Positions 1 through 64,000 of a stretch of DNA of 64,000 bases are shown here, piece after piece (positions within the stretch are counted from its first letter, which is position 1; each line of letters begins with the position of its first letter). Position numbers and translations under genes: made by a program. Origin of the DNA: Desulfomarina profundi (lineage in GTDB: Bacteria > Desulfobacterota > Desulfobulbia > Desulfobulbales > Desulfocapsaceae); the NCBI RefSeq assembly GCF_019703855.1, contig NZ_AP024086.1, positions 2,748,501 to 2,812,500 of the forward strand, written 5' to 3'. The notes below the pieces were generated by a model. The model did no database searches and was not told where the DNA came from. It saw only the letters and a list, made by a program, of their open reading frames with translations.

Positions 1-117
1 CAGGGCGCGCAACCGGTTTCCGATAAAATCATTCAATCTCTTCACATCACTTTTATCAATCTCAAGTCCGGATACCTTTCGAAACAGTCTCTGCAGTTGT
101 TTTACTCCCATAACCAT
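1..117 (-). CDS. DUF1931-type bacterial histone-fold protein, N-terminal part (runs off window)
   Basis: Only the first 39 codons are present. The start begins Met-Val-Met-Gly-Val-Lys, followed by an amphipathic segment (LQRLFRKVSGLEIDK) and then SDVKRLNDFIGNRL. This matches my memory of the N-terminus of the DUF1931 family (Thermus and Aquifex members), which adopts a double histone fold and is thought to bind DNA. A GGAGG lies 8 nt before the ATG at 117. It follows the HdeD-like gene by 60 nt on the same strand, so it is probably the last gene of a yfdX-hdeD-histone transcript. The rest of the protein lies outside the window, so the family call rests on a short stretch. Confidence 0.65.
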   Translation of the reverse strand, partial: MVMGVKQLQRLFRKVSGLEIDKSDVKRLNDFIGNRLRAL

Positions 118-177
118 GTCGTTATCCTCCTTCTTTCAGGATATCACCAGTTACAATTACACCTGACATCCACAAGG

Positions 178-771
178 TTACACGTTGCCGGCCAGCTTCC
201 TGACCGCAAGAGCAGTAAGCACCATGAGCCAGCCATTCATCACCATTTCCACACTGACAAACAGACCGATAACCCAAAGTCCGGAAACGGGCCAGCTTGA
301 TGCTATTATCACTGCAAAAATGATATTGACCAGGCCCATCAGTGTGGGTAAAAGCCATTTCCAGCCGTTTTTACGACACCTGATACCGTGGGCTATTCGA
401 AGGGCTCCAATGAAAAGCATAAATCCCCCGAGCAGCAGGGTAAAGACGGCAGAGGCCGCAACCGGATTCATCAGTACCAGGATTCCCGCAAGAATATACA
501 GCAGGGCTATCAGTATATGCCCCAGCTTCCCGTGCCACATATCTTCCTTAACTTTAACAGCATGAACCAGGGCAAGAACACCGCCCACCAGCAACAGGCC
601 ACCATAGAGCAGAACCGTCGCCAGGGTAACGGCTACAACCATCACCAGACCAAGACTACCTGCCACCAGCATCATAATCCCCAGAGCCAGCAACCATCCC
701 CATTTTTTGGGAAGCTCGTCCAGGTCAACAATCACCAGTTGAAATGGATTCTTCATCAGTTTTTCAGCCAT
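178..771 (-). CDS. HdeD/DUF308-family membrane protein
   Basis: The 197-residue protein is almost entirely hydrophobic, with about six membrane helices after a short cytoplasmic N-terminus that includes PKKWGW. This is the layout of the HdeD family, named for the E. coli acid-resistance membrane protein. The start is set by GGAGGAGG just before ATG. It lies between yfdX (upstream) and the histone-like gene (downstream) on one strand, so co-expression as an envelope stress cassette is likely. The molecular function of HdeD proteins is not established. Confidence 0.8.
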   Translation of the reverse strand: MAEKLMKNPFQLVIVDLDELPKKWGWLLALGIMMLVAGSLGLVMVVAVTLATVLLYGGLLLVGGVLALVHAVKVKEDMWHGKLGHILIALLYILAGILVLMNPVAASAVFTLLLGGFMLFIGALRIAHGIRCRKNGWKWLLPTLMGLVNIIFAVIIASSWPVSGLWVIGLFVSVEMVMNGWLMVLTALAVRKLAGNV

Positions 772-797
772 TTTTCCTCCTCCTTCTCCTGCAACTC

Positions 798-864
798 CGG
801 TATTTCCCGAACCAAAACCAGGCCAAATTGCTCAATCAACATGGTCAAGGCTGGGGAAATACCG
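798..864. repeat. 11-bp inverted repeat between yfdX and hdeD-like gene
   Basis: CGGTATTTCCC (798-808) and GGGAAATACCG (854-864) are perfect inverted repeats around a 45-nt loop, with a run of seven T just outside on the plus strand. It lies in the 140-nt gap between the two minus-strand genes, so it could be an mRNA processing or attenuation structure in the hdeD leader. No function is shown by the sequence alone. Confidence 0.5.
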
Positions 865-911
865 AAGACTTTTTTTACCTGATTCCTGTACTTATCCAGG
901 TTTATTTGAAA

Positions 912-1850
912 TTACAGATCTTCTACAATAGGCCCGTTAAAGATCTTTTCCTTCAGCTTTCTCAGGGAGTTCTTCAGACCATCCACAAATCCTGATCCGA
1001 ATTTTCCATCTCTGGTTTTCCTGCGAATCTCCTTGAGCTGTGCATAAAACGATTTAAAATCATCTTTCTTGCCATACCCGAGGGCTTCGGCCATGCCAAT
1101 CTGGTTTTCAGCATCATCAAGCAGGGTTCTCAGTTCACCGTTTTCTTTTTCATTTCGGCCCTTTTTGACAGCAAGTTTGTCGGCCTTGTCCAGAAGCATT
1201 TCTGCCCTGAGCAGGGGAAGCGGTATCACATTCCTGGTAATCACCATGGTTGAAAACAACTCATAGAGGGACTGTGTTGCTTCCTCGTATTTCTCAGCGT
1301 CAACCAGTTTGGCAACATCTTTTATTGTATCGGTATATGCAGCCAGGGGCAGAGAGGTAATGACAAGATCTATCTCGGATGCAAGATCGGCGAGAATGGT
1401 CCTGGCCTGCTGCACCTCGCCATCCCCAAGAAGATCTTCTGCACTTTTCACCGCCTTTTTTACCGTATCAACGGATGCATAGAGATCAAACTCCTCAATA
1501 CGGACATCTATGGGAGCATTGGCCATTTTCGGTTCCCGGGCAAGGACAATTTCCAGTTTGCCGGCAGCCATGGCCAGGGCATCCAGTGCTTCCTGTTTCT
1601 TTTTGTTTTTCAGAGCTTCAATAGCCTTGCCGGTCTGATCAAGAGCCATCACAGCTTCCTTGACAATGGTTTCTCTCTTAAGACCCGCTTCCTTTTGCGT
1701 CTTCGCTTTCACCTGCTTTTCCACTTTTGCGGCAGCCGGTGATTCTTCCTTCTTATGCTTTCCCTCTCCGGCCTGAACTCCCGCACTACAGAGCATTCCC
1801 GCAATAATCAGTAAAACCAGTATACGATGACCTTTTTTCAGTACGCTCAT
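912..1850 (-). CDS. yfdX: YfdX-family periplasmic protein
   Basis: A 312-residue protein starting MSVLKKGH with a signal peptide ending near AGVQAGEG, so it should be periplasmic. After a Lys/Glu-rich linker comes the YfdX-type region (EAVMALDQTGKAIEALK, then KLEIVLAREPKMANAPIDV), and the whole protein is helical. In E. coli YfdX is an acid-stress-linked chaperone-like protein. GGAGG six nt before ATG 1850 favours this start over an in-frame one 23 codons upstream. A sigma-54 promoter lies about 60 nt upstream and the gene heads the yfdX-hdeD-histone row. The C-terminal 120 residues are more charged and may bind a partner. Confidence 0.85.
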   Translation of the reverse strand: MSVLKKGHRILVLLIIAGMLCSAGVQAGEGKHKKEESPAAAKVEKQVKAKTQKEAGLKRETIVKEAVMALDQTGKAIEALKNKKKQEALDALAMAAGKLEIVLAREPKMANAPIDVRIEEFDLYASVDTVKKAVKSAEDLLGDGEVQQARTILADLASEIDLVITSLPLAAYTDTIKDVAKLVDAEKYEEATQSLYELFSTMVITRNVIPLPLLRAEMLLDKADKLAVKKGRNEKENGELRTLLDDAENQIGMAEALGYGKKDDFKSFYAQLKEIRRKTRDGKFGSGFVDGLKNSLRKLKEKIFNGPIVEDL

Positions 1851-1909
1851 ACATTTCCTCCAATTTAAAATGATTAATAAAAACAACGGCCAATTCACAA
1901 GAGGAGAAA

Positions 1910-1925
1910 AGCAAAACACGTACCA
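1910..1925 (-). promoter_or_regulatory. sigma-54 promoter for yfdX
   Basis: Read on the minus strand this is TGGTACG-N4-TTGCT, one mismatch from the -24/-12 consensus TGGCACG-N4-TTGCW, with the invariant GG and GC exactly 12 nt apart. It would start transcription near 1899, about 50 nt before the yfdX ATG. The gene just upstream encodes a sigma-54 activator, which fits. Confidence 0.75.
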
Positions 1926-1978
1926 GATTTATTTTTCTAATATTTTCAATTTATTAGAAATGTATATTAAACTGTTTT

Positions 1979-2041
1979 AAAAAAAAGACGGCCGAAATGG
2001 CCGGAGAAAAGAGCAGGAGTGCGGCCAGAATGGCCGCACTC
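1979..2041 (-). terminator. Twin palindromes: terminator of the sigma-54 regulator gene and/or activator sites
   Basis: Two palindromes share CGGCC-N5-GGCCG: one at 1989-2003 and one at 2022-2036, the latter inside a perfect 10-bp stem (2017-2041) that touches the regulator's stop codon. Their centres are 33 bp apart, close to three helical turns. On the minus strand the first hairpin is followed by a T-rich tract (1986-1979), so it can act as a Rho-independent terminator. The same pair lies 75-125 bp upstream of the -12 element of the yfdX promoter, where sigma-54 activators bind. Both roles are compatible. Confidence 0.65.
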
Positions 2042-3405
2042 TTATTTTTCATTAAGTTTTCTACGCAGAGTGCGCTCGCCGATTCCCAGCATGGCAGCGG
2101 CAAGTTTTCGATTGAATCCAGCCCGTTTCAAAGCCGCATCAATGAGAATTTCTTCCGCCTCCGCCAGGGTGGCATCAGCGGGAACAGGAACAAAATCGCC
2201 ACCTTTTCCATCCTGAAGAGAACCGGGACGAGGGAGGAATTTTTGCAGAAAATTCGCCGATATTTCCTGTATATTATCGGGAATACGTACTGCCAGCCGG
2301 GTCATGGTATTACGCAGCTCCCGGATATTGCCAGGCCATGCACATCTGTACAGTAATTCCTCTGCCTCACCCGCAAAAGCAGGGGGGCGGAATTCCTGCC
2401 CATTTCCTCAAATGTCCGACGAAGAAAATGTCCGGCCAGTAACAGAATATCTCCTCTTCTCTCCCTGAGGGGCGGGAGTTGTACCGGCAGCACATCCAGG
2501 CGGTAGAACAGGTCGCGTCTGAAGATACCCACATCCACATCTTCATGCAGATCCCGGTGGGTTGCCGCAACAATACGAACATCAATGCGCAAGCGCTGTT
2601 CACTGCCAAGCCGCTGAATCTCACCATCCTCAAGGACCCTGAGCAGACGCACCTGGAACTGCAGCGGCATTTCTCCAATCTCATCGAGAAAAAGAGTGCC
2701 ACCGGAGGCCTGCTCAAACCTGCCCCGGTGCATCTTCGCCGCCCCGGTAAAAGCACCTTTTTCATGGCCGAAAAGCTCACTCTCAAGCATTGATTCCGGA
2801 ATGGCCCCGCAGTTGACAGCCACGAAAGGTCCGGTCGCTCGTGGGCTGATCCGGTGTACGGCCATGGCCACCAGCTCCTTTCCCGTACCGGTCTCCCCCT
2901 GGATAAGTACCGGCTCATCAAGGGCAGCGAATCGGGGAAGATCCGCAAGAGCCTCAGACATCACCGGATCCTGGAAAAGAAGATATGGATCTAGTCGGTT
3001 TTTCAAGACTGACCCGCGCCGGGCGACCATATCCCTGCTTAACCGGGTCGCCAGATCAATGGGATCAACCGGTTTCTGCAGATAATCCCGCACTCCGTGT
3101 TTCAGTGCGGTGACAGCATTGTCGACGGAACCGTGACCTGTAATGAGATAAAAGCAGCCCTCGGGATGATGTTTCTGAAAAAAAGGCAGTAATTCCAAGC
3201 CGTCACCATCTCTTAATTTCAGGTCAGCGAGAACCACATCATATCTATTGCTTTCCAGCTTCAGCCCCGCCTCACGAAGTGATCCAGCACAACCCACCTT
3301 TGCCCCAAGCCCTCTCAGGGCCCGGCCAAGACTGCGCTGTATGGCTACATCATCGTCCATCACCAGTATTCGCATCCCCTGCAGGTCGGGAAGTTCCCTT
3401 TTCAT
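2042..3405 (-). CDS. Sigma-54-dependent response regulator (NtrC family), frameshifted by a G-run
   Basis: The receiver domain (residues ~10-125) has the phosphoacceptor Asp in VVLADLKL. The AAA+ domain carries Walker A GETGTGKE, the sigma-54 contact loop GAFTGA and Walker B GGTLFLDEIGEM. A Fis-type helix-turn-helix closes the protein (NRKLAAAMLGIGERTLRRKL). The frame breaks at six G (2382-2387): adding one base joins ...RNSAPP to AFAGEAEELLY and CAWPGNIREL, which is normal for the family. As given, translation would stop around 2302 without the DNA-binding domain. The start overlaps the kinase stop by ATGA, so the two are translationally coupled. The likely target is the adjacent sigma-54 promoter of yfdX. 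Confidence 0.85.
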
Positions 3406-4730
3406 ATTGCAGCTCCACGGGAAGTGTCCCGACCTGGAAGAACAAGCTTCAGCACCGCCCCACCTCCTTCCCTGTTTTCCGCGGTAACAGTACCACCATG
3501 AGCCTCGATTGTACGCCTGCTGATCGCGAGCCCAAGACCATGTCCAGTGGGTTTTGTGGTTACGAATGGTGCGAAAATATCCAGATCTTCCGGAAACCCG
3601 CAGCCACGGTCCCTTATTTCAAAAATGAGCCAGCCGTCCTCCCGCCAGACCTCCATCTCAATGATTCCATCCTTCTGTCCACTTTCCGCACTGTTAATAA
3701 CCAGATTGAGCAGGGCGTCACGCACAGAGTCTGTCATGATCGCAACCGCCCCCTCCACCCGACTGCAGCAGCGCAGCTCAAGACCACTGCGGACCAGTAC
3801 CGGTTCAGCCAGCCGTGCCACCTCGGCCAGCAACTCCTTCATATCCACTTCCTTCAGTGGCTCATCCCTTTTTCTTGTCAGATCCAGCATGGAACCGAGC
3901 TTTTCATCAAGTCTCACCAGATCCCGGTCCATCTCCTCGATAATCTCATCCTGCTCTTCCGGCATGATCCGCAGAGAGGCAAGGTTTGCCCGAAAGCTGG
4001 CCAGGGGATTGCGCAGATCATGGACAAGTCCGGCCATCAGCTCGGCTGCAGTGGCGTATCGATACAGCTCTCGAACCCGTTTTTCCAGATCTCTGACCCT
4101 TCCGGCCGCCCAGACAGTTACCCCGAAGGCAATACAGAGAGCACCGATCCCAAGCAGGGAAAAAAGAGTAATCGCCCGGATTATTCCACCCATTGCCCTG
4201 CCAACCGTTTCCCTCAGGGTAGCCCGGTTAAAACCAAATTCCAGTCGAACAGGATCCTTCCCCCGACTTTCCAGCAGGAATTCTATTCTGAGCAGAGGGG
4301 CGGACTCCGAGTAGAGCCGGCTGGCTGCAGTTACATCTCGCAGATCACCGCCACCCTCTTTTTTATAGCCCTCTGTTTTTTCTGTGACTAGCCGGTTTCC
4401 GGTGCCATGATATTTGTGGATTCCCTCCCCCCGTGAACGAACACGAACGTGTTCAAGATCTGGAATCTGACGGAAAATGGTATTGATCTCCCTGTGCAGC
4501 CAGGAGTGTGAATCCTCTGCCAGCAGGGGATCAATATCAACCTTTGAGAGGTGCTCGACCAGCGGTGTTACCGATGTCAACAGGCCGTGAACAATCAGCT
4601 GGGACTGGGCCTGTCTGGCCTTGAAATAGAGCCAGGTGGAACCCGCACCGGTCACTACCACGAACAGTGCCAGTAAAACCAGGTAGGGTATCAGGATAAT
4701 CCTGACCAGGGGCAGATTTGATTCGCTCAT
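3402..4730 (-). CDS. Membrane sensor histidine kinase, partner of the sigma-54 regulator
   Basis: A 442-residue kinase. A first membrane helix (residues ~8-33), a periplasmic domain of about 140 residues and a second helix (~185-207) precede the dimerisation domain with H-box LVHDLRNPLASF (His about 245). The ATPase domain has the N box (NLVINSAESG), G1 (DRGCGFPED) and G2 (GHGLGLAISRR). ATG 4730 follows an AGAGGA and lies after the upstream gene's stop; an alternative ATG at 4760 would overlap that gene. The four-base overlap with the regulator gene marks a cognate pair. The periplasmic domain has no recognised fold, so the signal is unknown. Confidence 0.85.
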   Translation of the reverse strand: MSESNLPLVRIILIPYLVLLALFVVVTGAGSTWLYFKARQAQSQLIVHGLLTSVTPLVEHLSKVDIDPLLAEDSHSWLHREINTIFRQIPDLEHVRVRSRGEGIHKYHGTGNRLVTEKTEGYKKEGGGDLRDVTAASRLYSESAPLLRIEFLLESRGKDPVRLEFGFNRATLRETVGRAMGGIIRAITLFSLLGIGALCIAFGVTVWAAGRVRDLEKRVRELYRYATAAELMAGLVHDLRNPLASFRANLASLRIMPEEQDEIIEEMDRDLVRLDEKLGSMLDLTRKRDEPLKEVDMKELLAEVARLAEPVLVRSGLELRCCSRVEGAVAIMTDSVRDALLNLVINSAESGQKDGIIEMEVWREDGWLIFEIRDRGCGFPEDLDIFAPFVTTKPTGHGLGLAISRRTIEAHGGTVTAENREGGGAVLKLVLPGRDTSRGAAI

Positions 4731-4737
4731 GCCGGAT

Positions 4738-7700
4738 TCAATTCCTCTGCCTGATTGCATTCATTTCAGAAATAATTCTGCCGACCGCCCTCTCCAGGGA
4801 TTGACTCTTCTTCTGCCTTGCCGTCTGTTCAAGAGCGGCAAGGTCTGAAGCGAGTTCCTTTAATCCGAGATTAAGAAGCGACCCCTTGATTTGATGGGCT
4901 TTTTCTGCAACATCCTGCAAAGAGGGCGTTTCACATTCCACCACAACACGCAGTTCTTCCAATCCTTTGAACACCTGTTCCAGGGTGAGGGTAATCAATT
5001 TTTCCCGCTCCTCAAATGAGAATGGGAATGTTGTCTCGATGTATTGCCGTATTCCGGCCATGGTCAGGTTGGTTTCACTACCATTACCCCGCGCGGCTGG
5101 AGATTTCTCCCCATCCTTTTCTAAAACCTTCCCATGCTCTTTTTCGCCACAGAATTGATGCAGAACCTGGGCAATTTGAACATTGCGAAACGGTTTCAGC
5201 AGATAATGATCCATCCCTGCCCTGCGACAGCGTCTTCGATCTTCCTCCCGGGCATTGGCTGTCAGGGCAACTATCGGTGTGTTACTGCCCTGCAGCTTTT
5301 TCTGCAAGGCAGGAATAATATCGGAAAAACCGGAAACAGTTTCCCCCCTGCCCTGCTCACATGAACGGATTATTTCGGCAGTACTCAATCCATCCAGTAC
5401 AGGCATCTGCATATCCATAAAGATGAGATCAAAGGACATCGAAACCATCTTTTCGAGACATTCTCTGCCATTAGCCGCAATATACGGTTTATGCCCGCCA
5501 TGTTTCAGCATCATCTTCAATATTTCCTGATTTGCCTCATTATCATCCACTATCAGAATAACCAGGGATTTGTCACATTCCAGATCCACATGTTTTTCCC
5601 CGGTAAACAGGAGCGCCTTCTCCTGCTCGGTGGCAACGCCACATTTGCAGGTAAAATAAAATGTTGTGCCCTTTCCTTCCTCTGTTTCAAACCATATCCT
5701 GCCCCCCATCATTGTACAAAGCTCTTTACAGATAGAGAGTCCAAGTCCGCTGCCACCATATTTTCTTGTGATGGAATTATCAGCCTGGGTAAATGGCTCA
5801 AAAAGGTGATCACGGTTTTTCTTCGGAATGCCGACCCCGGTATCACTGACCTGAAACAACAGCAGGGCCGTATTATTTTTTACCGTTCCATTTATTTCAA
5901 GACCGATTGAACCTTCATCAGTAAATTTCAGGCTGTTACCCACCAGGTTTATTAAAATCTGCTGCAGTCTGAACCCATCCCCCGTAAATATTTCCGGCAG
6001 ATTTTCATCAATACTGTATTTAAAGGCAATACCTTTGCTGCTGAACTGACCTGCAAGTATCTCTCCCGTGTCAACAACAAGGTTTTTAAGCACAAAGGGG
6101 CTTTCTGCCAGGCGAAACTGACCTGACTCAATCTTTGACAAATCAAGAAGATTATTCAACATATTTTCGAGGAAAACAGCCGATCTTTTTCCCTTGATCA
6201 ACAGCTCCTGCTGAACAGTACTCAGAGCAGTTGTAGCAAAAAGCTCAAGGATACCGATCAACCCGTGCAGCGGTGTGCGAATATCATGGCTGACATTGGT
6301 GAGAAGACGACTTTTAATTTCATTGGCTGCTTCCGCCTTTTCCTTGGCCTTCAGCAACTCCACCTCGTTTTGTTTACGCTGCGTAATATCCTCGATGATC
6401 CATATATAGCCGTCTCCTTCAACAGTTTTTGATTCTATCGGTTTACCGGTCAGGTTGACCCAGAAGAGTGAGCCATCCTTTCTCTTTAATTGGGTTTCCG
6501 CCGTGAAAATATCCGCCTGTTCAAAACCGGCGGAAAATTCTTCGGCAAAATCCAGAAATGCCTGCTTTGACGGGTACATCATTTCCGTCAGCTGTCCAAG
6601 AATCTCATCATCAACAGAATAACCGAAGAGTTCAACACAGGTCCGGTTTATCCAGACAAACCGCCGGTCAACGATAATGGTAATTCCCAGCCCGGCATGC
6701 TTGACGATAAGCTGCAGTTTCTCGCTTTCCTCTCTCAGTTTCTCCGTTAAACTGATTCTTTTGGAGATATCTTCCTTGACTGCTGCAAAATGGGTTATTT
6801 CTCCCCCGGAATCGATAATGGGAGTAATAGTGGCTTCCTCCCAGTAAGTTTCCCCGTTCTTCTTCTTATTGTGCAAGACTCCTTTCCAGGTTTTTGCCTG
6901 GGTAATTGTTTCCCACAACCCACTGTACAGAGCTTTTTTCAATCTTCCCGAATTCAGAATTCGTGGATTCTTACCATATGCTTCATCAAAATCGTATCCG
7001 GTAACAGAGGTGAAATGAGGATTAACATAAACGATGTTTCCATCAACATCAGTTATAACAATACTGCTGCCGGCCTGTTCCACAACCTGGGAAAAAAGAC
7101 GTGTTTTTTTCTCACTCTCCGCCAATGCCTCGGACTGCAGGAGTATGGTATACCGACGTTTCTCCAGGAGGTACACAAAACCGCAGGCAACAACCAGCAG
7201 GAGTCCGAAAATCACCAGCAGCCAGTTATAAAGCCCTGAAAGGGGAGTATTTATCCTGTGAAACCAGTCCATATCAACAATATGAACCAGAAAAAGCTCA
7301 TTTCCCAGAAGAGGCCTGCTGAAAAAGTAGTACGATTTACCCTGGAGATCAATTGCAGAAAAGCCTGTATTTTTCACCCGGACCCAAGTGCCCCGGGGAA
7401 AACCCAGCGAAATAACTTCTTTTTCCGGAAATTGTTTTGAATGTCGAATGACCGCCCGCTGTTCTTCAGTCAGGTCTTCAACTGTATTAAGAATTTTTTC
7501 CGTTGTATTTAATAAAATGCCCTGGTTTGTGGCAAGCCCCGTGCGCAGAATATCCTTTTCTGAAGGCATACTGGAAAAAGAAAAGATTGACTTCAGCTGA
7601 AAAAAACGAGGGTCAATTTTCAAGACGGCAACCCCCAGCTTATCACCATTCAGCTCAATAGCATGGGAAAAATAGATTCCTGTTACATGGGACGTGACTC

Positions 7701-8166
7701 CCCGCGCCAGGTAAACGGATTTTCCTTTTTTGAGCGCTTCTGTAAAATATGGTCGAAAACCATAATTATTGCCAATAAAGGACTTGGCGCTTGAAAACCT
7801 GCACTGTCCATCCTTCGTCAGCAGATATACTGCGGAAATATGTCGTATCTGCCCAATATTTTCCAGAATTCTATTTGTCATCAACCGGGCAATCGCCGTC
7901 GGTTCCTGATCGTGCTCAAATTTGTAAAACTCATTGGCAATAGTTGGATCATTGATAACAAGATGGTGCAGACTGTCAATTTCATTAATCCTTGATTCAA
8001 GCCTGGTGGCCTCCAGTTTGAAAAACCGGCCATACCTGTCTATGTCAGTAATTTTTCGTTCTTTATGTATATAAACAACGATAAAGGTAACCATCAGAAT
8101 AATGGAAACCACGAAAATGATGGAAACAAAAACCAGCTTGGAAATTTTGTTAGCTGTTTTGGGCAT
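4738..8166 (-). CDS. Hybrid sensor histidine kinase (sensor-PAS-PAS-HisKA-HATPase-REC-HPt)
   Basis: A 1142-residue inner-membrane phosphorelay kinase. Order: helix at ~9-31, a periplasmic Cache-like sensor of about 280 residues, a second helix (~313-335), two PAS/PAC domains (~355-600), a dimerisation domain with NVSHDIRTPLHG (His ~628), an ATPase domain (GVGIPKKNRD, GLGLSICKEL), a receiver with IVDDNEANQ and Asp in FMDMQMP, and a C-terminal HPt domain with AHQIKGSLLNLG. All phosphorelay residues are present, so it should pass phosphate through all steps. It ends 8 nt before the next kinase start, but has no separate response regulator of its own nearby. Confidence 0.9.
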   Translation of the reverse strand: MPKTANKISKLVFVSIIFVVSIILMVTFIVVYIHKERKITDIDRYGRFFKLEATRLESRINEIDSLHHLVINDPTIANEFYKFEHDQEPTAIARLMTNRILENIGQIRHISAVYLLTKDGQCRFSSAKSFIGNNYGFRPYFTEALKKGKSVYLARGVTSHVTGIYFSHAIELNGDKLGVAVLKIDPRFFQLKSIFSFSSMPSEKDILRTGLATNQGILLNTTEKILNTVEDLTEEQRAVIRHSKQFPEKEVISLGFPRGTWVRVKNTGFSAIDLQGKSYYFFSRPLLGNELFLVHIVDMDWFHRINTPLSGLYNWLLVIFGLLLVVACGFVYLLEKRRYTILLQSEALAESEKKTRLFSQVVEQAGSSIVITDVDGNIVYVNPHFTSVTGYDFDEAYGKNPRILNSGRLKKALYSGLWETITQAKTWKGVLHNKKKNGETYWEEATITPIIDSGGEITHFAAVKEDISKRISLTEKLREESEKLQLIVKHAGLGITIIVDRRFVWINRTCVELFGYSVDDEILGQLTEMMYPSKQAFLDFAEEFSAGFEQADIFTAETQLKRKDGSLFWVNLTGKPIESKTVEGDGYIWIIEDITQRKQNEVELLKAKEKAEAANEIKSRLLTNVSHDIRTPLHGLIGILELFATTALSTVQQELLIKGKRSAVFLENMLNNLLDLSKIESGQFRLAESPFVLKNLVVDTGEILAGQFSSKGIAFKYSIDENLPEIFTGDGFRLQQILINLVGNSLKFTDEGSIGLEINGTVKNNTALLLFQVSDTGVGIPKKNRDHLFEPFTQADNSITRKYGGSGLGLSICKELCTMMGGRIWFETEEGKGTTFYFTCKCGVATEQEKALLFTGEKHVDLECDKSLVILIVDDNEANQEILKMMLKHGGHKPYIAANGRECLEKMVSMSFDLIFMDMQMPVLDGLSTAEIIRSCEQGRGETVSGFSDIIPALQKKLQGSNTPIVALTANAREEDRRRCRRAGMDHYLLKPFRNVQIAQVLHQFCGEKEHGKVLEKDGEKSPAARGNGSETNLTMAGIRQYIETTFPFSFEEREKLITLTLEQVFKGLEELRVVVECETPSLQDVAEKAHQIKGSLLNLGLKELASDLAALEQTARQKKSQSLERAVGRIISEMNAIRQRN

Positions 8167-8382
8167 TCTGTATTATTGCTTGACTGAGTTTCACGGGTAT
8201 TCAGCATTCAAATTAAGTATATCTTTTTCTTTTCACAAAAAACAGTAAGAATATTCTAAAATAGCTTTTCTCTCTTTCTTACTAACACTTGGGCTCAATC
8301 CACCACGGATTCAGGTTGCTTTTCAAGCACCGATAGGGTTCACTGCCCATGAAAAAAATACGGTAAAGGACCTTTAAGAACC

Positions 8383-8559
8383 ATGCAGAAAAAACATCAC
8401 AACAATGACAAAAAAAACGTCTATACCTGTAGTGAATACAGGGAAGAAATGATGCTCCTGGCATTGAGGCGTAAACTTGCGGAATCGAGACTGGACAATA
8501 ACGAAAAAACCGCCCTGGAAAAAGAAATCACAGAGCTGGAAACTAAAATCGGCATGTAG
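8383..8559 (+). CDS. Small charged coiled-coil protein, 58 aa
   Basis: A short open frame starting MQKKHHNN and ending ELETKIGM. The C-terminal half (LRRKLAESRLDNNEKTALE) is predicted to be one long amphipathic helix. AAAGGA lies about 12 nt upstream, and the stop is only three bases before the start of the transporter gene, which supports a real, co-translated gene. I do not recognise the family. Confidence 0.55.
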   Translation: MQKKHHNNDKKNVYTCSEYREEMMLLALRRKLAESRLDNNEKTALEKEITELETKIGM

Positions 8560-8562
8560 AAA

Positions 8563-9533
8563 ATGAGGCTGCTGAATCTGCTGCAAAAATACTCCTTCCT
8601 CCTAGGCCTGTTTCTGGTTGCCGTGTTTACCCTGGCCGACACACGTGGAATAACAACCGGTGCCGGACTCTGGCTGAAAGAGCATCATGGCCCGGACTGT
8701 GTCATTGTCCTGATTTTCTTCCTCTCCGGCCTGGCCCTTGACATCTCGACCATCAGGGCAGGCCTCTCGGATATCAGGGGAACTCTTGCAGCATTGCTGC
8801 TGATCTTTATTGTTGCCCCTTTGCTCACCCTGCCGTTCAGCTTTTTTCAACCGGATAATGGTATTCTGATAGGTCTCTTCCTGGTGGCCGTCATGCCGAC
8901 AACTCTCAGCAGCGGAGTGGTCATGACAGGCAGTTCAGGTGGCAATATGGCTCACGCCCTGCTGATAACCATTGTCGCCAATTCCCTGGCAGTTGTCACC
9001 ATCCCGCTCACCCTCAGTCTGCTCCTCACCATAACCGGGGACAGTCGAGCAATTGAAATAGACCAGCTGCCCATAATCATTAAGATTGCCACCCTCATCC
9101 TCCTGCCCCTGGTAACTGGAATCATTCTGCGCCGGAAACTGCAATCGACGTTACGTCCCTTTTTGCCCTATACTGTGATCTGCAGCCAGGTCGGTATCCT
9201 GACCATGGTCTGGATGGCTCTGTGCCGGGGAAGAATAACAATTCTTGCCAATCTCGATGCCGTTTTTCCTGTGCTGACCATTGTTTTCCTTTTCCACCTG
9301 GCCCTGGTTCTCATGGGGCTGCTGCTCACCCGTATTCTTGGCATAAAAAAAGGTCACAGGGAAAGTGTCATCTTCATGGGGGCCAGAAAACCCTGCCCCT
9401 TTCCATTATTCTCCAGGTTTCCCTCTTTCCCGAATTCGGCCTGGCTCTGGTCGTCTGCGTAATGCATCACGTCATTCATCTTATCATGGACGGTTTTCTC
9501 ATTGAATACCTCAAAGGGAAAAATGAGTACTGA
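8563..9533 (+). CDS. Bile acid:sodium symporter-like transporter (SBF-like), frameshifted by a G-run
   Basis: About ten membrane helices with family signatures such as FFLSGLALD near helix 2 and MPTTLSSGVVMTGSSGGN in the middle. The frame breaks at five G (9378-9382): one extra base changes FMGARKPC to FMGGQKTLPLS and continues through FPEFGLALVVCVMHHVIHL to a stop at 9533, giving about 323 residues, the usual size. As given, the frame ends at 9462 with an unrelated tail. Members move organic anions with sodium; the substrate is unknown. The restored end overlaps the next gene's start by 11 nt. Confidence 0.8.
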
Positions 9534-10452
9534 CAGGCCGCGTCTACGTACATTCAGTCATACCTGCAGGCAACGATTCGGCCAACCGGTGGGAAAGATC
9601 GCCATAGACCTTGGATACCCCTGTCCGAACCGGGAAAAAGGCGGTTGCATTTTCTGCTCCGCACCCGCTTTTACACCCGGTTACCTGCGTAAAACAGATG
9701 ACCCTGGAAAACAGATTATCAGAGGCAGGAAAAACCTTCTGCGCCAGGGAGTAAAAAAATATTTCGGCTACTTCCAGCAAGAGACCCCAACCGCCGCTCC
9801 GAATGACTATTTCCTGTCCATCTGTTCCCTGATCCTGCAGGACCCTGACTGCATGGGACTCATTATATCCACCCGTCCCGATGCTGTTGAGGAAGAACTG
9901 CTCACACTACTGTCCCGGATTTTAATAGAGAACAGAAAGAGAAAAAACTGTCTTTTTGAGCTGGGCATCCAGTCGGCTCATGAAAAAACTCTGGCCCTGC
10001 TGAATCGAAACCATGGGTTTTCTGATTTTCGGAACAGCGCGGAACTGTTACAAAAATACGGATTCGAAACAGGTGCCCATCTGATCTTCGGTCTTCCCGG
10101 AGAAACAGTGGAGGATATGCAGGCAACAATTAAAATGGTATGCAGTACAAAAATATCAGCCCTGAAAATCCATCACCTGCAGGTGTTACAGGGAACAGTT
10201 CTCCAGAGGATGTACCAGAACAGACAAATTGATGTCTTTGCCACACCGGAAGACTATTTCCGGCTCCTCCTGCAACTGCTCCCCCACATCCCGTCTGATA
10301 TAACAATCCATCGCCTCTTTGCCACATCCCATCCGGAGCTGCTGGTGGCTCCAAAATGGAACATTCTCACCCATATTCTCAGCAGAAAACTTCTTGAGCT
10401 GATGGAAGAAAATGCAGTCAGCCAGGGCACAGAAGTCAAAATCAACCTGTGA
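9523..10452 (+). CDS. Radical SAM protein, YhcC/TIGR01212 family
   Basis: A 309-residue protein with the atypical cluster motif of this family, CPNREKGGCIFC (Cys-x7-Cys-x2-Cys), which ligates the 4Fe-4S cluster that cleaves S-adenosylmethionine. Other family features are GIQSAHEKTLALLNR and HLIFGLPGE, and the C-terminal half fits the YhcC fold. ATG 9523 is preceded by AAAGGGA; an earlier in-frame ATG at 9502 lies deeper in the transporter gene. The substrate of YhcC proteins is not known to me. The last 11 nt overlap the converging lipid-kinase gene. Confidence 0.85.
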   Translation: MSTDRPRLRTFSHTCRQRFGQPVGKIAIDLGYPCPNREKGGCIFCSAPAFTPGYLRKTDDPGKQIIRGRKNLLRQGVKKYFGYFQQETPTAAPNDYFLSICSLILQDPDCMGLIISTRPDAVEEELLTLLSRILIENRKRKNCLFELGIQSAHEKTLALLNRNHGFSDFRNSAELLQKYGFETGAHLIFGLPGETVEDMQATIKMVCSTKISALKIHHLQVLQGTVLQRMYQNRQIDVFATPEDYFRLLLQLLPHIPSDITIHRLFATSHPELLVAPKWNILTHILSRKLLELMEENAVSQGTEVKINL

Positions 10453-11134
10453 CCGCCAGTCTGAAACTTCCGGCATGGCCGATATCTATCCGATTCGCTT
10501 CAATCACCACGATATCACCGTCAAGCTCAACCAGATGACAGTCACTTTCATATTGCAGAGTCATCTCTTCCACCTGCCCGTGAAAGGAACCGAAGCGGCG
10601 AATAAAACTGAATGGCGTATAAATAAAAAATCTTGTGGAACTCATCAGCAAAAACGGAGAAATCATAAGAAAAACCGGGCTGAGCAGAACGATGGATACC
10701 AGGTATCGTAAGAGTCCTCTTTTTTTCAGGAAACCGATACGCATAATTTCTGAAAAAACAATGTGAAGAAGATCACCCATATTACCGGCAGAGAAAAAAA
10801 AGAAATGTTCATTGAGGTAATAGATATTTTGAATTGTTGTCGGCACCTCTTTATCCCCGGCCAACTGCTCAAGGATATCCCCGATTGCCGGAACACGGTT
10901 CATCCTGGCAACCACGTTGAAAGACCCTGTGGGATTAAGAATAAAAACCTTTTCATCAAGTTGATCCTGGAGTTTACTGATTACACGACGAAGGGTGCCA
11001 TCACCGCCGTTAATGATAATATAACGGAACTCGGCACAGTTTTTCCATCCCTGGAGTTCTTTTTCAGAAATGTTTGTGATTTCCAGTTTCGGATGGTGAT
11101 GAGTAAAATTACCGACTGAGAGTACTTTCATCAT
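10442..11134 (-). CDS. Diacylglycerol/lipid kinase-like protein, short form
   Basis: A 230-residue protein with the nucleotide-binding motif INGGDGTLRRV about 48 residues from the start and LNPTGSFNVVARM after it, as in DAGK-catalytic proteins. Family members usually have about 300 residues, so this one is short at both ends. A hydrophobic patch (LVSIVLLSPVFLMISPFLL) could contact the membrane. The start ATGATG overlaps the oppositely directed ATG of the thiamine kinase gene, and the 3' end overlaps the radical SAM gene. No clear ribosome-binding site is visible, so the true start may differ. Confidence 0.65.
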   Translation of the reverse strand: MMKVLSVGNFTHHHPKLEITNISEKELQGWKNCAEFRYIIINGGDGTLRRVISKLQDQLDEKVFILNPTGSFNVVARMNRVPAIGDILEQLAGDKEVPTTIQNIYYLNEHFFFFSAGNMGDLLHIVFSEIMRIGFLKKRGLLRYLVSIVLLSPVFLMISPFLLMSSTRFFIYTPFSFIRRFGSFHGQVEEMTLQYESDCHLVELDGDIVVIEANRIDIGHAGSFRLAVTG

Positions 11135-11783
11135 GATAGCTTTTATTTTTGCCGGTGCCCCTGGTGCCGGCGGTCTGCCCCGGCATCGGGAAGTTCTGAA
11201 AAAAGGAAACCTTATTATTGCTGTTGACAGCGGAGCCCACTATTGCCAGGAGGTAAATCTTCTCCCCCATGTTCTGATCGGCGATTTCGACTCCATTTCC
11301 CCGAACCTTCTCCAGAAGTATTCAGCTCAGGACGTCGAATGTATAGCATATCCCAGGCAGAAAAATGAAACAGATCTTGAACTGGCTCTTGATCTGGCCA
11401 TGGCAAGAGGGACAAAAGAGATCAGGCTCTGGGGTGCAATCGGAGGGCGCTGGGATATGAGTTTCTCCAATATCCTTCTGGCCGCCCACCCCAAATACAA
11501 AAAAATGCATCTTTCCCTTTTCGATGCAGCCTGTTCTTTTGAAATCATCCATTGCGGAAAAACATATACTCTCACCGATGATCCGGGGCAACGTGTATCC
11601 CTTCTGCCCCTGGCGGGCAATGCCGAAAAAGTGACTTTAAACGGTTTCACCTATCCATTGCAGAACGAAACCCTTCAGTTTGGTACAAGTCGCGGTATCA
11701 GTAACATCCTGGAGAGTGAAAGAGCGACCATCTACCTGGAACGGGGCATTTTACTCTGCATCAGGAATTTGGGGTCAGATTGA
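11133..11783 (+). CDS. thiN: Thiamine pyrophosphokinase
   Basis: A 216-residue soluble protein that makes thiamine diphosphate from thiamine and ATP. Seen are the metal-binding LIGDFDSI, the conserved YPRQKNETDLELAL and GAIGGRWDM, in the family order, and the length is normal. The start codon overlaps the divergent lipid-kinase start, so its promoter must lie inside that gene. No TPP riboswitch can fit upstream. It converges with the PHP-like gene across a 27-nt gap. Confidence 0.88.
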   Translation: MIAFIFAGAPGAGGLPRHREVLKKGNLIIAVDSGAHYCQEVNLLPHVLIGDFDSISPNLLQKYSAQDVECIAYPRQKNETDLELALDLAMARGTKEIRLWGAIGGRWDMSFSNILLAAHPKYKKMHLSLFDAACSFEIIHCGKTYTLTDDPGQRVSLLPLAGNAEKVTLNGFTYPLQNETLQFGTSRGISNILESERATIYLERGILLCIRNLGSD

Positions 11784-11810
11784 GCTTTTCCAGTTACAGG
11801 CAATACATTT

Positions 11811-12612
11811 TCAAGGCATACGCAATGCAATCTGTGTTTTGAAAAAACGAACGACTCCCTGTTTATTGCCGAAGGGAGTTATCTGTACATTTTGATCGGC
11901 CAGAATTGTTTTCAGATCAGCAAACGGTGTTTCAACTGTACACTCTCCCGAAACAGCGCCGCCATAAGAACCTGCCCGTTGTTCTTCTTCGGCAAGGGGT
12001 AACGGGTCACTCCCGGGCAAAAGCCGTATGCCCCGATTCGCGGCCAAGTCAAAAATTGCCGGAGCAGGCCAGAATACAGGTCTACCACCATTATCACCAA
12101 CAAACAGCTTTTCAAACTGTGTGTTTTCAATTATTTTTTTTACAATTCCCCCCGCTTGCCTAACCATTTGCCAGCCCCCACGGCAGGACAGCCAATCCCT
12201 TTTCTTGATGTACCAGTTCTATTGTCCGTATAATCGGAGTGCCATCATCAAATTCTGTCGTAGTACCCAGAGCAAGCACCTCCAGTCTTTCTGCAGTCAC
12301 TATCTGACGACCGGCTACGACAAACAACCGAACATCCGGCCACTCTTCATGGCAAAGCAACAGGGATTCTTCTTCCATAGTTTTATTAACTTTCCAGGCT
12401 TGAGGCAAAATATCAGTCCGTTTCGTTACTTCTTTCCGTAAAAGAGAAAAATAGTCGTGCGTTTTACCCTCCGTCAGCAAAAGAAAAAAAACAGCAGTAC
12501 TGTTCAACTGAGGTTGTGTTATCTGTTTTGAAAAATTTTCCAGACTTTTCATGAAAAAGACATCAAGAGAAAAAAGGTCTTGAATATGGACATGACCATC
12601 AAAATAAATCAT
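11811..12612 (-). CDS. PHP/amidohydrolase-like protein, two G-run frameshifts
   Basis: The N-terminus MIYFDGHVHIQ has the metal-binding His-x-His of the PHP superfamily, and near the C-terminus LLPGSDPLPL resembles its GSDxH region, though the last His is not obvious. Two sites break the frame: five G (12175-12179 as C on the plus strand) and six G (12148-12153). Adding a base at each joins VLPWG to AGKWLGKRGGIVKK, giving about 267 residues. Without correction the gene reads as two fragments. A metal-dependent phosphoesterase or hydrolase role is inferred. I do not recognise a precise subfamily. Confidence 0.6.
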
Positions 12613-12945
12613 TCTGCTTCCTTATAGTGTTTCAACTTCCAAAGTTTTGCCATAATTACGTTTTTACCCGATAATACACAATTAATCCCGACTTTTATAA
12701 ACTGACATAACGATACCTGACAAATTATTCAAAAATCATTCCCATTTTACGGTTGACAAAGTGTACTTACCGTTGCAATATGCAACAGTTCCAAAACATT
12801 ATAACTATCACAATTATGTGAATTTACCAAAGAAAAGGTAAACAATCCGTATACTGCCACAAGGATAGCCACGACGACAGCCTGACTAACTTTAAGCGTT
12901 GCCAACTGCCGCCTGACTATAGTTTTCATATAGGAGGAAAATGGC
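12613..12945. other. Divergent intergenic region before the glycosyltransferase cluster
   Basis: This A/T-rich stretch separates the PHP-like gene from the sugar cluster. It holds a promoter-like TTGACA-N17-CAATAT at 12753-12781 on the plus strand, and a small outward dyad TCACA-ATTA-TGTGA near 12809-12822. A strong AGGAGG lies before ATG 12946. I see no convincing gene. Confidence 0.5.
12753..12781 (+). promoter_or_regulatory. Putative sigma-70 promoter for the glycosyltransferase cluster
   Basis: A perfect -35 hexamer TTGACA is followed after 17 nt by CAATAT, a weak -10. It is about 165 nt upstream of the glycosyltransferase start. Confidence 0.35.
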
Positions 12946-14121
12946 ATGAAAATCCTGGTTATAGCTCCTGAACCCTTTTTTACTCCTCGGGGAACACCCT
13001 TCAGTGTATATTACCGGTCACTGATCACTGCACAACTGGGCCACAAGATTGACCTCATTACTTATGGCCAGGGTGCTGATGTCCTTATTCCGAGATTAAA
13101 TATAATTAGGATACCGAGGTTTTTCAGATCATCGCAAATCAAAGTCGGCCCGTCATTGTACAAGCTGTTTCTCGATATATTCATGGTTCTGTATACCATC
13201 AGGCTTCTGGTAACACACCGCTACGATGTTGTTCATGCCCATGAGGAAGCCGTATTCTTCTGCAGATTCCTTAAACCGTTTTTTCGTTTCAAATTAATCT
13301 ACGATATGCACTCCAGCCTCCCGCAACAATTGACCAATTTTGAGTTCACTTCATCAAAAGTATTAATTACAATTTTTAAAAAGCTGGAAGATTCATGTTT
13401 AAAAAATGCCGATGCCGTCATTACCATCTGTCCTGATCTAGCACAATATGTCAATAGATTGCTTGACACACCGGAAAAACATTTTCTCATCGAAAACTCT
13501 CTCTTCGACCCGATCCGACTACTTGAACCGACCGAAACCGCACAAGACTGTGCGGAAGAAAAGCAACCTCTCCTTTCCGGTGAAAGCAAGTATATAGTGT
13601 ATGCAGGAACCCTGGAGCCCTATCAGGGAATAGATATTCTTATCCCCGCATTTCAAATTTTTCATGATTCCCACCCTGATTACACGCTCTGTATTGTTGG
13701 AGGCAACAGGAAACAGGTAAAAACGTTCAAAGATCTTGCCAGATCCCTTAAAATAGATGACTCATGTATCTTTACAGGCCAGGTCAGTCAGGCCAAGGCG
13801 AAAGAATACACAACCCAGGCATCCATTCTGGTGTCTCCACGAAAACATGGGACAAATACGCCCCTTAAAATATACGAACAACTTGCCAGTGGCATACCCC
13901 TGGTTGCCACCCGGATTTATTCCCATACTCAGATTCTCGATGAAAACGTAGCTTTTCTCGTCGATCCGACTCCTGAAGAACTTGCGCGGGGACTATCAGC
14001 CGCAGCAAGCAAAACGAGTGACAAAAAAGCACAGCAGGCAAGGGCTCTTTACGAAAATAAATATTCAAAAGAGATTTATACCGGAAAAATGGAACGTCTT
14101 TTTGCCTTCATTCAGCAATAA
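12946..14121 (+). CDS. Glycosyltransferase family 4
   Basis: A 391-residue GT-B protein. The N-terminal domain has the Gly-rich acceptor loop (PRGTPFSVYYRS). The C-terminal domain starts near YVYAGTLEPYQGIDILI and carries KHGTNTPLKIYEQLASGIPLVA, the nucleotide-sugar site of GT4 enzymes, with Glu in IYEQL. It should be a retaining transferase at the cytoplasmic membrane. AGGAGG sits about 8 nt before ATG. It is first in a plus-strand row with asnB and an epimerase, so it probably builds an amidated or modified glycan. The acceptor and sugar are not readable from sequence. Confidence 0.85.
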   Translation: MKILVIAPEPFFTPRGTPFSVYYRSLITAQLGHKIDLITYGQGADVLIPRLNIIRIPRFFRSSQIKVGPSLYKLFLDIFMVLYTIRLLVTHRYDVVHAHEEAVFFCRFLKPFFRFKLIYDMHSSLPQQLTNFEFTSSKVLITIFKKLEDSCLKNADAVITICPDLAQYVNRLLDTPEKHFLIENSLFDPIRLLEPTETAQDCAEEKQPLLSGESKYIVYAGTLEPYQGIDILIPAFQIFHDSHPDYTLCIVGGNRKQVKTFKDLARSLKIDDSCIFTGQVSQAKAKEYTTQASILVSPRKHGTNTPLKIYEQLASGIPLVATRIYSHTQILDENVAFLVDPTPEELARGLSAAASKTSDKKAQQARALYENKYSKEIYTGKMERLFAFIQQ

Positions 14122-14205
14122 TCTCTTCTCATGGAAATATCTCCAAACTGGCTGTCTTGCGGATAATCAAAGAAAATATATAACTTTCAGGGATATAAAA
14201 ACAAC

Positions 14206-16080
14206 ATGTGCGGCATTGCAGGGATATTGGCGTTTACTGAAGCAGCACCACCACAACCGGATCAGCTTCGGGCAATGTGCAATGCCATGTTTCATCGTGG
14301 ACCCAACGAAGAAGGCACAGACATCACTAAAGGGGTCGGGCTTGGTATGCGCCGTCTTTCTATTATCGACCTTGCCGGTGGCAGTCAACCGATCTTTAAC
14401 GAAGACAGAAGTATCCTCTGTGTTTTTAACGGAGAAATTTATAACTACAGGGAACTTCGTCAAAGACTTGAAGGACGCGGCCACACTTTCAGCACCAATT
14501 CGGACACAGAGGTAATTGTTCATGCCTACGAGGAGTATGGTGATACCTTCCCGGTTCACCTCAATGGTATGTTTGCCATTGGACTGCATGATACCCGTCA
14601 AAAAAGAGTCCTTCTGGTACGGGATCACCTTGGCATCAAACCGCTCTATTACGCCCGCCGGAAACAGCACCTGGTCTTTGGTTCGGAGATCAAGGTATTG
14701 CTTGCTTCAGGATTGCTGAACAAAGAGCTTGATATTGACTCTCTCTCTCAGTTTCTGGCCTGGGAATATGTCCCGGCCCCGGAAACGTTACTCAAAAACG
14801 TGAAAAAACTTGAGGCTGGATATCTGATTGCCATAAATATGGATAAACAGGACGTGTCCCTGAAACAGTATTGGGATATCCCGCCGGCAGAAGAACTGTC
14901 TCTGACCGATGATGAATGGTTTGAACGCATAGACAGTCTGCTCAAAACCTGTGTAACCCGCCAACTGGTCAGTGACGTTCCGCTGGGAGCTTTTCTTTCG
15001 GGTGGTGTCGACTCCAGCCTGATAGTTGCGGCTATGGGTTCTGCCAAAACATTCAGCATTGGTTTTGATGATCCCTCCTATAATGAATTAAACTGGGCCA
15101 ATACGGTGGCAAAGCATCTTGGAGTAAGCCACACAGACGAAATACTCTCCCCTGATATCCTGACCCTTTTTGATCATCTTCTTCATTTCATGGATGATCC
15201 GATTGCGGATTTTTCCATTTTTCCCACCTACCTCGTCTCAGCTCTGGCAAAAAAATATGTAACGGTCTCCCTCAGTGGAGATGGTGGTGATGAACTCTTT
15301 GGCGGCTATGAAACCTATATTGCCCAGATGCGGGCAGCACAATACAGCCTGATCCCGTCATTTATACGCAGAAAAGTACTCGAACCGTCACTCAGAGCCA
15401 TAAAGCCGCGTGCTGCCAAAAAGGGCCTTATCAACAAGGCCAGACGATTTGTTGAGGGTGCCGGACAACCGGAAAATCTCGGCCATTGCCGGTGGCGGAT
15501 TTTTGCGGGCCAACTGCAGCAGGCAGCCTTGTTTACACCGGAGGCATTGTCACAGATCGAAACACCGGTGGACGCGCATGTCAGTCGACTCTTTGCCCTG
15601 GCCGCTGATCGTGATCCCCTGACGCAATGTCTTTATGTCGACACCAAGAGTTATCTCTGTGATAACATACTGACCAAGGTTGATCGCATGTCAATGGCGG
15701 TTTCCCTTGAAACACGGGTGCCTTATCTTGATCCCGAGCTGGTCGGGCTCGCCTTTTCTCTTCCGGCGCGACTGAAAGTTTCGGGCAATACTACCAAAAT
15801 ACTGCTGAAAAAAGTAGCGGCCAAACACATCCCACAGCAATGTGTCTATCGCCCGAAAGAAGGATTCAGTATCCCGATCAAACATTGGCTGACTACAACT
15901 CTCAAACCACTGATGGAAGAATTGCTTTCAGAAAAAACCATCCGCGAGCAGGGCCTTTTTGCATGGAATACCGTCCAATCCATGAAATCTGAACATTTAC
16001 AGGGAAAAGAAAATCACAGTCATCAGCTCTGGGCACTCATGATGTTTCATGCCTGGCAGAGAAGATGGCTCAAAGGATAA
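14206..16080 (+). CDS. asnB: Asparagine synthetase-type amidotransferase (glutamine-hydrolysing)
   Basis: A 624-residue enzyme. The protein starts MCGIAG, so Cys2 is the glutaminase nucleophile, and GEIYNYREL plus SDTEVIVHAYEEYG complete the GATase-7 domain. The synthetase domain has the ATP pyrophosphatase motif LSGGVDSSL and SLSGDGGDELFGGYETY. AsnB homologues in surface-polysaccharide and exosortase-type clusters amidate carboxylates on sugars or lipids rather than aspartate, and the neighbours here suggest that role; plain asparagine synthesis remains possible. It is followed 4 nt later by the epimerase gene, so the two are co-translated. Confidence 0.9.
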   Translation: MCGIAGILAFTEAAPPQPDQLRAMCNAMFHRGPNEEGTDITKGVGLGMRRLSIIDLAGGSQPIFNEDRSILCVFNGEIYNYRELRQRLEGRGHTFSTNSDTEVIVHAYEEYGDTFPVHLNGMFAIGLHDTRQKRVLLVRDHLGIKPLYYARRKQHLVFGSEIKVLLASGLLNKELDIDSLSQFLAWEYVPAPETLLKNVKKLEAGYLIAINMDKQDVSLKQYWDIPPAEELSLTDDEWFERIDSLLKTCVTRQLVSDVPLGAFLSGGVDSSLIVAAMGSAKTFSIGFDDPSYNELNWANTVAKHLGVSHTDEILSPDILTLFDHLLHFMDDPIADFSIFPTYLVSALAKKYVTVSLSGDGGDELFGGYETYIAQMRAAQYSLIPSFIRRKVLEPSLRAIKPRAAKKGLINKARRFVEGAGQPENLGHCRWRIFAGQLQQAALFTPEALSQIETPVDAHVSRLFALAADRDPLTQCLYVDTKSYLCDNILTKVDRMSMAVSLETRVPYLDPELVGLAFSLPARLKVSGNTTKILLKKVAAKHIPQQCVYRPKEGFSIPIKHWLTTTLKPLMEELLSEKTIREQGLFAWNTVQSMKSEHLQGKENHSHQLWALMMFHAWQRRWLKG

Positions 16081-16084
16081 GAGT

Positions 16085-17068
16085 ATGGGAAAAATACTGG
16101 TAACAGGAGCTACGGGATTTACGGGTACGGCACTTTGCAGACGACTCATTAATGACGGCCATGAGGTTGTTGCATTTATCCGACCTACGAGTAAAACAGG
16201 TGCTTTAACGGAACTGGGTGTAATCTGCAAAACTGTCGATATCTGTGATGCAGAAGCAGTTCTTGACAATTTCACTGATATTTCCAAAGTCTATCATATT
16301 GCCGCGGCTTATCGAACAGAACACAGTACCACGGAAACCTTTATCAAAGTCAATGTTGAAGCAACTAGAAACCTGCTGGAAGCGGCTAAACAAAACAGCA
16401 TAGAACGATTCATTCACTGCTCAACAGTCGGTGTACAGGGTGAAATTGATGATCCGCCTGCTGATGAGGAGTACCGGATGAAACCGGGAGACCATTATCA
16501 GGAGTCAAAAAAGGATGGAGAGCTGCTTGCCAGAAAATATTTCGCAGAAGAAGGAGTAACGGGAACCGTTTTCCGACCGGTAGGAATTTATGGCCCCGGT
16601 GATACTCGTTTTCTCAAACTGTTCCGTTCTATTGCCAGAGGTGTTTTTGTGATGATCGGTTCAGGATCTGTTCTCTATCACATGACCTATATCGATGACC
16701 TGGTCGAAGGCATTGTGCTGTGCGGAACACATCCCAATGCCCCGGGTGAAGTTTTCACTCTGGGTGGTGAAAACTACACTACACTCAAAGAGCTGGTAGG
16801 AGAGGTGGCCAGGGTACTTGGTAAACAGCCACCCATACTTCGAATTCCCTACCTGCCTGTATTCTGGGCATCGATTATCTGTGACAAAGTGTGTAAATTA
16901 GCCCATATCAGCCCACCCATTTATCCCAGGAGGGTTGAATTCTTCTCACTTGACAGGGCATTTTCCATTGAAAAGGCCAGGCGATTGCTCGGCTACGCCC
17001 CCAAAGTCAGTCTGCACGAGGGGCTCTCCCGTACAGCAGACTGGTATAGGGAAAACAATCTTATCTAG
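16085..17068 (+). CDS. NAD-dependent epimerase/dehydratase (extended SDR)
   Basis: A 327-residue protein starting MGKILVTGATGFTG, a Rossmann GxxGxxG site. The catalytic Tyr-x3-Lys is in HYQESKKDGE, with the Ser likely in HCSTVGV. The C-terminal region fits the dihydroflavonol reductase/sterol dehydrogenase-like branch that acts on sugars, sterols or polyprenoids. ATG 16085 is chosen because it gives the typical SDR N-terminus and follows the asnB stop; an upstream in-frame ATG overlaps asnB. The IS110 element begins 14 nt after the stop. Confidence 0.85.
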   Translation: MGKILVTGATGFTGTALCRRLINDGHEVVAFIRPTSKTGALTELGVICKTVDICDAEAVLDNFTDISKVYHIAAAYRTEHSTTETFIKVNVEATRNLLEAAKQNSIERFIHCSTVGVQGEIDDPPADEEYRMKPGDHYQESKKDGELLARKYFAEEGVTGTVFRPVGIYGPGDTRFLKLFRSIARGVFVMIGSGSVLYHMTYIDDLVEGIVLCGTHPNAPGEVFTLGGENYTTLKELVGEVARVLGKQPPILRIPYLPVFWASIICDKVCKLAHISPPIYPRRVEFFSLDRAFSIEKARRLLGYAPKVSLHEGLSRTADWYRENNLI

Positions 17069-17094
17069 CCCGAACTGATGAGGTAAAATGAGAA

Positions 17095-17176
17095 GGCTGG
17101 TTCTCCCGAGCTATGTTATAGAACATGCTCAACTATAAAACGCAGTCATGATGCTGCAAAAAAAGGAGAACCAGCC
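17095..17176 (+). promoter_or_regulatory. Hairpin leader that buries the transposase ribosome-binding site
   Basis: GGCTGGTTCTCC (17095-17106) is perfectly complementary to GGAGAACCAGCC (17165-17176), which contains the GGAG of the Shine-Dalgarno and abuts the ATG. The 58-nt loop has two further small dyads (GAGC/GCTC with ATGTT/AACAT, and GCAG/CTGC). Reading-in transcription would hide the ribosome site, a known way for insertion sequences to limit transposase. The arms may also be sub-terminal repeats of the element. Confidence 0.6.
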
Positions 17177-18232
17177 ATGAACAGTATAACAATTGGAATG
17201 GATTTAGGCGATAAAACAAATTTTGTTTGTATTGTGGGTGACAGAGGTACCATCCTGCTGAGTAAATCTATAGACAACAATGTAGAATCCATAAGAAAAT
17301 TTTTTAGGAAATATAAAAGAACTACGGTCGCTATTGAAGCGGGAACTCATTCCCCATGGATGAGTAGACTCCTGAGCTCCATGGGCTGTAATGTTTTAGT
17401 GGGGAACCCAAGAAAACTACGTGCAATATGGGAGAGTGATTGTAAGACAGATCAGCGAGATGCTGAAATGCTTGCAAGGATAGCACGATTCGATCCCAAT
17501 TTGCTTTATCCGATACAACATAAAGGTGAACAGGTACAAGCGGATCTTGCACTATTGCACTCAAGAGATTTATTGGTGAGAACCCGCTCTAGTCAGATTA
17601 ATCATGTTCGTGGCATTGTAAAATCCTTTGGTGAGCGGTTACCAAGTTGTAGCACAGAATGTTTTCATAAAAAGGCTATATCCCATATTCCTCAACAGTT
17701 GCAGCTTGGCCTTGGACCTGTACTGATACTCATTGCACAGCTTAACGAACAAATTAAAGCTTTGGATAAAGAAATCGAGAGTATCAGCAGCGAGCGGTAT
17801 CCTGAGACAGAGTTGCTCAGGCGAGTGAAAGGAGTCGGTCCATTAACAGCTCTGGCATTTGTATTGACGGTTGAAGATCCTGGTAGATTTGGAAAAAGCA
17901 GACAGATTGGCCCATATCTCGGGCTGACACCTCGTCGCGATCAATCTGGAGAGACAGATAAACAGCTTCGAATAACCAAAGCTGGCAGTCCGTTTTTACG
18001 AAAGCTATTGATAAATTCGGCGCAATATATTCTTGGCCCATTTGGAGAGGACTGTAACCTGCAACGTTTTGGTTTACGTCTGGCATCTAGAGGCGGGAAA
18101 AATGCAAGACGTAAAGCTGTAGTGGCAGTGGGAAGGAAATTAGCAATACTCCTACATCGTCTGTGGAAATATGGAGAAATATATGACCCGGTTTACAAAC
18201 GTAACGTTTTATCAAGAAGAAAGGCAGCATGA
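17177..18232 (+). CDS. IS110-family transposase (DEDD recombinase)
   Basis: A 351-residue protein. The N-terminal RuvC-like DEDD domain begins GMDLGDKTNF, with further acidic residues in IEAGTHSPW and KTDQRDAEMLAR. The C-terminal transposase-20 domain has LLRRVKGVGPLTALAFV and the likely catalytic Ser in ITKAGSPFLR. It appears complete, so the element could be active. IS110 enzymes are guided by a bridge RNA made from a non-coding end, and the long structured right end here is the better candidate, as in the IS1111 subgroup. Codon usage is more A/T-rich than in the flanking genes. Confidence 0.92.
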   Translation: MNSITIGMDLGDKTNFVCIVGDRGTILLSKSIDNNVESIRKFFRKYKRTTVAIEAGTHSPWMSRLLSSMGCNVLVGNPRKLRAIWESDCKTDQRDAEMLARIARFDPNLLYPIQHKGEQVQADLALLHSRDLLVRTRSSQINHVRGIVKSFGERLPSCSTECFHKKAISHIPQQLQLGLGPVLILIAQLNEQIKALDKEIESISSERYPETELLRRVKGVGPLTALAFVLTVEDPGRFGKSRQIGPYLGLTPRRDQSGETDKQLRITKAGSPFLRKLLINSAQYILGPFGEDCNLQRFGLRLASRGGKNARRKAVVAVGRKLAILLHRLWKYGEIYDPVYKRNVLSRRKAA

Positions 18233-18252
18233 GTTACATAGTCTCACTGCAC

Positions 18253-18360
18253 CTGTCAAGGACAATGTTCCCCAGGAACCGTAAGTACCCGGTAATACAT
18301 ACTGTGACACTTAAAATGAACTTGGTGAGTATATTTATAGAGGAACATTCTCCTTGACAG
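18253..18360 (+). ncRNA. Large stem-loop in the IS110 right end, candidate bridge RNA segment
   Basis: CTGTCAAGGACAATGTTCC (18253-18271) pairs with its complement at 18342-18360 over 19 positions with one C-C mismatch, enclosing a 70-nt loop. It starts 20 nt after the transposase stop. A long stem with a large internal loop in the non-coding end fits a bridge RNA, but the guide loops cannot be assigned with confidence by eye. It could instead be another structured end of the element. Confidence 0.4.
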
Positions 18361-18391
18361 TTTTGTTCGTTATGTACAACCGGTAACTGTG

Positions 18392-18418
18392 AAAAGGGAA
18401 AAATGATTTTCCCTTTTT
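18392..18418 (+). terminator. A/T-rich perfect hairpin with T-tract in the IS110 right end
   Basis: AAAAGGGAAAA and TTTTCCCTTTT form a perfect 11-bp stem with a four-base loop and one more T. It lies about 160 nt after the transposase stop and 32 nt after the large stem-loop, so it may end the transposase or the candidate RNA transcript. Confidence 0.5.
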
Positions 18419-18757
18419 ATCAGCAACGTAAAATGAGTGGAGACTTTCAAGTCATTTTGAAAATAAAGCCCTGAATAAAGAACGTCCCGTCCGGAAGACT
18501 GCGTGAATTTCTCTGGTCTGTCATATGCCAATGACAATTTTTAAGACCGATGATGAGGTGGCAGCTCCAGGACGGACCCTACAATGCACCGAACTTTTTG
18601 GCAGAGGTTCATAAATGAGTGCGAATGGAAGCATGACGTTTCAGGGATTATTTAAAAAATGGTTCGCCACGTCGAACTTATATCTTGACAAGCCTTCTCA
18701 TGGAAGAAATGCGGGCTAAAAGCTGCCTGCTGTTCTTCTTTGTACAGGATCAACATC

Positions 18758-20248
18758 ATGACAAATATTATTCGATATCCCGAAAAAGCCGCTTCAAGAA
18801 ATTACGATGTCATAATTATCGGTGGAGGCATTTACGGTATTACCCTCGCCCTTGAAGCAAGTCTTCGCGGCAAACGCTCCCTGCTCCTCGAGAAAGGAGA
18901 CTTTGGAGAATACACCAGTTTCAACAGCCTGAAAATTATTCATGGAGGTCTCCGTTACCTGCAATCCCTCGACCTGCCAAGATTTTGGGAATCAGTCAGG
19001 GAACGGTCATGGTACCTCAAACATTTTCCCCACAGGGTGCATCCCATGCCCTGCCTCATGCCACTTTACGGTAGAGGGCTGAAAAGACCAGTCATTTTTC
19101 GTATCGCCCTTCTCCTCAATCATCTCCTCTCCCCAGGCCGTAACAGAGATCTTGAAGAGGACCGCAAATTACCAGTTGGCCGTATCGTGTCCGCAGCAGA
19201 GTCCCAAAAGATATTCCCCCTGGTCAACACAGAAGGGCTGCAGGGCAGTGCACTCTGGTATGACGCCTGTATGCCCGACTCCCAGCTTCTGGTCATGGAA
19301 CTGTTGCGGACGGCATGTGATCTCGGCGCAACTCCACTCAATTATTGTGAAGTACAATCACTCACCCTATCCACGGACAGGACAATCATCGAGGGAGTAC
19401 ACGCCCTGGATCGTGAAAGTGGAAAAACATATGAATTCAGCGCGCCCATAGTCATCAACAGCGCAGGTCCCTGGTGCCGTGCTGTTGTAAATGGAATTGG
19501 TGGCGATTGTGAAGAATTGTTCCGCCCCTCCCTTGCCTGGAATATTTCATTTAACCGTCCCGCTCTCTCCGACCACGCCCTTGCCGTGCAGGCAGATACG
19601 CCAGGCAGCCGAGCCCTCTTCGTCACTCCCTGGAAAGGCAGGATTTTTGCAGGATGTGGCCATGAGCCCTGGTTGAAGGGACCGGATCGCCCCATGCCAA
19701 CGAGAAAACAGATCAACACTTTTATCAAAGAACTGAACGCCGCGATTCCAGGCCTCGATCTCAACATAAATGATGTTCACCGGGTTTTTGCCGGTCTTTT
19801 ACCAACCGTGGAGAACGGCAGCAATATTTTGACAAGACGCGAAGTGATTATCGACCATGGTGCGAAGCAGGGTCCGCAGGGGCTTTATAGTGTAGGTGGT
19901 ATAAAATTTACCACCGCCCGCCTGGTTGCCGAAAAGATATGGGGGATGATCAGTAAAAATAATCCCGGCCTGATACCACCCGATACGGCCATGCCTGTCT
20001 GCCGCACAGGTATCTATCCGCAGGACAGTGATACAAAGCAGGGTATGTACAAAATTCTTGCCAGCGACAAGACCATAGTTCATCTTGACGACCTGATAGT
20101 GCGCAGGTCAACGACCTGGGAAAAAGGCCCGGATGCTGTATCTGACGATTTAACAGAAATGTTTGACTGGGGTGATCCCCGAAAAATGGAAGAACTGGCC
20201 AAATGCATAGCCAGTGTACAACCCCTCACACAGGAGGACAATTCATGA
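18758..20248 (+). CDS. FAD-dependent oxidoreductase, GlpD/glycerol-3-phosphate dehydrogenase-like
   Basis: A 496-residue DAO-superfamily protein. The FAD site is VIIIGGGIYGITLAL near residue 20, followed by LLLEKGDFGEYTS and IHGGLRYLQ, both typical of GlpD/GlpA. C-terminal YSVGGIKFTTAR is also conserved in the family. ATG 18758, after AGGATC, is preferred over an upstream in-frame TTG. GlpD enzymes are usually ~500-550 residues with a helical C-terminal domain; here that part is short and divergent. It overlaps the next AsnB-like gene by ATGA, so the pair works together, probably on a glycerol- or sugar-phosphate-like intermediate of this cluster. Confidence 0.8.
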   Translation: MTNIIRYPEKAASRNYDVIIIGGGIYGITLALEASLRGKRSLLLEKGDFGEYTSFNSLKIIHGGLRYLQSLDLPRFWESVRERSWYLKHFPHRVHPMPCLMPLYGRGLKRPVIFRIALLLNHLLSPGRNRDLEEDRKLPVGRIVSAAESQKIFPLVNTEGLQGSALWYDACMPDSQLLVMELLRTACDLGATPLNYCEVQSLTLSTDRTIIEGVHALDRESGKTYEFSAPIVINSAGPWCRAVVNGIGGDCEELFRPSLAWNISFNRPALSDHALAVQADTPGSRALFVTPWKGRIFAGCGHEPWLKGPDRPMPTRKQINTFIKELNAAIPGLDLNINDVHRVFAGLLPTVENGSNILTRREVIIDHGAKQGPQGLYSVGGIKFTTARLVAEKIWGMISKNNPGLIPPDTAMPVCRTGIYPQDSDTKQGMYKILASDKTIVHLDDLIVRRSTTWEKGPDAVSDDLTEMFDWGDPRKMEELAKCIASVQPLTQEDNS

Positions 20249-22113
20249 TCTCCGGTTTTTTCTTAACCAATGGCCAAAACTCAAAAGGTGTAAACCGATT
20301 CAAGGAACTCCGGAACACGCCATCGACACACATTGTTTACACTGACGACAACCTCATTCTATCCAATACGGTTGACCGGGATGCTCTTGGCGACAAGATT
20401 TGCAACCCACTGGTCTCTGAAAATAAAAAGTTAATTGTTCATTTTTCTGGAACGATTTACAATCGAAAAGAATATATCCAAAAATACGATCTGCCGCTCA
20501 AACCCGACAGCAGCAGCGGCGATGCAGACCTTATATTGGCATTGTACCTCACTTTTGGAGAAAATCTTCTCACCCATCTTGATGGAACATTCTCCTTTCT
20601 CATCTACGATAAAAATGAAGAAAAACTTCTTCTCTGTCGAGATCATTTTGGCGTAGAACCGCTTTACTATTTTGAGGCACCCGATTTCTTTGTCTTTTCC
20701 TCGACCATCGCGGGTATTCTCAGACTCACTGGACAGAGCAAAAATCTCCACCACCCGGCGCTGGCAAAGATACTTCTTTTTAACTACAATGTGGGTTTTG
20801 ATACACTGGTGGAGGGCATAAAGCGTCTGCCACCCGCCCATTTCCTCAAGATACATGGCGGACAGCCCCTGCTCAAAAGGTATTGGTCAATAGACTTCAC
20901 ACCCGTTTCACGACCGGAAGAAACAGTCTGTCAGGAGCTCCTGCAGCACCTCCGCCGGGCAGTTGGCTCATGCCTCTCCGGCACAGACCAGAGTGGTGTT
21001 TTCCTCAGCGGCGGCATGGATTCCAGCACAATGCTTGCTCTCAGCGCAGAACATGAACCAACCAGCCTCGACACCTTTTCTTACAGATGTAAAGCCGCCT
21101 CTTTTGACGAATCACAATACGCACGGCAGATGGCTGAATTCGCCGGTTCTCATCATCATGAATCAGAATACTCCAGTAACGATGTACTTCTTATGCCGGA
21201 AGTTGTCAAAGCGATGAACGAGCCGTTCTCGGATGTGGGCATCAATATTGCCACCTACCTGCTCGGCCGGGAAGCAGCTGCAACCGGTACCGGCTTGATT
21301 CTTACCGGTGATGGTGGTGACGAATTATTTGCCGGCCACCCTGTTTATGAAGCTGATAAAATTGCAAGATATATCGATACAATTCCACGTTTTTTACTGG
21401 GCCCCCTTTTTTCTCTCTTCCGGCAACTGCCCGACTCCGACCAGAAAAAGAACCTTTCTGTTAAGCTTAAACGATTTTCTGAAAGTATGTCCTATCCGCG
21501 GGAACTGCTTTCCCATCGATGGCGCATCTATTACGATGCAGCGTCATTGCTCCAGCTGGCCGGTGAAAATTTAACTGATGCTGTCAACTGGAATAATCTT
21601 CTGGAGGATATTCTTTTAATCAATGAAAAAACCAGTAGTTTTGATCCACTGGCAAGAAGTTTAGCCAGTGATTACCAGACGGTAGTCGATTTCTATCTCC
21701 GACGAAACGATCTGATCCGTCGTTTTAATATCGATATCCGCTATCCAATGTTTGACCGTAAGCTGGTTGAATACTGCGCTTCTCTACCCAGTTCACTGAA
21801 AATAAAAGGCTGGTTTGACACCAAGTATATTTTCAAAAAGACAATGGAACCTGTTTTACCCCATTCCATTATTTATCGAAAAGACAAGCTCGGCCACAGT
21901 ATTCCCTTAAAAAACTGGATTCGCGACGATAACAGGGTGCGGGAGATGATACTTGATCATGTATCTGGAGAAACCATCAGCAGGCGAGGATTGTTCAAAA
22001 CCAGTACTATCGCAGAAATGACCAATGATCATCTCAGAAAAAAATCCAATCATTCACACAGGCTCTGGACACTTGCCGTAATGGAGATGTGGCTGCGGCA
22101 TCATTTTGATTAG
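20245..22113 (+). CDS. AsnB-like protein without the glutaminase cysteine
   Basis: A 622-residue protein. The synthetase half is intact: FLSGGMDSSTML for ATP and LTGDGGDELFAGHPVYE. The N-terminal half is recognisably GATase-7 (VHFSGTIYNRKEY, LLCRDHFGVEPLYY), but the protein starts MISGFFLTN where active enzymes have Met-Cys-Gly. ATG 20245 follows GGAGGACAATTC, so this start is well supported and the Cys is truly absent. It may use free ammonia, take ammonia from the neighbouring AsnB, or form an intramolecular bond as beta-lactam synthetase does. The ATGA overlap couples it to the GlpD-like gene. Confidence 0.85.
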   Translation: MISGFFLTNGQNSKGVNRFKELRNTPSTHIVYTDDNLILSNTVDRDALGDKICNPLVSENKKLIVHFSGTIYNRKEYIQKYDLPLKPDSSSGDADLILALYLTFGENLLTHLDGTFSFLIYDKNEEKLLLCRDHFGVEPLYYFEAPDFFVFSSTIAGILRLTGQSKNLHHPALAKILLFNYNVGFDTLVEGIKRLPPAHFLKIHGGQPLLKRYWSIDFTPVSRPEETVCQELLQHLRRAVGSCLSGTDQSGVFLSGGMDSSTMLALSAEHEPTSLDTFSYRCKAASFDESQYARQMAEFAGSHHHESEYSSNDVLLMPEVVKAMNEPFSDVGINIATYLLGREAAATGTGLILTGDGGDELFAGHPVYEADKIARYIDTIPRFLLGPLFSLFRQLPDSDQKKNLSVKLKRFSESMSYPRELLSHRWRIYYDAASLLQLAGENLTDAVNWNNLLEDILLINEKTSSFDPLARSLASDYQTVVDFYLRRNDLIRRFNIDIRYPMFDRKLVEYCASLPSSLKIKGWFDTKYIFKKTMEPVLPHSIIYRKDKLGHSIPLKNWIRDDNRVREMILDHVSGETISRRGLFKTSTIAEMTNDHLRKKSNHSHRLWTLAVMEMWLRHHFD

Positions 22114-22132
22114 TCAGTGTCCGTCCCTTTGC

Positions 22133-22163
22133 AACCCGCATTGCCAATCTGTGCATGCGGGTT
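22133..22163. terminator. Hairpin after the AsnB-like gene
   Basis: AACCCGCAT (22133-22141) and ATGCGGGTT (22155-22163) form a perfect 9-bp stem 20 nt after the AsnB-like stop. The tail is only moderately T-rich, so termination is probable rather than certain. The right arm touches the stop of the small minus-strand frame. Confidence 0.5.
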
Positions 22164-22308
22164 AAAAACTCTTCTTTTTGCCCATTTCCTGAAAATTATA
22201 TTCCAGCATCTTCTTAAAAATATCAATTATCAAACCGTCTGAAGCTGTATCAGTTTTCTTTTCCGAAGAAGCAGTTGAGCCGGCCCTTGTCTCTTTTTCC
22301 TTATCCAT
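22162..22308 (-). CDS. Possible small protein, 48 aa
   Basis: A short frame starting MDKEKETRAG and ending GKKKSF, with a Ser/Thr/Lys-rich front and a helix (IDIFKKMLEYNF) at the end. GGGAG lies about 7 nt before the start; an in-frame ATG five codons earlier is also possible. I do not recognise it. Composition looks protein-like, but this could be chance. Confidence 0.35.
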   Translation of the reverse strand: MDKEKETRAGSTASSEKKTDTASDGLIIDIFKKMLEYNFQEMGKKKSF

Positions 22309-22340
22309 TCTCTTTTCTCCCATAACAAATATGGTTTTTA

Positions 22341-22385
22341 CCTAAATCCTGCACTTCGACAAACTTGCCAATTGCAGGATTTAGG
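22341..22385. repeat. 13-bp perfect inverted repeat
   Basis: CCTAAATCCTGCA (22341-22353) and TGCAGGATTTAGG (22373-22385) flank a 19-nt loop. It lies just upstream of the small minus-strand frame and could be an operator, a terminator or a copy of a repetitive element. Confidence 0.6.
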
Positions 22386-22653
22386 TTTTAGTATTTTGAT
22401 TTCCCGTGGAACGTGATTGTTGAAACACGCCCGATAAAACAGCCACATCTTCTCCGCTATGATTGTCAGGTTGAACTTTGTATGTGATCAGATTATTTTT
22501 TTCATTCTTACCTGTTTTTCCTGAACAATGCAATGCCGGGGAACCACTCTTCACCCTGCATCTGCCCGCCGAAGAGATACCTGCTCTTCTGAAAAGAATT
22601 GACAGATCGCTTGTTTCTCTGTAATTCCTGTTTATACTATGCGTTGATGCATG

Positions 22654-22677
22654 GCGGCAGCTTTCTGCCGCTTTTTT
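22654..22677 (+). terminator. Rho-independent terminator 35 nt before lysS (possible attenuator)
   Basis: GCGGCAG-CTTT-CTGCCGC followed by six T is a classic terminator. Only 35 nt remain before the lysS ATG, too little for a full promoter plus leader. Either lysS is transcribed by read-through, so this attenuates it, or it has a near-leaderless mRNA. Confidence 0.7.
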
Positions 22678-22712
22678 ATTTCTTTTTTGTCAATCTCTGA
22701 AATCCAATCGTT

Positions 22713-24209
22713 ATGAGTCAAAACCAAGATAATCAGACCCTGAAACAGCGCCGGGAGAAAGCCGAGTCCCTTGAAGACACAGGCGTAAAGCTTTACAGCA
22801 ACTCCTTTACTCCCAAAAATTGCATTAGAGAGCTTTTACCCAGGGGAGAAACCCTCCAGGCCCAGGAGAAAGAGAAGGGCAGCCCAATCTATTCCATAGC
22901 CGGGCGTATCATGGCCATGCGCAAATTCGGCAAGGCCGCCTTTTGTCATATCAGCGATTCGACAGGACAGATCCAGATATACGTAAAAAAGGACACATTG
23001 GGGGATGAGATATTCGCGACCTTTAAAAAATGGGATATCGGTGATATTGTCGGCATCACAGGCACCCTTTTTAAAACCAAGGTGGGCGAACTCTCCCTGG
23101 CTGCTACGGAAATCACCATGATTTCCAAATCGCTGCGGCCTCTGCCTGAAAAATGGCATGGGTTAACCGATGTTGAAACCCGCTATCGCCAACGCTACGT
23201 GGATCTCATCGTCACTCCGGAGAGCCGGGAAACATTCAGAAAGCGAGTGCAAATCATCAGGCTTATCCGCGAATTTCTCAATGCCCGTGATTTCATGGAG
23301 GTGGAAACCCCCATGATGCAACCGGTACCCGGTGGTGCCACGGCCAGACCATTCAAGACCTATCATAATGCCCTGGATATGGATCTTTTCCTCCGCATCG
23401 CTCCCGAACTGTACCTGAAACGGCTGCTTGTCGGCGGTTTTGAGAAGGTTTTTGAAATCAATAGAAATTTCAGGAATGAAGGACTTTCAACCCGTCATAA
23501 TCCCGAGTTTACCATGCTGGAGTTCTACCAGGCCTATGCCACCTACGAAGATCTCATTGACCTCACGGAAGAGATGATCTCCTCGATCTGTCAACAGGTC
23601 AACGGTACCATGGAAATCAGCTACCAGGGCACCCCTGTCAACCTGGCCCCTCCCTGGAAACGTCTGACTATGGATGAAGCCCTGGTGGAAGTGGCAGGAA
23701 TAAATAAGGCCGATCTTGCCAATGATGACAAGGTCATGGCTCTTGCCGCGGAAAATGGTATCCAGCTTGATGGGCAGGCAGGCCCCGGTAAGGCCAAAAC
23801 GGAACTTTTTGAACTGCTGGTTGAAGAAAAACTGATAGATCCCACCTTTATCACATCCTATCCCACTGAGGTATCCCCCCTTGCCAGGAGAAACGAAGAC
23901 GACCCCACAGTCACCGACCGCTTTGAGCTGTTTATCACCGGCCGCGAACTGGCCAATGCCTTCAGTGAGCTCAATGACCCGCGGGACCAGTATAAGCGGT
24001 TCAAGGAGCAGATAGACAATCGTGGAGATGACGACGAGATCCACCCTGTTCTTGACCATGATTACATCAGAGCACTCGAATATGGTATGCCGTCGGCGGC
24101 AGGGGAAGGAATCGGGATAGACCGGCTGGTCATGCTGCTCACCGATGCCCCATCAATCCGCGATGTCATTCTTTTTCCCCACCTCAAACCGGAAGCACTA
24201 AAAGATTGA
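22713..24209 (+). CDS. lysS: Lysyl-tRNA synthetase, class II
   Basis: A 498-residue enzyme that charges tRNA-Lys. The N-terminal OB fold (AGRIMAMRKFGKAAFCHISD) binds the anticodon. The class II core has motif 2 (FEINRNFRNEGLSTRHNPEFTM) and motif 3 (GEGIGIDRLVMLL). The length is normal. It is followed one base later by lolC, so lysS-lolCD form an operon, an arrangement that is common in this phylum. A terminator-like hairpin lies in its leader. Confidence 0.97.
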   Translation: MSQNQDNQTLKQRREKAESLEDTGVKLYSNSFTPKNCIRELLPRGETLQAQEKEKGSPIYSIAGRIMAMRKFGKAAFCHISDSTGQIQIYVKKDTLGDEIFATFKKWDIGDIVGITGTLFKTKVGELSLAATEITMISKSLRPLPEKWHGLTDVETRYRQRYVDLIVTPESRETFRKRVQIIRLIREFLNARDFMEVETPMMQPVPGGATARPFKTYHNALDMDLFLRIAPELYLKRLLVGGFEKVFEINRNFRNEGLSTRHNPEFTMLEFYQAYATYEDLIDLTEEMISSICQQVNGTMEISYQGTPVNLAPPWKRLTMDEALVEVAGINKADLANDDKVMALAAENGIQLDGQAGPGKAKTELFELLVEEKLIDPTFITSYPTEVSPLARRNEDDPTVTDRFELFITGRELANAFSELNDPRDQYKRFKEQIDNRGDDDEIHPVLDHDYIRALEYGMPSAAGEGIGIDRLVMLLTDAPSIRDVILFPHLKPEALKD

Positions 24210-24210
24210 T

Positions 24211-25437
24211 ATGTTTGAATGGTTTGTCGGACTCAGGTACCTGCGGGCAAAACACAGGCATGGTTTCATCTCCCTTATCTCCTTTATTTCCGTGGCAGGA
24301 ATTACGGTGGGGGTTATCGCTCTTATTGTGGTCCTGGCTGTATATTCCGGCTTTACGGGGGGGCTGCGTGATCAGATCCTCGGGGTTAATTCCCATATCA
24401 TCGTCCAGCAACTCGGGGGGAAAATCAGCGACTACCGGGAAGTGCGGAAAAAAATACTCTCCGTCAAGGATGTCACAGGTGCCACCCCTTATCTTTATGC
24501 CCAGACCCTGCTCAGCAGCGCCAGCGGAGGCAACGGGGTAGTCCTTCGCGGCATGGATCCCAAAAGTGCGGAAAATGTTGTGGGCCTTGCCAGCCAGATG
24601 ATCCAGGGCTCCATCTTCGACCTGACTCAAAATGACAACCCGAGACTGCCCAATATCATTCTCGGCAGGACACTTGCGGCGGAACTGCGGGTGGGCATGG
24701 GGGACAGAATCAGGCTGATCTCACCCTCGGGACCACTCACCCCCATGGGTATTATCCCCAAGGTGAAAACGTGCAGAGTATCCGGCATTTTTAAAAGCGG
24801 CATGAATGAATATGACTCCACCCTTGCCTACATGTCTCTTGCCGATGTCCAGCAGTTTCTCGGCCTGGGAGATATTGCCCACGGTATTGAGGTGACAGTC
24901 ACGGAAAAGGAACTTGACCACGCGGACCGGATTGCGGAAAACATTGTAAAGAAACTGGGAATGGGCTTTATCGCCAAGGACTGGATGATGATGAACCACA
25001 ATCTCTTTGCCGCCTTCAAACTGGAAAAAATCGGCATGTTTATCTGCATGGCCCTCATCATTTTGGTGGCCGCGCTTAACATCATCAGCGCCCTGGTCAT
25101 GGTGGTAATGGAAAAAAGCCGGGATATCGCCATTCTCAAGTCCATGGGTGCCACGTCGCGCTCAATCATGAAAATATTTTTTATCCAGGGCCTGGTGATT
25201 GCACTTACCGGAACAACCCTGGGGGTGATCGGCGGACTCTCCCTCTGCGAACTGCTCTCCCGCTACAAGTTTATAGAGCTGCCGTCCAATGTGTATCCCA
25301 TGACAACCCTGCCCATCAAGGTACTGCCCATGGACGTGACCATTGTCGCCGTCAGTTCCATTATCATCACGTTGCTGGCGACCCTCTATCCGTCCTGGAA
25401 AGGTTCCACCGTACAACCTGCAGAGGTACTGTCATAA
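24211..25437 (+). CDS. lolC: Lipoprotein-releasing ABC transporter permease LolC/E
   Basis: A 408-residue inner-membrane protein with one N-terminal helix (residues ~25-48), a large periplasmic domain of the MacB type, and three C-terminal helices (FtsX domain) from about residue 275. Its start FEWFVGLRYLRAK is characteristic of LolC/LolE. It works with LolD to pull mature lipoproteins out of the inner membrane for LolA. Only one permease gene is present, so it probably acts as a homodimer (the LolF situation). It keeps a run of seven G in frame near 24358. Its stop overlaps the lolD start by one base. Confidence 0.93.
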   Translation: MFEWFVGLRYLRAKHRHGFISLISFISVAGITVGVIALIVVLAVYSGFTGGLRDQILGVNSHIIVQQLGGKISDYREVRKKILSVKDVTGATPYLYAQTLLSSASGGNGVVLRGMDPKSAENVVGLASQMIQGSIFDLTQNDNPRLPNIILGRTLAAELRVGMGDRIRLISPSGPLTPMGIIPKVKTCRVSGIFKSGMNEYDSTLAYMSLADVQQFLGLGDIAHGIEVTVTEKELDHADRIAENIVKKLGMGFIAKDWMMMNHNLFAAFKLEKIGMFICMALIILVAALNIISALVMVVMEKSRDIAILKSMGATSRSIMKIFFIQGLVIALTGTTLGVIGGLSLCELLSRYKFIELPSNVYPMTTLPIKVLPMDVTIVAVSSIIITLLATLYPSWKGSTVQPAEVLS

Positions 25438-26108
25438 TGGGACTGTTTCTTGCTCAGGACATCACCAAAATATACCGTTCGGGAAATACAAAAATTACCG
25501 TATTAAATAACCTCTCCATCAACATCGAACGGGGTGAAATGACGGCTATCACCGGGGCTTCAGGCTCCGGCAAGACCACCCTGCTGCAGATTCTCGGCAC
25601 CCTGGCCAGACCAACCACAGGAAGTCTTTTTTTCAATGGGGAGGATCTGACGAGGAAAAACCAGCAGGAACTGGCCGAATTCAGAAACAGATCGTTAGGC
25701 TTTATTTTCCAGTTCCATCACCTGTTGCCCGACTTCACGGCCCTGGAGAATGTCCTGATGCCGGCTCTTATTGCCGGTCACGACAGGAAAGAAATGATAC
25801 CGGCAGCCCGCAGACTTTTGGAACGAATGGAGCTGAACCACCGGCTGCACCATAAAATCAGCGAACTGTCAGGTGGAGAACAGCAGCGCACAGCCCTGGC
25901 CAGGGCACTTATCATGAAGCCGGCCCTGGTTCTGGCTGATGAACCCACGGGCAACCTGGATTCCAGGTCGGGCAATCTTGTCTTTAACCTGTTCCAGGAC
26001 CTCTGCCGTGAGCGGGAACTGGCCACTATTATCGTCACCCATAACAATGATCTTGCAGACAGAATGGATCGTCGCCTCACTCTGAAAGAAGGTATCCTTA
26101 AAGAGTGA
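25437..26108 (+). CDS. lolD: Lipoprotein-releasing ABC transporter ATPase
   Basis: A 223-residue ABC ATPase with Walker A GASGSGKTTLL, Q-loop FQFHHLLPDF, signature LSGGEQQR, Walker B LVLADEPTGNLD and the switch His in VTHNND. These match the LolD/MacB subfamily. It overlaps lolC by one base and should form the ATPase of the same complex. It converges with the ferritin-like gene across 14 nt, with no clear terminator between them. Confidence 0.95.
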   Translation: MGLFLAQDITKIYRSGNTKITVLNNLSINIERGEMTAITGASGSGKTTLLQILGTLARPTTGSLFFNGEDLTRKNQQELAEFRNRSLGFIFQFHHLLPDFTALENVLMPALIAGHDRKEMIPAARRLLERMELNHRLHHKISELSGGEQQRTALARALIMKPALVLADEPTGNLDSRSGNLVFNLFQDLCRERELATIIVTHNNDLADRMDRRLTLKEGILKE

Positions 26109-26122
26109 CAAAAAATCCCGGA

Positions 26123-26632
26123 CTATTCAACCTCCATACTGATCTCCATGAAATTAAACCAGTGACCGCTCTTCTGGGCATGGTCCAGTTCAATCTGGAC
26201 GATATCAATATGGCGGTTTTCAATCTCCAGGAATTTTTCAAGCACTTCTTTTATCCTGCCCTCGGCATTTTCACTGGCTTTTTTATAATAATTGCTCGTC
26301 TCTATCTCCAGTTTCAGTGCCGCGTCAAGCAGCCGCTTCACATCTCCGAGCATCTTTTCAGGAATTTCGGCGGACATGGTCTGAATCTGTTCCTCTATTT
26401 TCTCTCTGGCCGGTATGGGTGTGTTCAGTTTTGTTACATCAATAACCCCTTCGGACTGGAGGACTTCCAGGCTGTATTCAAGAAAATCTATATGGGACTG
26501 TTCATCATCCCCAAGAGTCTGAAATAATGCTTTTCCCCTTTTGTCATCCACCTTTTCCACTGCCGAAAAATAGAGGTCTCTTACCTTTTTTTCATAATGA
26601 ATTGCTTCCAAAAATATTTCACGGGAATCCAT
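26123..26632 (-). CDS. Ferritin-like/rubrerythrin-type diiron protein without rubredoxin domain
   Basis: A 169-residue four-helix protein. Diiron ligands are visible in AIHYEKKVRDLY, LGDDEQSHIDFLEY, KLEIETSNYYKK and EIENRHIDIVQ, the spacing of the rubrerythrin family. There is no Cys-x2-Cys rubredoxin end, so it resembles erythrin or YciF-like proteins. It probably handles peroxide or stores iron in an oxygen-sensitive cell. GGAG five nt before ATG 26632 sets the start; an upstream frame would add 20 unlikely residues. Confidence 0.85.
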   Translation of the reverse strand: MDSREIFLEAIHYEKKVRDLYFSAVEKVDDKRGKALFQTLGDDEQSHIDFLEYSLEVLQSEGVIDVTKLNTPIPAREKIEEQIQTMSAEIPEKMLGDVKRLLDAALKLEIETSNYYKKASENAEGRIKEVLEKFLEIENRHIDIVQIELDHAQKSGHWFNFMEISMEVE

Positions 26633-26680
26633 ATACTCTCCAATTCTGTTTCTGATTAAAATAAAACATCCTGATAAAAC

Positions 26681-26703
26681 GTAACTGGTCACAGGATTTG
26701 CAA
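26681..26703. repeat. Diverged copy of the GTAACTGATCACAGGG motif
   Basis: GTAACTGGTCACAGG then ATTTGCAA. It shares 19 of 23 positions with the two identical copies at 41230 and 43297 and is oriented the same way relative to the minus-strand gene it precedes, 49 nt before the ATG. Confidence 0.45.
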
Positions 26704-26730
26704 CTCAGTGTTTTCATCTACCTTACCCCT

Positions 26731-26802
26731 GTAAGTGATCAGGGGTGCCGTAGATTCGTGCAATCGCGACCGTGCGAATATGCGGTGCCCCTGATCACTT
26801 AC
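26731..26802. repeat. 20-bp imperfect inverted repeat
   Basis: GTAAGTGATCAGGGGTGCCG (26731-26750) pairs with 26783-26802, mismatched only at two central positions. Inside, ATTCG and CGAAT form a nested stem. The left arm also contains ACCCCTG-N8-CAGGGGT just outside. Possible operator, bidirectional terminator or small repetitive element. Confidence 0.6.
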
Positions 26803-27026
26803 GATAAAACAGTAATCCTGCCATCCTCTTTTGTCGAATAAAGAAAAGCTGATTGACCATGAAACTCAACCAAGTTGGAGTGGTGTCTGTTTTAAATCTG
26901 ACAAAATGACTGTGCCGATTCGCCAAACGATTTTTTCTGCGGTATACTGATTATTATTCACATTCTACAAAAACAGAATCCTCTTGAATAGCAGGAGGAA
27001 ATACTTTCGATCAAGGACAGTGTTCC

Positions 27027-28532
27027 ATGAAATTTTTATTAATATCGGTTATTATTCTCAGCACTTGGTTCCCAGCCGCCGGCAATACCGAACCTCGCCC
27101 CCTGGAGCATCTTAAAATTGTTTTTGCGGCCGGAATGGCAGAAATAAAACAGACAAACCGCCCCAATAACCTTCCGAAACTCGCTACTTTTCTGAATAGT
27201 TTACGACAAAATAATACACATGTCCTTTTTTTCCACGGAGGCGCTGCTCTCTCTCCTTCGATTCTCTCTTCTTTTGACCGCGGAGCGCATATGGTCACCC
27301 TCCTCAATACGCTGGAGCCTGATCTCTTTGCCATTGCCAAAAACGAATTCACCTTCAAAGAGGACGAGCTGACTCTGCGAACCACAGAGGCCAACTTCCC
27401 ATTTCTGAATTCCAACCTTATCGATCCCTTGACCGGAAGCTGCATTGAAGGTGTCCTTCCCTCCCTGATTCTCAAAGTGGGCCACTACTCCATCGGGGTA
27501 ATGGCTCTTGTCGATACTGATGTAATCAGTGATTACATGCCTGAACGGGTCAAACCCGCCGATACCAGATCAACCATCTATAAATATTCTCATCTCCTGC
27601 GACAACAGGGTGCCGACCTTATTTTCCTGCTTGCTGATTTTCAGATAAAGGATGCCCCCTACCTTCTCACTCAGAAAATCGTGGATTTTATTCTCATCAA
27701 CGGCCGCAACATCATTGTTCCCTTCAAGGGATCCGATAATTATTATGAACTCAACGATCTCGGCAGCGTAGTCTCCATGCTGGATATTACCCTCATGGAC
27801 AACGGAAACAAGTTTTCATGGACAAATGAAAACAAAGCCATTTCCCTCGCTGAATTTCCTGAAGACCATCAGGTTGCGGCACTTATCACCTCTGATCTGC
27901 AGCAGATATCCGGTATTCTCAATACCGTGATTGGCGAGACCCTTACACCCATTGACACTCGTCGGAACAATGTCAGGTCCAGGGAAAACGGATTCTGCAA
28001 TTATATTGCTGACACCATCAGAACTTTCTACAGATCGGATATTGCCCTGATAAACGGTGGGGGTGTTCGAGGCAACAGGGAATATCCAGCCGGCAGTAAA
28101 CTCACCAGAGGTGATATCCACAGGGAGATTCCATTTCGCAATCATGTTGTCAATATCGAAATAACCGGCAGGCAGCTTCTCGAAAGCCTTGAAAACGGAT
28201 TAAGCGGTATCAGTGAACTGAAAGGTCGCTTTCCCCATGTATCGGGAATGACTGTCCAATACAATCCAAAAAATCCTCCCGGCAGGCGGGTTGTCAAAGT
28301 GACTGTAGCCGGCAAACCCCTGGATCCCGAAAAATCCTACACTATGGCAACCCTTGACTACCTCACAGGAGGCGGTGACGGCTATTCTGTGCTGAAAAAC
28401 TGCAAACATCTGGCAAAAGTGCGGGGTGGAAGACTGCTCTGGGAATATGTCCGGGACAGGATTGTAGAGCAGAAAACCATTTCTCCCAGGACAGATGGAA
28501 GAATGAAAATTTTTATTAACAATAAATCATAA
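27027..28532 (+). CDS. UshA/5'-nucleotidase-like exported protein with degenerate phosphatase domain
   Basis: A 501-residue protein with a signal peptide ending near WFPAAGNTE. The C-terminal 5-nucleotidase domain is intact (INGGGVRGNRE, PFRNHVV, YLTGGGDGYSV) and should bind a nucleoside. The N-terminal metallophosphatase domain has lost key ligands: the first motif reads FAAGMAEIK instead of a Asp-x-His, the second FFHGGAALSPS lacks the Asp, and AIAKNEFTF replaces GNHEFD. It is therefore probably not a normal phosphatase. It lies 93 nt before a hybrid kinase, so it may be a periplasmic ligand-binding partner of that sensor. Confidence 0.8.
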   Translation: MKFLLISVIILSTWFPAAGNTEPRPLEHLKIVFAAGMAEIKQTNRPNNLPKLATFLNSLRQNNTHVLFFHGGAALSPSILSSFDRGAHMVTLLNTLEPDLFAIAKNEFTFKEDELTLRTTEANFPFLNSNLIDPLTGSCIEGVLPSLILKVGHYSIGVMALVDTDVISDYMPERVKPADTRSTIYKYSHLLRQQGADLIFLLADFQIKDAPYLLTQKIVDFILINGRNIIVPFKGSDNYYELNDLGSVVSMLDITLMDNGNKFSWTNENKAISLAEFPEDHQVAALITSDLQQISGILNTVIGETLTPIDTRRNNVRSRENGFCNYIADTIRTFYRSDIALINGGGVRGNREYPAGSKLTRGDIHREIPFRNHVVNIEITGRQLLESLENGLSGISELKGRFPHVSGMTVQYNPKNPPGRRVVKVTVAGKPLDPEKSYTMATLDYLTGGGDGYSVLKNCKHLAKVRGGRLLWEYVRDRIVEQKTISPRTDGRMKIFINNKS

Positions 28533-28625
28533 CCAATATACCCGGAACCTCTCCCATGCATCTGGGTTGAAATCACTGCCGATAACTTCAGAACGAAGGG
28601 AGCTCATACGTCGAGATAAATTTCC

Positions 28626-31600
28626 ATGTCCGCATCCGGTACTGTACAGAGAAAAAACGATTTTGCCATAAAAAGAAGTATTGCCACTACTGTCAGCTGT
28701 GGTCTCTTTCTCACGGGATTTCTCTTTACCGTTATCTCCATAATTTCCCTTGTAGGCTTTCTCGGTTTCAAAGAGGTGCTCAGTGATCTTTCCGAAAATG
28801 CTCTGCCTTCCTCATCACGGGAGGCACAGATGTCCATCCTGTTCAACCAGCTGCTCCACCAGACCAGCTACCTCCATAACGCGGATTCACATGCAAACAG
28901 GCGTATTGCCTACAACAACATTCTCTCACAGTTTATCCGTATTGATGATTTTTCAATCCAGCTGCCTGACACGGCAATCCCGGGACACAACCAGAGAATC
29001 TCAGTCCTTGACAATGTCATGGCTGACCTGAACAGGCTTGTTGCCGCCCGCATTGATCTCAGAAAGGAAACTACTGAAAAGTTTAAGGCACTCCTCGAAC
29101 TCGACAGGGCTAGTTACCTTGTCCACAGTTCACTGCAAACCTCCGCGTCACCTCAATTTACAGAAAAAATAAATCATTTTACGGATACGGCGTTCAGAAT
29201 CATAAAAAAGAGCGGTAAAGCTTTCAGCTTCAGGAGTCTTTACAAGGTAAAAACACTGGAACGGCAACTTCAGGAAAGCTTTCGGGTTATGCAGACGCTA
29301 GCGGAAAGCTTCTCCCCACCTTTACGGAAAAAGGCAAAACAGCTTATTGCACACCTGCAGAAACAGATCACCGGGGCAGACGGTTATCTGTTTTCAATAC
29401 GGCAGCAAATCATGAAAACCACAGAGTGCAAGAATAAAAATATCTTTGCCATCAATCTTGTGGAAGAAAAGGGAGATGCGAGTATTGCAAACCTGTTTGA
29501 CCTCTCCTCATCAATTGGCCTGAAAACCAGGATGCTCTCGAACAAGGTCAAGAGACTCATCCAGATTATCACTTTTCTCTTCATCCTTTCCATTCTTCTG
29601 GCAACTCTCTCCTTTTTTTATTTCAGATACACCCTCATAGACAGGATGCTCGCTCTGAACAGGTCGGTCCTGGAAAAAGTGGCTGGCCATGGTGAACCAA
29701 TAGAGGACAACAGGCATGACGAAATCAGCCAGATCGCGCACTCCGTCAACTATTTTGCCATGGAACTGAGCAAGGCAAAAGAAACCGCAGAACGATCAAA
29801 TATGGCCAAATCACAGTTTTTAGCCCATATGAGCCATGAAATCCGCACTCCCATGAATGCCATTCTCGGCTTTACATATCTTGCCCTGAAAAGCAGGAAC
29901 CATGACGATCACCTGATTTACCTGGAAAAAATCAACACCGCTTCCAGGTCTCTTCTGGGTATTATTAATACAATACTTGACTTCTCCAAGATTGAAGCCG
30001 GCAAACTCACCCTGGAAAAAGCGCCCTTTGACCTTCGCCAACTGCTGGATGAACTGGCAACTGTGATCAGCCTGAAATGCGAAGACTCAGGACTCGAATT
30101 CTACTTCAAGGTTGATAGCAAAACCCCGGCCGACCTGATCGGAGATTCCCTGCGACTGGGCCAGGTTCTCTCCAACCTTATTACCAACGCATTCAAATTC
30201 ACGGAAAAAGGGCATATCGTGGCCTCAATCACTCCCCTGGAGAGAAAAGATGCAGGAGACACGGTAGAACTGCTTTTCACTGTTGAGGATACGGGCAGCG
30301 GTATCCAGGGGGAACAGGCTAAAACTCTTTTTCTGCCCTTCACCCAGGCGGATGAATCCGTGACCCGCAAGTTTGGAGGGACAGGACTCGGGCTCACCAT
30401 CTGCAAGGAGCTTGTGACAATGATGGGAGGGAAAATATGGGTTGAATCGAACGAAAACGGCGGAACAACTTTTTCGTTTACAGTCCGGTTCAACCTTCAA
30501 ACAACAGACGACAGGAAAAACCCTTCCGGTTTCTATGACTCCCCTGTTCTGCTGCGGGATAAAACCGTAATAGTCCATTCACAACGGCCAAAAACTACAG
30601 CAGCCCTGAAACGCTGTCTTCATCATTTCGGACTGGAAATCCACAGTTCCGACACTATCAATGCAACCTCAGCTCTTATCAGGGATATTTCCCGGAAAAA
30701 ACGTTGTGACCTGCTCATCGTTGAATGCAACTCTTTTTCCAGAAAAACCCTCAGGACCCTCGCCCATTTCAAAACAATACCCGGCAATATATCGCCTGAT
30801 ATTATTGTTACCGGTCCGCAATCCCTTTCCAGACATTTTACCGCAAAATCTGTCGTGGAATGTGACAGTTTTCTTTCCCGGCCGGTTACACCCACACGAC
30901 TCCTTCACTGTATCCTTAAAACTTTCGATATCAACCATCCGGAACCCGCCAAAACAACTGATAACCAGGGGAGAAATTCGACAGGCAACAGGACACATGA
31001 CGGCGGTCATATCCTCTTGGTGGAAGATAACGAAATCAATCAACAGATTGCCGCAAACCTGCTGCATTCTGAGGGCTTCAGCGTCATCATTGCCAATAAT
31101 GGTGCAGAAGCAGTCAATATCCTGGAATCTGTGGAAGCTCAACCATTCGATATCATTCTGATGGACATCCAGATGCCGGAAATGGACGGGTATACGGCTA
31201 CCGCAAAAATAAGGAAAATGCGCTCCCCTCTCAATGAGATCCCCATTATCGCTCTCACCGCCCACGCCATGGATCAGGTACGCGAACAATGCCTTGCGGC
31301 TTCCATGGACGGCTATGTCACCAAACCCATTGATCCCCACCTGCTCTTTTCGACCATCGCAGAATTCCTGCCTGACAAAACTCCCCGGCTATCGCCCCCG
31401 CCTGAAGAAAAACAGTTTAGTGACGATATGGGAATCAACCTGAAGGCGGGAATTGACAGGGTCATGGGAAATATTACCCTCTTCAGGGAACTGATCACCA
31501 TGTTTCTCGACCAGCACGGTGACACGCCCACCCGGATAAAAACTGCGTTTTCTGAAAACGATCTCCTGAAGACAGGACGCCTCATTCATACCTTCAAGGG

Positions 31601-32069
31601 CATCTGCGGCAATATTGGTCTTGAAAAGATTTCCGCCCAGTGCGCACGACTTGAGATTCTCGTGAAAAACAACAGATCTGCCGGCATGGACAAGCTCCTG
31701 AACCAGCTGGAGGTGGAGACGAAAACGACCTGTGTTCTCCTGGGAGACTGGCTGAAAACAAGCGCAGCCCAGGAAAAAGCAGATATTTCCGAAGAAATTG
31801 ATATTACAGAAGAAAAAACAATACATTCCCAATACACAGCGTTGTCCGATGCCCTTGCCCTGAACAGTTCCAAGGCCATAACCATTATAGAAAAACTGCT
31901 GCCGCAATTAGAGCTGGAGGACAGGTTTCTGTTTATCAAGATCAGAAAACATGTGAACAGCCTGGACTATAAAAAGGCCCTTGTTCTCCTGAATCAATGG
32001 GATTTTGACCCGAAAAACGAACAGAGCACACATACTGAAAAGAGTAATAATGCTGAAAAGAGAAACTGA
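28626..32069 (+). CDS. Hybrid sensor histidine kinase with degenerate and active receivers and HPt
   Basis: A 1147-residue inner-membrane kinase. Helix ~17-44, a helical periplasmic sensor of about 265 residues (four-helix-bundle type), helix ~312-335, a HAMP domain, dimerisation domain with [12 protein letters not shown] (His ~402) and ATPase with [13 protein letters not shown] first receiver (~640-760) lacks the phosphoacceptor (LLIVECNSF in place of the Asp strand). The second (~795-915) is intact with [11 protein letters not shown] and [12 protein letters not shown]. The HPt has [13 protein letters not shown]. The next gene overlaps its 3' end by 20 nt and encodes a REC-GGDEF protein, the probable output. 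Confidence 0.92.
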
Positions 32070-33027
32070 AAAAATTCTGATCATTGATGACAGCACAGAA
32101 CATATCAAGATCCTGATCAATCTGCTTGAAAACGAGTATGACGTCTTTTTTGCCAAAAATGGGCGGGAAGGCTTGAACATCCTACAGTCAGTTGCGCCTG
32201 ATCTGATTCTCCTTGACATCGTCATGCCCGGCATGAACGGTTTCGAAGTCTGCCGTACAGTCAAAGCCAGTAAAGAATTCAGTGAGATTCCAATCATCTT
32301 TATCTCTGTCCATGGAAAGGCGAATGATGAGACAAAAGGTCTTGAACTGGGTGCCATTGATTATATCACAAAACCTTTCAACCCGGCAATTGTCAAGGCA
32401 CGAATCAGAAATCACCTCAAACTGCGAAGTGCCATGAAAGAACTGGAACGTCTCTACAGCCTCGCCCTGGATGCCAACCCCATGACCGGCCTGCCCGGTA
32501 ATAATTCCATCGCCGAACATGTAGAACAAAGTCTGCAGACAAATGAGGCGTACAGTGTACTGTATACGGATCTGGACAATTTCAAAGCTTTTAATGACAA
32601 ATACGGTTTTGCCCACGGGGATGAGGTTATTCTCTTCACAGCAGATATTCTGCACCAGGCCCTTGCTCTGCAGGAAAAGCCAAATGGCTTTATCGGCCAT
32701 GTGGGCGGGGATGATTTTGTCATGATAATCCCCACAGAATACACGGATAAAACCACCAAATTGATTGTAGACAATTTTGAGAAAGGGATCGTCGGATTCT
32801 ACTGCGAAGAAGACAGAAAACGAAAAGCCATCCTTTCCGTAAACAGGCGGGGAGAACCAAGAACGTATCCGATCATGACAATCAGCATTGCTGTTGTTGA
32901 TCTTTCAAACACACGTTTTTCAACCTATATTGAAGTAAACGATGCCTGTGTGGAGATGAAAAAACGGGCCAAGACGTTTACCGGCAGTGCAATCTGTTTT
33001 GATCGACGCAGAGAAGAAGACAGTTAG
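32050..33027 (+). CDS. Response regulator with GGDEF (diguanylate cyclase) domain
   Basis: A 325-residue protein. The receiver has [10 protein letters not shown] at the front and phosphoacceptor Asp in [13 protein letters not shown]. The output domain has [18 protein letters not shown] and the signature GGDDF, a tolerated variant of GGDEF, so cyclic-di-GMP synthesis is likely. The RxxD inhibitory site is not obvious. ATG 32050 lies inside the kinase gene and follows AAAAGAG; an upstream in-frame start would overlap further. It is probably phosphorylated by the hybrid kinase HPt, turning the sensed signal into c-di-GMP. Confidence 0.85.
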
Positions 33028-33053
33028 TGTTTGTTCGGAAATGCGATTCTTCG

Positions 33054-35153
33054 TTACAATTGCAGAAAGGGTTCTTTTCTCAAAGGGGATATCCTTACCT
33101 TTCCACGACCTTTTCTGAACTTCTTTTTCTCTTTTTTCCTTCGTATAATTTCCGGCTGCAGACCAAACCTCCTGGCAACAATCTCAGGATCAATAAGAGA
33201 TTTGCCGACGAGATCCTTCACATCATCCTCCACAGGAGAAGGCAGCTTTTCATCCACCAGCTTTTTAACATCGACCTTTTCTCCTGGAGCAACAGGAGTC
33301 TCTCTCTCCTTTTCACCACCCCGATCAATCCGTACCCCTGAAAAACTGCCAGCAATACGGAGAAATCTGCCGTCTTTTTTATTATTCGCCGTGGTCTTTC
33401 CACCCTCGAGAAGATCACTTCTGACTAATTGAAGATCCAGGGTTCTACCAGTAAAATCAATATCACCGGCCACAACGATTTTCCCAAAAGATGTCTGCAG
33501 GCTTGTACTGGTATTTTCCAGAATTCCCCCGTGGAAAACAAACTCCGAGGAAAGCTCTGTAAATGTGGTATTCAGGCGATCTGAATCATCCTGTTCACTA
33601 TCTTCGGCGGCAGTCTGCTTTTCCATTTCACCTTCTCCGAAAACCGACTGAAAATCATATCCGGACAAAATCCCCTTTTCAAGCATCAGGGCTCCCCGAC
33701 CTTCAAGATTCGTCAGCATTTCTGAAAAACCGGAGCCAACGGAGGAGAGGTTCAAGGCCATGTTGCCGCGGCCCGAAACAGGTTCACTACCAAAAAGATC
33801 ATGAAGCAGGGGGGTGATATCAACCCCTTCCATTACCAGGTTCAATGATGTTTCCGGCACTTCTCCCTGGAAATTAACAACGATTTTTGAATGAACATTT
33901 CCGGAATAGAGGGAAAATGAAAGAGGATCTGCCTGCAGCAGATGATCATCAACAACAAGGTGGACCATCCCGGATGAAAGCTGATGGCCCCTGAAAATCA
34001 GTTTCTCCGACTTGACAATACCATCAATTTTAAACCCCTGCAGTCCGACTCCAGACACTTTTCCCCCATCGGCACCCGGATCCGTCTGCGTATGATCTGC
34101 TTTTTTCCCAGCTTGTATATAACGGTCCAGATCAACCTGGTCAATATCTGCAAGAAATTGTATTTCAGGGTTGAACAGATTTTTCACTGATCCAGAAAAC
34201 GTCAGGCGGGAATCATCAAACGAGGCGACACCGTTCTCAAAAGACATCTGTTGCTGTGAACCGTTGATTGCAGTCCGCAGGGACAGTGAGTTGAAAGCCG
34301 AAAAATCTGCAAACTGCAGCAATCGCCTGAATTGAAATTTCTCAAGTATTTTCCGGAGAGATACAGCTGGAATATCAACTATGATATTCCACGAGGGCTG
34401 CCTGTCTGCAACCATCAGCCGTCCTTTTATTCCCGCGTTAAACAGTTCCGTCATTTTCAGATGAAGATCAACCGGCAGGCGGTTCTGCCGAACGAGAGAC
34501 TTCAAAGGTCCGATGGTCCCATCAAGCCTTACGGGAGTGCCCCGGAAAGCAGCGACACATTCAAGCGATGCAGGGCTGTCCGGGGCCACATCTTTGAGAA
34601 GGAGCATCAGATCACTGATTTGAAATTCTCTGTTATTCACACCATCATTCCAGGTTACAGCTCCATCAGTAATACCCAGAAGATCACCTGTCCCCTGCTC
34701 AAACAGAAGTGACAGACCTCGCCACCAGCCAGATTCCTGCTGTTCTGTCAACCCCTTATCAAAAATCCAGTTTTCTCGACCGTCTCCGTTTCTTTCCAGA
34801 TTTACCTTGAGCCCCCCCACGATAAAACGACTGATCTTGAGCTGCTTCTTCAGCAGAGGCAGCAATTTTATTTTTGCTTCCAGCGAATCAATTTTCATAA
34901 AAGTATCACTGGTAAAGCCTCTGGGATTGCCGATTGAAAAATCGGAAAAAGAAACACTCACGGAGGGAAAAAGAGACAGGCTCAGATCAGGTCCCAACGA
35001 ACAGGTCCGGCCGATTCTCGCGGATATCTGCTTCTCTATCTCCGGAATATATTGCCGGACATTAATGAGAGCAGGAAGGAGAATTACTGTAACGGTAAAG
35101 AGAAAAACAACTATTACAACGGGAACGACACCATATTTAAAAAATTTCTTCAT
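33054..35153 (-). CDS. AsmA-family protein
   Basis: A 699-residue protein with one N-terminal membrane helix (residues ~9-31) and a large periplasmic region. The start shows the AsmA pattern INVRQYIPEIEKQISARIGR and FSIGNPRGF. The C-terminal part has ELSSEFVFHGGILEN and GDIDFTGRTLDLQL, also typical. AsmA-like proteins bridge the periplasm and move phospholipids to the outer membrane. The protein ends in a charged low-complexity tail. It converges with the GGDEF gene across 26 nt. mlaA, another lipid-transport gene, is next upstream on the same strand. Confidence 0.85.
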   Translation of the reverse strand: MKKFFKYGVVPVVIVVFLFTVTVILLPALINVRQYIPEIEKQISARIGRTCSLGPDLSLSLFPSVSVSFSDFSIGNPRGFTSDTFMKIDSLEAKIKLLPLLKKQLKISRFIVGGLKVNLERNGDGRENWIFDKGLTEQQESGWWRGLSLLFEQGTGDLLGITDGAVTWNDGVNNREFQISDLMLLLKDVAPDSPASLECVAAFRGTPVRLDGTIGPLKSLVRQNRLPVDLHLKMTELFNAGIKGRLMVADRQPSWNIIVDIPAVSLRKILEKFQFRRLLQFADFSAFNSLSLRTAINGSQQQMSFENGVASFDDSRLTFSGSVKNLFNPEIQFLADIDQVDLDRYIQAGKKADHTQTDPGADGGKVSGVGLQGFKIDGIVKSEKLIFRGHQLSSGMVHLVVDDHLLQADPLSFSLYSGNVHSKIVVNFQGEVPETSLNLVMEGVDITPLLHDLFGSEPVSGRGNMALNLSSVGSGFSEMLTNLEGRGALMLEKGILSGYDFQSVFGEGEMEKQTAAEDSEQDDSDRLNTTFTELSSEFVFHGGILENTSTSLQTSFGKIVVAGDIDFTGRTLDLQLVRSDLLEGGKTTANNKKDGRFLRIAGSFSGVRIDRGGEKERETPVAPGEKVDVKKLVDEKLPSPVEDDVKDLVGKSLIDPEIVARRFGLQPEIIRRKKEKKKFRKGRGKVRISPLRKEPFLQL

Positions 35154-35315
35154 TTTACTGATTCCATGGACGAGGCGTTAAAATCAAATTGTTGTCGACA
35201 ATCCTCTTTCCTAGTAGCTACCACAAAACCATGAAATAAGTCTAGAAATAATGTCTGGCCCAGTATTATCTTCCTTCGGATACCTCTAACCTCGGGCAAC
35301 TTTGAACCTGATATC

Positions 35316-35343
35316 GGCTGAACGGTTGAGAAATGCGGGCTAA
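35316..35343 (+). repeat. 28-nt dispersed motif, intact copy
   Basis: GGCTGAACGGTTGAG followed by AAATGCGGGCTAA. It matches the sequence rebuilt from the two flanks of the IS110 element and the reversed copy at 60088-60115. The GCC/GGC ends can pair weakly. Confidence 0.6.
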
Positions 35344-35371
35344 TTTACCCGGTTAAATCGAATCGCAAAGA

Positions 35372-35389
35372 TTGTAATTTAAATCACAA
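35372..35389. promoter_or_regulatory. CRP/FNR-superfamily-like operator
   Basis: Read on the minus strand, TTGTGA-TTTAAA-TTACAA is a near-perfect dyad like the TTGTGA-N6-TCACAA sites of HcpR/CRP-type regulators. It is about 220 nt upstream of asmA. Which gene it controls is unclear. Confidence 0.4.
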
Positions 35390-35621
35390 TTACGTAACAC
35401 AAAACTCACTGTTGTAAGGCCATATTTAGAGAATTTCTTTTTCCCGGAACGAAACCATATAATACGCTGAAATAACAGATAATTAATAAAAAATAAAACC
35501 GAAACGAAAATGGCATCAAGATTGCTACAAGAAAGAGAAAAGAAACATGCCCCCCAAATCGGACGGAACTTACGCAGGTTGTATTTTCTGTCCGATTTTT
35601 TTTGCCCTTTTCAAACACCAG

Positions 35622-36439
35622 TTATTTTTGACCGATAAGAGCCCTGCGATACTCATAAAATGCTTCCCTGGAAGCAATATAGGGATCAAAGGAGAAACGC
35701 CGCAGATCTTCATACAGATTGGGATGAAGAGATAACTTATTGACTCTGGTTGTACTGTAATAGGCAAAATCAAGATATCGGTTTTCATGGAAATAGGGTA
35801 CCGGATGACTGTAGATATCCACGACAAATCCAACCGTATCCCTGCTGTTTGACGGTCCGAAAATCGGCCAGCAGAAATAAATTCCTTCCCCCACTCCCCA
35901 TTTTCCAAGCGTCTGACCGAAATCCGCTTTTTTAAACACCATATCAAACTCCTGGTCAGCCACATCCCCGAAACCGTATACACCGAGAGTGGAATTAATG
36001 ACAAACCGGCCGAGAACCCTTCCGGCACCCTCAAAATCCCCTGCAGCAATGTGTTCAACAACCGTATGGGACTACTCATATTACGAAAGAAATTACCGAT
36101 ACAGACACGAAGTTCTTCGGGCAGCACCCAGGAGTAACCATCGGAAACCGGTTTAAGAACCCAGTCATACAACTTGTCATTGAATTCAAAAAATACCCTG
36201 TTCATCGGCTCCAGGGGATCACTTATTTCAAAATCTTCCCGGTCACCGAATTCATCAAATTCATCATCGTCAACAAACTCATCAGCCAGCAGATCCGGTA
36301 CATTGTTATCTTCCGCCGCACAGGCAACAGTCGTTTGTAAAGGTGAATAAGCCAGAACAGTAAATATCAGGAAAATTCTAAAAATAAAAATCATCGCCAT
36401 CCTTTTTCTCATTGAGGTCCGCTTTATCATTTTTTCCAT
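35622..36439 (-). CDS. mlaA: MlaA (VacJ) outer-membrane lipid-asymmetry protein, frameshifted by a G-run
   Basis: A signal sequence (MAMIFIFRIFLIFTVLAYS) is followed by an acidic stretch and the MlaA core: ISDPLEPMNRVFFEFNDKLY, then VGEGIYFCWPIFGPSNSRD near the C-terminus, where family members have a Leu-Pro-x-x-Gly-Pro. The frame breaks at four G (36038-36041 as C): one extra base turns LLQGILRV into LLQGDFEGAGRVLGRF and reads on to 35622. About 272 residues result, the usual size. No lipobox Cys is evident, unlike E. coli. MlaA removes misplaced phospholipid from the outer leaflet; mlaBCDEF are not in this window. The start could be one of three ATGs. Confidence 0.82.
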
Positions 36440-36518
36440 GAGCTCCACTCTACTCCACAATTCTGACAATCTTCCTACAAAGACCATATTTTCTCATTTT
36501 ACAGCTGTAAATCCGGGT

Positions 36519-39155
36519 TCAAACCATAAACACAAACAGTCCTGCAATTATAATAAGAAACGAAAACGGAATAACAAGGGCCTTGGAACTGAGAGGGTCC
36601 CCGGCAAGCGCCCGCTCAATCACTCTGTATGTGGCATACAGGGATGCAAAAAAACCACCCATCACAGTCAAAGTTTTCAAGACAGCCGTACTGTCCTGAC
36701 TGAGCAGACGGATATGTTCATAACTGAAAGGCAGCCCGAGCCACTCCTGAACATTGGGCAGAATACGCCCGGCACCACTAACAAAAAACTCAAGGTGAAC
36801 GGCCAGATACCCACCAAGAATCATGGGAATAAAGCCATAGCCGAAAAGTGGCAGCAGCAGTTTCTTATCCATTTTGGCATAAAGACATTGCAGGCTGACC
36901 ATCAGGTAATACCCTGACTGAAAGATAAAGATACAGAAAAAAAAGATAAGAGACGCAGCAAAAAAATCAGGCACCCCGAGGCCGACTGCAGAAAAAACGG
37001 AGACCAGCCACTCTGTCAGGCGCGAAAACTCATCTTTCAGGGCAAATGGAAAAAAAATGGCGGTCATGGAAACAACAAGAAAACTGTCGGCGTTCCGGGG
37101 TGTGGCAAGGGCCCACAACTCTTCGGGAGCTAGTCGGATATTCAGTTGAATTGAGCTGTTATCACAGTTCTTTATACACTTGGCACACATGATACAGTCC
37201 CGATTGTTATCGACCAGGTATGGATGGCGGAACATGGGACAGCCGGGAACAAATGAGTCACCGGCAAAACAGGAATGATCCTTACAGCGGTTCAGACAGA
37301 CATGGCGGTTTGCGCGGAGCTCGACAATGGATGGCATGGAAAAAATCGCGTTCACAGCCCCCAGAGGACAGAGATAACGGCACCACGTCCTTCTCGAATA
37401 AAGCACACTGGAAACCAGGGAACCGATGGTTATGATCAGAATAATGCCACCGGTGAGATAAGGACTGTTGTATGCATCCCAGACAATTTCCACCCAGAAG
37501 ACAACAATACAGAGCAGGGCCATTATCCAGCCGGAGTATTTTTTTATAAAAAGAGGTGTTTTTCGGCCTGGCCTGAGCAGGTTCTGAAGAATTGTTCCGG
37601 GAACAGCCAGGGTACAGACACTGCACCAGGTTCTGGCCAGAAAAAAGAAAGAAAAAAACATGAGTGGCCAGCCAATGTACCAACCCAGGGTCAGACCGGC
37701 ATTGGACTCAGGATTCTTCGGTCCGAAAAAGAGCGTCAAAACAGTTACCAGGAGGAAAAAGCCGACTATAACCTGGGGTACCCTGGGAAAGACAGTGCTG
37801 CGAAAGAATTTCCCGACCCATGACACACGCAGGAGATTATACTCCCACTTCCCTTCAGTCTTGGGCAGACCAAGAAGAATCTGCTCCGGCAGGATTTCGT
37901 CCCTTTTGGCCAGCATCACTGCCCGACGTATGACACTCGACAGCTCGGTCAGGTTCCCGGGCCAGTCATAGTTCATAAGAATACCGAGTGTTTCCGGGCT
38001 TACTTTTGTAATTTTCTTACCGTATTCCTTGCTGTACTTCCCGAGATAAAATGAAATAAGTCGCGGAAGATCCTCCTTGTGCTGACGCAGGGGTGGAACT
38101 TCAAAGTTCTGTTTTTCAAGGAGATCCAGCATGCGGGGAATGAACTTCTCCGTACTGCTCAGAAAATACAGGGGATGGTTCGAAAGAAAAACAACCCTGG
38201 ACTGCATTGCCAGCAGACGGTCGGTATCCATATGGGTATAGGTACTGCTTTCAATCGCCTTGAGCAATCGTTCCTGCAACCCGCTCTCCATGAGATGGGC
38301 ATGGGTAAAAACCAGAGTACCACCTGAGGTCTGCTCGAGAATGCCTGCCCGACGGGCCCTTGCAAAGGGATAACCGCTCTGCTCAGTGCCGAACAGTTTT
38401 CTCTCCAGGCGCGGAGATTCAAATTCCCGCAGGTCAATCTCCCTGAACGGACCATCGGCCCTCGCCGACTGGAGATGAATCTCCCTGGCAATAATTGACT
38501 TGCCGGTTCCGGTTTCCCCCACCAGAAGGTACGGTGCATCGTTTGCAGCGAAGCGGTCGATCACCTCCTGGGTCTTTCTAGCTGTCCGGGATTGTTTAAT
38601 CTCTTCATTTTTCCTGTCAATCAATCGACGGAGACGGGTAGCAGAAAACGATTTGTCCTTGAAAAGAATAACATCATCCGCACCCGAATCAACACCACCA
38701 CCACGTTCTTCCCCCGCGGTATCCATCTGATCACGAAAGGCCACCCGCAGCCGTTCCGCCAGGAGAGCGTCAAGCCGGTTGTGGATTCCCGGGTTTGCCA
38801 GGAGAGACAGCTTGAAATAGCGCTTGTCAAAACAGATTACAACCAGATCGCACAACGCCCGTACCCCCACCGAGCGTGGTTTACCAGTGAGAATACCGGT
38901 TTCGCCGAAATGTCCACCTGGACCTATCCGACCAACGATACGGCCGACACCATCGTCACGGGTAAGCACAAGCTCAGCTTCACCAACAGCTATCACATGG
39001 AAAATATCGCTGGTGTCACCCTCCCTGTACACATACTGTCCCTGGGAAAAAAACTGCACCCGGGCCAGTTCCGCATAGGCCGCAAGTTCATGCTCCCCGA
39101 TGTTCTGAAAGAGAACAGAGCGCTGCAGATTTTTGACGATATCCTCTCGTTTCAT
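36519..39155 (-). CDS. cNMP-binding / sigma-54-type AAA+ / NosR-NapH-like 4Fe-4S membrane fusion protein
   Basis: An 878-residue fusion. Residues ~5-140 form a cyclic-nucleotide-binding domain (GQYVYREGDTSD, GHFGETGILTGKPR). Residues ~170-430 resemble the AAA+ domain of sigma-54 activators, with Walker A GETGTGKS (213-220) and YDWPGNLTEL (396-405). However, the GAFTGA loop is replaced by EQSGYPFARA, Walker B reads GGTLVFTHAH without its acidic pair, and there is no helix-turn-helix. From ~460 on it is a polytopic membrane protein of the NosR/NapH type: Cys-x2-Cys at 511-514, Cys-x3-Cys-Pro at 592-597, and two likely 4Fe-4S sets (Cys620, 624, 629, 639 and Cys654, 657, 660, 664). It probably senses or passes electrons and signals by nucleotide-dependent contacts; a transcriptional role is doubtful. 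Confidence 0.85.
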   Translation of the reverse strand: MKREDIVKNLQRSVLFQNIGEHELAAYAELARVQFFSQGQYVYREGDTSDIFHVIAVGEAELVLTRDDGVGRIVGRIGPGGHFGETGILTGKPRSVGVRALCDLVVICFDKRYFKLSLLANPGIHNRLDALLAERLRVAFRDQMDTAGEERGGGVDSGADDVILFKDKSFSATRLRRLIDRKNEEIKQSRTARKTQEVIDRFAANDAPYLLVGETGTGKSIIAREIHLQSARADGPFREIDLREFESPRLERKLFGTEQSGYPFARARRAGILEQTSGGTLVFTHAHLMESGLQERLLKAIESSTYTHMDTDRLLAMQSRVVFLSNHPLYFLSSTEKFIPRMLDLLEKQNFEVPPLRQHKEDLPRLISFYLGKYSKEYGKKITKVSPETLGILMNYDWPGNLTELSSVIRRAVMLAKRDEILPEQILLGLPKTEGKWEYNLLRVSWVGKFFRSTVFPRVPQVIVGFFLLVTVLTLFFGPKNPESNAGLTLGWYIGWPLMFFSFFFLARTWCSVCTLAVPGTILQNLLRPGRKTPLFIKKYSGWIMALLCIVVFWVEIVWDAYNSPYLTGGIILIITIGSLVSSVLYSRRTWCRYLCPLGAVNAIFSMPSIVELRANRHVCLNRCKDHSCFAGDSFVPGCPMFRHPYLVDNNRDCIMCAKCIKNCDNSSIQLNIRLAPEELWALATPRNADSFLVVSMTAIFFPFALKDEFSRLTEWLVSVFSAVGLGVPDFFAASLIFFFCIFIFQSGYYLMVSLQCLYAKMDKKLLLPLFGYGFIPMILGGYLAVHLEFFVSGAGRILPNVQEWLGLPFSYEHIRLLSQDSTAVLKTLTVMGGFFASLYATYRVIERALAGDPLSSKALVIPFSFLIIIAGLFVFMV

Positions 39156-39183
39156 GACGATTTCATTGATTCATCACTGCAGG

Positions 39184-40100
39184 TTATATCTGCAGATAAG
39201 TCTCAATCACATCAGCCAGCAGGGGGCCACCGAATAGACATCCAGGATGTCATTGCTTTCCCTCCCGGGGAAGGTATCGGAACCGATCACCTTTGAGATG
39301 GGACTGGCCCTGAACTTTTCCAAGGATTTACCGGCCATAATCAAGTGAGTGGCAAGGGCCACCACATCCGCAGCCCCGGCTTCCAGACAGCGCTCAGCCG
39401 TCTGGATAATAGATCCGCCGGTACGAATCATATCATCACAGATTATGGCCGTCTTCCCCTTGACTACATTGGAAACCTGGCTGACAATGGTTTTGTCCGT
39501 ATCGTACCGGTCCTTGTCCGCCGCCGTGTGAGGGCAGTTCAGAAAGCTCGCCAGGCGGGCCACCCGCTTGGAAAAGCCGTAATCAGGGGATACAAGCACG
39601 TAGTCCCTGAGACCGCTTGCCTGGATTTTTTTCACCACCAGGTTGTCGGTCCAGATATGTTTGGCCCTGATCTCCCCGGCATGGGCATGGAGAACCGCCT
39701 CAGAATGAAGGTCAACGAAGGCGACGAAGTTGGGTCGGGCCCGGAAAATCTGTCTGGTCCTGGTTACACCCTTGGGGATCTCATTGGACCCCGGCTTGGC
39801 CCGTTCCATGGTGGAATATCCAAGGTACGGAATAATCACATTGATGGAAGCGGCATTCCAGTAGCGTCCTCCGGATATGAGATCCAACAACTCCTGATGG
39901 GAACTGTCGTTATGGGTTGCTCCCAAAATGATCAGATCTTTTCCGGAAACAGGTTCAGGAAAAGCATGGTAGACCTCGCCGTCGGCAAACACTTTTCGCT
40001 CCATTTCCGTAAACCGGATCCACAATCTTTCCGCTAGCTTATTAGCCAGATCCGTGGAAGCCTGATTTGCCACAAGGACAATATTTTCCTTCACCGTCAT
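39184..40100 (-). CDS. prs: Ribose-phosphate pyrophosphokinase, frameshifted near the end
   Basis: It makes PRPP from ribose 5-phosphate and ATP. The flexible loop region and PRPP site are visible (KVFADGEVYHAF, VDLHSEAVLHAHAG, IICDDMIRTGGSIIQ). As given it ends ...DVYSVAPCWLM at 39207. One extra base at five G (39222-39226) restores SVAPLLADVIETYLQI with a stop at 39184, a normal C-terminus and about 304 residues. It belongs to the shorter, divergent class of PRPP synthetases. It lies 24 nt after leuB and 28 nt before the fusion-protein gene, so all three are probably co-transcribed. Confidence 0.88.
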
Positions 40101-40124
40101 TTTAATTTCTCCAAATGCCGCATG

Positions 40125-41252
<1,128 letters not shown>

Positions 41253-41276
41253 GTTTATTAGATCAATCATCGTATT

Positions 41277-41966
41277 TTAAACATCTTTCTCTCCCGCCGA
41301 ACCCGCAACAGTTGTATACACCAGAAATGCCCGCTCGGCACCGGAAAACGGCAGTGTTATTTCAACATTTTTCCTGAGGTTATATAATTTCTTCATTTTT
41401 CCACTAACAAGAGCAACCTCTTCCCGCCACCTGGGACCTTTCATGCAGATAATCTTTGCACCACCGGCAGAAAATCGCTGCACCATCCTCAGAAACATAT
41501 CAATATCGGATACGGCTCTGGAGGTGATATCGGTAAAGTCATGGTTTTCCCCCAACCTCTGTTCATCCTCAATGCGACAATCAAAAATGGAAACGGACTG
41601 CAACCCGAGAACACGGACAATATGATGGAGAAAAAACACCCGTTTTTTTCGTGGCTCCACAAGGGTCAGATCGATATCCGGTCTTACCGCTTTACAGACA
41701 AGACCCGGAAAACCGGCACCGGTACCCACGTCAAGCAAACGGCACTTCTCTGATTCGAGCAGGGGCAGAAGGGCCAGGGAATCGAGGAAATGATTTTCGA
41801 TAATCTGTTCATCACTACTGGTTCGGGATATAAGATTAACTTTACTGCTCCACTTCCGCAACTCATCAAAATAGAGCTCCAGCCTTTTACAACCATCACG
41901 GTCAACGTCCAGATCCAGGAGAACCAGACCCTCCTGCAACCGATCTCTGAAGCTACTTCCCATCAT
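41277..41966 (-). CDS. rsmG: 16S rRNA m7G527 methyltransferase
   Basis: A 229-residue SAM-dependent methyltransferase. Motif I is LLDVGTGAGFPGLVCK, preceded by NHFLDSLALLPLL, and DITSRAVSDID gives the family's conserved Ser-Arg-Ala. RsmG methylates G527 of 16S rRNA; its loss gives low-level streptomycin resistance. The start lies inside the last 14 nt of hisD, so translation is coupled. The first two codons are both ATG and the true start could be either. Confidence 0.94.
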   Translation of the reverse strand: MMGSSFRDRLQEGLVLLDLDVDRDGCKRLELYFDELRKWSSKVNLISRTSSDEQIIENHFLDSLALLPLLESEKCRLLDVGTGAGFPGLVCKAVRPDIDLTLVEPRKKRVFFLHHIVRVLGLQSVSIFDCRIEDEQRLGENHDFTDITSRAVSDIDMFLRMVQRFSAGGAKIICMKGPRWREEVALVSGKMKKLYNLRKNVEITLPFSGAERAFLVYTTVAGSAGEKDV

Positions 41967-43266
41967 TTAACCTGGCAGTAACAGAGGCCCCGTGGGCCGT
42001 CAGCCCTTCAAGTTCAGCCAACCTGCGGATATGATCACCATCCGTCTTGAGAGCTGCCTGTGAATAACTGATGATGGAACTTTTCTTCAAAAAGGTTTCC
42101 ACCCCGAGAGCTGAGGCAAACCTGGCAGTGCCCATGGTGGGCAGGACATGATTCGGTCCGGCTAAATAATCCCCTGCAGCCTCCGGTGTATGATGGCCGA
42201 GAAAAATTGCCCCGGCGTGACGGACATGGGGAACCTGGGCCCACGGATCGGCAATCATCAGTTCAAGATGCTCGATGGCAATGCTGTTCGCGATGTCAAT
42301 GGCCTCCTCCAGACTGTCGACAACCAGCATGACCCCCCTGTCCCGAAGAGCTTTTTCGGCTATCTCCCGTCGGGACAGCGCAGGCAGTTGACGGTCAAGT
42401 TCTGCCAGGACTTCGCTGCAGAACGTTTTTTCCGTAGTGATCAATATTGCCAGGGCCAGAGGATCGTGCTCCGCCTGGGCCAGCATATCCGCTGCGGCCG
42501 CTGCCGGATCAGCACTATCGTCAGCCACGATCAACACCTCGGATGGCCCGGCAATCATATCAATACGAACCATACCGGAAACCTGTCGTTTCGCCTCCGT
42601 GACATACTGGTTACCGGGACCGACAATAACATCCACCCCCGGGATAGTCTCAGTGCCATAGGCCAGAGCGGCAATAGCCCAGGCGGACCCGGCCTTGTAA
42701 ACCTCGACGATACCCACTTCCTGGGCGGCAACGAGCAGATATGGATTTATACTGCCGTCGGCTGCTGGCGGTGTCACCATGACCCGCCTGTTTACCCCCG
42801 CAATGGCCGCCGGAATACCATTCATAAGAACAGATGAAACAAGAGGAGTGGAGCCACTCTGCCCACCGGGAACATACAATCCGGCAGAATCCACAGGCCT
42901 CACAAGTCTGCCAACAATGGTTCCGTCCTCTCTGGTCTGCAGCCAGGAATCTTCCATCTCCCGCTCATGAAAACTCTCGATCCTGTCAATGGCCACAGAA
43001 AGCGTTTCCTGAAATTCCGGCGTTACCTTATCGTAGGCCTCCTGCAACTCCAGGAAATCGACCTGCAAGCCCGAAACAGTCAGTTCGGGGGCATCATATC
43101 GGCGTCCATAATCGACCACCGCTTTATCTTTTTTTTCTCGAACCGCCTGTAATATCTCTTCCACTACCTGCTGACAGGAAGTGTCGGCAGCCTGGAAACG
43201 ATCGAGCAGATCCGCAACCACACCTTCACCGGCAGAAGTTGCAAGATCAACTGGTGTAATAAGCAT
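41953..43266 (-). CDS. hisD: Histidinol dehydrogenase
   Basis: A 437-residue zinc enzyme for the last two steps of histidine synthesis. Conserved parts include VDSAGLYVPGGQ, VAGPGNQYVTEAKRQV-like (VGPGNQYVTEAKRQV), IDMIAGPSEVLIVADD, the catalytic Glu-His in SIAIEHLELM, and GPNHVLPTMGTARF. It is complete. AAGGAAAATT precedes the ATG at 43266. Other his genes are not nearby. It overlaps rsmG at the end, and a 23-nt repeat precedes it. Confidence 0.97.
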   Translation of the reverse strand: MLITPVDLATSAGEGVVADLLDRFQAADTSCQQVVEEILQAVREKKDKAVVDYGRRYDAPELTVSGLQVDFLELQEAYDKVTPEFQETLSVAIDRIESFHEREMEDSWLQTREDGTIVGRLVRPVDSAGLYVPGGQSGSTPLVSSVLMNGIPAAIAGVNRRVMVTPPAADGSINPYLLVAAQEVGIVEVYKAGSAWAIAALAYGTETIPGVDVIVGPGNQYVTEAKRQVSGMVRIDMIAGPSEVLIVADDSADPAAAAADMLAQAEHDPLALAILITTEKTFCSEVLAELDRQLPALSRREIAEKALRDRGVMLVVDSLEEAIDIANSIAIEHLELMIADPWAQVPHVRHAGAIFLGHHTPEAAGDYLAGPNHVLPTMGTARFASALGVETFLKKSSIISYSQAALKTDGDHIRRLAELEGLTAHGASVTARLNDGK

Positions 43267-43296
43267 AATTTTCCTTTTTTCTGATCACATTGAATC

Positions 43297-43319
43297 GTAA
43301 CTGATCACAGGGCAAGCAA
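43297..43319. repeat. GTAACTGATCACAGGG motif upstream of hisD
   Basis: Identical over 23 nt to the copy before leuB, 30 nt before the hisD ATG, in the same orientation to the gene. A second CTGATCACA lies at 43281-43289, between it and the ATG. Confidence 0.6.
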
Positions 43320-43359
43320 CTCACCCTGATTTTCGGACTGAATCCATAAACTTCAGGGT

Positions 43360-43457
43360 ACCTTGAAAAATTAAAAAGCACAGCATATTGAGCATATGTG
43401 AGCATTTTTCATTTTTCTGTGACGCAGAGATCGGACGAAAAAGCAATTTTTCAAGGT
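43360..43457. repeat. 13-bp perfect inverted repeat around 72 nt
   Basis: ACCTTGAAAAATT (43360-43372) and AATTTTTCAAGGT (43445-43457). The enclosed stretch has a short ATTGAGCATATGTGAGCAT repeat-like segment. Possibly a small mobile or structural element. Confidence 0.5.
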
Positions 43458-43583
43458 GGCCTTCAGCCAGACAAGAATATCAAGCTTACCATATGAAGAC
43501 AACAGAAAATGGAAAAGAAGAAAAATGGACTCTGGACACTGCCCGGGGAAGTATCCAGAGTTGAAGAAATGAAAATGCGGAAC

Positions 43584-44933
43584 TCAACCAATACGTTTTC
43601 TGGCAATACTCTCCGCTGCTTTTATAAGAGGATAGGCTGTCGGTGGGGCTGTCAGCAGGGGATGGGTTCCTATCTGTGAAGTCAGCACCGCGTCAACCGT
43701 CATTCTGTTCTGAATTATGAACCCGATAAGATTGGTGAGCTCACCAACGGATGACCCTCCATAGACCTCACCCCCGAGAATAATGCCGGAATCAACAGAG
43801 GCGATCAGTTTGACAATCTGTACATGGGTGTCCGGCAAACTTCCCGGATGACGGTCAATCCCCTCGAACAGGCCGGTCACAACCTCAAACCCTCTCTCAT
43901 TGGCCAGGTTTTCCGTCACACCGGCTGCACCAAAAGCTTCATCACCAATGGCCGTACAGAAGATGGACAGTGTCCCGGTAAAGGAACGAACTGTCGACAG
44001 TTTGTAGAGATTCATCCCGGCAATTCTTGCTTCAGCACAGGAAGTGGAAGCAAGCATGGTCCGCTTTGGAGTCCTGGTAATGAAACTGAACTTTTCGGCA
44101 CAGTCTCCCACGGCAAAGATATCGGGGTTTTCCGTGCGCATATATTCATTCACCCGGATAAAACCCAGGTCATTCACGCCAAGTCCCGCGTTTTTCGCCA
44201 GTTCAGAATTTGGCTGATAACCAACAGAAAGAATAACGGCATCAGCATCCAGTGTTTCTCCGTCATCGAGCAGCACGGCCGAGACTTTTCCGTCTCCCAC
44301 TATTTTCTGTACCTTTCTGCCACTGACTATTTTAACACCCCTTTTCCGCAAAGCCTCCTCTGCCTTCATGGCCAGTTCTTCATCAAAGGCCAGGCTCAGC
44401 ACATGGGGAAGCAGTTCAACGATGGTTACATCCTTGCCGGCCTTGACAAGCTCATCCGCCATTTCCACACCGATGAAGCCACCACCTATCACAACCACTT
44501 TATTACACGATTCAAATTCAATCGACTGGTTATCGAGATACTCCTTGTTCTTGGGAATAAAAAAGACATTTTCCAAATCCGTACCCGGCAGCCACCCAGG
44601 CTGTACCGGTGTGGAACCCGTTGCCAGCACAAGTTTTTCAAACTGCAGAACAGAGCCATCGGCCAGACTGCACGTTTTTTTCTCCTGATCAATGGAGACA
44701 GCTTCCCCGACAACCAGATCAACCCCGGCACCGCTCAGAACCTGATCCGGGACTACGTTTTTCTCACTCCCGCCGAGAGTACCGAACATATACGGGATCC
44801 CGCAGGGAACAAGAACCTTTTCCTCTTTTCGGATCAACATCACTTTCCTGTCCGGATAAAAACTCCTTGCCGTTGTTGCTGCAACAATACCCGCAGCACT
44901 CCCACCGATTACCAGCACATCAATCTGTTTCAT
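43584..44933 (-). CDS. NAD(P)/FAD oxidoreductase, CoA-disulfide reductase / NADH oxidase family
   Basis: A 449-residue flavoprotein. FAD site VLVIGGSAAGIVAAT, redox-active Cys in VPCGIPYMFG, NAD site VVVIGGGFIGVEMADEL, and second FAD motif DIFAVGDCAE. The C-terminal dimerisation domain ends with HPLLTAPPTAYPLIKAAE. Family members reduce CoA-disulfides, persulfides or oxygen. In a sulfur-metabolising anaerobe a role in CoA-persulfide or polysulfide reduction is plausible, but no rhodanese domain is fused. It is a single gene with about 317 nt before hisD. Confidence 0.88.
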   Translation of the reverse strand: MKQIDVLVIGGSAAGIVAATTARSFYPDRKVMLIRKEEKVLVPCGIPYMFGTLGGSEKNVVPDQVLSGAGVDLVVGEAVSIDQEKKTCSLADGSVLQFEKLVLATGSTPVQPGWLPGTDLENVFFIPKNKEYLDNQSIEFESCNKVVVIGGGFIGVEMADELVKAGKDVTIVELLPHVLSLAFDEELAMKAEEALRKRGVKIVSGRKVQKIVGDGKVSAVLLDDGETLDADAVILSVGYQPNSELAKNAGLGVNDLGFIRVNEYMRTENPDIFAVGDCAEKFSFITRTPKRTMLASTSCAEARIAGMNLYKLSTVRSFTGTLSIFCTAIGDEAFGAAGVTENLANERGFEVVTGLFEGIDRHPGSLPDTHVQIVKLIASVDSGIILGGEVYGGSSVGELTNLIGFIIQNRMTVDAVLTSQIGTHPLLTAPPTAYPLIKAAESIARKRIG

Positions 44934-45316
44934 CGCCTTCTTTCCTGTAAATAAATTTTGTATATTTTCATCCTGTTACAAATACCACAACAGGTCATGC
45001 CGTAAATATTTCAGCCAGAAAACTCCAGCCGTGGCTATAGTAATCATTAATTATTTTTGTGCATATGATTATTTATCATTTTTCTGTTCTTTTCTGAAGA
45101 CCACTGAAAATGACATTCATCTTTCTTTTAAAAGAATTCATGGTTAAACTGTAGTGCATTGCAGTTTAAACAATTTTGATATTCCTGAATCTGCAAGCGG
45201 ATACCTATAGGACGGCAAGGATTTATTAGTGCCTTACTCCTGAATTTCTGTCATAAAAAACAAGATCATTGCGCATTCAGGATGTTTAGCAGAATTTTCA
45301 GTGAGGAGCAGATTTA
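44934..45316. other. Divergent intergenic region upstream of the heme-related operon
   Basis: A/T-rich, holding the dyad at 45144-45169. GTGAGGAG lies 9 nt before ATG 45317. No small gene or known riboswitch was recognised. Confidence 0.45.
45144..45169. promoter_or_regulatory. 26-bp dyad, candidate operator of the radical SAM-hemE operon
   Basis: TTAAACTG (45144-45151) and CAGTTTAA (45162-45169) are perfect inverted repeats spaced by 10 nt, so the half-sites lie on one DNA face. It is 148 nt before the operon start. The cognate regulator is unknown. Confidence 0.4.
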
Positions 45317-46383
45317 ATGGATTTTGAACCGAAATGGATTGCCTGGGAAATAACACGGCGCTGTAATCTCAAATGTGTACATTGCCGTTCTTCATCAGAA
45401 CTGGAGGCACGAGAACACCCGGATTTCACCTTTGATGAGGCAAAGGCAATCATGGATTCCATTGGTTCCTATGCCAGCCCCGTCCTCGTTCTGTCCGGGG
45501 GGGAACCGCTGCTGCGTGAAGATGTTTTTGAAATAGCCGAATACGGGGGAGCCAAAGGGTTTCGCATGTGCCTTGCCACCAACGGCACCCTTGTCACCGA
45601 TGAGATCTGCCAGAAAATCAAGGATGTGGATATCAAGATGGTCTCTTTAAGCCTGGACGGGGCAAAGGCGGAAACCCACGACAATTTTCGCAATCAGAAA
45701 GGGGCTTTTGACGGCACCATGAATGCCATTGCCCTCTTTAAAAAATATAATATTCCCTTTCTTATCAACTCTTCCTTTACCATCCGTAACAGAAAGGAGG
45801 TTCCCGAAATATATCAACTCGTCAAAAAACTGGGAGCCACCGCCTGGTATATGTTCATGATTGTCCCCACGGGCCGGGGGAAGATATCATGGAGGAACTT
45901 ATCCCGGAAGAAATTTACGATGAGATGCTGGAATGGCACTATGAAATGGAAAAAAACGAGGATGAAATCCTTATGCGCCCCACCTGCGCTCCCCACTACT
46001 ATCGTATCGTCCGCCAGAAGGCCAAAGAAGGAGGAGAGCAGTTCAAACGCCGGAACCTGAAGTTCTCCACCGGGGGATCCAAAGGGTGCCTGGCGGGACA
46101 GCTTATCTGCCTGATTGATGTGGACGGAGAGGTACTGCCCTGCTCCTATTTCCCGAAATCAGCCGGTAATGTCAAGAAGACACCGTTTAAAACTATCTGG
46201 GAAGAATCTGAACTTTTTCTTCAACTCCGGGATTTTAAAGGGTATAAAGATAACTGTGGTCAGTGCGAATATGTCAACGTCTGCGGGGGTTGCCGGGCCA
46301 GGTCCTATGCCATGACCGGAGATTTTCTTGCCCAGGAGCCTTTCTGTAGCTATATTCCCGGAAAACTGAGAAAAAAAACCTGA
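45317..46383 (+). CDS. Radical SAM/SPASM protein beside hemE (AhbD/NirJ-like), frameshifted by a G-run
   Basis: The SAM-cluster motif is CNLKCVHC (Cys-x3-Cys-x2-Cys), followed by [15 protein letters not shown]-terminal SPASM-like Cys set ([20 protein letters not shown], then [13 protein letters not shown]) would bind extra 4Fe-4S clusters. The frame breaks at five G (45876-45880): one more base joins MIVPTGRG to [16 protein letters not shown] and reads to 46383, about 355 residues. AhbD and NirJ of heme and heme-d1 synthesis have this build, and hemE follows 48 nt later. PqqE-like peptide modification is the main alternative; no precursor peptide was seen. Confidence 0.72.
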
Positions 46384-46431
46384 AACAGTTTCAGGGCACC
46401 AATAACAACTATCATTTAAAAACTGGACACT

Positions 46432-47451
46432 ATGAACGACACTTTTCTAAAGGCGTGCCGTGGCGAAAAAACCGACTATACACCCATCTGGATGATGCGG
46501 CAGGCAGGCCGCTACCTGCCGGAATATCAGAAAGTCCGTGGGAATGTCACCTTTCTTGAACTGTGCAAATCTCCTGAGCTCTGTGTTGAGGTCACCCTGC
46601 AGCCCATTGATATCCTCAATATGGATGCAGCCATTCTCTTTTCGGATATCCTGATCCTCATGGAGGCCATGGGAGCGACCCTGGAATTCCACGAGGGCCG
46701 GGGCCCGGTTTTCCCAAAAACCTATCGAAACCGACAGGAAATAGAGAAGCTCATCCTCCCCGATCCCGACGAAGCCACTGGTTTTGTCATGGAAACCATT
46801 CGCCTGCTCAGGGGAGAATTGAAGGTTCCCCTGATCGGTTTTGCAGGCGCACCTTTTACCTGTGCCACGTACCTTATTGAAGGGGGTTCCTCCAAAGTAT
46901 TCTGGGAAACAAAAAAAATGATGTTCACCCGGCCCGATGATTTTCATCTGCTGATGGAAAAAATCACCGATGCCACCGTCCTCTATCTCCAGGCTCAGGC
47001 CAGGGCCGGGGCACAGGCGCTGCAGATCTTTGATTCCTGGGCCGGGATCCTCGCCCCCTGCGATTTTGCCGTCTTTGCTCTGCCTTATGTTCAGAAGATC
47101 ATACAGGAATTGCAGCAGTTTGATATACCCATCATCTATTTCGCCAACAATGGAGCAACTCTTCTTGATCTTTCAGTCAGCTCAGGGGCCGATGTTATCG
47201 GTCTTGACTGGCGAATCAACATTGGTGACGCCATCCGCCGGGTCGGTAGGAAAGCTGTCCAGGGAAATATCGATCCCTTTGCTCTGCTGCTGCCGAAGCA
47301 GGAACTGAAAGCGCGTATTGCCAGGCTGCTGGACGACGCAAAAAACGCCCATGGCCATATCTTCAACCTGGGTCACGGTATCCACCAGTTTACTCCACCG
47401 GAGCAGGCAAAACTGGCCGTTGATCTTGTCCATGAACTGAGCAGCAGGTAG
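46432..47451 (+). CDS. hemE: Uroporphyrinogen decarboxylase
   Basis: A 339-residue enzyme turning uroporphyrinogen III into coproporphyrinogen III. Start region PIWMMRQAGRYLPEYQ has the conserved substrate arginines, ILFSDILI the catalytic Asp, and GFAGAPFTCATYLIEGG, ALQIFDSWAG and NLGHGIHQFTPPE follow in order. Its presence means protoporphyrin-type rather than purely siroheme-based heme synthesis is possible. The next gene starts directly at its stop, so they are co-translated. Confidence 0.96.
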   Translation: MNDTFLKACRGEKTDYTPIWMMRQAGRYLPEYQKVRGNVTFLELCKSPELCVEVTLQPIDILNMDAAILFSDILILMEAMGATLEFHEGRGPVFPKTYRNRQEIEKLILPDPDEATGFVMETIRLLRGELKVPLIGFAGAPFTCATYLIEGGSSKVFWETKKMMFTRPDDFHLLMEKITDATVLYLQAQARAGAQALQIFDSWAGILAPCDFAVFALPYVQKIIQELQQFDIPIIYFANNGATLLDLSVSSGADVIGLDWRINIGDAIRRVGRKAVQGNIDPFALLLPKQELKARIARLLDDAKNAHGHIFNLGHGIHQFTPPEQAKLAVDLVHELSSR

Positions 47452-48045
47452 ATGAACATTCCTGTTCCATCCGTTGGCCAGTGCCTTGAGTTCATGGAAC
47501 GCTACCGGATGCTTGACAATATCCGTGCCCATTCCCTCCAGGTGGCAAAAGTGGCCCTGGTATTGACGGATGGGCTTCGTGAAGCCGGTAGAGCACTCCC
47601 CCTGCCTGAAAAAGATATTGTCCTTGCCGGAGCACTGCTCCATGACATTGCAAAGACGCGGTGCTTGAAAAGAAAATGCCGTCACGACCTTGAGGGAGAG
47701 GCAATCTGTACCGAACTGGGGTATCGCGAAATTGGCCGTATTGTCAGGGAACATGTCATTCTCGAAAATTTTTCGGTAGAGCACTATTTAAAAGGTATCT
47801 TTCAGCCCCGGGAAATCGTTTACTACGCCGACAAAAGAGTGCGCCATGATGAGATCGTTTCCCTGAACAGTCGCCTGGCCTATATTATCGAACGCTACGG
47901 CAACGGAGATCCCGAAAGAGAAAAATACATCCGCAGAAATTTCAACCAGTGCCGGGAACTTGAACACTACCTCTTTGTCTTCCTTGACTTCACTCCCAAT
48001 GGGGTTGAAAAACGTGTGCGAAAAAGAGATTTTGACTTTTTCTGA
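47452..48045 (+). CDS. HDIG/HD-domain hydrolase
   Basis: A 197-residue protein. His in NIRAHSLQVAKVAL and the metal pair in GALLHDIAKTRC are the HD signature, with a further His in HDLEGEAI and EHVILEN. Standalone HD proteins cleave nucleotides or phosphoesters such as 2',3'-cyclic phosphates. It starts immediately after the hemE stop. The C-terminus is Arg/Phe rich. The substrate is unknown. Confidence 0.8.
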   Translation: MNIPVPSVGQCLEFMERYRMLDNIRAHSLQVAKVALVLTDGLREAGRALPLPEKDIVLAGALLHDIAKTRCLKRKCRHDLEGEAICTELGYREIGRIVREHVILENFSVEHYLKGIFQPREIVYYADKRVRHDEIVSLNSRLAYIIERYGNGDPEREKYIRRNFNQCRELEHYLFVFLDFTPNGVEKRVRKRDFDFF

Positions 48046-48087
48046 GAATTATAATTGACAAGAGAGATATAAGGTTTATTCTTAAAC

Positions 48088-48100
48088 AAGAATTAATCTT
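48088..48100. promoter_or_regulatory. PerR-like box overlapping the perR start region
   Basis: AAGA-ATTAA-TCTT ends 5 nt before ATG 48106. It has the same half-sites as the box at 48598-48614 before rubrerythrin. Just upstream, ATTCTT-AAAC-AAGAAT forms an overlapping dyad. Auto-repression of the Fur-family gene is inferred. Confidence 0.5.
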
Positions 48101-48105
48101 AATTA

Positions 48106-48570
48106 ATGGCAAAAGAAATGGATATGTCCATAACTTCCGACGGACAATTTGATCATCTGAAACGGATCTGCAATGAAGCGGGGATCAAGCTGACTCACCA
48201 GCGTCTAGAAATTTTCAAGGAAATGGTGGCCGCCAAAGATCACCCCTCCGCGGAAGCGATTCACAGACGTCTGCAAAAGAAACTGCCGACCATCGCCCTG
48301 GACACGGTCTACCGGACCCTGACCACTTTTGATGAACTCGGTATCCTCAGGAAACTGAGATTGACAGGTGAACGCACACTTTTTGATGCCAACCTGGATC
48401 GACATCACCATTTTTTCTGCACCCGCTGCAAAAAAATTGAGGATGTCTACTGGCCTGAATTTGACAATTCATCCCTTCCGGAAGGGATTGGTTCCATCGG
48501 CAAAATCAGAGCCCGCCATCTGGAGCTCCATGGCTTGTGCAAAAAATGTCTGGCAGAAGGTAATGAGTGA
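48106..48570 (+). CDS. Fur-family regulator, PerR-like
   Basis: A 154-residue protein. The winged helix (LTHQRLEIFKEMVAAKDHPSA, then DTVYRTLTTFDELGIL) is followed by the metal-binding HHHFFCTRCKKIED and a C-terminal CKKC zinc pair, the four-Cys structural site. Its sequence is closer to PerR than to Fur, and the peroxide-defence neighbours agree. It should repress rubrerythrin and catalase until peroxide oxidises its iron site. No clear Shine-Dalgarno precedes 48106; ATGs at 48118 and 48124 are alternatives. Confidence 0.85.
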   Translation: MAKEMDMSITSDGQFDHLKRICNEAGIKLTHQRLEIFKEMVAAKDHPSAEAIHRRLQKKLPTIALDTVYRTLTTFDELGILRKLRLTGERTLFDANLDRHHHFFCTRCKKIEDVYWPEFDNSSLPEGIGSIGKIRARHLELHGLCKKCLAEGNE

Positions 48571-48597
48571 AAAGGGTGATTTTTTTTTGCCCTATTT

Positions 48598-48614
48598 ATA
48601 AGATTGATTCTTAT
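48598..48614. promoter_or_regulatory. PerR-like box upstream of rubrerythrin
   Basis: ATAAGA-TTGAT-TCTTAT is a perfect 6-bp dyad with a 5-nt spacer, 55 nt before the rubrerythrin ATG. It shares AAGA-N5-TCTT with the box before the Fur-family gene. Confidence 0.55.
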
Positions 48615-48669
48615 TTAGTTTGAAAAATAAAATAATATTAATTCGTATTAAATTACAGAGGAGAACACC

Positions 48670-49194
48670 ATGAGTAAAACAGTTGAAAACCTCAAAGCCG
48701 CCTTTGCTGGAGAATCCCAGGCAAGAAATATGTACACCTTCTTCGCCAAGGTGGCCCGAAAGGAAGGTTATCATTATATTGCAAAAATTTTTGAAGAAAG
48801 CGCAGCCAACGAAGAACAGCATGCCAAAGATCATTTCAAACTGCTCAATGGAATAGGAGATACAATTGCCAATCTGCAGGAGGCCATTAATGGTGAAAAT
48901 TACGAGACTACGGAAATGTACCCGACCTTCGCAAAAGAAGCAGAGGAAGAAGGAAACAGTGAGGCTGCCAGTCTCTTCAGGCAGATAGCCAGGATTGAGG
49001 CCCACCATCGCGACCGCTACCAGCAATGCCTGGACATGGTAAAAGCAGGCACTGTATTCAAAAGGGATGAACCAATCCGATGGAAATGCTCAAAGTGCGG
49101 TTTTACCTTCGATGGCCAGGAAGCCCCACCAAAATGCCCATCATGCAAGCACGCCAGGGATTACTTTGAACCGGCCAATATGGATATTCCATAG
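48670..49194 (+). CDS. rbr: Rubrerythrin
   Basis: A 174-residue peroxidase with the diiron four-helix domain (FAGESQARNMYTFFAKVA, SAANEEQHAKDHF, ARIEAHHRDRY) and a C-terminal rubredoxin-like iron site (WKCSKCGFTFDG and KCPSCK). It reduces hydrogen peroxide with electrons from rubredoxin or NADH oxidoreductases. GAGGAG lies 7 nt before ATG. It follows the PerR-like gene after a PerR-like box, so it is most likely its target. Confidence 0.96.
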   Translation: MSKTVENLKAAFAGESQARNMYTFFAKVARKEGYHYIAKIFEESAANEEQHAKDHFKLLNGIGDTIANLQEAINGENYETTEMYPTFAKEAEEEGNSEAASLFRQIARIEAHHRDRYQQCLDMVKAGTVFKRDEPIRWKCSKCGFTFDGQEAPPKCPSCKHARDYFEPANMDIP

Positions 49195-49295
49195 CCTGCA
49201 ACAGCAAACCTGCCTGAATCAATGACGTCAGATTGGAATATTGTCAGAACAGTTTGATTCCCTCATGGATTCAACAACTATTCAAGGAGAAACAA

Positions 49296-50780
49296 ATGGG
49301 CACCAACAAAGAACACAAGAAAAATGAAAACAAAAAACTTACAACTAACGGTGGCGCACCAGTCGCCGATAACCAGAATGTGATGACTGCGGGGCCCCGT
49401 GGCCCTCAACTTCTGCAAGATGTCTGGTTTCTCGAGAAGCTGGCTCACTTTGACCGGGAGGTGATCCCCGAGAGGAGAATGCATGCCAAAGGCTCAGGAG
49501 CGTATGGTGTTTTTACCGTCACTCACGATATTACCCGCTACACAAAAGCTGCGATTTTCTCGAAAATCGGCAAAAAAACAGAACTTTTTGCCCGTTTTTC
49601 AACTGTTGCCGGTGAACGGGGAGCAGCAGACGCAGAACGCGATATCAGAGGCTTTGCCCTTAAATTTTATACGGAACAAGGCAACTGGGACCTGGTGGGA
49701 AATAATACACCTGTCTTCTTCCTGCGGGACCCTTTGAAATTCCCCGACCTCAACCATGCGGTGAAACGTGATCCCCGCACCAACATGCGCAGTGCGAAAA
49801 ACAACTGGGATTTCTGGACTCTGCTGCCCGAGGCCCTGCACCAGATCACCATCACCATGAGTGACAGGGGCATTCCTTATTCCTATCGCCATATGCACGG
49901 TTTCGGCAGCCATACCTTCAGTTTTATAAACGGAAAAAATGAAAGGTTCTGGGTGAAATTTCATTTTGTCAGCCAGCAGGGAATTAAAAACCTTACCGAC
50001 GACGAAGCGGAAGCGCTCATCGGCAGAGACAGGGAGAGCCACCAGCAGGACCTATATGACAATATCGACATGGGTAATTTCCCGAAATGGAAGCTCTTTG
50101 TACAAATCATGCCCGAAAAAGAGGCAGCCACCTGTCCTTACAACCCCTTTGACCTGACCAAGGTCTGGCTGAAAAAGGACTATCCACTGATCGAAGTGGG
50201 AGTTCTGGAACTCAACCGCAACCCGGAAAACTATTTTGCCGAGGTGGAACAATCCGCCTTCAATCCAGCCAATGTGGTCCCGGGAATTGGTTTTTCCCCG
50301 GACAAGATGCTCCAGGGCCGCCTCTTTTCCTATGGTGATGCCCAGCGATACCGACTGGGTGTCAATCACCACCTGATTCCGGTGAACGCACCCCGCTGCC
50401 CATTTCACAGCTACCACCGTGATGGTGCCATGCGGGTAGACGGGAACCACGGCAGCAGACCCGGATATGAACCAAACAGTCATGACGAATGGCAACAGCA
50501 ACCGGATTTCGCGGAGCCTCCCCTTGGTCTGGATGGCCCAGCAGGTCACTGGGACCACAGGGAAGATGATGATTATTTCACCCAGCCTGGTCTTCTTTTC
50601 AGACTGATGAGTCCTGAACAACAGCAGGTTCTCTTTGAAAACACGGCCCGAGCCATGGGAGATATCCCGGAATCGATCAAGATCCGGCACATTAAAAACT
50701 GTCTCCAGGCGGATCCCGCCTATGGAAAGGGGGTCGCGGATGCGCTATCCATTTCCCTGGATGGACTGACCTTGGGTTAG
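49296..50780 (+). CDS. katA: Heme catalase, clade-3 type
   Basis: A 494-residue monofunctional catalase. The distal His is in [15 protein letters not shown], the distal Asn in [19 protein letters not shown], and the proximal Tyr ligand in [21 protein letters not shown] 49296 follows CAAGGAGAAACAA; an in-frame start at 49233 adds 21 unlikely residues. The small-subunit length and ending fit cytoplasmic catalases. It lies just after rubrerythrin, completing a peroxide-defence group, though no PerR-like box is obvious directly upstream. Confidence 0.96.
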
Positions 50781-50811
50781 TATGAATCCTGTAATCAGCA
50801 GGTTCGCAGTG

Positions 50812-50849
50812 CAGCCGGTGCCCCGACTTCCATCACAGGTCACCGGCTG
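50812..50849. terminator. Hairpin between catalase and the converging lipoprotein gene
   Basis: CAGCCGGTG (50812-50820) and CACCGGCTG (50841-50849) form a perfect 9-bp stem with a 20-nt loop. The tail is short in T. The right arm is inside the end of the minus-strand gene. A bidirectional terminator is plausible. Confidence 0.4.
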
Positions 50850-51489
50850 TCTTCTCATACCACCAGTTCTGCAAACGCTTATTGAACCGGCCCGAGGTTT
50901 CTTCATCAAAGACCGTATGTTCCTGGAGCAGTACTTTTTTTTCACTATGGATAAAACTCCTGAGCTTGGAAAACAGTTTCTGCCTGGCTTCATGCTCAGT
51001 AACTCCACAATACTCCATTTGCTTCATTTCACGATCTGCTCTCTCTGCCAGCCTGGAGGCACCGCGAACCATCAGAGCAAAATGAATCTGTTCATGCTGA
51101 AGCACATAAGCGAAATGTTTACGCTCCAGTTGCGGGTTCCACCAGGAATTTTCAGGAAACATGACAGCATCAAATCGCAGGGAAATTATCTCACCGCAAT
51201 GCTGTCGCCCACTGCTGTTCTCGGCAGGATATATTCTGAATTGAGAGTTGACCGACGAACGGATAGAAAGAGCCGAATAGGCGTTAATCCGGCCCTTTTC
51301 ATGAACCAGCCTGGCTGGAAGTTCTTTTGCTCTGAAGTCCGCGCGTGTCAGCTTCCGATACAGAATAAAGGGACCGGATGAAAGCTCATCGGCCCCCGTA
51401 CTGATATATGGTGTCGCGAACTCCGGAAGCCGGGTGCATTCTGCAGTGAAACAGCAAAGCAACAGCAGGACTGTACATCTTCCCCTCAT
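50833..51489 (-). CDS. Putative lipoprotein with HExxH zinc-protease motif (DUF922-like)
   Basis: A 218-residue exported protein. The signal region MRGRCTVLLLLCCFTAEC has Cys residues that could be lipidated, although the lipobox is imperfect. HEQIH at residues 132-136 in YVLQHEQIHFALM is a zinc-metalloprotease motif, and the region before it resembles DUF922 predicted proteases. No close third ligand can be assigned by eye; an Asp or Glu in RADREMKQME is possible. It is the last of three minus-strand genes, 41 nt after the autotransporter. An in-frame GTG at 51528 is less likely as a start. Confidence 0.7.
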   Translation of the reverse strand: MRGRCTVLLLLCCFTAECTRLPEFATPYISTGADELSSGPFILYRKLTRADFRAKELPARLVHEKGRINAYSALSIRSSVNSQFRIYPAENSSGRQHCGEIISLRFDAVMFPENSWWNPQLERKHFAYVLQHEQIHFALMVRGASRLAERADREMKQMEYCGVTEHEARQKLFSKLRSFIHSEKKVLLQEHTVFDEETSGRFNKRLQNWWYEKTAGDL

Positions 51490-51530
51490 CCCGGCCCCCA
51501 GGTTTGTGAATGTATAAAACCATATCACAA

Positions 51531-52972
51531 TTAAAACTCGAACCTCACCCCGGCGGAAACCATATGCAGACTTATATCATCAAGTGCAAGAATTGTGGAA
51601 TAATCAATAAAAGCCTGAATTCCTCCCGGAAAGACTGCCGACAACCCGGTGCCGAAATTAATAAAATCACGATCAGGATCATCCGTTGGAATGACAATTC
51701 TGTTCAATGAATCATAGGCACTGTCGACAACCGCAAAGCGGGCATTGATATTACGCGAATCGTTTTCATATTCATGTTCCCAGTCCACACGAACATACGG
51801 AGTCAGGACAGCTTTTGATGTGTTAATGGCCCGAACCAGATGTACTCCAAGATTTGTTGCCAGGGACTTGATGTCCTGATCATCCACCTGGAGAACAAGA
51901 CCGAAGCCAGGTGCGGTACTGCTCCCCCTGAGACTTTCAGTATAACCGTCGATTGAGGAATCAAGGTACTTGACCTGACCAAATGGGGTAACGCTGAATC
52001 CGCCATAAGTGAGGGTATACCCCGTACCGAGACTGACAGTAAAATCATCGGCATCGGTATTTCCATCAAAAACATGGTTGACTGTTGTCGTGCCACCGGT
52101 TTTTGCGGCAACATTATACCGCATATTTCTGACCGTGTCATAATCACTGGTCGCGTACCCGGCAATGAAATCCAGGTAGAACTCTTTTAAATAGTATGTT
52201 CCGTACACGGAAACCCCGAAAGCGTCCTGCTCCACATCTCCTCTGCCATTGTCAATTGTGGAATCGGTCACCCCGTAACTGAGAGCAACCCCCATCACCA
52301 GGGCATCATTTATACGGTAATCAACGCCGGAAACAAGGCTCCAGGAATCGAAATCAAATCCGGGTTCTCTGGAAGTTGCATCCTTATCCCCGGTTCCGTA
52401 TGCGGCCGTAAGGAAAACTCCCCACTTCCCATAATCAATGACCTGGCTGAATCCACCATCCAGAGCCATAAACGTACTTTCTGAAAAATTCCCGGACCGG
52501 GTCTGATCATTTGCAACAAAGCTTTTCTCCACTCTTTCAGGCCCCTGCCATTGACAGGGTATGAAGGAGTAAGGGATGCCACGGAAACAGTCGAACGAGA
52601 CCGAACCGTAGCCAGCCTTCCGGTCAGGGCAACACCCTGCGCCCCTGACAATTCAACCGTTGATGTGGACATGGATGATGTCTCATCACTGGTCATGGTA
52701 TTCAGACCTGTCAGCTGATCTCCGGTCAGATCAGAAAAACTCTGCCCGGGGGCGAGTTTCAACTCGCCACAGCGAAAAAAAACATCCTGTTGAGCCGGTG
52801 TCAGGGCCGCTGGATTGGCAGTGAAAACCTTTTTCAGAGCCGGACACAGTTTTTCCACTGTCTGTGACATTTCCTCCGTGGGAGTCGCAGCATAGATGCT
52901 GGTGGAAGCCAGCGCCTGCAGCAGAACCGCAAAAGTGACCGGCCTGGTGAATGTTGATACATGAAGAACCAT
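51531..52972 (-). CDS. Autotransporter-type outer-membrane beta-barrel with short passenger, frameshifted by a G-run
   Basis: A signal peptide (ending near STSIYA) and about 130 residues of passenger (TPTEEMSQTVEKLCPALKK, with two Cys) lead into a barrel of about 300 residues with alternating strands such as GKWGVFLTAAYGTGD, and a terminal Phe (SAGVRFEF) as needed by the BAM complex. The frame breaks at four G (52542-52545 as C): one more base joins YPVNGRG to PERVEKSFVAND. The corrected protein has about 480 residues. AGGAGG precedes ATG 52972. It lies between the caspase-fold gene and the HExxH gene, so a shared surface function is likely. Confidence 0.8.
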
Positions 52973-53054
52973 ATTACCTCCTTGTTTCGGGAATAGTTTT
53001 CAAACAAGACCTCTGCCCGACTGGACGATCATAGAGTCGACTGAGCCTCAGAAA

Positions 53055-55151
53055 TCAGCCTTTACTGTCTTTCGGAATAAAAAGGAAATCTCCCAACTCA
53101 TGCCCGGCCCTGTTCAGGCCTGCATATTGTGGGACCTGGTCGTGCCCCATCCGGCTTGATACTTCCACAACTTTTTCAGTAACAGCCCGATGCAAATCAA
53201 TTCCCAGCAATATTTTATCGTTATCACGCAGGGTTTCGAGAAGGGCCCTGGCAAACACGGAATGTTTACCGCCACCACCATCCAGAACCGGTTTGGTTTC
53301 TCCCGAACTGATAACAACCCTCGACTTATAGCTCGCCAGTTTCTTCAACCATTTACGATAGGATTCCTTCGATCTGCCGGCATCCAGACGGGTCAGGCTG
53401 GCCCTTGTCATAATTCCGGAATAACAGGCATCGGCAATAATCATGATCTGCTTGGCCGACATCAGGTTCATTATTCCGGTCACTCTGTCCGTCGGCAACC
53501 AGTTGACATCGTCGTCAAGATCAGCATCAACCGGCAGCCAGAACCCTTGCGTGTTTCTTTCCTCCAGAGTGCCGTGGCCGGCGTAATAGATGAGAAAATT
53601 ATCCTTTTCAGTCAATTTTTTACGAAAGTCATTCAACGTGGAGAGGATTGCATGCCTGTCGGCATTCAGCAGTACGGTCACCGTAAAACCATACTGCTCC
53701 CGGAGCAGGCGACCAACTTCAGTGGCATCAGCCACCGCCGTTTTCAATGGCGGCAATCCCCTGTATTTATTATTGCCAATCACCAGAGCAAAATATCTGC
53801 CAAAGGCAATGGATGAGAGGTCATCGCCCTTCCCTCCACTGGCAAGAGATGCTCCTTCAGCAGAACGGTACTGCAGTGAGAACAGCGCCTTGTCTCTTCT
53901 GCCGTTTTCATCAACAGCAACAACCTCAACCTTCACCTTTCCCTTTCTCATGGGGAAAATCGCCCTGAAAAGACCATCCTCCTCAACAGGAGTAGGGCTG
54001 CCGTTTATTTTCAATTCCCTGAGCCCGGCGGGAGACCAGACCTTACCGGTAATTGTCCGCTTTTCCTCCTTCCTGTTTACCGGAGCTATCACAATTCCTC
54101 TGGTTCGCAGCAGTTCCGGATTAAGAATTTCAATACGTGGTCCAGGGAGATCAGCAAGTTTACGGTTCAGTGCGGCAAGATTTGTTTCAAAGGTTTTCGA
54201 CCTGTTACGATACTCTTTTATTTCAGAAGAGAGAGCCCGGGCAACTTCTTCCTGACGGGTCAGTTCATTTTCCTTTTCCTGCAGACTCCGTTCGAGTTCG
54301 GCAAACCGTGCCTGAAGCTCTCCTTCCGCTGCACTGTTCCGGGCGACCGTGGAGGCCTTGAGCTGTTTTCTGACTCTCTCCAGCTCATCCTGGCGCCGGG
54401 CAACTTCCTGCTGATATTTTTTGATTTCGGCGGAACGTTGTTCCAGGTCCTGTCGGCTGGCCAGAATTTTCTCTTCAGCCTCAGTCATCTCCTTTCTGAC
54501 CCGCTGCAGCTCCAACAGCTGAGCGCTGTTTTTCTCCTTGAGTTCAACAAGTTCAGCCCGCTCCTCACTGCTCAACTGTTCTCTCTGGACAATATCACCG
54601 ACATTAACCCCGGAAGCCCTGCTGTACCAGGAAACAGCCCTGTCCATATTTTTTGAAACACCAAGACCATGTTCGTAGAGATAACCAAGGTTAATCTGGG
54701 CCCTCTTGTATCCCTTCTCTGCAGCCCGTTCAAACCATTTTGCAGCTAGATCATATCTTGGTTTTTCAGGCGGAGATTTCATATAAATCTCACCCACATA
54801 TGTCTGGGCCTGGGGATCACCTGTTTCCGCTTCCACTATCCAGACAGCCAGGGCTGATTTATAATTGGCCCTGTCATACACAACATATTCACCACCACGA
54901 ATTTCACAGTCACCCGCGGTTGTTTTCAACGGGCGCCGCGGACCGGCATAAATCATACTGCCAAGTTTTCTGACCTGGCCGGGAAGCAGACAATCTACTT
55001 CCATAAATACATCAGGATCTGTGGAAGGAAGAGAAATGACCGGGGTAGAAGTATCGGCTGAAGAAAAAGATCCGCTCTCTCTGCAGCCGAAAAGAGAACC
55101 CGACAGAAAAAGTAATACTGCCGAAAGAAATAGATAACGCGTTGCCCTCAT
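53055..55151 (-). CDS. Caspase-fold (C14) lipoprotein with Sel1 repeats and coiled coil
   Basis: A 698-residue lipoprotein: lipobox LFGC with lipidated Cys23, Sel1-type repeats (~110-180; AAKWFERAAEKGYKRAQINLG), a coiled coil (~188-335), a beta-rich domain (~338-430), and a C-terminal caspase domain (~452-690). The catalytic His is in IYYAGHGT (His526) and the Cys in IADACYSG (Cys576), so it should be an active cysteine protease of the bacterial metacaspase type. It is unusual for such a protease to be exported and lipid-anchored. It starts the three-gene minus-strand row, 82 nt before the autotransporter. Confidence 0.88.
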   Translation of the reverse strand: MRATRYLFLSAVLLFLSGSLFGCRESGSFSSADTSTPVISLPSTDPDVFMEVDCLLPGQVRKLGSMIYAGPRRPLKTTAGDCEIRGGEYVVYDRANYKSALAVWIVEAETGDPQAQTYVGEIYMKSPPEKPRYDLAAKWFERAAEKGYKRAQINLGYLYEHGLGVSKNMDRAVSWYSRASGVNVGDIVQREQLSSEERAELVELKEKNSAQLLELQRVRKEMTEAEEKILASRQDLEQRSAEIKKYQQEVARRQDELERVRKQLKASTVARNSAAEGELQARFAELERSLQEKENELTRQEEVARALSSEIKEYRNRSKTFETNLAALNRKLADLPGPRIEILNPELLRTRGIVIAPVNRKEEKRTITGKVWSPAGLRELKINGSPTPVEEDGLFRAIFPMRKGKVKVEVVAVDENGRRDKALFSLQYRSAEGASLASGGKGDDLSSIAFGRYFALVIGNNKYRGLPPLKTAVADATEVGRLLREQYGFTVTVLLNADRHAILSTLNDFRKKLTEKDNFLIYYAGHGTLEERNTQGFWLPVDADLDDDVNWLPTDRVTGIMNLMSAKQIMIIADACYSGIMTRASLTRLDAGRSKESYRKWLKKLASYKSRVVISSGETKPVLDGGGGKHSVFARALLETLRDNDKILLGIDLHRAVTEKVVEVSSRMGHDQVPQYAGLNRAGHELGDFLFIPKDSKG

Positions 55152-55362
55152 TACATGCCCCCATGTTCATTTTTCGACATCTTCAAGAAACAACTGCAGC
55201 TCTTGACTGACAGGAAGAAACACTGCTGTTTCTGAAATGACGACCAGACAGAGTACCACTCTGTGATACTTTAGTAATAATACCTGTTCGCAAAAAAGCA
55301 ATGAACAAAGGGGGTACAGCAAACAAAACCGGAATGACAATTATTTCTGGTTCGGATGATTG

Positions 55363-55758
55363 TCATCCGCAACCGCAGTCACAGCCTCCTCCGCAGCCAC
55401 CGCTGGCAACCGCCCTGGCTATGGACTGGACAAGTTCACGATTATCGGCTGCAGCAATCTCTTCCACCCTGAATTCAAAAAAGAGGGGACACTGCTTTTG
55501 TGTGAGGCCCAGGCTGGTAAACAAATCTCCCCGCAGGTGGCCGAAAGTTTCATGCAATTCGCCAGCCGAAACAGAAAATACCACAGATTCTCCGACTTTT
55601 TTGTTGAACAGACGGGATTCAAAAGTGCAGAGGCCCTCGCTTCCCGCACCAAAAATAAACTCAAATAAAAGCGGCTGGGAAACGAGATCATATTTGTCTT
55701 CCCCACTACCTGCCCGAACGGAAACCTTTACCTTCATCATATTTTCTATACTTGCCAT
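55363..55758 (-). CDS. Small SlyD/FKBP-like protein with Cys-Gly metal-binding tail
   Basis: A 131-residue protein. The central part (PLLFEFIFGAGSEG, then LFNKKVGESVVFSV) resembles the FKBP fold of SlyD-type prolyl isomerases, where the lid or chaperone domain would be inserted; here it is short. The C-terminus SGGCGGGCDCGCG has four Cys and should bind metal, as the His/Cys tail of SlyD binds nickel. Possible role: metallochaperone. AAGGAGG lies 6 nt before the ATG. The FKBP relation is an inference from pattern only. Confidence 0.6.
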   Translation of the reverse strand: MASIENMMKVKVSVRAGSGEDKYDLVSQPLLFEFIFGAGSEGLCTFESRLFNKKVGESVVFSVSAGELHETFGHLRGDLFTSLGLTQKQCPLFFEFRVEEIAAADNRELVQSIARAVASGGCGGGCDCGCG

Positions 55759-56059
55759 GTCTGGCCTCCTTGATATTGCAATATGTTTTCGTGACTGAAA
55801 TCATCTAATGAATTATGATAATGCAGGATAGGATAAGTACAAGAATTACCCTGAATCCATCCCAGGAGGCTGTCCAGGAATGGTCTTTCGCCCAAACTCT
55901 TCAGATTTGTCAAAAAAATATCCTCGGAATATCAACTATATGCCTGTGGTATTTTTTTGACAAATCTTCGGTTTTGAACGAAATGCCTATTCTCGGACAA
56001 GCTCCTGGATAAACCTGTTGATTTAATCGAACAATCAACAAGCCCATAAAAAAGGAACA
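55759..56059. other. Divergent intergenic region with an 18-bp inverted repeat
   Basis: Between the SlyD-like gene (minus) and a small membrane protein gene (plus). Apart from the inverted repeat at 55903-55967 it holds nothing recognised. AAAAAAGGAACA precedes ATG 56060. Confidence 0.5.
55903..55967. repeat. 18-bp perfect inverted repeat around 29 nt
   Basis: AGATTTGTCAAAAAAATA (55903-55920) and its exact complement at 55950-55967. It can form a strong stem in RNA from either strand. No gene ends into it from the plus side, so an operator or a mobile-element remnant is as likely as a terminator. Confidence 0.65.
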
Positions 56060-56464
56060 ATGGACAAGAACAGGAAACAGGACAGATTCAACAAGGCAGG
56101 ACTGGGAAAAACCGGCTATCGTCCCTTCTGGGTTCTCAATCTTTCCATTGGCATCAGAGCGGCACATCAGGTTGGAGCCGCCATTTTTCTGGCAGATTAT
56201 CTCATCAACAGGGAATGGACCCCTCCTCCATTCTATCTTGGCCTGGTTATTCTCAGCGGTGCCGCCCTGGTTTTCACGGAAGCCATGCGACACAGACAAC
56301 TGTACAGGGAAGTCTCGGGGATCTGTACTATTATCAAACTGCTGCTGCTCGGCGCAGCCTTCCACGGTATCCTGCCGGCAAAGGGAGCTGTGCTGACCGC
56401 CTTTATCCTGGCTTCCATCAGCTCCCATGCCCCGAAAATGTTCAGACACCGGCTGCTGTTCTGA
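56060..56464 (+). CDS. Small polytopic membrane protein, unknown function
   Basis: A 134-residue protein with a basic N-terminus (MDKNRKQDRFNKAGLG) and about four membrane helices. The helices include IGIRAAHQVGAAIFLADYL, FYLGLVILSGAALVFTEA and GAVLTAFILASISS. A ribosome site lies upstream. No family is recognised. The Glu-Ala in helix 2 and repeated His residues might bind a ligand or metal. It converges with pycB across 118 nt. Confidence 0.65.
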   Translation: MDKNRKQDRFNKAGLGKTGYRPFWVLNLSIGIRAAHQVGAAIFLADYLINREWTPPPFYLGLVILSGAALVFTEAMRHRQLYREVSGICTIIKLLLLGAAFHGILPAKGAVLTAFILASISSHAPKMFRHRLLF

Positions 56465-56582
56465 CCCGTATTTCTCAACAGTCCATGCAGCACCAGGTAC
56501 ACTGTTTTCGAAATTCAAGCTTTTTCCGGACAGGCCCTTGCAAACATTGTGTTTATGGAAAATGCGGGGTCAGACTGAAAAA

Positions 56583-58486
56583 TTACTCATCCTGGTCAAT
56601 TTTTATAATCCGGTCACCCGGCTTCAAGGCATCGCCCTTTCTGGCAAAAATTGATGTTACTATTCCACTCATTTCACACAGAATCGGCGTCTGCATCTTC
56701 ATGGCCTCCATAATGGCGATACGATCTCCCATCAGCACTTCCTGGCCTTCATCCACCGATATTTCCACAATATTTCCGGCAAACGGAGAACGCATATCCC
56801 CCAGTTTGGCAAGATCAAGGATCTCTTCCTTGGTGAGAACCGGTTCACCTTTTTCTGAAGTTGCAACATCGGGTTTAAACTCAAAAATATGCTGATGATG
56901 GTCAACAGCCAGATAGACTGTGGTTTCCCCTGTATCTGTAACAGGAGAGGGACCAACCTCGATCATATGCTCCTTGCCCTGGTGATCCCGAAAGGCCAGT
57001 TTGTCTCCGACATCGAACCCTCCCCGGTGGAAAAAAATCGCAGGCGGCAGTACATAAACCCTGCCATATTTTTCTTCAAATTTAAAAAATTCCACCGCAT
57101 CATTGGGATGTTGAAGATAGAGAATAAGCTGTTGATCGGTGGGTTCAACCCCTAGATGTTCGGCCAGAGCATACCGCTCATGGGCAAGATCTATGTTTTC
57201 AATGTCTTCCACACCGCCCTCTTCCTCAAGGACTTTTTTCCAATCGTCCCCCAGTACTTTTTCGTAAATCCACTCCTCCGGCTGGTAAAAGGGAAACGGG
57301 CCATATTTCCCGAGAAGCAGGTTGCGGAGGTCTCCTGACGGGTTGCCGTAGCGCTCCCCGCCAAGCACATTGGAAACTGCCGTCGTCCAGAGAATCTGTG
57401 ATCCCGGTGTTACTGACCAGTAGTTGCCCAGCTCTTTCTGCACCCTGGGCAGCTCCTTATGGAGGATGTCCGGCATCTTGTCGAGAAAACCGCCTTTTGA
57501 CGCCTGCTCCAGGCTCGATCCCATGGCACCGCCCGGCAGTTTATGAATCTGGACCGTGGGCTGAAACCCCTTGATCTGAGACTCGAACTGCTCATAATAC
57601 TGACGCTGATCACGAATAACTTCCGATGTTTCAATCACCGCTTCCTCGTCAAGCCCGATGGGCACATGACCGAATTCGTTCAGGGCCTGAACCACACTGA
57701 GGATTGGCGGAGGACCGTAGTAACCGGTAAAGGCGAAATCGGCCGCATCAATAATGGTTGCACCGTTTTTCACTGCCTCAGTGATCCTGCCCACGTCGTT
57801 ACCATCAGTGTTGTGCCCATGATAATGAATTGGAATGTCAGGATATTTCTGTTTGAGCGCATCCACCAGCCGTCCGATCCTCGTGGGAGTGCCGAGACCG
57901 CCATGATTTTTTATACAGAGGACGATGTCTTCCCCCGTCACATCAATTATTTCTCCCGCCTTGCCCACATAAAACTCATCGGTATGCTCCGGCCCCGTGG
58001 AAAAGCAAATACACGGTTCATTCAACTTGCCCGCCTTGCCCACCTCCTCGAACACGGCTATCATATTCGGCACATGATTCATAAAGTCAAAAGTTCGCCA
58101 CACATCCACATATTTGGCAAATTCTTTTACCGTAAAACGGATCACGTTCTGTGGATAGGGTCGATAACCAAAGAGATTCACGCCCCTGCAAAGGGTCTGA
58201 AACATGGTATTCGGCATTGCCGCCCGGAGTTTTTTCAGTTTCAGAAAAGGGTCCACCTGTTTTCGCAGAATATCAACATGAATTGATGCCCCCCGGTGAT
58301 CTCCAGTGAAAAATAGCCAGCCCGCTCTCTGGCTGGAGCTGCAAGCAGGTCCGTATGCAGCAGGATCCTGTTCTTGAAATCGGACTGGGACAGATCCCTT
58401 GCCGTATTTGTTATATAGTAGCCTTCAGCGTCTCTCAGCGTTTTGACAATATCGCCCGCCGCAGTACCCTGGTTAATTCTTGTCAT
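56583..58486 (-). CDS. pycB: Carboxyltransferase/biotin subunit of pyruvate carboxylase (PycB/OadA-like), frameshifted by a G-run
   Basis: A start beginning MTRINQGTA leads into the carboxyltransferase domain, with FMNHVPNMIAVFEEVGKAG, HYHGHNTDGNDVGR (metal His) and GFAFTGYYGPP-like AADFAFTGYYGPP. The C-terminus carries the biotin site MEAMKMQT in a biotinyl domain. The frame breaks at six G (58289-58294 as C): one more base joins EITGG to ASIHVDILRKQVDPFLKLKKL, giving about 634 residues. ATG 58486 follows AGGAAAG. With pycA, 26 nt upstream, it makes oxaloacetate from pyruvate or works in reverse. Confidence 0.88.
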
Positions 58487-58512
58487 GTTTCTTTCCTGTA
58501 TAAAAATAATCT

Positions 58513-59955
58513 TCAAACCGCATAGGGGTTTTCTTTATAATAGTGGATCTCTGAAATCAGCTTGGCTAATTTGGCCACTTCACTGGCATCATCCTCATAC
58601 ACAAACAGATGGGGATGGGTATCAAGATACGAAGTGTCAAAATTACCTGAGAGAAAATCCTTTTCCCTGGCAATATTTTCATAGAACGGAATTGTGGTTT
58701 TTGGCCCTCTGATGGCAAAATTCTGCAGACATCGTCTCAACCTGCCAACGGTCTCCTCCCAGGTGAAACCATGCACCGTCAGCTTGACCAGCAGGGAATC
58801 ATACACCTCGGGAATAATATAGCCCTGGTAAACAAAACCATCGAGGCGCACACCGAAACCACCTGTTGAGCGATAGACTTCCACAACCTTTCCTCCCTCG
58901 GGGAGAAAATCGTTTTTCGGATCTTCGGCATTGATCCGCACTTCAATGGCGTGGCCTCTCGTTTTGACATCATCCTGAGTAAAAGAAAGTGGCTGTCCAA
59001 AGGCCAGATTGATCTGGTTGCGGACAATATCAATACCGGTAATCATCTCCGTCACCGTATGCTCAACCTGAACACGGGTGTTGATTTCCATGAAATAGTA
59101 GTTGTAATCACTGTCAATGAGAAATTCGACGGTTCCCGCATTAAAATAATTGGCTGCCTTTGCAGCCCTGACAGCGGTTTCACAGATCTCATCCAGCAGA
59201 CCCTTGTTCTCGATCATGGACGGGGCTATTTCCACAAGTTTCTGATTCCTTCGTTGAATTGAGCAATCTCGGGTTCCCAGGTGCAGAGTCTTGCCAAAAC
59301 TGTCTGCCAGAATCTGCACTTCCACATGTTTCGGATTAAGAACCACCTTTTCAAGGTAAACGGAATCGTCATTAAAAGCGGCCAGCGCTTCTGAGCGGGC
59401 AACAGGAATCTGTTCCACCATCTCCTCGCTGTTTTCAATACGTCGAATCCCGCGTCCGCCGCCACCCGAGGTGGCCTTCAGCATCACCGGGTAGCCGTAT
59501 TTTTCACCAAATGTCAGCGCCTCGTCAATACCCTCCTGTCCCTGGGAAAGATTGGGTGTTCCCGGAACCATGGGAATGCCGGCATCGGCCATGATTTTCC
59601 TGGCGATAACCTTGTTTCCGAGATTGGTTATTATCTCGGAAGACGGGCCGATAAAGGTAATTCCCGCCTCCTCGCATCCCTTGGCAAAAAACGGATTCTC
59701 AGCCAGAAAACCGTACCCGGGGTGAATTGCACTGGCCCCGGATGCCTTTGCCGCCTGGATCACTTTAGCAATATTGAGATAGTCACAACGTGGTCCATCC
59801 CCCAGCAGAATTGCTTCATCCGCTATTCTGATATGTCGAGACATTTCATCGGGCGCCTCATAAACAGCCACGGCATCATGGCCCAGTTCCTGAATTGCCC
59901 GGATCAATCGGATCGCAATTTCCCCACGGTTTGCTACTAAAATTTTCTTTTTCAA
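58513..59955 (-). CDS. pycA: Biotin carboxylase subunit of pyruvate carboxylase
   Basis: A 480-residue ATP-grasp enzyme that carboxylates biotin on PycB. It starts KKKILVANRGEIAIRLIRA and has HPGYGFLAENPFF, the ATP loop KATSGGGGRGIRR, catalytic MEINTRVQVEHTVTEMITG and a final biotin-carboxylase C domain. The length is normal for the two-subunit pyruvate carboxylase (AccC-like). It is read through into pycB. No accB or accD is near, so an acetyl-CoA carboxylase role is unlikely. Confidence 0.93.
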   Translation of the reverse strand: MKKKILVANRGEIAIRLIRAIQELGHDAVAVYEAPDEMSRHIRIADEAILLGDGPRCDYLNIAKVIQAAKASGASAIHPGYGFLAENPFFAKGCEEAGITFIGPSSEIITNLGNKVIARKIMADAGIPMVPGTPNLSQGQEGIDEALTFGEKYGYPVMLKATSGGGGRGIRRIENSEEMVEQIPVARSEALAAFNDDSVYLEKVVLNPKHVEVQILADSFGKTLHLGTRDCSIQRRNQKLVEIAPSMIENKGLLDEICETAVRAAKAANYFNAGTVEFLIDSDYNYYFMEINTRVQVEHTVTEMITGIDIVRNQINLAFGQPLSFTQDDVKTRGHAIEVRINAEDPKNDFLPEGGKVVEVYRSTGGFGVRLDGFVYQGYIIPEVYDSLLVKLTVHGFTWEETVGRLRRCLQNFAIRGPKTTIPFYENIAREKDFLSGNFDTSYLDTHPHLFVYEDDASEVAKLAKLISEIHYYKENPYAV

Positions 59956-60087
59956 TGGAACTCCTTACATATAAAAAATAACAATAAATAAACATTCAAC
60001 CGGAGACAGTTGCTCAGAACAGGCAACCTCTTTTACCAAGCCCATTCTAATCAGTTTCCCTGAACAAATCAATCAATCAAATTATAC

Positions 60088-60115
60088 TTAGCTTGCATTT
60101 CTCATCAGTTCAGGC
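60088..60115 (-). repeat. 28-nt dispersed motif, intact copy in reverse orientation
   Basis: On the minus strand GCCTGAACTGATGAG followed by AAATGCAAGCTAA. It agrees with the IS110-split copy at 24 or more of 28 positions. It sits about 50 nt before the carA promoter. Confidence 0.6.
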
Positions 60116-60166
60116 GGCGTCAGGTCCAAAGTTTTCGGAGTTTGCGCCTTCCACCACCATTTCCAG

Positions 60167-60196
60167 TTGACGATTTCTCCTCTTTCAGGTTATATA
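60167..60196 (+). promoter_or_regulatory. Putative sigma-70 promoter of carAB
   Basis: TTGACG-N18-TATATA, a good pair, ending about 120 nt before the carA start. Confidence 0.5.
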
Positions 60197-60318
60197 TTGT
60201 GGTTTTGCCTGGATCATGAGGGCTAAAAAACCCTTCCACGCAGTCCGGAATCCGTCAAGATGGCGGGAAAAGACCTTCAAAACCTTTACTCTCTTCAGAT
60301 AACTAGAGGAAAATGTTA

Positions 60319-61446
60319 ATGAAAGCACTAATTGCCCTGGAAGACGGCACGATCTTTGAGGGTCGTTCTTTCACCGGCCACGGGGAAGCTGTGGGAGAAA
60401 TTGTCTTCAACACCTCCCTCAGCGGTTACCAGGAAATCCTCACCGATCCCTCCTATACGGGACAGATCGTCACCATGACCTATCCGCTCATCGGCAATTA
60501 TGGTATCAACCCGGAAGATATGGAATCCGCAGCAATCCACCCGATGGCCTTTCTCATTAAGGAATATAACGGATTTCCATCCAACTACCGGTCCACCATG
60601 TCTCTTGCAGACTTTCTCCAAGATTATAATACTCTCGGAGTAGAAGGTTTTGACACCCGCGCACTTGTACGCCATATCCGCTCAAAAGGGGCCATGAAAG
60701 GTATTGTTTCCACAAAAGACCTGGACCGGAACTCCCTCGTCGAGCGGGCCCGCTCCTGGACCGGGCTCGTTGGCCGGAATATGGTCAAACGGGTTACCTG
60801 CGATGAACCTTACGGCTGGGCATCCAACAGGCCGGTCCCGGGAACGGATTTTTCCACTGCCCGAACCAAAAACCCAAATCCCCTCAGAATAGTCGCTTTT
60901 GATTTCGGGATTAAATTCAATCAGCTCAGATTGCTGACAGAGAAAGGTTGTCAGGTACAGGTTGTCCCGGCCACCACCACGGCTGACACTGTTCTGGCCA
61001 TGAACCCGGACGGTATTTTTCTGTCCAACGGTCCCGGTGACCCCGAAGGTGTGGAAGGGGTTGTGGAGACGATCCGTTCCCTGCTTGGCAAAAAACCGAT
61101 CTTCGGTATCTGTCTCGGTCACCAGATTCTCGGCCTTGCCTATGGAGGGTCCACCTATAAACTGAAATTCGGTCACCGTGGCGGCAACCAGCCCGTCAAG
61201 GATCTGGAAACAGGTCATGTGGAGATCACTTCCCAGAACCACGGTTTCTGTGTTGATCCCGAGAGCCTGGACAGGGAGAAAGTTGAGGTGACCCATATCA
61301 ACCTTAATGACAACAGTGTGGAAGGAATGCGCCACAGAAAATTTCCGGCCTTTTCCGTCCAGTATCATCCGGAACACGCTCCGGGCCCCCATGACGCCGT
61401 CTATCTTTTTGACCGCTTTATTGAAATGGTCAGAAAGAATATCTGA
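60319..61446 (+). CDS. carA: Carbamoyl-phosphate synthase small subunit
   Basis: A 375-residue glutaminase subunit that supplies ammonia for carbamoyl phosphate, feeding arginine and pyrimidine synthesis. Conserved start [15 protein letters not shown] and [19 protein letters not shown]. The class I glutaminase domain has SNGPGDPEG, nucleophile Cys in [11 protein letters not shown], and [13 protein letters not shown] with catalytic His and Glu. GAGG 9 nt upstream fits ATG 60319 better than ATG 60313. carB starts 63 nt after the stop. Confidence 0.97.
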
Positions 61447-61509
61447 AACAGCAACCGGACCAGCTTCACTCCAACCCTGCATTTCATTCATTCTTACCAG
61501 CATAGGATC

Positions 61510-64000
61510 ATGCCGAAACGAACAGACATAAAGAAAATTCTCATTATCGGCTCCGGACCGATCATTATCAGCCAGGCCTGTGAATTTGATTACTCCGGCG
61601 CCCAGGCGGTCAAGGCCCTGAAGGAAGAAGGGTTCGAAGTCATTCTGATTAACTCCAATCCGGCCACCATCATGACCGACCCGGAGCTGGCAGACGCCAC
61701 TTATATCGAACCGATCACCCCCGAGTTCGTTGCCAGGGTCATCAGAAAAGAACGCCCTGACGCCCTGCTCCCCACCCTGGGGGGACAGACAGCTCTGAAT
61801 ACGGCAATCAAGGTCGCGGAGACAGGAGTGCTGGACGAGTACAATGTGGAACTGCTGGCCGCCAATATCGAAGTAATCAGAAAGGCGGAGGGCAGGGAAG
61901 AATTCAGGGACGCCATGAGAAAAATCAACCTGAAAGTTCCCGAATCCGCCATTGTCCAGACCATTGAAGATGCCATGGCAGCCGGAGATGAAATCGGTTT
62001 TCCGATTATCGTCCGTCCCAGCTTCACCCTTGGGGGAACAGGCGGCGGAGTCGCTTACAACCGTCAGGAATTGAGAGAACTCTGCACTTCCGGACTTGAT
62101 CTTTCCATGACAACGGAGATCATGCTGGAAAGAAGCCTGCTCGGCTGGAAGGAGTATGAGCTTGAGGTCATGCGGGACAGAAACGACAATGTAGTCATCA
62201 TCTGTTCCATTGAAAACGTTGACGCCATGGGAGTTCACACCGGTGACAGTATCACGGTTGCCCCGGCCCAGACCCTCAGCGACCGGGAATACCAGAACAT
62301 GCGGGACGCTGCTATTGCCATTATCCGGGAAATCGGGGTAGAAACGGGCGGCTCAAACGTTCAGTTTGCCGTCAATCCCGACAATGGAGAACTGATGGTC
62401 ATCGAGATGAATCCGCGAGTCTCCCGGAGTTCGGCTCTGGCCTCCAAAGCCACTGGCTTTCCCATTGCCAAAATCGCAGCCAAACTTGCTGTGGGTTATA
62501 CCCTGGACGAACTGCGCAACGATATTACCAGGGTAACCTGCGCCGCTTTTGAACCGACAATTGATTACTGCGTAGTGAAAATTCCCCGCTGGACTTTCGA
62601 AAAATTTCCGGAAGCTGACGATATACTGACAACAGCCATGAAATCGGTGGGTGAAACCATGTCTATCGGCAGAACCTTCAAAGAGGCTTTCCAGAAGGCC
62701 ATGCGTTCCCTCGAAACAGGGCGTTTCGGTTTTGGCGGTGACGGAAAGCAGGTCCTGACCGATCTTGAGCAGGAGGACCTGGAAAAGGGCCTCAGACAGC
62801 CAAGCTCCAAACGGATTGCTGAAATCTACGAAGCACTCAAACGCGGCATGGATATCAATGAACTGTACAACCATACAAAGATCGACCCCTGGTTTCTCCA
62901 TAATTTCAAACAGATTGTGGAAACAGAAAAAGAAATCCTGGAAAAAGGCTTCCAGGGACTGGACAGGGATTTTCTCCGGTTCTGTAAGGAGCGCGGTTTT
63001 TCCGACCAGCAGCTGGCCTTTCTCACCGGCACCAGTGAAAATGATATCCGCGAGCTGCGAAAGAAACTGGAAATCACTCCCGTATATAAACTCGTGGACA
63101 CATGCGGAGCGGAATTTGAATCTTACACCCCCTATTTTTATTCCACATACGAACAGGAAAACGAGGCCATGGCCACCAATGGGAAAAAAATCGTCATCCT
63201 GGGTGGCGGTCCCAACCGTATCGGCCAGGGCATCGAATTTGACTACTGTTGTGTTCACGCCTCTTTTGCCTTAAGAGAAATCGGAGTGGAATCCATTATG
63301 GTCAATTCCAACCCGGAAACCGTCTCCACTGACTATGATACTTCGGACAAACTCTATTTTGAGCCTCTTACCCGTGAGGATGTGCTGAATATTATAGAAC
63401 AGGAAAAACCGGACGGGGTCATTGTTCAGTTCGGCGGGCAGACCCCCCTGAACCTGGCGGTACCCCTGGAGCAGGCCGGAGTAAAAGTGATCGGCACCCA
63501 GCCGGATGCCATAGACAGGGCGGAAGACAGGAAACGGTTCCAGCAGTTTCTGCAGAAACTTGGCCTGCGCCAGCCGGAAAATGATACCGTCTTCACCCTT
63601 GAAGAAGCCATCAGCGCCGCGAACAGTATCGGCTATCCCGTGGTTGTCCGCCCATCCTACGTCCTTGGCGGCCGTGACATGCGAATCGTCTACAACGACC
63701 CTGGTATTAAGGACTTTATGCAGGCCATGGGCGGTGAACGTCTTGAGCACCCTGTTCTCATAGATAAATTTCTCCAGGACGCCATCGAAGTGGATGTGGA
63801 TGCCATCAGTGACGGCACAGACACCATTATCGGCGGTATCATGGAACATGTGGAAGAGGCCGGCATTCATTCCGGCGACTCTTCCTGTGTGCTTCCCCCC
63901 CATACCCTGTCCGCTCCTCTCGTAGAAGAAATCAAGCAGGCCAGCAGGGCCATGGCCGTGGAACTGGGTGTTATCGGTCTCATGAATGTACAGTTTGCCG
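61510..64000 (+). CDS. carB: Carbamoyl-phosphate synthase large subunit (partial, runs off window)
   Basis: The frame is open from [18 protein letters not shown] to the end of the window, 830 codons out of about 1075. The first half has the carboxyphosphate ATP-grasp site ([33 protein letters not shown]-like [13 protein letters not shown]). The oligomerisation linker follows, and the second ATP-grasp half begins [25 protein letters not shown] with [11 protein letters not shown]. The allosteric C-terminal domain lies outside the window. No frameshift was found in the visible part. Confidence 0.97.

Follow-up and report, generated by a model that had tools for sequence, protein, structure and literature searches.

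The locus examined here raises the question of what a cyclic-nucleotide-binding (CNB) domain, an AAA+ domain of the sigma-54-activator type and an iron-sulfur membrane module could do together in one polypeptide. The gene lies in a window of 64,000 nucleotides of Desulfomarina profundi DNA, the whole stretch analysed. It starts with ATG and is read in a single frame.

36519..39155, minus strand: complete gene, 878 amino acids, CNB domain, pseudo-sigma-54 AAA+ domain and NapH-like polyferredoxin membrane module (open reading frame, Pfam and family matches)

Four Pfam domains were found in the protein, each over its cut-off: cNMP_binding (residues 34-115, E 6e-17), Sigma54_activat (187-339, E 1.5e-26), AAA_lid_14 (357-426, E 2e-18) and Fer4_5 (PF12801; 569-606, E 2e-06, 28.1 bits against a cut-off of 22). 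With one intact reading frame and these domains, the three-part fusion of cyclic-nucleotide sensor, sigma-54-type AAA+ domain and polyferredoxin membrane domain reported by the first-pass annotation is real. No description of this domain set was found in the open-access PMC literature.

The AAA+ core and lid share their fold, with clear sequence homology, with those of bacterial enhancer-binding proteins (fold Z about 22-23 against NtrC1, DmpR, FleQ and PspF). In contrast to these proteins, the query lacks GAFTGA, the Walker B acids, the arginine fingers, sensor II and an HTH, and its AAA+ domain is attached to a membrane module.

38088..38597, minus strand: degenerate sigma-54-activator AAA+ core, residues 187-356 (Pfam, alignment, fold match, site counts)
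38352..38393, minus strand: loop 1 with the GAFTGA position, residues 255-268, reading FGTEQSGYPFARAR, motif lost (sequence and alignment)
38295..38321, minus strand: Walker B position, residues 279-287, GTLVFTHAH, acids lost (sequence and alignment)
37872..38087, minus strand: AAA lid, residues 357-428 (Pfam, alignment, identity comparison)

Indeed, the GAFTGA position of the query reads GYPFAR, and the Walker B aspartate and glutamate, both arginine fingers and the sensor II Arg are all missing. The losses extend to the whole family. Among nine sites of ATP hydrolysis or sigma-54 contact, each of 80 members retains between none and three when a gap is scored as not intact, compared with nine out of nine in each of seven ordinary activators, the best-matching subset of those in the same genome. 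A threonine or serine followed by glycine at the GAFTGA motif occurs in 0/80 members versus 7/7 of these activators and 25/25 control activators. When single sites are counted and gapped rows omitted, the Walker B aspartate is found in 3/79 members and the glutamate in 1/79, never together, the first arginine finger in 2/79 and the second in 0/79, and the sensor II Arg in 4/80. In this comparison, L191 consists almost entirely of gaps, and L078 was dropped as identical to L063 over the AAA domain. No HTH family was detected with Pfam anywhere in the query, in 26/26 scanned members or in another 20 proteins with the fusion or the module; counted over AAA-fused proteins, this makes 0/43 (26 + 7 + 10). 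The first-pass annotation had claimed that GAFTGA, the Walker B acids and any DNA-binding domain are absent, and had named orthologues keeping GAFTGA or an HTH as grounds for its refutation; none was found (0/80 and 0/43). Judged from its sequence, the AAA+ domain is catalytically dead. The loss of the defining sites and the absence of an HTH rule out a true sigma-54 activator. If annotated from the AAA+ domain and nothing else, these proteins would be labelled transcriptional regulators; on the present evidence, that label is wrong. The same domain lineage includes VpsR, TyrR, DhaR and HupR, described in the relevant passages of PMC3162934 as activator paralogues with a damaged GAFTGA in which sigma-54 use is absent or doubtful. 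These proteins still regulate transcription, whereas in the query no DNA-binding part was found and the ATPase site is dead as well.

The membrane part belongs to the NapH-like superfamily (PF12801), as shown by its Fer4_5 match and by NapH homology over helices, cysteine pairs and clusters.

37614..37625, minus strand: C511xxC514, predicted to follow TM2 on the cytoplasmic side (alignment and model)
37365..37382, minus strand: C592xxxC596P, predicted to follow TM4 on the cytoplasmic side (alignment and model)
37164..37298, minus strand: two predicted [4Fe-4S] sites, C620x3C624x4C629x9C639P and C654x2C657x2C660x3C664 (alignments)
36525..37094, minus strand: residues 688-877 contain five additional predicted TM helices, past the NapH-aligned stretch (models, NapH alignment)

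The eight cluster cysteines (620, 624, 629, 639, 654, 657, 660 and 664) and the CxxC and CxxxCP pairs listed by the first-pass annotation are all present, and these twelve residues are invariant both in 54/54 aligned family sequences, query included, and in 26/26 rows that include standalone modules. Together with the Fer4_5 match and the alignment with E. coli NapH, they support the NapH/NosR-like iron-sulfur nature proposed earlier. Nine helices are predicted, chosen by hand from the structure model, the eighth being unclear in a hydropathy scan alone; both cluster sites and both cysteine pairs are predicted to face the cytoplasm. The models used 11 and 12 sequences, and their pLDDT falls below 50 in parts of the cluster region. 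E. coli NapH aligns from TM2 of the module to the second cluster (44.7 bits), and NapH, NosR and RdhC (PceC) share with the query the succession of helix pair, cysteine pair, helix pair, cysteine pair and two [4Fe-4S] motifs. Several features are nevertheless specific. For instance, the first pair is CX2C and the second CX3CP, where E. coli NapH has CX3CP twice. The first cluster motif, C-x3-C-x4-C-x9-CP, also differs from that of NapH, and the query carries five more predicted helices and an N-terminal signalling half. Unlike NosR and RdhC, it has no extracytoplasmic FMN-binding domain; an FMN-binding family was absent from the query and from 26 scanned members, and neither a partner enzyme nor a periplasmic cofactor was seen in the query. 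The gene is not adjacent to nap, nos or pce genes. An ordinary NapH is ruled out by motifs, gene context and score (43.8 bits for NCBIfam napH_, TIGR02163, against a curated cut-off of 213.05).

A fold search with the module alone gave no Foldseek hit at E <= 0.001 and no VIA-align Z above 5.0, and its profile found among sequences of solved structures weak partial matches (ferredoxin-type, Sec61), the best at 5e-4 over 20 residues. This is an absence of match and not proof of a new fold. Since no solved structure was matched, the quinone chemistry suggested for the module is drawn from its sequence homology to NapH. NapH-like proteins are assigned to electron transfer, in some cases probably from quinol, in the passages of PMC8238504 and PMC5928378 that deal with them. 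The module also occurs without the sensor half, standing alone in 26/116 gathered module sequences or fused to cytochrome c (L195) or YHS (L197). One standalone form, L120 of Desulfosporosinus hippei, keeps all 12 cysteine columns and, unlike the query, has no CNB or AAA domain. L120 adjoins a PF10080 FtrD-like gene, a neighbour suggestive of metal handling in this context.

At the other end of the protein, the CNB domain has the fold common to CRP/FNR-type and protein-kinase CNB domains, though joined to a dead AAA+ domain and a membrane redox module instead of an HTH or a kinase.

38811..39056, minus strand: CNB domain, residues 34-115, with E85 and R94 of the cassette (Pfam, alignment, fold)

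In the fold search it resembles cAMP-bound GlxR/CRP and the CNB domains of PKG and PKA. E85 and R94, which we take to be the Glu and the phosphate-contacting Arg of the phosphate-binding cassette, together with the modelled fold, make cyclic-nucleotide binding by the query plausible. E85 is kept in 53/54 family sequences, the remaining row being a gap. The R94 column holds arginine in 21/54 (H in 18, N in 9, Q in 6), so members may not all bind the same ligand. Additional receiver domains occur in some fused forms: GAF in L083, L084 and L188, FHA in L190 and L194. A class III cyclase lies directly downstream of L086 and another, divergently oriented, is adjacent to L208; a Ser/Thr kinase follows directly the FHA form L190 and its contig-cut relatives L191 and L193. 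A BLAST scan of 100 loci, using a single cyclase and a single kinase as query sequences, counted 2 cyclase and 5 kinase neighbours, three of the kinases representing one lineage, and found no kinase next to the FHA form L194. The own genome encodes one class III cyclase.

We give about an even chance to the following reading: the protein could be a NapH-like membrane electron-transfer protein controlled from the cytoplasm, the signals reaching it by way of a dead AAA+ scaffold. A ligand, for which cAMP or cGMP is the simplest candidate in the query, would bind the CNB domain, and the resulting change would be relayed by the AAA+ domain, which would have been retained as a scaffold, either rigid or oligomerising. 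The main relay would be the lid, which continues directly into the first transmembrane helix, and the exchange of electrons between the quinone pool and a partner in the cytoplasm would thereby be opened or closed. This favours one proposal of the first-pass annotation, a redox enzyme gated by a cyclic nucleotide, in its gating by a cytoplasmic ligand; the nature of that ligand may vary, with R94 in 21/54. More tentatively, and with the odds leaning somewhat against it, the family as a whole may form an electron-transfer class under second-messenger or phosphorylation control, in which the gutted AAA+ domain, through its lid, links CNB, GAF or FHA receivers to a quinone/Fe-S core. If so, anaerobic bacteria would possess a post-translational, cAMP-type gating of electron flow, with cyclic-nucleotide or kinase signalling wired directly to the membrane in organisms that include relatives of sulfate reducers and Candidatus Scalindua. 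It would also mean that a sigma-54-activator domain lives outside transcription, devoid of ATPase activity, providing a clean example from nature in which to ask what role the AAA+ fold plays with its motor off.

The signal could also run in the opposite direction. The iron-sulfur module would then sense the redox or quinone state of the membrane, and the pseudo-AAA/CNB half would be the output, docking or sequestering partners such as real activators or a kinase, with the cyclic nucleotide as a second input. CNB and AAA domains do form a signalling set, the FHA form L190 adjoins a Ser/Thr kinase, and about 40 further AAA-domain match rows of the own genome, mostly activators, are possible partners; such a role would explain why a ring-forming domain was retained. 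However, no output domain was found in the query or in the scanned family proteins, and the domains added in some members, GAF and FHA, are receivers. Furthermore, the occurrence of the module elsewhere without its cytoplasmic half, once with cytochrome c, suits an electron-transfer device better. Of the membrane redox sensor envisaged by the first-pass annotation, the part that makes sensing the output is therefore weakened by the missing output domain, by the input domains added in some relatives (GAF, FHA) and by the few neighbours that produce inputs (cyclase, kinase), and we regard it as doubtful, if the most serious competitor of gated electron transfer.

The AAA+ domain might instead bind ATP or ADP without hydrolysing it, so that the energy state gates the membrane part.

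38496..38519, minus strand: intact Walker A of the query, residues 213-220, GETGTGKS (sequence)

This perfect motif is not kept in most relatives. The Walker A lysine is present in 45/77 readable members, otherwise being mostly replaced by arginine (29/81 alignment rows); L083 and L084, gapped here and scored as not intact in the nine-site comparison, do have this lysine outside the aligned piece, as read in the full L083 sequence. The lysine alone was considered, since Glu occupies the next position in five of the seven ordinary activators and the loss of Ser/Thr there could not be used as a sign of damage. With the lysine at 45/77 and Walker B, the fingers and sensor II essentially gone, binding and reading ATP is not what the family conserves, although it is possible in the query itself. 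The nucleotide-bound switch of the first-pass annotation consequently fails as a family trait, and we consider it unlikely.

The dead AAA+ domain is still under purifying selection and is not decaying. In eight of nine close pairs, hand-picked and compared by the Nei-Gojobori method, dN of the AAA core is well below dS, the ninth pair having no usable dS; several dS values exceed 1, hence these estimates are rough. Within the cytoplasmic half, the lid is the most conserved part, having lost the sensor II Arg and kept WPGN. Among 17 clade-1 proteins, pairwise identity averages 0.56 in the core, against 0.78 in the lid and 0.73 in the NapH-like core. No such difference appears among 25 orthologues of a single true activator, where the core (0.854) and the lid (0.848) are conserved alike; that set is less diverged overall (at least 71% identity to the search query). 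Within the dead domain, selection is thus strongest in the lid leading into the membrane part. A conserved lid below a dead AAA site, together with the variable CNB arginine, would also suit a purely structural role, the CNB and pseudo-AAA domains forming an oligomerisation platform that senses no ligand. Yet the near-universal E85, the receiver domains added in some members and the few cyclase and kinase neighbours speak against it, making this role improbable.

Two other genes of the window are split between frames; nevertheless, a sequencing error joining two genes, or a decaying pseudogene, has a negligible chance of accounting for the fusion, given the low dN/dS, the 47/59 match rows of the family search that run in one frame from residue 11 or before to residue 871 or beyond, and the presence of CNB, AAA, lid and Fer4_5 together in 26/26 scanned members. 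These matches rule out a frameshift or chance fusion, and the hidden frameshift that the first-pass annotation had named as grounds for refutation did not appear. No internal stop occurs among the 59 rows. The remaining 12 are shorter and correspond to contig ends, distant members, G034 (in two pieces, each on its own contig) and G053 (divided between two adjacent frames).

The family is conserved but patchy. It was matched in 42/97 genomes, own included; the other 55/97, which include two genomes from the query's genus, gave none at E <= 1e-60. In an organism-named scan, which gives at least the matches listed and in which absence carries no meaning, the same domain set appears in MAGs of Nitrospirae and of the anammox bacteria Candidatus Scalindua. 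The clades used here come from a quick tree (SH-aLRT only, midpoint root, several long branches), and the neighbourhoods from a crude ORF picker that missed the family gene at L022 and L043. In the query, the gene is surrounded by amino-acid and PRPP genes and not by redox genes.

39207..40100, minus strand: second, divergent ribose-phosphate diphosphokinase (prs-like), directly upstream, 51-base gap (annotation, loci comparison)
40125..43266, minus strand: leuB, rsmG and hisD, completing the upstream run that clade 1 conserves (annotation, loci comparison)

The prs and leuB setting noted by the first-pass annotation is correct for the query, and its conservation is limited to one clade. A prs-like gene lies directly upstream in 13/17 long-flank and 8/10 short-flank loci of clade 1 (L017, L032 and L037 stand outside this count), and the prs-like cluster member is absent from 18/18 clade-2 loci, so the hisD-rsmG-leuB-prs run says little on mechanism. 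Around clade-2 and distant members, the 20 neighbouring proteins scanned are mixed: RtcB, aminotransferases, RNase H, NifU-like and outer-membrane efflux proteins, a response regulator, a sigma-54 activator, a helicase, a TPR/TonB receptor-like protein, a histidine kinase, an HD-domain protein, a cyclase, pyruvate phosphate dikinase, an ABC ATPase and several without family. A [NiFe] hydrogenase adjoins only two clade-1 members.

The gene at window positions 36519-39155 (-) is one uninterrupted frame encoding 878 residues (the query). Four Pfam matches, all above the curated cut-offs, support the three-part fusion proposed in the first-pass annotation, in which a cyclic-nucleotide-binding domain (CNB) and a sigma-54-type AAA+ domain precede a NapH-like iron-sulfur membrane part (the module).

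Features of the query (residues) and its upstream neighbour (window positions)
34-115, CNB domain
187-339, sigma-54-activator AAA+ core
357-426, AAA+ lid
569-606, Fer4_5
C511xxC514, cysteine pair
C592xxxC596P, cysteine pair
C620x3C624x4C629x9C639P, first cluster motif
C654x2C657x2C660x3C664, second cluster motif
39207-40100 (-), divergent second PRPP-synthase-like protein, directly upstream of the query

Against a frameshift joining two genes, 47 of the 59 match rows run from residue 11 or earlier to residue 871 or later in one frame; the relative in one searched genome (G053) is split over two adjacent frames. The 4.3 Mb genome of the query contains no second full-length copy; 44 further match rows are partial and chiefly cover the AAA+ domain. 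Matches at E <= 1e-60 occur in 42 of 97 genomes, its own included, and none was found at this threshold in the other 55, two of them of the same genus. In a 54-sequence alignment, one main subfamily is about 49-72% identical to the query and the other about 41-46%; several genomes have both, and a distant group stands at 24-29%. By Pfam, all 26 members of one alignment carry CNB, AAA, lid and Fer4_5. The matches listed by an organism-named scan include Desulforhopalus sp. IMCC35007 and MAGs of Desulfobulbaceae, Nitrospirae, Candidatus Scalindua (two), Desulfohalobiaceae and a Desulfomonile-labelled organism. Pfam places CNB and AAA in one protein in the last four of these kinds, with a GAF between them in both Scalindua proteins; it also detects Fer4_5 in the Nitrospirae, Scalindua and Desulfomonile-labelled proteins, the Desulfohalobiaceae module being visible by alignment only.

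Nine sites of the AAA+ domain were scored: the Walker A lysine, three GAFTGA positions, two Walker B acids, two arginine fingers and the sensor II arginine. All nine are intact in each of the seven ordinary activators of the query genome that match best, whereas 80 distinct family members, with gaps counted as not intact, retain 0 (14 members), 1 (36), 2 (25, the score of the query) or 3 (5). None of these 80 keeps both Walker B acids together or the second arginine finger. The loss of GAFTGA and Walker B, noticed from the query alone, thus extends to the family, whose AAA+ domain is, to judge from these sites, catalytically dead. The roles of the motifs other than sensor II follow a review (PMC7175178). 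Francke et al. (PMC3162934) associate a damaged GAFTGA with activator relatives that have lost the use of sigma-54, proline being favoured at the threonine position; proline stands there in 42 of 81 family rows. In the family alignment, the Walker B glutamate column holds histidine in 42 and asparagine in 24 of 81 rows, a replacement that reads as patterned, not as random drift.

Substitution rates argue that the dead domain is still under selection: of nine close pairs, eight have a dN for the AAA core well below their dS, and the ninth gives no usable dS. Mean pairwise identity among 17 proteins of clade 1, the relatives including the query, is 0.616 for the CNB, 0.363 for the linker, 0.560 for the AAA core, 0.777 for the lid, 0.726 for the NapH-like core and 0.569 for the last helices. 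In contrast, a less diverged set, made up of 25 orthologues of a single true activator with five checked motifs intact in 25/25, has similar values for core (0.854) and lid (0.848). Therefore, constraint appears to have shifted away from the ATP site and onto the lid, which connects to the module. The predicted query structure (mean pLDDT 76.6, built from 11 sequences) retains the activator fold, with Z of about 22-23 to NtrC1, DmpR and FleQ.

The twelve module cysteines are invariant in 54/54 sequences. Predicted helices and loop charge (Lys/Arg excess on alternate sides) give a predicted topology of nine helices, with the N-terminus and all twelve cysteines cytoplasmic. E. coli NapH is alignable from TM2 to the second cluster, beyond which the query has five further predicted helices. 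Both pairs of NapH are CX3CP and both its cluster motifs are regular, so the first pair and first cluster motif of the query are altered. Two papers (PMC8238504, PMC5928378) describe NapH-like proteins as carrying electrons through the membrane, with quinol as the probable donor in some cases, and the pair motifs as important in NapH and NosR. Sequence-profile and fold searches found no solved structure resembling the module.

The predicted CNB fold resembles cAMP-bound GlxR/CRP and PKG/PKA domains. The query has both the cassette Glu (E85) and the cassette Arg (R94), residues with known roles in CRP and PKA. E85 is kept in 53/54 sequences (the remaining one has a gap) and R94 in 21/54, replaced otherwise by H, N or Q; thus cAMP or cGMP binding is a reasonable expectation for the query but is not assured across the family. 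The query genome encodes one class III cyclase.

Clade 1 lies downstream of hisD-rsmG-leuB-prs; of 27 loci examined, 21 have the prs-like gene immediately before the family gene. That of the query scores 61 bits to PF13793, against 188 for the copy elsewhere in the genome, and still exceeds the NCBI ribose-phosphate diphosphokinase cut-off. The housing of the query with prs and leuB, not with redox genes, seen in the first-pass annotation, stands. In place of the his/leu/prs run, two clade-1 members adjoin [NiFe]-hydrogenase small- and large-subunit genes, at L063 (311-4389; Pfam) with hypD and at L067 (9183-14624; clustering with L063) with an FAD/4Fe-4S gene. A distant member (L061) has a large-subunit-cluster gene nearby, assigned by clustering only. 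The next gene downstream of the query, mlaA (MlaA lipoprotein), is split (35570-36487 (-) and 35622-35963 (-)), its front and rear parts matching MlaA in two different frames, and two overlapping frames (45317-46060 (+) and 45889-46383 (+)) each carry part of a radical SAM/SPASM gene; since both are frame-split, the assembly may contain indel errors in their region.

At one family locus (L086, 7410-13850), the next gene downstream encodes a class III nucleotidyl cyclase fused to AAA_16/TPR, and another class III cyclase is adjacent and divergent at L208. At L190 (5766-10740), the gene of an FHA-CNB-pseudoAAA-polyferredoxin protein, possibly a phosphorylation-controlled version, directly precedes that of a TPR-containing Ser/Thr kinase. 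Ser/Thr kinases are also directly downstream at L191 and L193, whose family genes are contig-cut with the FHA region out of view, and farther off at L199 and L215; the scan with one kinase query found none beside the FHA form L194. These neighbours are pointers only, since the search of 100 loci, some of which repeat one another, used a single cyclase and a single kinase as queries.

The simplest reading is that the module is the output, gated by cytoplasmic receivers, since such receivers are present, signal-making neighbours occur occasionally, no output domain was found in the proteins scanned and the module is used elsewhere without receivers. The ligand state of the CNB would then act through the dead AAA+ scaffold and lid to open or close electron transfer. 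The main rival is the reverse direction, a redox sensor signalling through the pseudo-AAA, for which the lack of an output domain in these proteins is unfavourable. An ATP-bound switch, close to the nucleotide-bound switch first suggested, is possible only where Walker A is intact; its lysine, although the best-kept catalytic site, is found in 45 of 77 members, so this switch is not supported as a family-wide trait. Each part of such a protein is already known; no paper on the combination was found in the open-access literature, and the novelty would lie in the regulatory half, derived from a dead activator, on an electron-transfer protein of the NapH-like kind.

At E <= 1e-40, the module profile has matches in 60 of the phylum's 395 genomes, the query genome included. 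The 116 distinct module sequences gathered comprise 85 with AAA, some with an extra GAF (L083, L084, L188) or FHA (L190, L194), 26 standalone and five with other N-termini, three of which were Pfam-scanned (one cytochrome c, one YHS, one Fer4_5 alone). A quick tree, whose root is not established, requires two changes in the AAA label; one AAA gain and one later loss, leading to 18 standalone proteins, would fit it. The standalone module of Desulfosporosinus hippei (L120, 7908-9924) adjoins an FtrD-like (PF10080) gene, hence a hint of a metal-handling role for this form.
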